Shown piece by piece: positions 1 to 38,577 of a stretch of DNA of 38,577 nucleotides (its first letter is position 1; each line of letters starts with the position of its first letter). The stretch lies in the IMG/VR virus record IMGVR_UViG_3300037487_002484, positions 1-38,577 of that record, one strand, 5' to 3'. This stretch comes from a virus. The notes under the pieces are model-generated. The model was not told where the DNA came from and ran no database searches. It worked only from the letters and a program-made list of their open reading frames with translations. A program made the position numbers and the translations under genes.

Positions 1-43
1 TCTCCATTTATAGATAAACTTAAATATAGTTATAAAGAAAAAA

Positions 44-340
44 ATGATAGAAAACAGCTTTATGGATAACAGAGTTGTTATAACTCCTGAGCAATTTGAT
101 GACATGATTAATATGTTAACCGATCTCAAAGATAGATATTTTGAAAGATTGGTATTTTATGCTACTAAATATGATGAGTTACAAAATAAAAAAGATAAAA
201 GATTAGATAGTTATGAAAAAATGGCAATTGGTAAAAGGATATTTTACCAAGAAGATATGGTTAAGAAATCTGTATGGCAGGTAAATAATGCTATATGGGA
301 AGTAGATAAACGTATTAAAGACGATACTGCAAAGGAGTAA
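44..340 (+). CDS. hypothetical protein, 98 aa
   Basis: I do not recognise this protein. It is highly charged (many Lys, Asp, Glu) and predicted mostly helical, with no signal peptide or membrane segment. The upstream region has only a weak purine-rich stretch (AAAGAAAAAA) as ribosome site. Its opening, MIENSFMDNRV, closely matches the opening of a 35-residue gene at 3059-3166 on the other strand (MIENNFMNNRV), and the DNA is similar too, so the two share a 5' end. It sits three bases before the next gene, so the two are probably co-transcribed. Real gene likely, function unknown. Confidence 0.6.
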   Translation: MIENSFMDNRVVITPEQFDDMINMLTDLKDRYFERLVFYATKYDELQNKKDKRLDSYEKMAIGKRIFYQEDMVKKSVWQVNNAIWEVDKRIKDDTAKE

Positions 341-343
341 TAT

Positions 344-892
344 ATGACTAATGAAAGCAAACTTAAGTTAGAAGGTAATATAATTGGTTATATGTGTGAA
401 TCATCATTAGATGGATGGAATTATCTTACATATAATAAAAATAAGAATACTATATCTATTGATACATATGAAACACCCGAAGGTTTTGTATTAAAATTAG
501 ATTCATATGATATTACGATATATGCAGATTTAACTTATGACACAAAAGAAGAATGTTTAGCCGATAGAGATAAGTTGTTGTATTGGTTAAGCGGTGATAA
601 TCATCAAATTAAAGAATTTATTAATTCTTCAAAAAAAAGTGAAATTTTAGAATTACTAAAAAAAGAAGATATAGATAAATATTCTGTGTCAGACAAAATA
701 GCTCTTTCAAAATTAAAAAATTATATTAGAAGAAATGATTATTTATTTCCTACGGTAGATTCTCTTGTAGATTTTTATACCCCTGTAACATTTCATAAAC
801 TTCTCATTAACCAAAACGCTGCTATAGGAAGGTGTACAATACGTTTGTTATTTATGATCCTTAAAAAGAATAATATTATTTGGCTTTCCTAA
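344..892 (+). CDS. hypothetical protein, 182 aa
   Basis: Starts after a clear ribosome site (AAAGGAG) three bases past the previous stop. The first half (to about residue 85) is rich in Tyr, Asp and Thr and looks like a small beta-sheet domain; the middle is helical and Lys-rich. The last 30 or so residues (around RCTIRLLFMILKKNN) change in character and may be an out-of-frame tail caused by a frameshift, so the C-terminus could be artificial. Codons 22-35 contain a 40-bp stretch that recurs exactly at 1895-1934. No family recognised. Confidence 0.55.
   Translation: MTNESKLKLEGNIIGYMCESSLDGWNYLTYNKNKNTISIDTYETPEGFVLKLDSYDITIYADLTYDTKEECLADRDKLLYWLSGDNHQIKEFINSSKKSEILELLKKEDIDKYSVSDKIALSKLKNYIRRNDYLFPTVDSLVDFYTPVTFHKLLINQNAAIGRCTIRLLFMILKKNNIIWLS
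409..448 (+). repeat. 40-bp direct repeat, copy 1
   Basis: A 40-bp segment starting AGATGGATGGAATTATC is repeated without mismatch at 1895-1934 in the same orientation. This copy is inside the gene at 344-892 and encodes the Asp-Gly-Trp-Asn-Tyr-Leu stretch. The other copy is in non-coding DNA. Confidence 0.9.
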
Positions 893-945
893 TAGTGAAG
901 AAAATTTTTGGTATGATAGATGGCTTTAATTCAAAAACAATATAA

Positions 946-1260
946 ACTACCAGAAATTATGAGACAGGAGCAGGTACTGCTGCGACAAAATTAGATGATT
1001 TGTATAAAAGTGAGGTAATTTTTTTAGATAAAACTTCGGCAATAGGTCATCTGGAAGATACCGTATTTTATTTGGAATTTATAAACATTAATTTAACTGC
1101 CAAAGAAGATATCCCATATGTTTTGAACTATCTAGATACAGCTAAGCCCTATAAAGACGAAGCTTACAACAAGTGGAATCGGTATCTTAAAGGAATAGAT
1201 TATAAAAAAAGAGCTAAAGAATTAAAAGATGATCAATTTTATGCTCCGTTTTGTCGATAG
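946..1260 (+). pseudogene. open fragment of an unknown protein, no proper start
   Basis: An open frame runs from just after a stop at 943-945 to a stop at 1258-1260. The only conventional start is a TTG at 1000, with no ribosome site. The translated region before it (NYETGAGTAATKLDDLY) reads like normal protein sequence, so the frame probably belongs to a longer gene that lost its 5' end. The remaining part is acidic and helical, ending in a Lys-rich stretch (KKRAKELKDDQF). I do not recognise the family. The gap from 892 to here may hold scrambled remains of the same gene. Confidence 0.4.
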
Positions 1261-1438
1261 ATTTGGAAACATAAGGGCTAAAATCTAAGATACATCCAGC
1301 AGATAAAATCACAAAATACGAACATATACTTTATTTCATTTAATTTTTTCAAAATGACAGTGATTAATTTTTGCTTTAGTAGAGTAAGACCACTGCATTT
1401 CTACAGTAGGCTCGAAATTATAGCTGCTTTAAAGATCC

Positions 1439-1729
1439 TCATTGTTCTAAAGCATCTTTAATAATAGTTTCTTCAGCATTAATTGTTCCTTCTAATAATT
1501 TTACAGTTGTTGCATATTCTTTTTTTTGTTCATCAGTTGTATAATTTTTTTGAAGCATTTTTTTTAACACTTTTACACATAAAAGAGTATGATCTTTTTC
1601 ATATTCAGCACGAGATTCATATTTTTTAATACCCATTATAGCACTTACTATATCTATATATTCGTTAAAATCAGGATAAACTATCTTTTTTTGATGTCTT
1701 TGAAATTCCGGATAATTCTTTGTCACCAT
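1439..1729 (-). CDS. hypothetical protein, 96 aa, with a phage-like C-terminal tail
   Basis: A small Lys/Glu-rich, mostly helical protein starting at ATG 1729, with only a weak ribosome site. I do not recognise the family. Its last 12 residues (AEETIIKDALEQ) nearly match AEETIIRDVLEQ inside the 155-aa phage-cluster gene at 32645-33112. The underlying DNA matches at 37 of 41 positions (1441-1481 against 32872-32912). Beyond its stop the DNA seems to continue weakly related in another frame. This suggests a fused or truncated end derived from a relative of that gene. Function unknown. Confidence 0.5.
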   Translation of the reverse strand: MVTKNYPEFQRHQKKIVYPDFNEYIDIVSAIMGIKKYESRAEYEKDHTLLCVKVLKKMLQKNYTTDEQKKEYATTVKLLEGTINAEETIIKDALEQ

Positions 1730-1894
1730 TACCTATATATACACTTTTGGAGAGCTTCTTAATTTAGCTCTATTATATAATTTATATAGAAATGTTACGC
1801 AATTGTAAATAATAACTTCATCAAAGACAGAACAACGTAAAAAACATAAAAAAAGAATGAAATTATATTTCAAAACACATAGATAGTCATACTA

Positions 1895-1934
1895 AGATGG
1901 ATGGAATTATCTTACATATAATAAAAATAAGAAT
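1895..1934 (+). repeat. 40-bp direct repeat, copy 2
   Basis: Exact copy of 409-448, lying in the non-coding stretch 1730-2002 between two leftward genes. The flanking bases differ from the first copy on both sides, so only this small piece was duplicated or left behind. I see no gene in 1730-2002. Confidence 0.9.
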
Positions 1935-2002
1935 TATTTATTAGCCATAACTTTTAACGAATTTTTATGCTAGTGTCAAGACCATATTTGTCTTAAAGCG
2001 AC

Positions 2003-3016
2003 TTATAATTCACCTATGCTACAAGTATCATTACCTAAAAGTTTGCTATATGTATGTTTAGCTATGTTGCAACTTTCACTGTCCAAGTATTCGTTGTTTT
2101 CATGTACACTAGGGCTCAAAATTTCATTATTTGAAGCTGTATTATTGTTTTGGTCAATCTCCAGATCAATGGTGCTATTAGCATATTTCATATATATACT
2201 ATAACTTAATTCTTGGACTGGCCTTGCAGCTGACATCAGTATATATGCATTAAATATATTGGCTGTTTCTCTAAGTAGAAGTTCATTAGCTACTGCTAGT
2301 GATAAAATAATTGCTTTGTTTGCTGTTGTAAGAGTTGTTTCTTCTAAGGCATGATATATTTTTTTAATTATGTGTGCACAAGTATGTTTAATGTCTGCGT
2401 CTACAATAAAATCTCCATTTACTTCAAACATTGCTAATAATGCTCTGTCATTCGCTAATGCGCCAGACTTAGCGTATAGGTGAGGTGTTTTAGGAAGGAG
2501 ATCAATAATAGAGGCAACAATAGCTGCAGTACCTTTTTTAGTAACTGATGCGATGGTGGAGCCTATTACAATATCGCTGTTAATATTTTCAATGTAATAT
2601 TGAAAAAAAGGGGTGTGTCTATCATTTGCATCTTGCTTCAGTTGACCAATTCTAATTACAGTTTGTGCTGGTATCTCGCAGATAGGGCTTGCTATATATG
2701 CCATAACTACTGCTGGAGCTTTGCCAAGACAAGAATAGGTAGGTACTATGAAAGCAAGCTTGCATCCTATTTTTAGGTATTGTGCTTTTTCGTATGAGTC
2801 ATCGTATTGATATTTTGTTTCTCCAACATTAATTTCTAAATGATCTAAAATCGATGATCCTGGAATTTTTGCCATATCTCTAAAGACATCTTTTGCAAAT
2901 ATACTGCTGCCTAGGTTCAGTATTGGTTCTATGACGCCTTCTATTATTGTGGCTATAGAGGTAATTACTAAGATTTCTCTCAAATTTGGAAGGTACTGCA
3001 GTGAGTTATGTAGCAT
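2003..3016 (-). CDS. unknown protein with hydrophobic segments, 337 aa
   Basis: I chose the ATG at 3016 because GGAG lies six bases before it; an in-frame ATG at 3028 would add four residues. Several stretches are hydrophobic: about residues 15-35, about 90-120 (including a Val-Val-Met-Ala-Tyr-Ile run), and about 150-175 (Ile/Ala-rich). None is a textbook transmembrane helix flanked by charges, and there is no clear signal peptide. The C-terminal 60 residues are polar, rich in Asn, Ser and Glu, and probably disordered. I recognise no domain. It could be an island cargo protein such as an effector or membrane-associated factor, but nothing in the sequence proves that. Confidence 0.6.
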   Translation of the reverse strand: MLHNSLQYLPNLREILVITSIATIIEGVIEPILNLGSSIFAKDVFRDMAKIPGSSILDHLEINVGETKYQYDDSYEKAQYLKIGCKLAFIVPTYSCLGKAPAVVMAYIASPICEIPAQTVIRIGQLKQDANDRHTPFFQYYIENINSDIVIGSTIASVTKKGTAAIVASIIDLLPKTPHLYAKSGALANDRALLAMFEVNGDFIVDADIKHTCAHIIKKIYHALEETTLTTANKAIILSLAVANELLLRETANIFNAYILMSAARPVQELSYSIYMKYANSTIDLEIDQNNNTASNNEILSPSVHENNEYLDSESCNIAKHTYSKLLGNDTCSIGEL

Positions 3017-3058
3017 TTTATACTCCATTAGGTGTGAGTTGTTTATAAGTAAGTAATG

Positions 3059-3166
3059 TTAGGTAGATTCTAAATCGTTATTAATATCTAGAGCAGTATC
3101 AACTGCTTTACAAAGTTTCTTGATTATAGGTGCTACTCTGTTATTCATAAAGTTATTTTCTATCAT
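3059..3166 (-). CDS. 35-residue small protein, coupled to upstream gene
   Basis: The ATG overlaps the TGA of the upstream gene (ATGA at 3163-3166), a typical coupling arrangement. The product starts MIENNFMNNRVAPIIKKLCK and ends ten codons later in an acidic tail. Its first 11 codons closely match those of the gene at 44-340, with the same start and the same Met at position 7. It may be a remnant of a longer gene cut off after the shared opening, or a true micropeptide. Confidence 0.45.
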   Translation of the reverse strand: MIENNFMNNRVAPIIKKLCKAVDTALDINNDLEST

Positions 3167-3441
3167 TTTTTTTGCTTAGTTCTAAAAAAGTCTTTTATCT
3201 TGTTAAAGATATTTTCCCGTAAATCGCCTAAATCATTAAATTTTTTTGTGTATTCTTGTATCTCAATCATTATATTATTATCTTTATAAAAAACATTGTT
3301 TTTTAAAAAAGCTAAAGAATCTATGTTTTTTTGATTTTTTTTTCTTTGGCAAATAATCTCTTTTTGGGCAGAGTCAATAATTTCTTTTGCTGTATTTACA
3401 TCTCCTTGTCTCATACTATCTATAAGTTTATTTATCTTCAT
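3163..3441 (-). CDS. hypothetical helical protein, 92 aa
   Basis: Starts at ATG 3441, overlapping the end of the gene upstream (stop at 3438), and ends in an ATGA overlap with the small gene downstream, so three genes follow the integrase as a coupled set. The protein is Lys-rich and helical (Met-Arg-Gln-Gly-Asp-Val near residue 10, a C-terminal KKFNDLGDLRENIF stretch) with no membrane segment. No family recognised. Confidence 0.6.
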   Translation of the reverse strand: MKINKLIDSMRQGDVNTAKEIIDSAQKEIICQRKKNQKNIDSLAFLKNNVFYKDNNIMIEIQEYTKKFNDLGDLRENIFNKIKDFFRTKQKK

Positions 3442-3665
3442 TTTTTTATATTCTCCTGTACTTTTTTAAGAAAGTTATCGCGTTGTTCTTCATTCGAATA
3501 AAATACTTCAATATAGTCATCACCAGTAGAAAAATTAATCCTATTTAATTTAACTTTAATAATATATTCAGATCTACCATCATGTAATTTTCTAGCATAA
3601 CTTTCAAACCCAACAACATCTTCATTTTTTATAACATAAGGCTCATTACAAATAGAGCGTCGCAA
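3438..3665 (-). CDS. hypothetical protein, at least 75 aa, start uncertain
   Basis: The only conventional start is TTG at 3665, without a ribosome site. The frame stays open upstream to a TGA near 3795, inside the integrase 3' end, and the extra translation (KNQGKGEKPTQQEIRIYDRL) looks like true protein. So either a rare start such as ATT is used, or the 5' end was lost. The visible part is an alternating polar and hydrophobic sequence (YIIKVKLNRINFSTG) suggesting a small beta-rich fold, then a short Lys-rich helix. No family recognised. It lies just downstream of the integrase on the same strand. Confidence 0.45.
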   Translation of the reverse strand: MRRSICNEPYVIKNEDVVGFESYARKLHDGRSEYIIKVKLNRINFSTGDDYIEVFYSNEEQRDNFLKKVQENIKK

Positions 3666-3759
3666 TCTATCATAAATTCTAATTTCTTGTTGAGTAGGTT
3701 TTTCTCCCTTTCCTTGATTCTTAAGAAAAATATTACTAGGATAATAAATAAAACTTATA

Positions 3760-4833
3760 TTATTTATCTCCGAATATTTTATTGTTCATACTGCTTACCA
3801 CATCAGTTATATGTGATTGGGAAAGATGACTATAACGACTTACCATCTGCAAAGATTTATGACCTAATATTTCAGCTGTTTCTGTAGCGGTAGCACCATT
3901 CATAGCCAGGTAACTAGCAGCACAGTGTCTTAAATCATGAAATCTAAAATCTTTTATATTAGCTTTTTTGAGAACTTGTCTCCATTTATATTCTATGGTT
4001 ATATGTTTAGTATAAGTCTTACTTACAAATACATAACTATCATTACTTTTTTTATAATTACTAAGCCATTGTAATAATTCAAAAGCTTTCCCTACTAAAG
4101 GTAATCTTCTAATCTCATTATTTTTAGTCTCATGTAAAATAATTGCATTTTTATCTAAATGTACATCTTTCCATTTTAAAGTAAGTAACTCCATTTTTCT
4201 TGCTCCTGTACTAAGAGCAAGTATTACTAAAATATATAAATCAGGATATTTTTCTCCTTTGCATACATCAAGTATAGTATCAAGTAGCTGCTGACGTTCT
4301 GTATCAGTTAGATACCTGACTCTCCCTCTTGGTTCTTTTAATTTAGTAATATTTCTTGTTGGAGATATTTCAAGCCAGCACCATTCTTTAATAGCTACAT
4401 TAAATGCATGATTAAGTACTGCCATATATCTATTAATAGTACTTGCGGATCTTTGTTTTTTTATATCTAATTCTAATCGAGCTAATTTATCTCTGCCTTC
4501 TACAATCATAGCAGCAGTGATTTCACTTAAATTATAATTACCTAATTGTTTTTTCCACCAAAGTAATTGAGGCTCTTGCTTAGCAATAGATTTAGGTTTT
4601 CTAATTAAAATATTATCTATATAACGTTCTACTAAATCACTAAAACTATGTTTTTCTTTTGTTCCTTTGAAATATCTTTTTTCTCTAATAGCAGCTTCGG
4701 TAATGGAAGCCCATTTTTTGCCATCTGCTAATTTATCAAATGTACAACTGACAGAAGGAGCTCCTTTTATATCAATTCTAACTCGATAAGAAAATGACTT
4801 GTCTTTTTTAAAACGTTTTTCAATACGTGCCAT
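3760..4833 (-). CDS. int: tyrosine recombinase / phage-type integrase, 357 aa
   Basis: Catalyses site-specific integration or excision of a mobile element. The catalytic set is complete: Arg212 (ALSTGARKMELL), Lys237, His299 and Arg302 (FHDLRH), His325 (GHKS) and the nucleophile Tyr334 (SRYSH). Residues 1-60 form an N-terminal arm-binding-like domain, about 62-160 the core-binding SAM-like domain, and 170-345 the catalytic domain. Length is normal for the family. The ATG directly follows the stop of the 60-aa gene upstream (TAA-ATG) with no ribosome site of its own, so translation is probably coupled. Transcription probably comes from the promoter at 5063-5091. Whether it mobilises the phage cluster on the right or only the left island cannot be told here. 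Confidence 0.95.
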   Translation of the reverse strand: MARIEKRFKKDKSFSYRVRIDIKGAPSVSCTFDKLADGKKWASITEAAIREKRYFKGTKEKHSFSDLVERYIDNILIRKPKSIAKQEPQLLWWKKQLGNYNLSEITAAMIVEGRDKLARLELDIKKQRSASTINRYMAVLNHAFNVAIKEWCWLEISPTRNITKLKEPRGRVRYLTDTERQQLLDTILDVCKGEKYPDLYILVILALSTGARKMELLTLKWKDVHLDKNAIILHETKNNEIRRLPLVGKAFELLQWLSNYKKSNDSYVFVSKTYTKHITIEYKWRQVLKKANIKDFRFHDLRHCAASYLAMNGATATETAEILGHKSLQMVSRYSHLSQSHITDVVSSMNNKIFGDK

Positions 4834-5016
4834 TTAATATTGAGAAATGGAATTTAACTTAATAGTAATTTCTATATCAGTTTCATGATCTATTTTACCT
4901 TTTAAAAAAGCAGTTGCTTCATCATCATTATGAACAACCTTTTGTCGTGCTAAAAAACCTCCGATAGAGTCAATGTCATTTAATAATACAGATAATTTTT
5001 GAGATAATGTTTTCAT
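4834..5016 (-). CDS. 60-aa protein preceding the integrase
   Basis: Good ribosome site (AAAGGAG) before ATG 5016, and the stop abuts the integrase ATG. The N-terminus is helical (KTLSQKLSVLLNDIDSIGGF) and the C-terminus beta-like (ETDIEITIKLNSISQ). The position suggests an excisionase or regulator, but I see no clear HTH, so the function is unknown. It shares the promoter at 5063-5091 with the integrase. Confidence 0.6.
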   Translation of the reverse strand: MKTLSQKLSVLLNDIDSIGGFLARQKVVHNDDEATAFLKGKIDHETDIEITIKLNSISQY

Positions 5017-5062
5017 AAACTACTCCTTTATTAATGATAATAGTTAATCTATTAACAAAATA

Positions 5063-5091
5063 ATTTTATAATAAATCTAATATAATGTCAA
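5063..5091 (-). promoter_or_regulatory. sigma-70 promoter for the integrase operon
   Basis: On the minus strand TTGACA (5086-5091) is separated by 17 bp from TAAAAT (5063-5068). This gives a leader of about 40 nt before the ATG at 5016. Confidence 0.6.
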
Positions 5092-5092
5092 C

Positions 5093-5111
5093 ATGGGATT
5101 TGCTATCCCAT
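5093..5111. promoter_or_regulatory. dyad next to the integrase promoter, possible operator
   Basis: Perfect 7-bp inverted repeat ATGGGAT / ATCCCAT with a 5-bp spacer, ending one base before the -35 box of the integrase promoter. The position suits a regulator or recombinase accessory binding site. It could instead be part of the attachment site. Confidence 0.4.
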
Positions 5112-5195
5112 AACATATTAGTTTAAAATCAAGCATAATGCTAAAAACTATTTTGTGATTATATTCAAATGGGACGGTTTTGGGAGTTTCATAAT

Positions 5196-5228
5196 AAAAA
5201 AGACTGATTTTTACCTCAGTTTTTTTTA
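5196..5228. terminator. possible bidirectional terminator
   Basis: A stem AAAAAAGACTGA / TCAGTTTTTTTT (one bulged G) around a short loop, with A-runs and T-runs on opposite sides. It lies in the 311-bp gap 5017-5327 that also holds the integrase promoter and dyad. A second imperfect inverted repeat (AGATCGAG / CTTGATCT) lies at about 5267-5296. I see no gene in the gap. Confidence 0.5.
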
Positions 5229-5327
5229 TTACGTAAACAAATATTGAAGAACACTTGTTTTTGTTAGATCGAGTAAGACATGAAAAAACTTGATCTAGGA
5301 TTAGATTATATTATTATTAATATTAAA

Positions 5328-5774
5328 TCAAATTGAATTATCTTTAATTTTACAAGCATATGAATATATCTCCGAATCTGTTAGTTCTAATAAAACACTT
5401 GCATCTAAAAGATTGTTAGGTATTTGATTTTTTTTAACTGCTACTTCTGCTACTTGGTTTTGGGGTTTGGGGAGCAATGGAACAGCCAACCGACTTAAGG
5501 TTTTTCTGTTTTCTACATAATTTTTTTTATTTTGTCTGAAGCTAAGTCTTAGAGACGGTTTTACGGGAGAGGGATTTTCCGAGGGATTTTCCGAGGGATT
5601 TTTTTTAATATAAGCACGAGTAGTATTGGAATGGATCTCATCTACTCCCATTGCCTTATACCATTTTAGTATTTTAATATCGCTCTGACTTAATATCACA
5701 TTTATATAACTTTGCAAATTAACTATTATTTTTGTATAATAGCTTCTTAAACAATTAATAATAATGTAAAACAC
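5328..5774 (-). CDS. hypothetical protein; possibly a truncated uracil-DNA glycosylase N-terminus
   Basis: The longest frame begins with GTG at 5774; a GTG at 5699 is as plausible, because the divergent promoter at 5712-5740 overlaps the first 20 codons. The segment ILKWYKAMGVDEI resembles the short helix (LLxWyxxxGVDE) that opens many alphaproteobacterial family-4 uracil-DNA glycosylases, from memory. The end (ACKIKDNS) could match the point just before their catalytic core, which is missing. The middle has a repeated SENP element (two identical 12-bp copies) and a proline-rich linker. If the match is right this is a gene broken next to the integrase; otherwise unknown. Confidence 0.35.
   Translation of the reverse strand: MFYIIINCLRSYYTKIIVNLQSYINVILSQSDIKILKWYKAMGVDEIHSNTTRAYIKKNPSENPSENPSPVKPSLRLSFRQNKKNYVENRKTLSRLAVPLLPKPQNQVAEVAVKKNQIPNNLLDASVLLELTDSEIYSYACKIKDNSI
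5712..5740 (+). promoter_or_regulatory. sigma-70 promoter for the chaperonin operon
   Basis: TTGCAA (5712-5717), 17 bp, then a consensus TATAAT (5735-5740). Transcription would start near 5747 and give a leader of about 38 nt before the ATG at 5785. The genes at 5785-9366 follow with small gaps and no obvious terminator between them. Confidence 0.65.
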
Positions 5775-5784
5775 AAAAACATAT

Positions 5785-6234
5785 ATGTCAATTGACCTTA
5801 TAGACGCTTTAGTTAAACATTTAAAAACTGATTATGATGCTTTTATAATGTTACAATCTAAAGAAGACTATGACGGTAATTTAAAAGCTATGAGTAATAG
5901 TTTTGGTTTTGACTATATAAACAAAGATAATTTAATAAATGTAATCTTTGCCTTTCTATCAGGAACTGTAAAAGTTGCCTATACTACTAAAACTGATAAA
6001 TTTAGAGGAAATTTTATTCAAAAAGAAGGAGTCACTGAAATAATAATGTATCGTCCTATATTTATTAATTTAGTTAAAAATAAAAACATTGAAGTTATAG
6101 AAAGAATGACACGTTATGATTTAGCTCCTAAATTACATATATATGATATAGAAGGCTTTAATGAGACGGATTATGACAACTTATGTCAACAATTAGAAAA
6201 ATTATTTAACCCTTTAAGTATGAGACTTGAATGA
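5785..6234 (+). CDS. hypothetical protein, 149 aa, first gene of the chaperonin operon
   Basis: Begins at ATG 5785 with no clear ribosome site and ends in an ATGA overlap with the next gene. The sequence looks like a compact alpha/beta domain: helix (DLIDALVKHLKTDYDAFIML), a hydrophobic stretch near residues 50-65 (NVIFAFLSGTVKVAY), then beta-like segments and a C-terminal helix (LCQQLEKLF). No signal peptide. I do not recognise the family. Tight coupling to the coiled-coil gene and then GroEL suggests the three products act together, for example as a chaperonin substrate or partner, but that is inference. Confidence 0.65.
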   Translation: MSIDLIDALVKHLKTDYDAFIMLQSKEDYDGNLKAMSNSFGFDYINKDNLINVIFAFLSGTVKVAYTTKTDKFRGNFIQKEGVTEIIMYRPIFINLVKNKNIEVIERMTRYDLAPKLHIYDIEGFNETDYDNLCQQLEKLFNPLSMRLE

Positions 6235-7166
6235 ATAATAGTGCAATGCGTAGCGAATTATTAAATATATATACTTATTTAAAATATCTATCAGATACAA
6301 TTGATAATTTATTAGATGAAACACCAACTGAACATATGTATCAGGTAGCGTGGCTCTCTAAATGTTTAAATCTAGAAGAAGTTTTAACTATATTTCAAAA
6401 TCAATTTATCAATAAAAGAGAGAAATTCAACCTAGTACTACAGAAGGCTTTAAAAGAGTTAGATACTGACGTTGATGCTAAAATTCAAATTAATTCTATA
6501 GATAAAATTAATAATTGTGAGAATACAAAAGACATATCTATTATGAATCGTTTAGATCAACTGAGTTTTAAAATAAATACACTTGAGACTAATTTAGTTA
6601 ATTTTGAACACCAGTTACAAGAAAATTCAAAAATAACGGAACACACTACTAAGGAGTGTATTGCAAAAGTAGAGAAATTTGAAAGAGTTCTGTATGATTA
6701 TCTTACGCAGACTCTTAAGAGTGAGCTTTTTGATGAAATGAATAAATTTAAAGACAAGATAGAATCGAGGCAAGAGGCTGTTATATCTTCAATGCAACAG
6801 GCTGTTGCAAATGCAGAGGCTGTTATATCTTCAATGCAACAGGCTGTTGCAAATGCAATAGATGAACTGGAAAAAAGGCAAAAAAAGGGCAATAAAAAAG
6901 GCGATAAAAAGAGCAAGATTGAAGAAAAGAGCGATAAAAAAGGCGATATTGAAAAAAAAGATAATGAAACTCCCAAATCTCCAAAATGGATTAACTATAT
7001 AGATGAAGCAAAGCAAAAAATGCAAGAAAAAGGATGGAGTGAACATGAAGTAGCTGAACTTGCTAAAATTAACTTTAATTCATTTAGAAAATTTCAAAGA
7101 AAAGATCCAAAATTAACTAATGGAGTAGTTAATAAAATACTAAAACTTTTTGATATAAATTATTAA
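6231..7166 (+). CDS. coiled-coil protein with possible C-terminal helix-turn-helix, 311 aa
   Basis: Translationally coupled (ATGA) to the previous gene. Residues 1-80 are helical; about 100-215 form a long predicted coiled coil (LDQLSFKINTLETNLVNF). The coil contains two identical 14-residue units (EAVISSMQQAVANA), encoded by a perfect 42-bp tandem duplication. Residues 217-245 are a Lys/Gly/Asp-rich charged linker. The last 55 residues (KGWSEHEVAELAKINFNSFRKF) look like a Xre-type helix-turn-helix of the kind found in phage and plasmid proteins. The layout resembles a DNA-binding or scaffolding protein that oligomerises through its coil. The HTH reading is by eye. Confidence 0.6.
   Translation: MNNSAMRSELLNIYTYLKYLSDTIDNLLDETPTEHMYQVAWLSKCLNLEEVLTIFQNQFINKREKFNLVLQKALKELDTDVDAKIQINSIDKINNCENTKDISIMNRLDQLSFKINTLETNLVNFEHQLQENSKITEHTTKECIAKVEKFERVLYDYLTQTLKSELFDEMNKFKDKIESRQEAVISSMQQAVANAEAVISSMQQAVANAIDELEKRQKKGNKKGDKKSKIEEKSDKKGDIEKKDNETPKSPKWINYIDEAKQKMQEKGWSEHEVAELAKINFNSFRKFQRKDPKLTNGVVNKILKLFDINY
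6774..6857 (+). repeat. 42-bp perfect tandem duplication in a coiled-coil gene
   Basis: Two identical 42-bp units, 6774-6815 and 6816-6857, each encoding 14 residues, exactly two heptads. The duplication therefore lengthens the coil without changing its register. Confidence 0.95.
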
Positions 7167-7182
7167 CAACAAAGGAGACAAA

Positions 7183-8868
7183 ATGAGTATTAAAACAGTA
7201 GAAATTTATCATGGAGATGCTGCACGAAAACCAATGCTAGTAGGTATTAATAAATTTGCAAAAGCTGTAGGTTCAACACTTGGTTCACAAGGTAAAAATG
7301 TAATTATTGAAAAAGGAACTGAAGGACTTCATCAAATAACCAAAGATGGCGTTACCGTTGCTAAAAGCATTTATTTTAAAGATGAATTAGAAAATTTAGG
7401 CGCACAATTAGTAAAAACCGTTACTGAAAAAACTGCTAATTTTATTGGAGACGGCACTACTTCTAGCACTATTTTAGCTGCTGCTATGTGTAATGAAGGT
7501 TATGATTATATTCAACAAGGTATAAATACTGTTGAGCTTAAAAAAGGATTAGATTATGCAAAAAATAATTTTATTACACTCCTTGAAAGTTATGTAAATA
7601 TTATAGCTGATAATAATGATGGAGAAATGGCTTATAAAATTGCTACTATTTCTTCTAATTATGATGAAGATATAGCATCTACTTTACGTGATACCTTTAA
7701 AAAAGTAGGTAAAAACGGCGTTATAGTAGTAGATAAAGAAATTCAAGGTTCGGAAAAAACTAAAACCATGCATTTAGATCTTATTGAAGGATTTAGAGTA
7801 GAAAGCGGTTATATTAACAATAATTTTATTATCGGAAATAGTGCTAACAGATGGGAAGCTAATGACTGTAGAATTTTAGTATTACCTATGGATATTACTA
7901 ATTTTCAATTTATTATTCGTATTGTAGAACACTGTGCAAGTAAAGGAGAGCCTATACTTATAATTGCTAATGATTTTACCGGAGATTCCGTTATAAGCAT
8001 GCTACAAAATAATGCTCACGGTAAGGTAAAAATATGCGGTATTAAAAGTCCTTCTATAGGAGAAGAAAAAGCACAAATATTAGAAGATATATGTATCTAT
8101 ACAGGTGCTAAATACCATAAAACTTCCGATGGTAGATTTAGAGAAGATATTACACCTAATTTTTTAGGCATAGCAAATAAAGTAATAGTAGAACGCACTC
8201 ATACCACTATTCTAGGCGGTAAAGGTGATCCTATAATGATTCAAAATCGTGTAGATAGCATTACTACTGATATCGACTCAGGGACATTAACCGCTTATCA
8301 AAGAACTTATTATCTAGCACGTAAAGCCCAATTACTAGGTCAGGTTGCTATGATTAAAGTATGTGGTCAGACCGATACCGATTTATCTGAAAAGTTAGAC
8401 CGGGTTGACGATGCTGTGCATGCTACTAAATCTGCTATCACTTATGGTTATGTAGCTGGAGGAGGGTCAATATTATTTAAAATTGCTCATTTTATGGAAA
8501 AATTAATATTAGATAATAATACAAATGGATTTAATGCTGGAATATTAGTCTTTATTAAAGCTTTAAAAGCTCCTATGTCTAAAATTATTAGCAATGCTAC
8601 AGGTTTAGAAGATGTTACAGAATATTTAGATAAAATTAATCAATCAAATAATAAGAATATATCAATATTTGGCTTTGAAGCTAATACTTCCAGTATAGTT
8701 GATATGTTAGATACAAATATTATCGATCCATATGAAGTAGTAAAATATGCAGTATTGGATGCTGCTGCTGTTGTAGGAATATGGCTGACTACAGATACTG
8801 CTGTAATTAATGTTCGTAAAGATGCAACTGAAAATTTACGTGAACTATTACTTGGAAATGTAGTTTAA
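7183..8868 (+). CDS. groEL-like: GroEL-type chaperonin (divergent, mobile-element encoded), 561 aa
   Basis: A Group I chaperonin, an ATP-driven protein-folding ring. Strong ribosome site (AAAGGAGA) before the ATG. Conserved ATP-site motifs are present: TKDGVTVAK (53-61), GDGTTSS (89-95), VDDAVHATK (408-416, containing the catalytic Asp equivalent of E. coli D398), AGGG (425-428) and IIDP (513-516). Length is close to the usual 540-550. It differs from ordinary GroEL: the apical domain has GYINNNF where GroEL has GYLSPYF, the C-terminal Gly-Gly-Met tail is absent, and no groES is next to it. Phage-encoded GroEL relatives are known (for example in Pseudomonas phage EL). It is unlikely to be the host's housekeeping copy, which is highly conserved and normally follows groES. 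The substrate could be the capsid or fibre proteins, which is inference. Confidence 0.93.
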   Translation: MSIKTVEIYHGDAARKPMLVGINKFAKAVGSTLGSQGKNVIIEKGTEGLHQITKDGVTVAKSIYFKDELENLGAQLVKTVTEKTANFIGDGTTSSTILAAAMCNEGYDYIQQGINTVELKKGLDYAKNNFITLLESYVNIIADNNDGEMAYKIATISSNYDEDIASTLRDTFKKVGKNGVIVVDKEIQGSEKTKTMHLDLIEGFRVESGYINNNFIIGNSANRWEANDCRILVLPMDITNFQFIIRIVEHCASKGEPILIIANDFTGDSVISMLQNNAHGKVKICGIKSPSIGEEKAQILEDICIYTGAKYHKTSDGRFREDITPNFLGIANKVIVERTHTTILGGKGDPIMIQNRVDSITTDIDSGTLTAYQRTYYLARKAQLLGQVAMIKVCGQTDTDLSEKLDRVDDAVHATKSAITYGYVAGGGSILFKIAHFMEKLILDNNTNGFNAGILVFIKALKAPMSKIISNATGLEDVTEYLDKINQSNNKNISIFGFEANTSSIVDMLDTNIIDPYEVVKYAVLDAAAVVGIWLTTDTAVINVRKDATENLRELLLGNVV

Positions 8869-8878
8869 GGAGATAAAA

Positions 8879-9061
8879 ATGAGAGAAGAAGAATTTAGAT
8901 TATATTGGATGCAATGTTTACAAATGGCACTTGCTTATAATCCGGAAAGTCCTAAAAAACAGAAAGAAATAGCCGATATTTTATTTAAATCTATTATAAG
9001 TATACCGAAAAAAGAGAGTGAAACTGCTTTAGAATCTGCTTTGCATAAAATCAAAAATTAA
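8879..9061 (+). CDS. hypothetical protein, 60 aa, downstream of GroEL
   Basis: Ribosome site AAGGAGAT before the ATG, ten bases past the GroEL stop, so same operon. A small helical protein (EFRLYWMQCLQMALAYNP) with an acidic and Lys-rich second half. It is not GroES: there is no beta-barrel pattern, no mobile loop, and it is too short. No family recognised. Confidence 0.65.
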   Translation: MREEEFRLYWMQCLQMALAYNPESPKKQKEIADILFKSIISIPKKESETALESALHKIKN

Positions 9062-9144
9062 AGATTGATAATAAATTTATTTTGTGTCATATTTTAAGAG
9101 AGCAAACAGTAATTCCTAGTTGCTTATATATAAAAAAGGTTAAT

Positions 9145-9366
9145 ATGTCTTTACGTCAATATTCTTATAGAGATGCTATTTATTTTTTTGATCCAGAAAA
9201 AATAAATGTAATAACACCTAATACGGTTAATAATGTTTTTGTATTTTCATTTGATAGTCAAAAATTAATACAAATTGCTTTTACTAGCTATGATGAAGGA
9301 ATAACATGGATTAATGATAATATTATAAATCCACCTTTAGAACAAACCTCTCCTAATTACACATGA
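9145..9366 (+). CDS. hypothetical protein, 73 aa
   Basis: I chose ATG 9145 because AAGG precedes it; an in-frame GTG at 9082 has no ribosome site. The product (MSLRQYSYRDAIYFFDPEKI) is rich in aromatic residues and looks like a small beta-rich domain ending in a helix (YDEGITWINDNI). No signal peptide. It closes the rightward operon and faces the lipoprotein gene head-on. No family recognised. Confidence 0.55.
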   Translation: MSLRQYSYRDAIYFFDPEKINVITPNTVNNVFVFSFDSQKLIQIAFTSYDEGITWINDNIINPPLEQTSPNYT

Positions 9367-9396
9367 ATGTAATTGTAAATGTATATGCACTTTACA

Positions 9397-9615
9397 TTAA
9401 AGCATTTTAGCTCTTTGCTCTTTCTTGTTTTTTTTCTTAATTAATCCTTCCTTGTTTTCTTTTTGTAAATCATTAATCCATCCTTCGGTTATTTTTAATC
9501 CCTCAACAAAGTCAGAAGTTAATTCATTACCTTCTGGTGTTCTTGTATGTGTATATGAACATGAAGAAAGACTTAAAATAATATAAATAAAAAGTATGGT
9601 TTTGGAAAAAATCAT
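9397..9615 (-). CDS. small lipoprotein, 72 aa
   Basis: A lipoprotein signal is clear: a Lys-containing n-region, a hydrophobic core (TILFIYIILSLSS) and the lipobox LSSC at about residues 16-19, so the mature protein would start at Cys19 and be anchored in a membrane. The mature part is short, polar and Lys/Glu-rich, without recognisable domain. It is convergent with the small gene ending at 9366. It could be a host-type lipoprotein or phage spanin-like, but the latter would usually sit beside lysis genes, and I see none. Function unknown. Confidence 0.6.
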   Translation of the reverse strand: MIFSKTILFIYIILSLSSCSYTHTRTPEGNELTSDFVEGLKITEGWINDLQKENKEGLIKKKNKKEQRAKML

Positions 9616-9667
9616 TTTTTATCTCTTATCTATTGTTAATTAATATAGTTAATAACATAATTAATAG

Positions 9668-9826
9668 GCTCCGTGTGGAAGAAGACCCAAAAATGTTGAT
9701 TTGGATTTTAGAGTTGTTGTGGAGCCCCAATTTGCACGTTTCTTGCCCTCAAATATTTATATAATAAAGAAATATTCTTTTATTACAATAGAAAAAACTT
9801 CCGAAATAGAGATAAGGAGAGAATGA
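9668..9826 (+). other. protein-like open frame without start, possible gene remnant
   Basis: The gap 9616-10086 contains an open frame from two stops at 9662-9667 to TGA 9824. Its translation (GRRPKNVDLDFRVVVEPQFA, then FLPSNIY) looks protein-like but has no ATG and no ribosome site. It may be the tail of a lost gene or chance. The rest of the gap is the ribbon-helix-helix frame on the other strand and the leader of the membrane protein gene. Confidence 0.2.
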
Positions 9827-9832
9827 TACACG

Positions 9833-10037
9833 TTAAGAAATCTCTATCTCTTCCTTAATTTTTTTCTCTATGGCTTCTTTTATCCATATATTTCGTGCTT
9901 TTGAGTAAATACTGTTTTTCCGATAACTATCAATGGCATTTAACATTTTGGCAGGTATACGAATCGTAATTTTGATGTCAAGAGCCTTGACATCTATTTT
10001 ATTCAGCTTTACTCTCTCTCAGAGATCTGGTAATCAT
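9833..10037 (-). pseudogene. ribbon-helix-helix (CopG-like) protein, frameshifted near start
   Basis: Read leftward, 9833-10018 is open and translates as a beta strand (LDIKITIRIP), then helix A (AKMLNAIDSYRK), a turn and helix B (SKARNIWIKEAIEKKI). That is the ribbon-helix-helix pattern of CopG-type antitoxins and regulators. There is no conventional start in frame before the beta strand. An ATG at 10037 begins MITRSLRES in another frame, and the two are separated by a short GA repeat. One extra GA unit would join them in frame. No toxin gene is seen beside it. It is either decayed, mis-sequenced or phase-variable. Confidence 0.5.
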
Positions 10038-10086
10038 TTTAAAATATAAATAACTATTTTAAAAACTTTAAAACAGGAAAATTAAA

Positions 10087-10770
10087 ATGACGTTAAAGAA
10101 AATAATATTAGCAACTTTAATTAGCACGGCATCCTTTACTGCGTTTGCAGAAGAAAAACCCCTTGATGACAAACAATACTTCATACAATTAAATGGTGGC
10201 CTTTCAAAATCCTTAAAACCAAGTGGTGGTTTTAAAAATAGTTCTCCTGGAAATGCCGGGATTTTTGGTATTGAGGGTGGATATAAAATCAATGATAACT
10301 TTCGTACAAGTTTAAGTATTGATTATCTTACGGACGTAAAAAACAAATTTAGTTATAATACTGATTTGGGCTATGGAGTCGGAGGTAATAATCATCTAAG
10401 TTTCAAAACTCAGTCATGGGTTGTAATGGCTAATGCTTATTATGATATTATGGAATATCATAATTTTACACCTTATATAACAGCAGGATTAGGTATTGCT
10501 AGAAATAAAACCTCTGGAACTGACAAATTAGTTCCGTATAGTCTTCTAGGAAATGCTGACCCTGAATATAGCTCTCCTCGAGGGACAAAAACAAATTTTG
10601 CATATAAAATTGGATTTGGTTCAAGATTTTTAGTTAGTAAAGAAATAGATCTAGACTTACGTTATCAATTTGCGGATCTTGGAAAAATTTCGGCTAGAGA
10701 TTCTGATGAAACATACAAAGGTAAATTAAAAGCCCACGAATTCTTAGTTGGAATAGCATACAAGTTTTAG
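10087..10770 (+). CDS. outer-membrane beta-barrel surface protein, 227 aa
   Basis: Ribosome site AGGA before the ATG. A Sec signal peptide ends at AFA/EE (cut after about residue 21). The mature protein alternates polar and aromatic residues in strands, with turns, and ends KAHEFLVGIAYKF: alternating hydrophobics and a C-terminal Phe, the classic outer-membrane barrel insertion signal. Glycine-rich strands (AGLGIARN, KIGFGSRF) fit the OmpA-like / opacity-type eight-strand barrel family that includes rickettsial surface antigens and adhesins. It would sit in the outer membrane. It could be a host gene, or a lysogenic conversion gene altering the surface. Same strand as the next gene, 28 bp apart. 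Confidence 0.85.
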   Translation: MTLKKIILATLISTASFTAFAEEKPLDDKQYFIQLNGGLSKSLKPSGGFKNSSPGNAGIFGIEGGYKINDNFRTSLSIDYLTDVKNKFSYNTDLGYGVGGNNHLSFKTQSWVVMANAYYDIMEYHNFTPYITAGLGIARNKTSGTDKLVPYSLLGNADPEYSSPRGTKTNFAYKIGFGSRFLVSKEIDLDLRYQFADLGKISARDSDETYKGKLKAHEFLVGIAYKF

Positions 10771-10798
10771 TAAATTTAAATAAAAAGGATTATAAATT

Positions 10799-11287
10799 AT
10801 GCCTAAAATAAATCATGAAAAAATTCTTACTGTAATTCAGAAGCAAGCAGATGTAATGATTGATAAAATTATAGCTTCTGACTATATAAAAAATCCAAAT
10901 GCAACAAAAGTAATGGAAACACTTAAATCCTACAAAGATGATTACAAAACTGCAAATGCGCAAGATGTAATCTCGGCAAAAGAAGTTTTTGACAATCTTT
11001 TTGGAGAAATAACACCAACTTCTAATCCAACACCAACCAGTAATAGTGCTTCCTTTGGCTCAAGTATGACAGGTGTGAGACTTAAATTCGTCACACCGTT
11101 CGCTAATATCAAAGGAGCAAAAATAACTGCTAAGGAAGTTATAATATATGAATCTGTAAAATTTGCGTGTAGTCAAAGCACTTTAGATGCCCCTGATATT
11201 TACCTTCCGGCCGAAAATGTTTGTGTTATAAGTAGTGATTGTATCCTTAAAGGTAATATTCATTATGGAGAGGATTCCCTATATTGA
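10799..11287 (+). CDS. hypothetical protein, 162 aa, probably cut short
   Basis: Good ribosome site (AAAGGAT) before the ATG, 28 bp after the barrel protein. Residues 1-75 are helical and Lys-rich, a Pro/Thr/Ser/Asn linker follows (TPTSNPTPTSNSASFG), then a beta-like domain (KGAKITAKEVIIYESVKFA) with three cysteines. The protein ends abruptly at GNIHYGEDSLY within the 25 bp shared with the end of the ParA fragment on the other strand, so the C-terminus may be broken by the same rearrangement. The beta part loosely recalls a repeat-type beta-helix. No family recognised. Confidence 0.5.
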   Translation: MPKINHEKILTVIQKQADVMIDKIIASDYIKNPNATKVMETLKSYKDDYKTANAQDVISAKEVFDNLFGEITPTSNPTPTSNSASFGSSMTGVRLKFVTPFANIKGAKITAKEVIIYESVKFACSQSTLDAPDIYLPAENVCVISSDCILKGNIHYGEDSLY

Positions 11288-11475
11288 GGAAGCTTTTCTT
11301 CTTCTTTGCTGTTTCTTAATGTCGAAAAATCATATGATGTTTCTTGATCATCTGCATCGACCAATAGAATATTAGGCTTTTCATAACTCCTCATAATAGC
11401 AATGTTTGTTGCAATTGTAGTTTTGCCCGAACCGCCTTTTATTCCACCAACTACTATTAGGGGTTTGACGATCAT
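11263..11475 (-). pseudogene. parA: ParA/Soj-type partition ATPase, N-terminal fragment
   Basis: ParA-type ATPases drive segregation of plasmids, phages and chromosomes. The P-loop GGIKGGSGKTT (residues 10-20, deviant Walker A with its signature Lys) and the Walker A' region LLVDADDQETS (38-48) are intact. The product stops at 70 residues, whereas the family is about 200-260, so the switch and C-terminal domains are missing. The last residues (YRESSP) no longer look like ParA; the break lies after about residue 65. The ATG and first five codons come from the arm of the inverted-repeat element at 11460-11578. Probably non-functional. It marks a recombination boundary between the accessory genes and the phage cluster. 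Confidence 0.75.
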
Positions 11476-11578
11476 TGGAACGAAAAGTAGCTCTAAGGAC
11501 TTTCTATCGATACCTCACTTTAGACAAATGATAAAAAGTCCTTAGAGCTACTTTTCGTTCCAATGATCGTCAAACCCC
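11460..11578. mobile_element. 119-bp perfect inverted-repeat element, MITE-like
   Basis: Two 44-bp arms (11460-11503 and 11535-11578) are exact inverted copies around a 31-nt spacer, with ends GGGG and CCCC. The bases just outside are TTA on both sides (11457-11459 and 11579-11581), fitting a 3-bp TNA-type target duplication as made by some IS5-family elements. Pairing continues partly beyond the arms (one mismatch out to 11454/11584). It encodes nothing itself but provides the start of the parA fragment and sits 27 bp after the last phage gene, so it may also stop transcription from both sides. The family assignment is inference. Confidence 0.65.
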
Positions 11579-11605
11579 TTATAGGCCTAGAATAGGTCAA
11601 ATATA

Positions 11606-13630
11606 TTAGTTGTCAAAAGCTTTATTATCTTCTTTTCTCTTATTTAATATAGATTCTAATTGTTTTCCAGATAGATTTGCTAATCTATCTTCATTATTAA
11701 TCATATTATCTATAATGCTAGTTGAATATACATTCGAAAGAGCTTGCGGAATTTTAGGTACATATTGGTCTGCAGCCGTTCCTTTCATTAAGCTTTTATG
11801 AATTTTAACTTCGTTAGTTTTGATAGGAGATAGGAAAGATGTGTCTTTTAAATAAGGTATTTTAGATTTTAATATACTCCACCAACGATCAGCTGTACCA
11901 GAAGGATTCGTTCCTGAAATAGGTTTTGAAAACATCATATGAGTATATTTTGCAGCGTCTTCTAATGCTTGCATATCTTCTTTCGTATATACTGTTTTTG
12001 CTAAAGTTGGATTATCTTTTTTGAATTTATCTAAATTTGTACTAAATGAAGCAGGATTATCACCAAATAACTTATGAGTTACTTCAGCTTTGATTAATTG
12101 ATCAGCTTTAGGAAATAAGGACTTAACTTCTTTTACTATAGCAGCTGATTGTTGTGAGAATCCAAGCTTACTTACACCTAATATCTCATTTACAAGCATT
12201 TCATCAGTATAAGGTGTTTCCGAATAACGAGCATTATCAATGATTTTTTTCAAGAAAGTTTTTCCGAATTCACTTTTATGTTCTGGATGATATTTTTTAG
12301 CCCACTGGGCATTTAGACTTCTTGCAGTTTTAAATTTATTTAATACCAGTTCATCACCAGTTTTAAGAGCTTCTTCAACAATATCATCAAGATAATTATC
12401 AAACCTGCTTTTAATATCATTTAATGCATATCTGGTTTGTCCACCTTGTTCACTTTCATAAATAGTTCTATTAAGACCTTGTCTCCATGATTCAATTTGT
12501 TGGAATGGTAATTCATCACTCTTATTAATCATTTTATCAAGTGATCCTAAAATAGTTTTTACTTTTGGAATATCATCTTCATATATTACATTGGATTCCA
12601 GATCTTTACGTATTAAGTTTGGAATATCTTTTACTTTATTAGTTTTTATTGCACCCACCTGATTTGCTGCTTCATCATATGCTTGATTTATAACTTTTCT
12701 TTCATTAAGGGCTGTTGTTGTAATATCATCAACTAATTCTCTGGCAGCAACTCCTTTATTAGGCAAAGAACCTCCGAGTTCTGATTTGATTTCCTCTATT
12801 CTTTCAGGAAATCTTTCTTTTTGCCTTTTATAAAAATCTAACATCCGTCTTTGATCATTATCTCCATAATATCCTTGAGCTGCATTTTCTTCTACAAGTA
12901 ATTGATTTCTATTTCTAGTTAATTGCCCTTCAGTAAATGGAGTTTTATTTTGTTTAGCTATCTCTATAGCTTCCTGAATCTCTTTTGAAGCTGGTTTTTT
13001 ATAATGCATAACTAATTCTTTGTATTTTTCAGGAACTTTTTGAAATAATGGAGCTATAATTGGACTTGCAAGTTTAGTAGCTAAATGAGCACCTGAACCT
13101 AATGCAGCGCCTGTTGTACCACCATATAAGGCACCTAAAGCATCATTAGCGCTCAAAGATAACGGTTTCCCTTCATCATTACTTCCAAGCCCATGAGCTG
13201 CACCATATGCACCACTAAGACCTGCAACTCCTTTCAATGTTTTTACCGGAAATGGTAATCCTAAAGAACCGGCGATCTCTCCCGCTAAATAACTTTTAGG
13301 ATTTTGCTTAGAACTTTCTATATCATGCATTCTGCTTTTATCTCTTCCATGGGCATAAACTTCACTCCATGACATCTCCGGATTTAATAATTTTGCTATA
13401 GGAGATCCTACTGCTCCAACTACTTTAGGCATAAAACCAAATGTCAAAGCATTACTTGCTCCTCGATAAAAAGATTCTAAAGGATTAAATGTCGTATCAG
13501 GATTTAAAGGAGTTGTTACTTCAGGAGTTTCTAAAGCCCCTTGAGGAATAGGTGTTTGCTTACTATTTCTATAAGCCAAAATCTCTCTTAATTCATTCGA
13601 ATTTAATTGATTTAATGGTTTATTTTTCAT
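11606..13630 (-). CDS. internal virion / DNA-ejection-type protein, 674 aa
   Basis: The last gene of the leftward virion operon; its start overlaps the stop of the 936-aa gene (13627-13630). Residues about 45-190 are Gly/Ala-rich and amphipathic (NALTFGFMPKVVGAVGSP; ALYGGTTGAALGSG), the type of segment seen in ejected podovirus proteins such as P22 gp16 and gp20 that cross membranes. Residues 200-500 are helical and charged. No enzyme motif seen. Position after the tail genes and co-occurrence with other long helical proteins support a role in injecting DNA through the cell envelope. No clear sequence match to a named family, so the role is inferred. Confidence 0.6.
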   Translation of the reverse strand: MKNKPLNQLNSNELREILAYRNSKQTPIPQGALETPEVTTPLNPDTTFNPLESFYRGASNALTFGFMPKVVGAVGSPIAKLLNPEMSWSEVYAHGRDKSRMHDIESSKQNPKSYLAGEIAGSLGLPFPVKTLKGVAGLSGAYGAAHGLGSNDEGKPLSLSANDALGALYGGTTGAALGSGAHLATKLASPIIAPLFQKVPEKYKELVMHYKKPASKEIQEAIEIAKQNKTPFTEGQLTRNRNQLLVEENAAQGYYGDNDQRRMLDFYKRQKERFPERIEEIKSELGGSLPNKGVAARELVDDITTTALNERKVINQAYDEAANQVGAIKTNKVKDIPNLIRKDLESNVIYEDDIPKVKTILGSLDKMINKSDELPFQQIESWRQGLNRTIYESEQGGQTRYALNDIKSRFDNYLDDIVEEALKTGDELVLNKFKTARSLNAQWAKKYHPEHKSEFGKTFLKKIIDNARYSETPYTDEMLVNEILGVSKLGFSQQSAAIVKEVKSLFPKADQLIKAEVTHKLFGDNPASFSTNLDKFKKDNPTLAKTVYTKEDMQALEDAAKYTHMMFSKPISGTNPSGTADRWWSILKSKIPYLKDTSFLSPIKTNEVKIHKSLMKGTAADQYVPKIPQALSNVYSTSIIDNMINNEDRLANLSGKQLESILNKRKEDNKAFDN

Positions 13631-16437
13631 TGTCCAGACTCTAATCGATGTAAAATTACTTCATCAGGTATATCATCATAATCAGAAGGATCAAATCCAT
13701 ACTCTTCATTATTATGAGAAGTAATGTTACTTTCTTGTTCTATACTAAATGGTGTTTCAGTAATATAATGATATACTGCTGATGGAATTTCTTTCATTAT
13801 TTCATAATTAGGTTTGCCATTTTTCAATAATTCTTTATCTCTAATAAATTCGTTATAAGCCATTTCTGCACCTTCTAATCTTCCACCAGTTTGTTTAAAC
13901 CATTCAATATAAAATGCGTTATTTAATTCTCTATTTATATTTTCCATTCCTTTTGTTGAATATACATCTCTATTAGTATCAGCTAAAATAGTGCTTTTTG
14001 GCAATCCTTCTCTAATTGTGGCTCTTTCTGCATCTGTCTTCCCTTTTCTATTTTGTTCTAATAATGAAGCAGCTTTTCTCATTCCTTGAAAACCTCTTTG
14101 AGCTTTCTCAGAATATAAGTTTTCTAAAGGATATACCTCCCCAACGCTTAATCCTTCAACTAGTTTTGATGCGAAAGATCCCGGCCCCGTAAATGAATTG
14201 GTATTTTCTTCTAATTTCTTTAGAGCTTCTTTACTCTGTTTAATAAGCATATTTTCTGTATTTGCCATTTTTGCTTCTTTAGCTTTTTCATCAAGAACAC
14301 TAGCATTAAATCTCTGAACAGTTGGAGGAACCACACTCTTTTGTACTCCACTTGCTTTATTATTACCCCTATTATTATAATAATTTATTTTAGCTTTATT
14401 TAACCTATTTGCCATTTTTCTCTCATCAGCTTGATCTAAATAATCGATAATAGATTTTTTAAATCCTAAATTTTGATCTTCCAGTCCTTTATTATATTCT
14501 TTTGCATGCATGAATTGACCAACTCCCTTAGTACTACCTTCACCAAGTGCACTTATCACATCAGGATTACGAGAGGATGCAAGAGAATTAGATAAGCCAA
14601 GCATATAATGTGCCCAAGGATTTTGTGTATTTCCTCCGGTATTTTGCGCACGAGTCATTAAATCTTGTAAATATTGATCTTTCATTTTATCAATCATACC
14701 GCCATTAGCATGTCTTTGAATCATTCCACCTTCTGCTTTATTCATCATATTCATAGCGGCCATTTGACCAAAAAGTCCCGCACCTGGTTGCCATGAACTT
14801 ACTTGTTCATTTCGAGTCGGAGGACTTGATTTATTAGAAGTTTCGCCGAGAATACTTCCAACAGGTAATTGATGAACCATTTTATTTAAAATATCAACCT
14901 GACGAAGAGGATAATCCTCTTGATTTTTAAATTCCTCATATTTTAAATTAAGATCTTGTTGTTCAACATCTCTTCGATTCTGACCAACAGTACGTAATGC
15001 TTCCATATCAAGTAATTTATTCTTATGATTAGTATCCAATAACTTATTTATATCTTCAGCAATTTTACCCTTTCTAATAATTTCATCATTTTCAAGACCA
15101 GCTTTACTAAGTTTATAATTAAGATAAGTCTTTTTATCTGTTGAAGCAGTCTCGCGAGCTTTATCATATGCATTTGCTAAAAATTGTGTTTCGCTATCCA
15201 TTAATCCTTCCATTAAATCACGACGAGCACGCGCTTGTGCTTCTGCTCTAGCACCAGTATTAAAACTACCTCTAGCTATAAATGGAGCAGATACTTTAGG
15301 CATTATATTTTCTTTGAAATTACGTAAAGCCCTTTTTTGAATTAAATCTAGGACGCTATTAGTTTTAGGATTAACATAATCTTCTATATTTTCATTAGTT
15401 GTTTTTTCTTTAGCACGTTTATCTGCATCAGACAAGTTTTGAGTAGGAGATTCTGTTTTTAAATCTTCAAGATCCTCAATTGTTTGCTTAAAAGTTTCTT
15501 TATATTCAGGCTCAAGTAAGTTCTTACTTAATAAATCATAAGCAATATCTTCTTCTTTAGAAGATTTAGCTATTCTAGGTTTATTATAATAAGGATATGA
15601 TTTTTCAGGATTAGTAAGTTTTGCAGTACGAATAGCTATATTTTTAACGAAATTATTATACCAAACAGGTTTCCCAGCAAATGTAAGATGATCTATATCA
15701 GCTGTAGGATAACCTTCCTGATCATTAAATATTTTTTTTATTTCATCTTCATATTCTATGTTATTATTTCTTTCTTTTTTAAGCTTTTGTTCTCTTTGTT
15801 TTTGTTCTTCTTTAAGTCTATCACTTTCAAGCTTCTGCATGATAGTTTTATATTCTAGTAAATTACTATTATTATTTTCTGCTATATTTTTGTCATATAC
15901 GTCTTTAATAATAAATCCTAGTGCTTCTTTTGAATTTTCATATTTTTCTAAATCATATTTCTTCCGAATATAAGGATTGTTCTCTAAAACAAAGTTTAAA
16001 TATTTATCATAATTTGATTGTTCATAATCAGACTCTTTTTTAGAAAATTCATTTTCTTTTGCTTTTAAATCATTAGCTTTTAAAGAAAATTCATTTTCTT
16101 TTGCTTTTAAATCATTAGCTTTTAAAGCTAGTTCACCTTCCAACCATTTAATAGCATCATGTGTATTATTAAGCTTTTCTTTTAATCTTTTTTTCTCAGA
16201 ATTATAAGCGGCAGCACCCATTGTTTTTATATTTAGACCTTGTAGTCTATCTAATGTGTCTTCTTTAGTTGCATTATGAGCTTCTAAATTTTTATGTACA
16301 TCATGATATTGAGATTTACTTTTTTCTAAATCTTGTTCTGTATTTCGATAAAGATTTTGAGCTTCCTCAAGATCTTTTTTTTCTTTTTCAAAGTCATGGT
16401 ATGAATTGTCATGACCATATAGTTTAACTTTACTCAT
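13627..16437 (-). CDS. large coiled-coil internal virion protein, 936 aa
   Basis: Residues 1-180 form a long Lys/Glu coiled coil that includes two identical 14-residue units (LKANDLKAKENEFS). The middle (about 250-520) is helical. Around residues 565-600 come two motifs with glycine pairs (AEGGMIQ, HANGGMID), also found in several neighbours, followed by helical segments and an acidic C-terminus. Size, helical content and place in the operon suit an ejection or internal core protein, like the gp15/gp16-type proteins of podoviruses. No transglycosylase or peptidase motif seen. Start at ATG 16437, nine bases after the upstream stop. Confidence 0.6.
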   Translation of the reverse strand: MSKVKLYGHDNSYHDFEKEKKDLEEAQNLYRNTEQDLEKSKSQYHDVHKNLEAHNATKEDTLDRLQGLNIKTMGAAAYNSEKKRLKEKLNNTHDAIKWLEGELALKANDLKAKENEFSLKANDLKAKENEFSKKESDYEQSNYDKYLNFVLENNPYIRKKYDLEKYENSKEALGFIIKDVYDKNIAENNNSNLLEYKTIMQKLESDRLKEEQKQREQKLKKERNNNIEYEDEIKKIFNDQEGYPTADIDHLTFAGKPVWYNNFVKNIAIRTAKLTNPEKSYPYYNKPRIAKSSKEEDIAYDLLSKNLLEPEYKETFKQTIEDLEDLKTESPTQNLSDADKRAKEKTTNENIEDYVNPKTNSVLDLIQKRALRNFKENIMPKVSAPFIARGSFNTGARAEAQARARRDLMEGLMDSETQFLANAYDKARETASTDKKTYLNYKLSKAGLENDEIIRKGKIAEDINKLLDTNHKNKLLDMEALRTVGQNRRDVEQQDLNLKYEEFKNQEDYPLRQVDILNKMVHQLPVGSILGETSNKSSPPTRNEQVSSWQPGAGLFGQMAAMNMMNKAEGGMIQRHANGGMIDKMKDQYLQDLMTRAQNTGGNTQNPWAHYMLGLSNSLASSRNPDVISALGEGSTKGVGQFMHAKEYNKGLEDQNLGFKKSIIDYLDQADERKMANRLNKAKINYYNNRGNNKASGVQKSVVPPTVQRFNASVLDEKAKEAKMANTENMLIKQSKEALKKLEENTNSFTGPGSFASKLVEGLSVGEVYPLENLYSEKAQRGFQGMRKAASLLEQNRKGKTDAERATIREGLPKSTILADTNRDVYSTKGMENINRELNNAFYIEWFKQTGGRLEGAEMAYNEFIRDKELLKNGKPNYEIMKEIPSAVYHYITETPFSIEQESNITSHNNEEYGFDPSDYDDIPDEVILHRLESGQ
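16043..16126 (-). repeat. 42-bp perfect tandem duplication in a coiled-coil gene
   Basis: Two identical 42-bp units, 16043-16084 and 16085-16126, each encoding 14 residues (two heptads) of the N-terminal coiled coil of the 936-aa protein. Same unit length as the duplication at 6774-6857. Confidence 0.95.
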
Positions 16438-16445
16438 CTCTTACC

Positions 16446-18041
16446 TTACATTTTCTTATCAATTTTTCTTTGAGCATTCTTAAAATATTCAATAGCTGAT
16501 TTTGCTTTTTTAGGAATAGTATTGCCTGAAGTTCTTTTATCATTACGAACTAACTTGTAAAATTCTTGAAATATTGCATCAGCTTTTTTAAGATTACCAT
16601 CACCTATTGCAACAGTAATATTTTTATCAAATCTATATTCACCTGGACTTACTGCTACAGGTTGTTTTTTAATAAGCTCTGCTTTAATCTGAACTGGGAC
16701 TTTTTGATAAGCCTCATTAATATCTTTATTTTTATAAATGTAATTCTTTAAATTATCTAATTCCTGATATCCAGCATCTGTGTGACCATCTCCAAGACCA
16801 GAGGTAACATCGGCAGGCATAATATAATCACCAACATCATAATCATCATGTATATTATCTTGTTGTCCTTTACCATCTCCTATTATTCCCCCACTTTTAT
16901 CTTCAATTATACCGCCATGAGCATAATATTGTCCTGTTTTCAATCCATACATAGGACTCATCCCATAAGAAGAACGGCTCTCAGTTTGATGACTATTAAG
17001 ATAATCACGTTCCGGTAGTTTATGAGCAGTTAAGTCGACATTATTGACATTTGAAAAATAATCTTTTACCCGGTCTTTTTTTTGTTGTTCATTTTTATTA
17101 TAATCATTCATCTGTTGATTATATTGTTGCTGTAACTTTAAATTATCTTTATTAGCTTTATATAACATTCCTCCCATTAAAGCTGTCGGAATCATTACTT
17201 TAGGTGTAAACATCGTTCCTAATCCTAATGAATCCATTATTCCTGATGAACCTGAAGCAACTGCAGGAGCAGCAGAAGCAGCTGCATTTTGTGCTTGAAT
17301 ACTAGCATTTCCAATAACAGGAGCAGTAGCACCAGCGGCACCTCCAAATAAGTTACCGAGCGCAGGTGCGGCAAACGATCCAAGTCCACCTAATACAGCA
17401 TGTTTTAATGCATCTTTTGGTTTTCCTCCCAAAGCCATTGAGCCAAGTCCTGCGCCTACTGCTGTTGCAAGACCGCTACCGAACATACCTAATGGCACAC
17501 CCATTAATCCACCGGCTATCGAAGGAGCTGCAAGTCCGCCAAGAAGAGCGCCGATTAGAGGAAGGAAATATTGTCTTTTACCGTCTTTAGGATTAACACT
17601 TGAGAATCCTCGTACTTCATCAAAAAAATCTAACATATTAGAAGGACATAAACATATTTCAGTATCACCGCCAACGCCCTGGGACGCTTTTACAGTAGCT
17701 AGAGGACTTTCTGGCTGGATAGTTGTTTTGTCTTTATTTTCTTCTGTAAACTCATCTAAAGCGTATTCTATTTCACTATCATCTACTTGATGTTCATCTA
17801 AATTCTCAATAATCTGCCTTACTAAACGTAAATAAGTAGGATCGGAAAATAACTCAGCAAGAGGCATGAATGAACGGATATTACCATGATCAGGTAAGCG
17901 GACTTCTTTACCTTGAAGAGAATTAAGTAACTCTACTTCTTTTAAATTAAAATGAGCTTCTTCAGGCACAACTCCACCTGATTTAGCTATCTCTGGATAT
18001 TTATGATTTGTTAAAATCTCTCTTAAAAGCTCTTTTTGCAT
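16446..18041 (-). CDS. virion protein with Gly/Ala-rich membrane-like segment, 531 aa
   Basis: The N-terminal 160 residues are paralogous to the 510-aa protein at 18379-19911. Shared features are an F-x-x-L-x-x-L-F-x-x-P pattern near residue 60, then an L-x-P-[SN]-x-[LM] motif and N-P-x-x-G-x-x-x-Y. Residues about 165-260 are a long Gly/Ala/Leu-rich hydrophobic stretch (GALLGGLAAPSIAGGLMG), probably membrane-inserting. Then come a Gln/Asn-rich coil, glycine-pair motifs (HGGIIED, SGGIIGD) and a C-terminal domain with VAVSPGEYRF, a motif I know from phage virion proteins. It probably takes part in ejection or pore formation; the exact role is unknown. Confidence 0.55.
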   Translation of the reverse strand: MQKELLREILTNHKYPEIAKSGGVVPEEAHFNLKEVELLNSLQGKEVRLPDHGNIRSFMPLAELFSDPTYLRLVRQIIENLDEHQVDDSEIEYALDEFTEENKDKTTIQPESPLATVKASQGVGGDTEICLCPSNMLDFFDEVRGFSSVNPKDGKRQYFLPLIGALLGGLAAPSIAGGLMGVPLGMFGSGLATAVGAGLGSMALGGKPKDALKHAVLGGLGSFAAPALGNLFGGAAGATAPVIGNASIQAQNAAASAAPAVASGSSGIMDSLGLGTMFTPKVMIPTALMGGMLYKANKDNLKLQQQYNQQMNDYNKNEQQKKDRVKDYFSNVNNVDLTAHKLPERDYLNSHQTESRSSYGMSPMYGLKTGQYYAHGGIIEDKSGGIIGDGKGQQDNIHDDYDVGDYIMPADVTSGLGDGHTDAGYQELDNLKNYIYKNKDINEAYQKVPVQIKAELIKKQPVAVSPGEYRFDKNITVAIGDGNLKKADAIFQEFYKLVRNDKRTSGNTIPKKAKSAIEYFKNAQRKIDKKM

Positions 18042-18058
18042 TATTATCCTCTAAATTA

Positions 18059-18376
18059 TTAATTATACCCCAAATGTTTTTTTACTAATTCTTGAGCAAG
18101 TTTTGTTCCATGATTAATTAATTTAGGCGCTTCCTGCGCAATATTCTGCGCTCCAGAATGAATATATTCAGGAATTTTTCTAATTTGATCACCAATAACT
18201 TCAGAGGATACAGAAGGTAAATGATTTTTTATTTTTTTAAGAACTGCGCTAGAAGAATCATAAATATCTCCACCGAAACTATGTTCTTGATAAGCTTTTT
18301 CAACTAAATTATGGACATATCCGCCATTAGCATAATTGCTAGTTCTAGGATTTATACTGTATTTATAATTTATCAT
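18059..18376 (-). CDS. small virion-operon protein with ANGG motif, 105 aa
   Basis: I chose ATG 18376, two bases after the upstream stop (TAA-AT-ATG); an ATG at 18391 inside the upstream gene is possible. The protein has NYANGGYVHNLV near residue 15, matching the glycine-pair motif of its neighbours (KKANGGVIND, RHANGGMID), and then amphipathic helices to the end (NIAQEAPKLINHGTKLAQEL). It may be a short member of the same internal protein set. Function unknown. Confidence 0.55.
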   Translation of the reverse strand: MINYKYSINPRTSNYANGGYVHNLVEKAYQEHSFGGDIYDSSSAVLKKIKNHLPSVSSEVIGDQIRKIPEYIHSGAQNIAQEAPKLINHGTKLAQELVKKHLGYN

Positions 18377-18378
18377 AT

Positions 18379-19911
18379 TTATTTTTCCCAATCTGATGAA
18401 GCATCATAAAATATATCACCGTCTTCATCAGGTTGTTCTATATTTGTAGATGTTAATTTTTCAAAAGGATTTCCTCTAACAGTACCAGAAGGTATATTAG
18501 GGTTATTCATATTATTTGCTGGATTTCCAAAAGGACTACCGGAAGTTTTACTAAATCTAGGCATTGTAGGAAGGGTATCATAAATATTATTTCCAAATTT
18601 TTGTGCTGTATTATATGCGCCTTTTCCAAGACCATAAACTGTGTTTCCAAGAGTTGATGCTGCATTATATGCAGTGTTTCCTGCACTTTTTCCCAAATCA
18701 TAAATATTATTTCCAAATTTTTGTGCTGTATTATATGCACCTTTTCCAAGACCGTAAGCTGCGTTTCCAAGAGTTGATGCTGCATTATATGCAGTGTTTC
18801 CTATTCCAGAAAGCATTGGGAATTTTGAAGTAGAAGAATTATTAGAATTTTGTGGATCAGGGTTAATTTGAGATGGATTATTTCCGCTAACATAATTATA
18901 AAATCTATCTGCTAATTCAATTCCTTTATTTTTACCTCTATTAGCACCAGCATTATATGCCATATTACCAGCGATATTTCCTACAATAGGAGCTGCAAGA
19001 TGTCCTATAAGAGGGATTCCAGCAGCTAAATTTTGACCAACTCTTTGACCAGCATATTGTCCACCTAATCCTCCTACTGCTCCACCTATTGGTCCTGCAA
19101 TTCCTCGCATTACATTTTGTATTAATCCTGGTGGAGGAGTTGTATTTCCTATTTCACTAGGGGTATTTCCTGCACCATAAGCATATTTACCTAAACCATA
19201 CATTGTGTTTCCAAGATTAGACGCTGCATTATATGTACCTTTACCAATATCATAAGTATATTTACCTGTATTATAAGCTGCATTACCAAGGGTTGATGCT
19301 GCATTGTATGCACCTGTTCCAAGATTAGACGCTGCATTTTTTATTCCAGAAAGTGTTGGCATTCCAATCATATCACCCCACCCATGACCTTCTCTAGGTT
19401 GTTCTTCATGCATTGAAGTTGACGTTTGAGTAGGGATAGGTGTTTGTGGTGTTGTTGTCATAGAATCTTTAATAGGCTTAAATATATTATTTAAACCATC
19501 AAACATCTTACCAAGATAATATTCTTTATGACCTGTATGAGGATTGGTTGTACCTAAAGAATAACTATCATCTAAAAATTTAACTAATTCATTAGGGACT
19601 AAAGATAATTCAGAATTTTCTCCTGAACCATTATGTTTTAATGTATTAATATAATCATTAATCACACCGCCATTAGCTTTTTTTTTCTCTATTTGACTCT
19701 TTAAATGAATTGCAATATTAGGTTGTGCAAATAATGTTTTTAATTTTGAAAAATCATGCTCAACATCTTCATTATGAACTAAGTTATGTAGATTACGAAG
19801 ACCTCTTATAGACTCATTGTCTAAATGTACAGGAGTAGAGCCAGCTTGATGAGCAAAATGTCTGATCATATGTAAATGATCATCATTATCTAAATTTATA
19901 GGCTGTTTCAT
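18379..19911 (-). CDS. virion protein with Gly/Tyr/Asn-rich repeats, 510 aa
   Basis: The N-terminal 160 residues are paralogous to the 531-aa protein downstream and contain KKANGGVIND near residue 80 and SLVPNELVKFLDD near 105. Residues 185-240 and 375-450 are built from short repeats such as ASTLGNAAYGLGKGAYNTA, alternating small and aromatic residues; one 40-residue block is duplicated (120-bp repeat at 18577-18802). A Gly/Ala/Ile-rich stretch at about 265-315 (GPIGGAVGGLGGQYAGQRVG) may insert in membranes. Probably an internal or ejection protein whose repeats expand by recombination. Confidence 0.55.
   Translation of the reverse strand: MKQPINLDNDDHLHMIRHFAHQAGSTPVHLDNESIRGLRNLHNLVHNEDVEHDFSKLKTLFAQPNIAIHLKSQIEKKKANGGVINDYINTLKHNGSGENSELSLVPNELVKFLDDSYSLGTTNPHTGHKEYYLGKMFDGLNNIFKPIKDSMTTTPQTPIPTQTSTSMHEEQPREGHGWGDMIGMPTLSGIKNAASNLGTGAYNAASTLGNAAYNTGKYTYDIGKGTYNAASNLGNTMYGLGKYAYGAGNTPSEIGNTTPPPGLIQNVMRGIAGPIGGAVGGLGGQYAGQRVGQNLAAGIPLIGHLAAPIVGNIAGNMAYNAGANRGKNKGIELADRFYNYVSGNNPSQINPDPQNSNNSSTSKFPMLSGIGNTAYNAASTLGNAAYGLGKGAYNTAQKFGNNIYDLGKSAGNTAYNAASTLGNTVYGLGKGAYNTAQKFGNNIYDTLPTMPRFSKTSGSPFGNPANNMNNPNIPSGTVRGNPFEKLTSTNIEQPDEDGDIFYDASSDWEK
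18577..18802 (-). repeat. tandem repeat with 120-bp period (about 1.9 copies)
   Basis: The stretch at 18577-18682 recurs 120 bp further on at 18697-18802 with only a few substitutions. It encodes 40-residue blocks of the 510-aa protein (NNIYD, NTAYNAASTLGN, GLGKGAYNTAQKF). The period is a multiple of three, so the frame is kept. Confidence 0.9.
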
Positions 19912-19961
19912 TTATTCTTCTCCTTTTTTTCTATTAATTCATTATTTCAATTTTAATCTAT

Positions 19962-20177
19962 TTATTGATATAAGTGAAATTTCTGTATGATATCCCTAAC
20001 TAGAGTAAATACATGTCTATCTATATTTTCAAAATCAGCATATAATACCTTAGAAAACTGCACCCAATTTTCTTCTATAATCTTTTGAGTTCTATAAGTT
20101 ACAATCCTATCGTGTTTTATCTTATCAGGATTAATTTCTACGGTTATAATTCTTAATTTACTCATTATAAAACTCAT
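19962..20177 (-). CDS. small protein ending KFHLYQ, 71 aa
   Basis: Starts at an ATG that overlaps the upstream TAA by one base (TAATG), so translation is coupled. Ends VRDIIQKFHLYQ, matching the end of the gene just upstream (IKNIVLKFHLY), and both carry a similar Tyr-Arg segment in the middle; they look like tandem duplicates. Predicted alpha/beta (LRIITVEINPDKI). Possibly a virion assembly or tail accessory protein because of its place; function unknown. Confidence 0.55.
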   Translation of the reverse strand: MSFIMSKLRIITVEINPDKIKHDRIVTYRTQKIIEENWVQFSKVLYADFENIDRHVFTLVRDIIQKFHLYQ

Positions 20178-20368
20178 TAATATAAATGAAATTTTAATAC
20201 AATATTCTTAATTAAATTAATTAAATGATTCTTTCTTGTATTAAGATCTTTTGAAAAAATAATTCTTACAAAAGCTTTGTTTACTTGAGGATTACGATAA
20301 AGAACTTCATTAGTTTTAGATTCTATTAAAGAATGCTTTTCCATAAATGTAAGATTTGTTTTTTTCAT
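20177..20368 (-). CDS. small protein ending KFHLY, 63 aa
   Basis: I chose ATG 20368, two bases after the upstream stop; a longer in-frame start at 20428 would lie inside the upstream gene and adds an unlikely leader. Likely a tandem paralogue of the 71-aa gene downstream: the C-terminus is IKNIVLKFHLY. Basic, mostly helical. No family recognised. Confidence 0.5.
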   Translation of the reverse strand: MKKTNLTFMEKHSLIESKTNEVLYRNPQVNKAFVRIIFSKDLNTRKNHLINLIKNIVLKFHLY

Positions 20369-20370
20369 AT

Positions 20371-20637
20371 TTATGATATTGCAAAAAGAGAAGTTGAACT
20401 TACTACGAACAATACCCATTTTTTCCAATCATCTTTATTTGGATAAGAAAGACGAGTAGGAAGTGGAGTAACAGAATCTAAATTATTATTTTTTATAAAT
20501 TGGCTAGCCCATTCCCACCAATTATCAACTGTATAAGATATAGGAATGTCATAAGTAGGAAGATCTATAAGAAGCTGTGCACTCCAACTTTCAAAAGTTG
20601 GTAATGTAGGATTCTGAATAAAAATTAAATTAGCCAT
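20371..20637 (-). CDS. small tail-region protein, 88 aa
   Basis: Starts three bases after the tail hub gene ends. It has NPTLPTFESWSAQLLIDLP and then a Trp-rich core (VDNWWEWASQFI, DDWKKWVLFV) followed by a hydrophobic C-terminus. Small Trp-rich proteins of this layout commonly lie between tail genes in podoviruses. I cannot name a family. Confidence 0.55.
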   Translation of the reverse strand: MANLIFIQNPTLPTFESWSAQLLIDLPTYDIPISYTVDNWWEWASQFIKNNNLDSVTPLPTRLSYPNKDDWKKWVLFVVSSTSLFAIS

Positions 20638-20639
20638 AT

Positions 20640-22235
20640 CTAATCTGTTACCTCTGTTGGTTGAGGGCGTTTATCTCCAGTTGCTAATACTGCTTGAGTT
20701 CTTCCTAATATAAAATCACCATCAACTTCATTAGATGTAAATTCTATAGCCCATATTCTTGCCATTCTATCTTCATTATCAATGTCAGTTTTTTCAATAG
20801 TAGGACTTATGATGTAGTACTTTGAATAAATAGGAGGAGTATTAGGCCATGCTTTCCGGAGTATTCTAAATTTAATATTACCGGTTTGAACAAAATCATT
20901 TTCTAAACGTTTTAAGATAGTACAAACATCAGTATTCGGGTTATCTTTTGGAAAAGAAAAATATTTAGTAACAATAAGTGATTTTATTGCATAAACATTA
21001 CTATATATGATTTGATTTACTCCATACTCATGTATCCATATTCCATAAGTCTGTACAGGAATTCCCATTATAGGAGGAACAAAAGGATTTACTAAAGGTG
21101 TAGCAGCAGCAAGTAATGGATAAGGTAAAACAGCGCTAGGAGGAACACTACAAGTCCTAGATATAGAAGCATCATAAAAAGTATTATATTCAGTATTATA
21201 TATTAATATTTCGTTACATTCTGTAGAAGTTCCACTTGGCCAATGAAACCAAATTTCAGAATATTTCTTAATAACTGTAGTAAAAATTCTACCTTGATAT
21301 GCTCTATTTAAATTATTAAAAAAATAATCAGTACTTAAATTATTTGAAAGTTTTTTTACTATACCATCATATAAATAAAATTGTGTATTACCTACCCAAT
21401 AATAGATATTATTGTATTCACAAGAACTATGATTACTTAATATAGAAATAGTATCATCAAGAACTACTGAACTAAAAGTAGCAGGAGTAACACTAGTATC
21501 ATAAGTTGAACGAACTAATTTATCTACACACCAAAATAAAACGGAAACATTAACATTATCACGAATCGTTGCAGCGGTAATAATTTTAGGGGTATTAGCA
21601 ATAACAGCCGTATTAATCATTGTATCCCATACTAAAGGATCATCTGCATTAGACCATTGAATTATACCATAATTTCCATAAGCAATAACAAATGGTGTGG
21701 CTACTATTATCCCTCCTGATGCAATAACTGGTTGAGGAATAACAGCATTATTCACTACTGGTTGAAAAAGAGCCGTATCATATGCTCCTCCATAATAGAT
21801 ATTACCTTCAATATTATTATTAGTATTAATATCATTAGGTGCAACTTGAGCAAATATTACGGAAAATGGAATACCAGCCTCTAAATAATTTATTTGATCA
21901 AATATCCAAACATTACCTGAAGTAGGAACATAACTAGAAGGAGTTCTAATAATCTCAACACCAACTACTACTCCATTTGAATTAATATTAAGAAAACTAA
22001 TACCACCTATTTCTCTTCCTAAATAAACATTTATTGTAGCTGAATTATTAAATTCATATAATGTTCTTATAATTTCAGATGTACCAGAGTATATTAATTT
22101 ATAACCACCCATTTTTTTAGGACTATTATCATAAAATCTACACCATTCTCCATCAATATAATATTCAGAATTATAATCAGTATTGTCTCTTTTTATTCCT
22201 ATCTTAGAATCTAAAGGTATTACTATATCTGTCAT
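20640..22235 (-). CDS. tail hub / DNA-stabilisation-like protein (P22 gp10 type), 531 aa
   Basis: Beta-rich throughout, with no helical stretches. It starts IPLDSKIGIKRDNTDYNSEY and has KKMGGYKLIYSG near residue 40, then repeated blade-like strands (SEIWFHWPSG near 330, WIHEYGVNQIIYS near 410). This matches the layout of podovirus tail hub proteins such as P22 gp10, which plug the portal channel after packaging and attach the fibres. Place (after the fibre, before the ejection proteins) agrees. The match is by pattern and size (P22 gp10 is about 470 aa), so moderate confidence. The start lies 13 bp after the fibre gene stop, and the AA-rich leader has no strong ribosome site. Confidence 0.6.
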   Translation of the reverse strand: MTDIVIPLDSKIGIKRDNTDYNSEYYIDGEWCRFYDNSPKKMGGYKLIYSGTSEIIRTLYEFNNSATINVYLGREIGGISFLNINSNGVVVGVEIIRTPSSYVPTSGNVWIFDQINYLEAGIPFSVIFAQVAPNDINTNNNIEGNIYYGGAYDTALFQPVVNNAVIPQPVIASGGIIVATPFVIAYGNYGIIQWSNADDPLVWDTMINTAVIANTPKIITAATIRDNVNVSVLFWCVDKLVRSTYDTSVTPATFSSVVLDDTISILSNHSSCEYNNIYYWVGNTQFYLYDGIVKKLSNNLSTDYFFNNLNRAYQGRIFTTVIKKYSEIWFHWPSGTSTECNEILIYNTEYNTFYDASISRTCSVPPSAVLPYPLLAAATPLVNPFVPPIMGIPVQTYGIWIHEYGVNQIIYSNVYAIKSLIVTKYFSFPKDNPNTDVCTILKRLENDFVQTGNIKFRILRKAWPNTPPIYSKYYIISPTIEKTDIDNEDRMARIWAIEFTSNEVDGDFILGRTQAVLATGDKRPQPTEVTD

Positions 22236-22247
22236 AATTTATGCCTT

Positions 22248-25200
22248 TTATACTGGATTAACCACAAACCATTGAACAAAGGAAGTATCTGATGCTCCAG
22301 TAGAGACGACCTTAAAGCTACCATTAGCTATAGTATTTACTGATACAATACCATTATTAATTGGTGTTCCATTAGTTAAAGGAGTAAGAAATATTTTTGA
22401 GGTTGTTTTACATGCAGTAGTATTTACTGTCACATTAGTAGTACGATTTAATTGAACTGATCCGACAGTTCCGTTTGCATTGCTATTAGCAGTAACAACT
22501 AAATTAGCTATTGAATTAACAGCCACTGCTGTACCTGTAGCTCCAAGTATCATAGTATTAGAATTTGAAACCTGTGCACCGCTACCAATTGCAATAGCAT
22601 TAGTTAAACTTCCACCAGTAGAATTAGAATTATCACCAATAAATATACATTGATTGTTACCGTCATGAGAAACTCCCGCAACTCTTCCTATAACAATATT
22701 ATATCCACCAGTAGTATTACCAGAAAATGCATTATAACCTATAACAATATTATCCCCACCAGTAGTATTAGAAGAAAGAGTAAGGGCACCAATTGCTATA
22801 TTATTAGTGCCACTAGTATTGGAAGAAAGCGCATAATATCCAACTGCTGTATTCTGCATCCCAGTAGTATTGGAATCTAAACTATGAGTACCAATTGCTG
22901 TGTTCCGTATCCCAGTAGTATTAGAATAAAGACTCTCAATACCAAAAGCTGTGTTATTACTACCAGTAGTATTTAAATAAAGGCTATAAGATCCAACCGC
23001 TGTATTATCTAAACCAGTAGTATTGGAATCTAAACTATGAGTACCAATTGCTGTGTTCCGTGTCCCAGTAGTATTAGAATAAAGACTCTCAATACCAAAA
23101 GCTGTGTTATTACTACCAGTAGTATTTAAATAAAGGCTATAAGATCCAACCGCTGTATTATCTAAACCAGTAGTATTGGAATCTAAACTATGAGTACCAA
23201 TTGCCGTATTTGCTCCACCAGTAGTATTGGAATTTAAACTATTAAAACCAACCGCTGTATTATCTAAACCAGTAGTATTAAAACCAAGTGCGTCAAAACC
23301 AACTGCTGTGTTTTGTATCCCAGTAGTATTTAATTCTAAACTAGAACCACCAACTGCTGTATTATTTCCACCAGTAGTATTTGATTTTAAACTATAAGTA
23401 CCAATTGCTATATTCTGTAGCCCAGTAGTATTAGAATTAAGTGCATAAGATCCAACTGCTGTATTATTTCCACCAGTAGTATTAGAATTAAGTGCATTAA
23501 AACCAAAAGCTGTGTTATTACTACCAGTAGTATTAAAACCAAGTGCGTCAAAACCAACTGCTGTGTTTTGTATCCCAGTAGTATTTAATTCTAAACTAGA
23601 ACCACCAACTGCTGTGTTCCGTGTCCCAGTAGTATTAGAATTAAGTGCATTAAAACCAAAAGCTGTGTTATTACTACCAGTAGTATTAAATTCTAAACTA
23701 GAAACACCAACTGCTGTATTCTGTAGCCCAGTAGTATTTAATTTTAAACTATAAGTACCAATTGCTATATTCTGTAGCCCAGTAGTATTAGAATTAAGTG
23801 CATAATATCCAACTGCTGTATTATCTAAACCAGTAGTATTTGATTGTAGGCTATAAGTACCAATTGCTGTATTATCTTCACCAGTAGTATTTGATTGTAG
23901 GCTATAAGCTCCAATAGCCGTGTTAGCATCGCCAGTAGTATTTAATTTTAAACTATAAGCTCCAATAGCCGTGTTAGCATCACCATTAGATATCACACTT
24001 CCCGTATTAATACCAACTGCTGTATTATTAAGACCAGTAGGAAGTGGTAAAGGAACTGAATTAGCACCAAAAAAGAAATTATTAGATATTATATCATTAT
24101 AAATAGGTATAGTATAAGGGGTAGCATAAGCAGCAGCCACATTAATACCGACTAATCCACTTGATAATCCCCCTAGATTAACTTGATTAGGTAAAGATGG
24201 ACTTGAACTAGATACCCAAAAAGGAGCACCAGGATTGTTTGGAACGTTATATAATTCAGAAGTATCAGTAAAATAAGCATATCTTTCCTGATCTTTTAAA
24301 ATATAAGTATTTGTTCCACCAAAAACAGAAACTGTAATATTAAAACCACCGGTAGTATTATTATAAATATCATATTTATTTACCTGTACAGGAGTAAAAT
24401 AAACATTAATATTATTAGATAAATTTCCAGAAAATATTATAATATTATTACTAGATTGAGCAGTAGTTAAAGTTATATTAAGACTTGCGGATACATCTAA
24501 TCCAAGTAATGAACCAGTACCAAAACTTAATCTTCCAATCCCAATAGCATTGTAATTAGCGCCACCAGTAATAAAAGTAGAATCTCCAGGAGCAAGACTT
24601 AAATTAGAAGCATTATTAATAGTGTAACCAGGAGGAGGTTGTAGAGTTAAAAGTCCACCAACTGTACTATTATTAATAACGCCAACTATAAATCCATCTA
24701 CAGGAGAAGGAAGAATAATATTATTAGTGCCGCCAGTATAACTAAGTATTGATCCACGATCACTAGGCTGAACTGTATAAGCATTTGTTATTACTATTTC
24801 AGGAAGATTAGTATTAATTTTTGAATTAGTTAATGAAGAAAGTCCATAACCTGATAAAGCATTAGCATTTGCACCTGAAGAACCTGTACCAAGTAATAAT
24901 ACTTTCCACATACCAGAAGCATCGCTATTATCACCTACTGTGCATTGATACAACTGACCAGATGAAATAGTAGCAAGAGAATTATCACTATTGTCATAAA
25001 TACTAAATGTAAGTTCCCCATTATTAAATACTTGAAATGTTCTACCTATTCCTACTAAATTAGCAGGTGGAAAAATAAACTTATTATTAATATTGCTAGT
25101 TGTCACATACATTTGTTGAGCAATTATAAACTGTGAATTTGAGTTATTTTCAGGCCATGCAAATGTAGAATCCGCATTTAAGTCAAAATACTGAAACCCA

Positions 25201-25256
25201 TACTGAGCAGAAGATAACGGAAATACTGAATAAGGATTGCTAAAACTAATTGTCAT
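22248..25256 (-). CDS. tail fibre / receptor-binding protein with 17-residue repeats, 1002 aa
   Basis: Residues 1-135 form a beta-rich anchor-like domain, 140-390 two related beta domains (ITNAYTVQPSDRGSIL; ITLTTAQSSNNIIIF). Residues about 410-869 comprise about 27 copies of a 17-residue repeat of the form N-T-A-[VIF]-G-x-x-[SA]-L-x-x-N-T-T-G-x-x, a beta-roll also seen in YadA-like heads and many phage fibres. The last 80 residues (KTTSKIFLTPLTNG, FVQWFVVNPV) look like a trimeric C-terminal tip. It probably trimerises and binds the host surface. The start overlaps the adaptor gene stop (ATGA at 25253-25256). Nearly identical repeat blocks point to recombination that changes its length. Confidence 0.85.
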   Translation of the reverse strand: MTISFSNPYSVFPLSSAQYGFQYFDLNADSTFAWPENNSNSQFIIAQQMYVTTSNINNKFIFPPANLVGIGRTFQVFNNGELTFSIYDNSDNSLATISSGQLYQCTVGDNSDASGMWKVLLLGTGSSGANANALSGYGLSSLTNSKINTNLPEIVITNAYTVQPSDRGSILSYTGGTNNIILPSPVDGFIVGVINNSTVGGLLTLQPPPGYTINNASNLSLAPGDSTFITGGANYNAIGIGRLSFGTGSLLGLDVSASLNITLTTAQSSNNIIIFSGNLSNNINVYFTPVQVNKYDIYNNTTGGFNITVSVFGGTNTYILKDQERYAYFTDTSELYNVPNNPGAPFWVSSSSPSLPNQVNLGGLSSGLVGINVAAAYATPYTIPIYNDIISNNFFFGANSVPLPLPTGLNNTAVGINTGSVISNGDANTAIGAYSLKLNTTGDANTAIGAYSLQSNTTGEDNTAIGTYSLQSNTTGLDNTAVGYYALNSNTTGLQNIAIGTYSLKLNTTGLQNTAVGVSSLEFNTTGSNNTAFGFNALNSNTTGTRNTAVGGSSLELNTTGIQNTAVGFDALGFNTTGSNNTAFGFNALNSNTTGGNNTAVGSYALNSNTTGLQNIAIGTYSLKSNTTGGNNTAVGGSSLELNTTGIQNTAVGFDALGFNTTGLDNTAVGFNSLNSNTTGGANTAIGTHSLDSNTTGLDNTAVGSYSLYLNTTGSNNTAFGIESLYSNTTGTRNTAIGTHSLDSNTTGLDNTAVGSYSLYLNTTGSNNTAFGIESLYSNTTGIRNTAIGTHSLDSNTTGMQNTAVGYYALSSNTSGTNNIAIGALTLSSNTTGGDNIVIGYNAFSGNTTGGYNIVIGRVAGVSHDGNNQCIFIGDNSNSTGGSLTNAIAIGSGAQVSNSNTMILGATGTAVAVNSIANLVVTANSNANGTVGSVQLNRTTNVTVNTTACKTTSKIFLTPLTNGTPINNGIVSVNTIANGSFKVVSTGASDTSFVQWFVVNPV
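22650..24031 (-). repeat. about 27 tandem 51-bp units encoding 17-residue fibre repeats
   Basis: The unit is 51 bp, and its most conserved stretch on the plus strand reads CCAGTAGTATT. A block of three units (153 bp, about 22.87-23.03 kb) is repeated almost exactly in the next 153 bp. A two-unit block encoding GGSSLEL then FDALGF also occurs twice. All copies keep the frame. Confidence 0.9.
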
Positions 25257-25906
25257 TGTAAACTCCTTGTAAAAAATCCTGAGGTTTTGCGCATTTGCTC
25301 TTCACGTTGATATTTAGTTAGAGTTTCGCTATATAGTTGATCATATTTAGTGCGTTCATCTGCCTTTTCATAAGGAATTGCCTCAAGTAAACAGCGATAA
25401 AGTAATAAATTATAAGCATTATTAGTGAGAGTATTAGTTGGTGTAAGTTCGCTAAGAGCTAGCGGTAATTGATAATATATTATCCTAGCCGGATACTCTT
25501 TATCAGGAGTAGGAGTTATAAGAAAATTATAAACATCAGCTTCGGCAATATATAATGGTTGAGCCAATACTGATTGATTTGGACTATATATATAACAATA
25601 ATCTAAAGATGCAGATTTAAGCGGAGTTAAGATATTATAAATCAGTGGTGTTGCAGGCGAAGCAGTAAAAATATAAAATGTAGATAAGTTTTTATAGTCT
25701 TGTGGTTTTGGAACAATTTGTTGGCCTATAACCAAATTAAAATCAACAGTAACTCGATCTTCAATAGATTTTAAATCAAGCGCAATTGCTTGTTGAGCAT
25801 TAGATATAAATCTTGGTATTTCATTGGTAAGGGACAATGAAGAATTCTGCATATATTGCTGTATATCATTGACCAGTCCAAAATAATCATTTTGAGCTAG
25901 CGGCAT
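25253..25906 (-). CDS. head-tail adaptor, SU10-like, 217 aa
   Basis: Resembles the adaptor proteins that link portal to tail in podoviruses such as SU10. N-terminal helices (YFGLVNDIQQYMQNSS; IPRFISNAQQAIALDLK), a beta-rich middle (VIGQQIVPKPQDY), then a helical C-terminus with the family-like run LLYRCLLEAIPYEKADERTK and YQREEQMRKTSGFFTRS. Size fits (adaptors are about 200-230 aa). Its place between connector and fibre agrees. It would form a ring under the portal. Confidence 0.7.
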   Translation of the reverse strand: MPLAQNDYFGLVNDIQQYMQNSSLSLTNEIPRFISNAQQAIALDLKSIEDRVTVDFNLVIGQQIVPKPQDYKNLSTFYIFTASPATPLIYNILTPLKSASLDYCYIYSPNQSVLAQPLYIAEADVYNFLITPTPDKEYPARIIYYQLPLALSELTPTNTLTNNAYNLLLYRCLLEAIPYEKADERTKYDQLYSETLTKYQREEQMRKTSGFFTRSLQ

Positions 25907-25926
25907 AGTCGTCTCCTACTTTCCTC

Positions 25927-26637
25927 CTACTCTTGGCAAAGTACATTAGTGTAACCTCCGTCACTATTTATACCTGCATTATTCATTATTATGAATTTTA
26001 CACTTTTATTAATTTTTTGGGAATTAAAAGTTGAAAAATTAACGTTTTGCAAGATAGCAGAAGCATTAGTATTATTTGCTCCAGGTTGTAATATTATATA
26101 AAGCGGTGTTCCATTTAATCCACCTCGAATAGTTCCAATATTTACTCCGCCAACTATTATAAAATTTCCACTAACAATTACCGACCCACCGTTTATAACA
26201 GTTAAATTATCTTCTAAAGTTACATTATCATAAATAAGCACTTGTAAAATACCTGTACTTAAATCTGTAATAGCATTTGCTTGAGATATAGTGATGTTAG
26301 GATTAATAATTACTGGTGAGCCACCAATAGTATAGATTACAGTGTTGCCAGTATTATTAAGTGTTATAGCCTCAGTAGGTTGTACATAAAAAGGACGAGG
26401 AATATTTACTGGAAATGGATCACCAGGTAATGCTAATACTTTTCCTTGAGGATTTGGCTCAGTTAAGAAATCTTTATGAACATAAAATCCATTAAAAGTT
26501 AAAGTATTACCATACCACTCATATTGTTTTCTTAAATCATAATGCATAATCTTAAAGCCAGATATATCACATTTAGCAGTAGGATGATGATTCCTAAAAG
26601 AATAAGGTTGATATCGACGATTTTTCTTATATTTCAT
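25927..26637 (-). CDS. structural protein with conserved N-terminus, 236 aa
   Basis: Start overlaps the end of the connector gene (ATGA). Residues 20-60 (KCDISGFKIMHYDLRKQYEW then VHKDFLTEPNPQGK) resemble a short segment I recall from podovirus tail-region proteins, where a C-x-x-C pair precedes D-L-R-K and H-x-D-F-x-x-x-x-P-Q; here the second Cys is Ser, so zinc binding is unlikely. The rest is a beta-rich, Asn/Ile/Gly-rich helix-like fold (GGSPVIINPNITISQ; GGSVIVSGNFIIVGG), perhaps a tail-spike-like or coat-decorating element. Function unknown. Confidence 0.55.
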   Translation of the reverse strand: MKYKKNRRYQPYSFRNHHPTAKCDISGFKIMHYDLRKQYEWYGNTLTFNGFYVHKDFLTEPNPQGKVLALPGDPFPVNIPRPFYVQPTEAITLNNTGNTVIYTIGGSPVIINPNITISQANAITDLSTGILQVLIYDNVTLEDNLTVINGGSVIVSGNFIIVGGVNIGTIRGGLNGTPLYIILQPGANNTNASAILQNVNFSTFNSQKINKSVKFIIMNNAGINSDGGYTNVLCQE

Positions 26638-27704
26638 AAATTAAACTGAAAAATATATGGTGCATGTTCAGTATCTTCTTGTTCAATATCCTCCATAGAT
26701 TTTTCAGCTAATTGCATTAAATTAACCATTTTATCAGGCGATATTTCGATACCCATTATTTTATCCTTCTGGGCAAATTTAAGAGCTAAATTTGCACATA
26801 AAGCCTCATAAAATCTATTAGGAATATTAATTACATCTGTTAAATTAATAATCTTTGGATTGAGTATTTTTAAGTTGAGAATAAGATAAGGATAATCAGG
26901 TTTACCATCAGGAACTGGCCATAAAGTAATTGAAGGGTTAGTATCTCTATTAAATAAATAACTTGAAACACTTCCTGTTAAATCTTTAGTTGCTATCCCT
27001 AAATATTGACTGCGACTGAGTAAGCTAATTTGTCTTGAGATATTATGTGTGCAGAAATAAATCTCTTGAATATTTAATATATCACCGCCAGTCTCTCTAA
27101 TTCTCCAAGCAAAAGCGAATTGAGCTACTTTATTAACAAGCCATACTTGTTGCCCTTGCGTATAAGTTTGAGATCCTGGCGCAATTACTGTAGTCCAAAT
27201 GTCATTAATATAATTATAAACATTTATCGCATATTCAATAATAAGATTATATTGAGTAGTAACATTTGCCTGAATACCTATATAATCTATAGCAAAACCA
27301 TCATTGTCATATTGAAACTTAATCCACCCATTTGGCGAGTTTTGAATACAAGCAGTATTAGGGTTACCGTCAAATGCATTCTCAGCAACACCAGAATCAG
27401 AACTCGCCGCTCCTCCAAGTTGTCTTATAATCTTCGCAACAGATACTTCGCGCTCAGGAAGGTCAGCAGTGCCTATCGGTAATTGGTAGCTTTTCTGACT
27501 TGCTACAAGATTAACCATAAACGGTTGAATACTATAAAGATTATTATATCTTGCCCAATCAGTAAGTAAGATATTTAAAGAATTTATTGCACTATTAAGA
27601 GGATTTCCAACTAATTCAGGTAGACTTAAACCGATACGTTCAAAAGACTCTATAATAACCTCATTTGCCGTTACATTTATAAAAGGATTTAGGGTAATTG
27701 CCAT
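26634..27704 (-). CDS. tail connector (P22 gp4-like) with inserted discoidin-like domain, 356 aa
   Basis: The two ends fit the podovirus connector: residues 1-90 (NVTANEVIIESFERIGLS, NSLNILLTDWARYNNLYS, SYQLPIG) and 220-356 (QISLLSRSQYLGIATKDLTG, ITLWPVPDG, ALCANLALKFAQKD). Between them, about 92-218, lies an insertion with the hallmarks of an F5/8 type C (discoidin) carbohydrate-binding fold: AENAFDGNPNTAC, GWIKFQYD, IDYIGIQ, a central W-x-x-V, and WRIRETGGDIL then EIYF. Connectors join portal to tail hub; a sugar-binding insert in one would be unusual and could bind host surface glycans or decorate the tail. Connector identity fairly sure, insert by pattern. Confidence 0.7.
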   Translation of the reverse strand: MAITLNPFINVTANEVIIESFERIGLSLPELVGNPLNSAINSLNILLTDWARYNNLYSIQPFMVNLVASQKSYQLPIGTADLPEREVSVAKIIRQLGGAASSDSGVAENAFDGNPNTACIQNSPNGWIKFQYDNDGFAIDYIGIQANVTTQYNLIIEYAINVYNYINDIWTTVIAPGSQTYTQGQQVWLVNKVAQFAFAWRIRETGGDILNIQEIYFCTHNISRQISLLSRSQYLGIATKDLTGSVSSYLFNRDTNPSITLWPVPDGKPDYPYLILNLKILNPKIINLTDVINIPNRFYEALCANLALKFAQKDKIMGIEISPDKMVNLMQLAEKSMEDIEQEDTEHAPYIFQFNL

Positions 27705-27715
27705 TTAACCCTCCT

Positions 27716-28405
27716 TTATAACGTTCCTTGTTGAGCCATAAATGCTTGAAATGTAGGAGCTGTCCCTGAATTAATCACAAATCTAATTGCATAAACAGGT
27801 GCTGCAAAATTTAAATATTGTGAAGTAGTTAGAGCAGCAACTACTGTACCTGTACCTGTATTTCCTCCAGGTGCTATTATGGGAACATTAAGCCAATTAT
27901 TTGTAGAATCAAATGTTGGTAAGGAAGTGTAGTTTTCAAAAGGAAATAATGTATATTGTAAATCATAATTTATTGTTCCTCCTATAACAGTTTGTACTGC
28001 CCATTGAGCTTTTGTAACATTCATTGACATTTTAAAAGGAATAGATTGAGCTGAAATACCAAAACCAACGCTCATAGCAGTAATATTTCCGTTAGTAGTC
28101 AAAGAAGTTATCGTACTATAATATTGAATTGAAGTTACTGTGTTATTATTAGATCCAGCTAAAACTTCAGTAACTATATTTCCAAATACATCATTACCAA
28201 CAATAGTAACATTAGTTGCTGAATTATTTGCAATAGAGGTAAAAGTAACTTTTCTATTCCACTCAGGAGTAGATACAACAATATTAGCATCTGCATTAAA
28301 AGCAGCATAATTAAGTATTAATGTTCCAGATCCTGTTCTGCTTTGAGTAGCAGCATAAAAGCTAGTATTATCAACTAAATAGCTATTAAGTACTTGAATC
28401 TTCAT
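27716..28405 (-). CDS. beta-rich structural protein, 229 aa
   Basis: I chose ATG 28405 (preceded by CGGAGA); a TTG one codon earlier is not needed. Beta-rich, Asn/Thr-rich. It shares a core with the next gene upstream: a strand, then N-x-x-T-x-x-G-N-D-x-x-G-N-x-x-T-E and a following Ser/Thr-rich stretch, so the two are paralogues. I know this pattern from phage virion proteins next to the major capsid. Probably a minor head or tail protein. Exact role unknown. Confidence 0.6.
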   Translation of the reverse strand: MKIQVLNSYLVDNTSFYAATQSRTGSGTLILNYAAFNADANIVVSTPEWNRKVTFTSIANNSATNVTIVGNDVFGNIVTEVLAGSNNNTVTSIQYYSTITSLTTNGNITAMSVGFGISAQSIPFKMSMNVTKAQWAVQTVIGGTINYDLQYTLFPFENYTSLPTFDSTNNWLNVPIIAPGGNTGTGTVVAALTTSQYLNFAAPVYAIRFVINSGTAPTFQAFMAQQGTL

Positions 28406-28420
28406 CAATAAATCTCCGTT

Positions 28421-29227
28421 TTAGTTATAAGGAGCTGCGTATTGAGGTACTCCATAAACAGTTGTATAAGTTTGTTGACTTACTTCAAAAGGAAGTGCTT
28501 CCATAATCCATGCTACAGAAAATCTTTTAATACCATCAATAGTAAGAGAGGTTAAATTAACAGTCCCTCTAACATCTCCAGTAATTGCTGTTGCAGGATT
28601 TGTAATATCTGCCACTGTATAAAGAGCACCAATTGCACCAAATACATTTCCTGTTCCATAATTACCCGTACCCATAATTCTATTAACATTATCTAATACG
28701 TAAGGAAGACCGATAATGCCACTTGTACCTATAGATACAACAGAAGAAGTTGCACCGGCTGCCCAAACTCTAGTAACTCCTGCAAAAGCTTTTTTACCAG
28801 AAGTAGTAGCACCATAAACAGCAGAAATTTGTTCAGTCATAAATACATTATCTTCATCAAATCCCCATACAGTAAAAATAGTAGTACCTGAAAATGAGCC
28901 TAAGGTAATAGTTACTGCGCGTGGAATGTCAAAAAAATAAATTGTATCCGTTGTATTAGTAAACACATTATAAACACCAGGTACTGCTGTTACACCGGCT
29001 CCAGCCGTAAGAGATATATATGAAGCACTAGTTGGAGCTGCTACTGCTGCTGCTAAATTATTATTAGTATTAACTAAAGGAACAACAGAAATACAACCTA
29101 ATTGAGGTTGTGGTACACCCACTTGTTCACCATTTAATGTATTTGCTTGTACTTTTCCTATACTAATAGAAGGACTAAATTGTACAGTTTGATAAACTTT
29201 ATTTTGTGTAGTTAATGAAAAAACCAT
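28421..29227 (-). CDS. beta-rich structural protein, 268 aa
   Basis: The start is ATG 29227, preceded by AGAGGG; the frame is open further upstream into the capsid gene, but those residues are unlike phage structural sequence. The core (IPRAVTITLGSFSGTTIFTV, WGFDEDNVFMTEQIS, SGKKAFAGVTRVW, VSIGTSG) is related to the 229-aa gene just downstream. Beta-rich, low in charge, probably virion surface or neck. Follows the major capsid by 17 bp in the same operon. Confidence 0.6.
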   Translation of the reverse strand: MVFSLTTQNKVYQTVQFSPSISIGKVQANTLNGEQVGVPQPQLGCISVVPLVNTNNNLAAAVAAPTSASYISLTAGAGVTAVPGVYNVFTNTTDTIYFFDIPRAVTITLGSFSGTTIFTVWGFDEDNVFMTEQISAVYGATTSGKKAFAGVTRVWAAGATSSVVSIGTSGIIGLPYVLDNVNRIMGTGNYGTGNVFGAIGALYTVADITNPATAITGDVRGTVNLTSLTIDGIKRFSVAWIMEALPFEVSQQTYTTVYGVPQYAAPYN

Positions 29228-29243
29228 TATAACCCTCTTTAAA

Positions 29244-30146
29244 TTAGAAACCTTGACAACAAATAGTTGATCTAGCATTAGATGGACCACTTGAATAACG
29301 ATCAAAACCACCCATACCAACAGTTCTATTTTTTTCATCCATCCATGAAGATACTTCAGCCATATTTTTCTCATAGAAAAGCAATCCGTTTGGACATGTT
29401 GTAAATAAGAAGAATGAGTTAGGATTAGTTAAGTAAGGATTAACCACGTAACCACCTTTTACAAATCCTTGATGATATACAACACCGATATCGCGATTAG
29501 CAGTACCAGGACGTTCAGCATTAAATAACACTCGAGCCACGTCATATTGAAGAGTTGGTGAACAAAGTAATTTGTCACCTTCATAATTCAATACTTTACC
29601 AGCAGCATCAGGTAATGTCTGAGCAATTGTGATCATATCTGTAAGAGCTGTCTCACTAAAAGTAGCAGGAGAAAGAACATTAGAATATACACCAACTGCT
29701 GTTGGATGTTGAGTTGATGCAAATGCTTGACCATCACCGATTGGATTAGTATTATTAAACGCAAAATTAAATACGTTAGTAGCATTTACGTCACGAGTTA
29801 ATACTAAAGAAGCTTTAATTTGCTCCCCAGCGTTCGGAAATTCATCAGTATATAAATTATCGTCGATTGATTCAAAAGTGAACTCAATAGCAGAAGAAAA
29901 GCTTGTATGATCATATTGAGTTTTATTGATAATAAAGTTAGTTTGTAGTTCATATGCTTCACCTTCGTTCATTGCTTTCGCATATCCCATTGGTGCATAT
30001 TCAACAACTATATCAAATGCTTTTTTAGTTGGAACTAGCTTAAAATATTTTTTATATAAACTTTCATAATACTTAGCATCACATAATACTAAGCTTAATC
30101 CAGGCCACATAAAATTTATAATTTGCGATCTTGTTACTTGTGCCAT
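29244..30146 (-). CDS. major capsid protein (HK97-fold type), 300 aa
   Basis: Ribosome site AAAGGAGAT before ATG 30146. N-terminal helix (QIINFMWPGLSLVLCDAKYY) and an alpha/beta pattern with a likely E-loop region (MGYAKAMNEGEAYELQTNF), a long middle domain (IGDGQAFASTQHPTAVG) and a C-terminal domain (LLFYEKNMAEVSSWMDEK, GGFDRYSSGPSNARSTICCQ). Length and place (after scaffold and decoration genes, before neck genes) support this. Probably the main shell subunit; an adjacent promoter at 30869-30897 would drive strong expression. The assignment rests on order and fold pattern. Confidence 0.75.
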   Translation of the reverse strand: MAQVTRSQIINFMWPGLSLVLCDAKYYESLYKKYFKLVPTKKAFDIVVEYAPMGYAKAMNEGEAYELQTNFIINKTQYDHTSFSSAIEFTFESIDDNLYTDEFPNAGEQIKASLVLTRDVNATNVFNFAFNNTNPIGDGQAFASTQHPTAVGVYSNVLSPATFSETALTDMITIAQTLPDAAGKVLNYEGDKLLCSPTLQYDVARVLFNAERPGTANRDIGVVYHQGFVKGGYVVNPYLTNPNSFFLFTTCPNGLLFYEKNMAEVSSWMDEKNRTVGMGGFDRYSSGPSNARSTICCQGF

Positions 30147-30173
30147 TTAAATATCTCCTTTTAAATGTTTTAA

Positions 30174-30821
30174 TTATATTGTTAATGATGGGTAGCAAAT
30201 GCTTGCGTTGATTTTTACCAACACATTATTATTTATAGTGTTCCATTCATTGCCATTGTTTGGTGATAAATTAATCACTTGAAAATTTGTTGTAGCAGCA
30301 GTGCCAGTTGTTAGTTGTCTAATCTTGGCTGTTGAATAACCTGTTGAAATATTACCGGAACCTGCTGAAGAACCAGATTGAATTGAAAAGTTTGCTCCAT
30401 CAAATAAACTTGTTACTGGAAAACCAGTAGGCATATCTATTGGATTTGATTGCATATTATATAAAGTATTTATATCAACCTGAACGGCAACATATGTTTG
30501 CACACCTGTAGGTTTAATTGTATTTGCTGCCCAATATTGTTGGATTGTTGTTGGAATTACTCCTTGATTTGCACTTGGTGCAACTATTCCTGTACCACCT
30601 GTTGTAAAATCTTTAAATGCTCTTGCTGAACCAAGTATTCTATCATTAGTTGCACCAATAGTAATTGTACCAGAGTTTGTTGCTACTGTTACTGGACTTC
30701 CTACAAAAATGCTTGCATTATATCCGCTTGCTATAGGATACCATAAGAAATTTGCTGAATAAGGATGATCAGCAAAAGATTTTACTGGATTCATTCCCTG
30801 ATTTTGATTATAAGCTACCAT
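30174..30821 (-). CDS. capsid decoration-like protein, 215 aa
   Basis: First gene after the promoter at 30869-30897, with ribosome site AAAGGAG, and directly before the major capsid gene. Beta-rich, small and neutral: NSGTITIGATNDRILGSARA, TYVAVQVDINTLYNMQSNPI, and a Thr/Ser/Gly-rich C-terminal part. Phage head decoration or cement proteins have this composition and place. No clear family match. Confidence 0.55.
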   Translation of the reverse strand: MVAYNQNQGMNPVKSFADHPYSANFLWYPIASGYNASIFVGSPVTVATNSGTITIGATNDRILGSARAFKDFTTGGTGIVAPSANQGVIPTTIQQYWAANTIKPTGVQTYVAVQVDINTLYNMQSNPIDMPTGFPVTSLFDGANFSIQSGSSAGSGNISTGYSTAKIRQLTTGTAATTNFQVINLSPNNGNEWNTINNNVLVKINASICYPSLTI

Positions 30822-30868
30822 GTTAGTTATCTCCTTTAATTAATATAAGTTTTCCGACCTATATTAAT

Positions 30869-30897
30869 ATTGTAGGTAACTAACAAAGATATGTCAA
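30869..30897 (-). promoter_or_regulatory. near-consensus sigma-70 promoter for the capsid operon
   Basis: On the minus strand TTGACA (30892-30897), exactly 17 bp, then TACAAT (30869-30874); 11 of 12 bases match consensus. The start site would be near 30862, giving a leader of about 40 nt before ATG 30821. Best promoter seen in the phage cluster. Confidence 0.75.
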
Positions 30898-30990
30898 AAA
30901 TTTGTAATAACAGTTAATTTCTTGAGAAATAAAGAAAAAATAAAGAATAAAATGTTTTGATTTAAACTATAATTTGTTTATAAAGAAACA

Positions 30991-31027
30991 TAGGAAATTT
31001 TAATGGATGCGCCGTTAAAATTTCCTA
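30991..31027 (-). terminator. 13-bp-stem hairpin after the pre-capsid genes
   Basis: TAGGAAATTTTAA (30991-31003) pairs perfectly with TTAAAATTTCCTA (31015-31027) around an 11-nt loop. It begins two bases past the stop of the gene at 31030-31557. The stem is AT-rich and the following U-run is broken, so it may be an attenuator or RNA-processing site as well as a terminator. Confidence 0.6.
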
Positions 31028-31029
31028 AA

Positions 31030-31557
31030 TTAAAAATCATCATCTCTAACCGGACGTCTTACATGACTATATTCTTTTACTTTACCTTCAGCCCTTTCAA
31101 ATAAACCAGGACGTGCTGGAGAATAATTAGGTTTTCGACCTGCAGTAGCTGCGCCTTGTAGCGCTAATTCATAATTAGCTTTCTCATGATATTCCCAGAT
31201 ATATTTATCTATCTCCATCAATATCTGTCCATGTCTTATTACTACATCTTCATTATTGTTTTTATTCTTTTCAGTAATAATATTAAAATATGGATGCATA
31301 CTTTTTTTAACAGGTATCCAACCCTTTTCCATAAGTTCCATTTGATAATCACGTTTACTAGCAGGATTAAGATCTGCAAATAACCATTTTTTATCAGACG
31401 GAATTATTTCTTTTGGAATATGTAATTTACCAAGACGACTATTCATCATAGTCGTTCTATATTCATCATAAGATAATTTAGTTTTGCGTTTATCCTCAGA
31501 ACGAGTTTTAATGGCTTTAAAACTTACTTCATCTTCTTTGATTTCTTGATTATTCAT
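31030..31557 (-). CDS. capsid-adjacent phage protein, 175 aa
   Basis: Start overlaps the scaffold-like gene stop (ATGA). A motif run typical, from memory, of a small protein found before the capsid gene in many podoviruses: LHIPKEIIPSDKKWLFADLN, then ELMEKGWIPVKKSMHPYF, then IRHGQILMEIDK, and a Pro/Arg-rich basic tail (PNYSPARPGLFERAEGKVKE). It is basic and could bind DNA or scaffold. Function unproven. Confidence 0.6.
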   Translation of the reverse strand: MNNQEIKEDEVSFKAIKTRSEDKRKTKLSYDEYRTTMMNSRLGKLHIPKEIIPSDKKWLFADLNPASKRDYQMELMEKGWIPVKKSMHPYFNIITEKNKNNNEDVVIRHGQILMEIDKYIWEYHEKANYELALQGAATAGRKPNYSPARPGLFERAEGKVKEYSHVRRPVRDDDF

Positions 31558-32621
31558 GAGTAATACCCTCTTTCATGAGCTTTATTTTCTTGATGTTTAT
31601 CATTATATTTTTTATATAATTTAGCTTTAAGTTCAGGATTTAAAGGTTTTCCATTTTTATCTTTTACTTCGACTTTTTTAATTAATTTTCTAGCCATGTT
31701 ATTTAAAAGTCCTAGACTTTTATTTCTTCCATCTCTCATAAAATCTCCATTTCTTTTTACACCTGTTATAGGATTATTTACTAAATTACGCATTCTTTCA
31801 TCACGAGTACTATATTTATTATGCATAGCATCTTCTACCTCTCTATAGAATCCAGCAGAATAAACCTTAGCTTTTTTACCACTAAACACATATTTTTTCT
31901 TTAAATCTTCCATAACTGCTATGGTTTCATCAACAAGTCCTTGATCATAATGTTCTGAAGATGGATTCATATAAGGATTAGTTTTAACAAAATTTCTAGA
32001 ATCAGGGTCTAATTTATTAAGATCAAATTTAGAAGATTGTTTTCGTGGAGTAGGACGATTATCAGTAACATACTCTTCATCGCTAGAATAGTCTTGAGGT
32101 GCTTGCTTAGCAAATTCACGCATTTTTAGATCTAAATTAAAGCGCGCTTCATTTAGCTTCTCTAAAGTGTCCTCAGCTTGAAATATGCGGGCTTTGTCTT
32201 CTTTTACTTCAGCATCGCGTTTAATAGCCTTAACAGTTTCAATATCATCTTTAACTTTTTTATATTCAGCTTCTATTCTTTCTGCTTGCTGTTGATAAAT
32301 AAGCCTACGTTGTTGTGATATTTCATATTCTTTAGCTATTTTTTCTTCATTGTTTTGATTAGCTTGTTCTTCTAAGACATTTAAACGTTCTACAAGCTTA
32401 TTATTATTTTCAATTTCTTCTTGTTTAGCACGTCTACTTCGTTCATCAAAAGAATCTACGTCTATTTCTTCCTCTTCTTGATCATCAAGATCAAAATCAT
32501 TAGTATCATCGTCATCTAAATGTTCTTCTACTATTTCTTGAAGATCTTTTTCGGTAGTTGGAACTCTTCCTTCCAAAATCGCCTCTTCTTCATCGTCTAA
32601 AAATTTACTTTTATCATCCAT
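31554..32621 (-). CDS. scaffold-like acidic coiled-coil protein, 355 aa
   Basis: Residues 1-60 are very acidic (HLDDDDTNDFDLDDQEEEE), 60-165 a long coiled coil (KLVERLNVLEEQANQ; RLIYQQQAERIEAEYKKVK), and the C-terminus is basic and helical (NNMARKLIKKVEVKDKNGKP). This composition (acidic, elongated, with a basic C-terminal clamp) and the place between portal and capsid fit a capsid assembly scaffold. No protease domain seen. The role is inferred. Confidence 0.6.
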   Translation of the reverse strand: MDDKSKFLDDEEEAILEGRVPTTEKDLQEIVEEHLDDDDTNDFDLDDQEEEEIDVDSFDERSRRAKQEEIENNNKLVERLNVLEEQANQNNEEKIAKEYEISQQRRLIYQQQAERIEAEYKKVKDDIETVKAIKRDAEVKEDKARIFQAEDTLEKLNEARFNLDLKMREFAKQAPQDYSSDEEYVTDNRPTPRKQSSKFDLNKLDPDSRNFVKTNPYMNPSSEHYDQGLVDETIAVMEDLKKKYVFSGKKAKVYSAGFYREVEDAMHNKYSTRDERMRNLVNNPITGVKRNGDFMRDGRNKSLGLLNNMARKLIKKVEVKDKNGKPLNPELKAKLYKKYNDKHQENKAHERGYYS

Positions 32622-32644
32622 TGGTTGTCTCCTCTAGGTTGATA

Positions 32645-33112
32645 CTAAATATAAGGCGTTAAAAATAAATGATCGACATAATACGGATCACATACATGAG
32701 CTTTTAAAGTAATATCTGGTAACATAGCTACATATTCGTCACCTACTTTGAATTTATCATATTCATATTTAGAAAATTTATACCATTGACCTATATAAAA
32801 ACGCTGACCTTTAGGAAAAGATTCTTTGTCTTTAAAACAATCTTCACCAAAAGCTAATATTTTAAATACGGATTGTTCTAAAACATCTCTGATAATAGTT
32901 TCTTCAGCATAATGAATAGTCATGCCTTCATTACTCATTTTATAAAGCTTACCGTAAACATAATTTCTTTCAGGTCTGATTACATCAAAACCTATTTCTT
33001 TAATTATATTTGCGGTGATTTCTTCTTCAGTCCATTCTTTTTTGAATTCTTTATGCCATGATGGGGATATATTATACTTGGAACTATGTTCTTTAAAATT
33101 TTTTCCGTTCAT
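32645..33112 (-). CDS. hypothetical protein, 155 aa
   Basis: Ribosome site GGAG before the ATG. N-terminal 60 residues are charged and helical, then a beta-like part (VYGKLYKMSNEGMTIHYAEE; FYIGQWYKFSKYEYDKFKVG) rich in Tyr and Phe. Contains AEETIIRDVLEQ, nearly the same as the end of the 96-aa island protein at 1439-1729, with 37 of 41 DNA bases shared. No family recognised. Confidence 0.55.
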   Translation of the reverse strand: MNGKNFKEHSSKYNISPSWHKEFKKEWTEEEITANIIKEIGFDVIRPERNYVYGKLYKMSNEGMTIHYAEETIIRDVLEQSVFKILAFGEDCFKDKESFPKGQRFYIGQWYKFSKYEYDKFKVGDEYVAMLPDITLKAHVCDPYYVDHLFLTPYI

Positions 33113-33134
33113 GTTGTCTCCTCTGAATAGATAA

Positions 33135-33359
33135 CTAAATTATAGTTGTTCCGGTAAATTTTATTTTCAAAGCATCACTATCTCTAGCATCGCTTTGAAA
33201 CTTTTTAAATTCTTCTAATATTTCTATGATTGTTTTTCTTCTTTCAAAGATGCGATTGTAATTATTTATATCGCCTTGAATAACATTTTGATCTAATAAC
33301 ATATCCGCACATTCAGCACGCATATAAAGTAAACGTTGTACAAAATTTTCTAAATCCAT
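33135..33359 (-). CDS. hypothetical protein, 74 aa
   Basis: First gene of the segment between the small glycine-rich proteins and the scaffold. Helical and charged (MDLENFVQRLLYMRAECADM; NRIFERRKTIIEILEEFKKF), no membrane segment. A weak promoter-like pair at 33398-33425 lies upstream. No family recognised. Confidence 0.5.
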   Translation of the reverse strand: MDLENFVQRLLYMRAECADMLLDQNVIQGDINNYNRIFERRKTIIEILEEFKKFQSDARDSDALKIKFTGTTII

Positions 33360-33397
33360 AATTATTATTATATTGTTGCCAATTACTAATTAATAAT

Positions 33398-33425
33398 AGT
33401 GTAATAGAAAATATTTTTTATACAA
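33398..33425 (-). promoter_or_regulatory. weak promoter candidate before the 33.4-31.0 kb genes
   Basis: On the minus strand TTGTAT (33420-33425), 16 bp, then TACACT (33398-33403), in the 102-bp gap before ATG 33359. The same -10 sequence TACACT occurs in the candidate at 34324-34352. Confidence 0.3.
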
Positions 33426-33461
33426 CGTTTTTTTAATACTAATGTGATATTTATTAATTTA

Positions 33462-33932
33462 TTAATGCCTTCTATGAGACTTAGTACGACCACCTCTTTT
33501 TTGAACTTGTTCTGCTTCCATTTTCTTTTTAAGATAAGCATTTTGATCTTCAGCACCTTGAGCTTGTGCATTCATCATTCTTTCTTGAGCTGCTGCTGAT
33601 TTATTTGCTTGACGCATTTGATTAAACGCCATACCTGCTTGAGCTGCAGTACCGGCAGCATTAACTGCATGTCCTATATTTCCGGCATTTCTAGCAAGAG
33701 TACCGCCAACAGCACCAAGACCTTTTGCGCCTAAACTAAGACCTTTTGCTAAATAAGGAGCAGCCATACCCGCACCTTTAGCAAGCATACCGATTAAACT
33801 TCCTAAAAAATGATGTTCTCTCGTTGCTTTTTTATGAGTTTTTTTATCAAGAGTTTTATCACCAAGCATTTTTCCTATCATATGATGTTCTTTCATTGCT
33901 TTTTTAATATGAGCTTTTGTTATATGATTCAT
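33462..33932 (-). CDS. small Ala/Gly-rich virion protein with EHH motifs, 156 aa
   Basis: Contains two copies of the short motif E-H-H-[FM]-[LI]-G (KEHHMIGKMLG and REHHFLGSLIG), which also appears as REPHFLGTLLG in the gene upstream. A Gly/Ala-rich amphipathic stretch follows (GKGLGAVGGTLARNAGNIG-like), then an Ala/Gln/Met-rich helix and a basic tail (GGRTKSHRRH). Such composition is usual in internal head proteins ejected with DNA (compare P22 gp7). Downstream gap to the next gene is 102 bp. Function inferred only. Confidence 0.5.
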   Translation of the reverse strand: MNHITKAHIKKAMKEHHMIGKMLGDKTLDKKTHKKATREHHFLGSLIGMLAKGAGMAAPYLAKGLSLGAKGLGAVGGTLARNAGNIGHAVNAAGTAAQAGMAFNQMRQANKSAAAQERMMNAQAQGAEDQNAYLKKKMEAEQVQKRGGRTKSHRRH

Positions 33933-33953
33933 TTTATAATCCTATTGTTATAA

Positions 33954-34283
33954 TTATTTCTTTCTAAATAAATCTATAAGAGCAGGTATTGCTGAAGCAG
34001 CACCTAACAAAGTTCCTAAAAAATGAGGCTCACGTTTAACTCTTTTACCTTTTTTATGACCAAATACACCAGCAGAAGGAGCTGGACTACCAAATTTACC
34101 AGCAGAAGGAGCTGGAGTCATCCCACTATAAGCAGGAGGAAGAGCAATACCACCCATATCATGTCTTGTTCTTGTTATACAACCACCTTTTTTACGGTGT
34201 AATCTTTTTACTACTTCACTTTTGCCAGTATGAATTTTAGCATTAGCTGAACCTAATTTACTTTTTATGTGTTCTAAATACAT
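33954..34283 (-). CDS. small basic virion protein with glycine-pair motif, 109 aa
   Basis: Ribosome site AGGAGAT before the ATG. Basic N-terminal half (KSEVVKRLHRKKGGCITRTR), an internal repeat (APSAGKFG, APSAGVFG), then PHFLGTLLGAASAIPALIDL, a hydrophobic helix matching the EHHxxG motif of the gene downstream. Probably membrane-interacting or capsid-internal. Not assignable to a family. Promoter candidate at 34324-34352. Confidence 0.5.
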   Translation of the reverse strand: MYLEHIKSKLGSANAKIHTGKSEVVKRLHRKKGGCITRTRHDMGGIALPPAYSGMTPAPSAGKFGSPAPSAGVFGHKKGKRVKREPHFLGTLLGAASAIPALIDLFRKK

Positions 34284-34323
34284 TTTTATCTCCTAGAATT
34301 AATGTTAATAACTTAACGATATA

Positions 34324-34352
34324 AGTGTATTATTATTTTTTATAATTTGCAA
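34324..34352 (-). promoter_or_regulatory. promoter candidate after the portal gene
   Basis: On the minus strand TTGCAA (34347-34352), 17 bp, then TACACT (34324-34329), in the gap between the portal gene and ATG 34283. Confidence 0.4.
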
Positions 34353-34409
34353 AAATCTGTAAAAACGATATATTCTGGACAAGAAAAATCGCTTATAAAC
34401 GACGCAACT

Positions 34410-36968
34410 TTAAATCTGCTGTAATTTACTTGATATCTCAGTCAATTTAATCTTCGCAGCAATATTAGCTTTCTCTATCTCTTTCTCACGATCTATCATT
34501 GCTTTTTGAAGCGTAGTTTCTTGAACAATTTGTGCTTTTTGAAGTTCAGTTTGAGCTTTAATATTATCAGTCTGCGCACGTTGTTCAATCGCATGAGCAT
34601 CAACTTGAACTTTTTGAGCCTCCACTTCAACTTGATTTTGCATAACTTGATTAGGGTCAAGTGGTGGTGGAATCTGCGTGGCTGCTTGTTCTTGCTGTTG
34701 TTGATCTTGAGCAATAGTTTGTGCTTCCATAAGAGCAATCTGATTAAGTATAGAAGGATCAAGTTCTGATATATCTTCAGGTAATTTAAATTCTGCAATT
34801 TCCTCTTCAGGTGCTCCTTCTTGAGCAAGGCTTTGTTTAATTTGCTCTTCAATTTTATTTAATGCGTCAAAGAATTTCCTTTGTGCCATTAACATAGTTG
34901 CATTATTTAATATAGGTTGCTTAGTCTCAGGAGGTAAATCTTGTGCTGCATTTAATGAATCTATAAAGACTTGTAATGCTAATATATAAGACTCTTGATC
35001 TTGATCCTTAAATGCTTTTACAGGTTGACCTGCCATTAGAGATGCAGTCTCTATCATTGGAGTCGTTGGCGAGATTTGTGCTTCGGGTTTTAAAATCTCA
35101 TCAGGATTAAAATCTAAATTAGTTACATAATTACGTAATATATAATCTACGTTGATTTGAGTATATTTATCTGCTAAATTAAGTAAGTTTTCATACTTAA
35201 TCATGTCAATATATTGAGATGATACTTTGCTATTAGCAATAGGAGTAATAATTACATTAGGATCATTAAAATTAAACTCATTAAGTAATTCTCTAAACTC
35301 AAAACTCATATATTGAGGATCAATTAAATGAGCATATTTCTTAAGTTGTGTTAAAAATATTCTATATTCACGAGTTAAAGCATCATAAACACCACGAATA
35401 ATAAAATTAGGTATTTTAGAAGCTTCATCTATCATCATCATAATGGAGCTTGCAGGAGTATTAGCACCAATATTACCTATATCATTTAAACTTAAAGTAA
35501 TCTGATCTACACCTTGTTCGTAATATTGCATCAATTCAGATAATGAAGGTGATGCTTGTGGAAAGGGCAGCGGACTAATTTGTTCAGATAATTTAAAATT
35601 TCCACCAGTATCAACCGGTATCATGCTACCAGGGAATAATACTTGCGTGGTATTAGTATTCTTAATAGCTTTATTAACTAATACTGTTGGATGACTTGAA
35701 TAAGCACCGGCATTAGCAATCATTCTGATCTTATTAGTAGCTGATTTAACTAATGGAGCAGCCAAGTGTAACAATCCCCAGTTCCAACTTTCGGAATTAG
35801 AAAAATATGAGCTTTTTACGTAATTTTGAATAGTTTTGAAATTAGGATCATCAGACTCCCAGAATTCATGAATAGCTGCAATTCTTCCTGAAGAAATATC
35901 AATATCAATTAAATATGGCAAATCTCTTTCAACTGGTGGCTTATAATCCCCCAAATCTCCAAAATCATTTAATTTATATCTAACTCTAACTTGATAAAAT
36001 TCATAGACGTTATCATCTCTATCTTCACTTCCGTCAACCATATCATCATCATACTCATCATCATCTTCGCCATAGCCAGATCCAATAGGACGATAGTTAT
36101 ATTCAAGAAAATCTTTATTAGCAATTTTAGCATCTAACTCAAATTTACTCATATGAACACGTTGAGATATACGAGTAGCATCATCAGCACTACGTGAATA
36201 AGGATTAACTTCAATATCTAATGCAGGTAAATAATAATTAACAAGTTTCTTCTCGGTTGAATCATAATAGATTTTTTGATAAACATTTCCTTCTAAAGCT
36301 AAATCATAAAAAGAATTCCTTTTATCTTCTTTGTAATTAGGAATAGCTAAGTTAAAATATTGATTAATAAAATTCTTAAGCTTAATAGCTTTATTTTTTA
36401 ACTCGCTTGTTCCTTCTGTAATTGAAAAATTAATAATTTCTTCGCCTAAGAAGATAGAGGATAATGTTGATGTAGCTTTAATTATAGCATTATTTAAGGC
36501 ATAAGATTTATCAGATGACATTTGCTTACGACCCTCTATTATTTGACTGTCAGAACTTCTTGAATCATCTTTAGTGCGTATATTAAACTGCTCTTTACCT
36601 TCTCTTATATTATCTAACCATTGTTCGCGAGATTTTTTATCATTATCAAGATTATCCATTACATCTTTCGCAATAGATTGTCTTGTATGTTCAGGTATTA
36701 AATCAGCTATATTTTTTAATTCATAGATTAAATCAGTTTGAATCTTTTCATTATCTTGATCAATTACCTTCTTACCTTGTTGCATTTCATTATCAAGCAT
36801 ATCTTGTTGTTCTTGACCTTTATTCATCTCAAGATTAGCATTAAACAAATCATCAATAACATCCTCTTGTTCGTTATCTAATTCTCGCTCTAAAGATTTA
36901 TTCTTTTGCTCTATATTATTAACTAATTTCTCTTGGTGAATTTTGTTGAATACATTTTGTAGGTTCAT
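34410..36968 (-). CDS. portal protein (podovirus type), 852 aa
   Basis: The portal is the dodecameric ring through which DNA enters and leaves the head. Residues 1-85 are an acidic helical coil, 120-270 portal core (EGRKQMSSDKSYALNNAIIK; YFNLAIPNYKEDKRNSFYDL), with repeated helices (LDIEVNPYSRSADDATR) and a long channel region to about residue 640. The C-terminal 200 residues are Gln/Ala-rich coiled coil, like the barrel extension of P22-type portals. Length (852) is long, as in P22-like or SU10-like phages (700-770). The start lies eight bases after the terminase stop, with an AGG-type ribosome site. Position next to the terminase supports the call. Confidence 0.85.
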   Translation of the reverse strand: MNLQNVFNKIHQEKLVNNIEQKNKSLERELDNEQEDVIDDLFNANLEMNKGQEQQDMLDNEMQQGKKVIDQDNEKIQTDLIYELKNIADLIPEHTRQSIAKDVMDNLDNDKKSREQWLDNIREGKEQFNIRTKDDSRSSDSQIIEGRKQMSSDKSYALNNAIIKATSTLSSIFLGEEIINFSITEGTSELKNKAIKLKNFINQYFNLAIPNYKEDKRNSFYDLALEGNVYQKIYYDSTEKKLVNYYLPALDIEVNPYSRSADDATRISQRVHMSKFELDAKIANKDFLEYNYRPIGSGYGEDDDEYDDDMVDGSEDRDDNVYEFYQVRVRYKLNDFGDLGDYKPPVERDLPYLIDIDISSGRIAAIHEFWESDDPNFKTIQNYVKSSYFSNSESWNWGLLHLAAPLVKSATNKIRMIANAGAYSSHPTVLVNKAIKNTNTTQVLFPGSMIPVDTGGNFKLSEQISPLPFPQASPSLSELMQYYEQGVDQITLSLNDIGNIGANTPASSIMMMIDEASKIPNFIIRGVYDALTREYRIFLTQLKKYAHLIDPQYMSFEFRELLNEFNFNDPNVIITPIANSKVSSQYIDMIKYENLLNLADKYTQINVDYILRNYVTNLDFNPDEILKPEAQISPTTPMIETASLMAGQPVKAFKDQDQESYILALQVFIDSLNAAQDLPPETKQPILNNATMLMAQRKFFDALNKIEEQIKQSLAQEGAPEEEIAEFKLPEDISELDPSILNQIALMEAQTIAQDQQQQEQAATQIPPPLDPNQVMQNQVEVEAQKVQVDAHAIEQRAQTDNIKAQTELQKAQIVQETTLQKAMIDREKEIEKANIAAKIKLTEISSKLQQI

Positions 36969-36976
36969 ACTAAGGC

Positions 36977-38577
36977 CTATTGATAGTTGAAAATGTTAAA
37001 ATCGGGTTCATTCTCTGGTTCTTCATAAATATCTTCATGAATTAATATTTTTTCACGTTTGAGAGTTATAAGAACTTGACTCATGGTATCAATAATATCA
37101 TTACTTGAATGAGATGGGAAATTTATGGCTGCTTCTAATAATTCTTTAGCATGTTTAAATAATTTTTTACTTTTAAAGGACTCTCGCACATAAACTCTTC
37201 CACTAGCTATTTCAGGTAAGGTTGACCTAGCTCTTGCAACTTTACCCCCATGACCTTGAGGATTAAATCCTCTAGTAGGAATACCGGCCATATATAATTC
37301 ATTCATTAACGGATCACCAAGAGTCTTAGTTTCTATTAATACATAATCTACAGGCCTTTTACCACCTATAGGATTGTCATAATCAGTATCTTTATAATTA
37401 TGAGCCATTCTTTGAGCCATCTCTCTCATTACATGAAATTCTATATGACCAGCATAAAGCTCTAATAACATAATGCAGGTAAGACCATAGAAGTTTTTAA
37501 ACACTCCCCAAGTAGTACATACTGACATACAAGGGTCTGAGCTTTCATCAGCTTTCTTACCAACCAAAGCAGTGTCCCATGACTGTATAATACGTTCAAA
37601 ATCAGGAGCATGCTCCTCATCCCAAATCATGAAATCATCTTTTGTAAAGATACCGCCTTGCATTGGTGATGGTCTTTGTTGATATAATGAAGCATATGCA
37701 AATGCCCCTTTAATTTTCTTTTCTTGTTCAATATAACGTTTAGGATGTTTATCAGGCCATAATAACTCACCTTCATTACGCCTCGGATCAATCCATTTTT
37801 TGCCGTTTGTAGAAGGAAGTATAATAGTTGAACAACAATGAGATTTTTCAAACTCCATAGGTAGTCTTAAATGTACGATGTTCTTCTGATTTTCTAAAAT
37901 ATGACCGGTTAAATCTTCCATGTGAGGTCTATGTTGTAATATAATCTTACAACCTGTTTGTTTGTCATTAAGACGATCGCTCATGGTACGATCATACCAA
38001 TTGTTTACCGCTGTTCTTCTAGCCTCAGAGTCCATATCTTCAATGGAGTTCGGATCATCCAGTATTATTTGATCTCCACCCATACCAACACCACCTCCAA
38101 CAGAACAAGCAATCCGATATCCTTTTTTATTATTGGAGAATTTCTGGATGGCATTGTTATCATCTCTAAGTTTAAATACATTTCCAAATATTTCTTGATA
38201 CCACCCACTATTAATCAGATCTCTACATTTAAGCGAATGTTCATTGGAAAGTTTAGCGGCATACGTACCACACAGAAATTTCTTCCATGCATCACCACTA
38301 CCCCACACCCACGCAGGATACATTATAGAGATGATAGAGGACTTCATACAACGAGGAGGCATGTTCACTATCAAAAAGTTAATATCACCTCTATTACATG
38401 CCTCTAAATGCTCTGCAATAGCTTGTATGTGCCAGTTGTCATAAAAGGTAACATTTAATCCCTCTAAAGCTGTCCAAGCATCCTTAATAAACAAATAAAA
38501 ATTGTCTTTATATTTAGCTTGTTGCTGCAATGCATAGTCAGATACGTGATTTGTAGTATCAAGAATGGCAAATTTCT
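36977..38577 (-). CDS. terL: large terminase subunit, 5' end outside the window
   Basis: The packaging motor ATPase and nuclease. Numbering from the first conventional start (TTG 38530), motifs are: adenine region and Walker A-type PPRCMKSS (58-65), Walker B IILDDP (155-160), a coupling region with ILQHRPH (197-203), and an RNase-H-type nuclease site beginning QSWDT (Asp319) with a later acidic site near NDIIDTM. The frame stays open to the window edge with protein-like residues (LDTTNHVSDYALQQQ), so the true start lies upstream of 38577 and the listed 517 aa is a minimum. It resembles the Terminase_6 / GpA-like large subunits of podoviruses. No small subunit is in the window. Confidence 0.92.
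   Translation of the reverse strand, partial: KFAILDTTNHVSDYALQQQAKYKDNFYLFIKDAWTALEGLNVTFYDNWHIQAIAEHLEACNRGDINFLIVNMPPRCMKSSIISIMYPAWVWGSGDAWKKFLCGTYAAKLSNEHSLKCRDLINSGWYQEIFGNVFKLRDDNNAIQKFSNNKKGYRIACSVGGGVGMGGDQIILDDPNSIEDMDSEARRTAVNNWYDRTMSDRLNDKQTGCKIILQHRPHMEDLTGHILENQKNIVHLRLPMEFEKSHCCSTIILPSTNGKKWIDPRRNEGELLWPDKHPKRYIEQEKKIKGAFAYASLYQQRPSPMQGGIFTKDDFMIWDEEHAPDFERIIQSWDTALVGKKADESSDPCMSVCTTWGVFKNFYGLTCIMLLELYAGHIEFHVMREMAQRMAHNYKDTDYDNPIGGKRPVDYVLIETKTLGDPLMNELYMAGIPTRGFNPQGHGGKVARARSTLPEIASGRVYVRESFKSKKLFKHAKELLEAAINFPSHSSNDIIDTMSQVLITLKREKILIHEDIYEEPENEPDFNIFNYQ

Follow-up and report, generated by a model that had tools for sequence, protein, structure and literature searches.

A miniature Tn3-family element and a two-gene cargo in the broken partition locus of a phage

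The partition locus in the window and in sister phages

The window analyzed here, all 38,577 nucleotides of IMG/VR virus record IMGVR_UViG_3300037487_002484, a lone viral contig, carries the remains of a ParA-type partition locus in which fragments of parA and of a small partner gene are interrupted by a 119-bp inverted repeat and by a two-gene insert (hereafter the cargo). The features of the locus are as follows, TIME denoting a non-autonomous miniature of a Tn3-family transposon:

9834–9978, minus strand: partner-gene remnant, ribbon-helix-helix-like, 3′ portion lacking a start codon (93% identical to L014 10810–10954 at the nucleotide level)
9979–11279, plus strand: cargo, standing where the sisters have the 3′ part of parA and the first half of the partner gene (absent from L014–L017; sister homology halts at 11280 and resumes at 9978)
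10087–10770, plus strand: outer-membrane beta-barrel protein of the cargo, 227 aa (Pfam PF13505, E 3.4e-17)
10799–11287, plus strand: orphan ORF of the cargo, 162 aa, its last codons and stop overlapping the parA fragment (no Pfam or PHROG match)
11280–11459, minus strand: parA 5′ fragment, about 60 codons with the Walker A′ motif (blastn to L014–L017, 89–97% nucleotide identity; Pfam and PHROG)
11460–11578, no strand assigned: TIME, 119 bp (GGGG...CCCC ends, match to the Tn3 inverted repeat (IR), fold)
11460–11503, plus strand: terminal IR, the parent's tnpA-side end (38-bp core 11460–11497; aligned with the G001 and G142 transposon ends and with Tn3)
11499–11531, plus strand: resolvase (tnpR) remnant, TFYRYLTLDK plus stop (translation; the G142 TnpR C-terminus reads ATFYRYLSLDK*)
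11535–11578, minus strand: terminal IR, the parent's resolvase-side end (aligned with the L085/L084 and G142 res ends)
11579–11616, minus strand: remaining parA promoter-operator region (putative promoter TTGACA-16-TATTCT and two GACCTAT-type repeats)

The ParA ORF (11263–11475, minus strand; 70 aa, MIVKPLIVVGGIKGGSGKTT...) matches Pfam CbiA/AAA_31 at residues 7–54 and the PHROG "ParA-like partition protein" at residues 6–59, and its KGGSGKTT is a deviant Walker A motif (KGGxGKT), which upholds the intact Walker A′ region reported in the initial annotation of this DNA. Homology to the sister-phage ParAs spans residues 6–65. The five residues before it are drawn from the inverted repeat, where that annotation had also placed the ATG and initial codons, and the five after it belong to the cargo side, where the frame indeed meets the 3′ end of an opposing gene (ORF 10799–11287). 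The ATPase domain thus ends at about residue 65 in the window and is complete in the sisters only. The apparent ATG falls within a highly stable hairpin stem and is probably an accident of the inverted repeat that is not used. The window parA has lost both its native start region and all sequence beyond residue 65 and is a pseudogene.

Intact relatives of this ParA, for which the initial annotation had suggested a search, are present in four sister phages from IMG/VR (L014/L013, L015, L016/L012 and L017), of which L014 is nearest to the window. Their locus reads, in order, GACCTAT iterons, parA, iterons and a small gene of 82–87 aa; the 87-aa partner protein has no Pfam match and a weak PHROG match, so its ribbon-helix-helix-like fold is read from sequence only. 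The GACCTAT-like repeats are spaced at 11 bp, one helical turn, both ahead of parA and between it and the small gene, and may serve as an operator or centromere. The short Walker-type ParA, the 82–87-aa gene and the iterons of the sisters resemble type Ib-like modules that pair ParA with a small DNA-binding, ribbon-helix-helix partner; the window differs from such modules in that every part is damaged. In the sisters the locus lies at the corresponding position and is flanked on either side by phage genes, so the site is no phage cluster end, near which the break had first been placed.

The window aligns with L014 as far as 11580; homology then halts at the element, continues from 11459 to 11280, reappears at 9978–9834 and begins again from 9339. 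The inverted repeat is absent from all four sister phages, which keep its flanks. As judged from this alignment, the TIME sits in the parA promoter-operator region, where it replaces 27–28 bp. In the sisters these bases lie downstream of the putative promoter and contain the ATG of parA along with the other repeats. The cargo has taken the place of the rest of the partition module: its 1.3 kb stand for about 0.63 kb of sister sequence that takes in the last two-thirds of parA, the first half of the partner gene and the iterons between the genes. There are two junctions, and they record two separate events, the TIME at the 5′ edge of parA and the cargo about 180 bp away at its 3′ edge. The initial annotation was right that a partition gene had been broken, and intact relatives do exist in the sisters; its single junction has to be divided in two. 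That metagenome assembly produced a false join, whether at the repeat or at the cargo, is very improbable: the arrangement is known from a single record, and contigs of a genome considered below (G001) do break at the repeat, but the collinear sister locus continues beyond both TIME and cargo in the right order and orientation, as a random join would not.

Relatives of the beta-barrel protein in the order to which G001 belongs reach at most about 43–44% identity, and ORF 10799–11287 has no relative among viral contigs. The pair resembles phage-borne acquisition of host-surface genes. A terminator-like hairpin at 9974–9994 (GATGTCAAGAGCCTTGACATC then TATTTTATTC) falls exactly on the junction between cargo and partner gene. 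The possibility of a composite structure (TIME-COMP) with a second TIME beyond the cargo was rejected, since the window contains a single copy.

The 119-bp element and its parent transposon

From GGGG to CCCC the element measures exactly 119 bp, the length first reported. A repeat search extends the arms to 11454–11508 and 11530–11584 (55 nt each, with a 21-nt spacer), which are 96% complementary rather than perfect as had been stated. The predicted fold of the element (−94.2 kcal/mol) lies far beyond chance when compared with dinucleotide shuffles (mean −25.1, z −19.7). Tn3-family IRs of about 38 bp are present at both ends and are near-identical to the transposon ends of G001 and G142; against the 38-bp IR of Tn3 itself the arm is identical at 30 of 38 positions, the maximum among 100,000 shuffles being 22. 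Low-stringency blastn matched the element to an annotated Tn3 end in phage P7 and also to unannotated stretches of enterobacterial plasmids, which in light of the P7 matches we read as Tn3 ends as well. The element holds no transposase gene, and the contribution of tnpR is limited to ten codons and the stop.

Scanned with 22 bases of the arm, a genome collection covering 84,980 species yielded one MAG labelled Rickettsia typhi (G001), in which four contigs end inside a longer element that starts with the IR. A further match in a euryarchaeote (L083) was set aside as chance, its 22 bp lying inside a long ORF and without the rest of the IR. Pairing the G001 contig ends by their flanks resolves two copies, each bounded by a perfect 5-bp duplication (ATATA and AAACT), and the resolvase-end half of the window element is 99% identical to these ends over 80–81 bp. 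Related transposon ends occur in 8 of the 344 genomes of the same order, and in one of them (G142) both ends lie on a single contig, where they enclose a 4,048-bp transposon with a 5-bp duplication (TAATA), a resolvase, TnpR (192 aa; PF00239, E 2e-48), and a Tn3 transposase, TnpA (1,000 aa; PF01526, E 1.5e-131). The parent shares with the window element an identical IR design and a tnpR stop next to the IR, and differs in having tnpA, tnpR and 5-bp duplications, whereas the window copy has neither gene. These copies identify a Tn3-family lineage with intact 5-bp duplications, carried by small genomes from the order to which the Rickettsia-labelled MAG belongs.

The copies in G001 have ends of the full-length type only, with no miniature form among them, and no connection to these IRs could be established for two of its TnpA genes, C80 and C103. 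The taxonomy follows the deposited label of this MAG and the database grouping. The family of G001 comprises only 6 genomes in the collection, which renders the species label doubtful; the MAG (CAMCSP01; L082, L084, L085, L086) is probably misnamed. Related elements have transported cargo, as shown by G006 (L107, 2028–7070), where the roughly 5 kb between a pair of related IRs contain passenger genes besides a decayed resolvase and a tnpA fragment.

Together, these sequence comparisons identify the inverted repeat as an internally deleted, non-autonomous Tn3-family derivative, that is, a TIME. The mobile miniature element proposed at the outset gains from them on two counts, since its arms recur elsewhere and a parent with the same ends, the search for which had been recommended, exists in G142 and by its ends in G001. 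The very stable fold and the position between a gene end and parA would also suit a regulatory or terminator hairpin of the phage's own, but the repeat is missing from four sisters that keep its flanks, and its ends and core are identical to those of a transposon with tnpA and tnpR elsewhere; this origin is refuted, its probability being close to nil. Once inserted, the hairpin may nevertheless affect regulation as a side effect.

A likely origin of the TIME can be traced along the parent. Read inward from its resolvase end, the element follows the parent collinearly over 80–81 bp, past the tnpR stop and ten codons, to GATAGAAAGT, after which comes the opposite IR in complementary form, AAAAAGTCCTTAGAGC. 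The 5-bp microhomology AAAGT is present on both sides of the joint, so that one internal deletion of about 3.9 kb suffices to explain the miniature and, on this alignment, would have been its origin.

The same anatomy is described for TIMEs in PMC4133298 and PMC13367494. The window element is like TIME1-4 and the early example IS101 in its Tn3-type 38-bp terminal IRs, its lack of a transposase, its shortness and its A+T-rich target. It is unlike them in length (119 bp, against 262 bp for TIME1-4 and 209 bp for IS101), in lacking a target duplication, in being known from one copy and in being carried by a phage for which no related cultured isolate was found; moreover, the core of TIME1-4 matches no known element, whereas the core here can be traced to the tail of a resolvase. 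A search of all IMG/VR contigs with 21 bases of the arm gave no match, and the miniature form is known from one record only. Neither TIME paper mentions Rickettsia or Rickettsiales, and of the three publications found to combine Rickettsia, Tn3 and MITE none reports such an element in its title or abstract.

Target-site flanks and loss of the parA start region

The 5-bp flanks of the window element are TATTA and TTATA, which do not constitute a 5-bp target duplication. The TTA noted earlier does occur on both sides, but as a 3-bp identity only and not as a target duplication, given that the parents make 5-bp ones. Since a perfect 5-bp duplication flanks each of the three parent copies checked, the copy in the phage does not represent a clean insertion. 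The TIMEs of PMC4133298 have 5- or 6-bp target duplications; one TIME without direct repeats is recorded there as well, so that a duplication is the mark of a clean insertion and not a requirement.

Two histories can be proposed for the missing 27–28 bp. The bases may have been lost first, by slippage between two ATAATAG repeats, with the TIME inserted afterwards under an unusual 3-bp duplication; the site in sister L017 indeed reads CCT-ATAATAG-...-ATAATAG-TAG, and TAA (parA orientation, the TTA above) adjoins both IRs in the window. We regard this as unlikely, because the perfect 5-bp duplications of the parent copies and the 5- or 6-bp duplications of the published TIMEs (PMC4133298) do not fit a 3-bp one, and because a chance 3-bp match is to be expected in A+T-rich DNA.

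Intramolecular replicative transposition in the Tn3 family yields a deletion flush with one IR. An adjacent deletion of this kind is the reading we prefer: the TIME would have arrived in the phage by trans-mobilization by the parent TnpA, and a later intramolecular replicative transposition would have removed the bases flush with one IR.

Consequences for the phage and its possible host

Taken as a whole, with its conditional steps included, a Tn3-derived TIME in the parA control region combined with replacement by cargo is very probably the correct explanation of the locus. The partition system is predicted to be inactive in this phage. The integrase is common to the window and the sisters L013/L014, L015 and L012/L016 (92–96% identity), and gain of an integrase does not, therefore, explain the loss of partition. 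The phage backbone was not found in G001, so the phage's contact with a carrier of the transposon is inferred; nor is the phage terminase in G001, and across its order the terminase reaches at most 45% identity, which leaves the host unproved.

A broader scenario, which we put forward as speculative and, taken jointly with its consequences, improbable, is that phages of Rickettsia-related bacteria carry trans-mobilizable Tn3 miniatures between hosts and that adjacent deletion by a TIME switched partition off here. If so, a plasmid-capable prophage would have been left reliant solely on integration, and the locus would have become available for host-surface cargo. TIMEs and Tn3 transposons were already known; here a miniature derivative of a Tn3-family lineage has reached a phage, and its history is unusually well resolved, since the dismantling of the partition module can be read in a flanking genome that is still collinear, with the intact sisters as controls.

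Two other genes of the window bear mention. A full-length GroEL-like chaperonin of 561 aa (7183–8868, plus strand; PHROG chaperonin groEL, E 4.9e-106) is conserved in the sisters, and a fiber- or adhesin-like protein of 1,002 aa (22248–25256, minus strand) contains many NTTG..NTAVG/NTAIG repeats, the number of which differs from that in the sisters.
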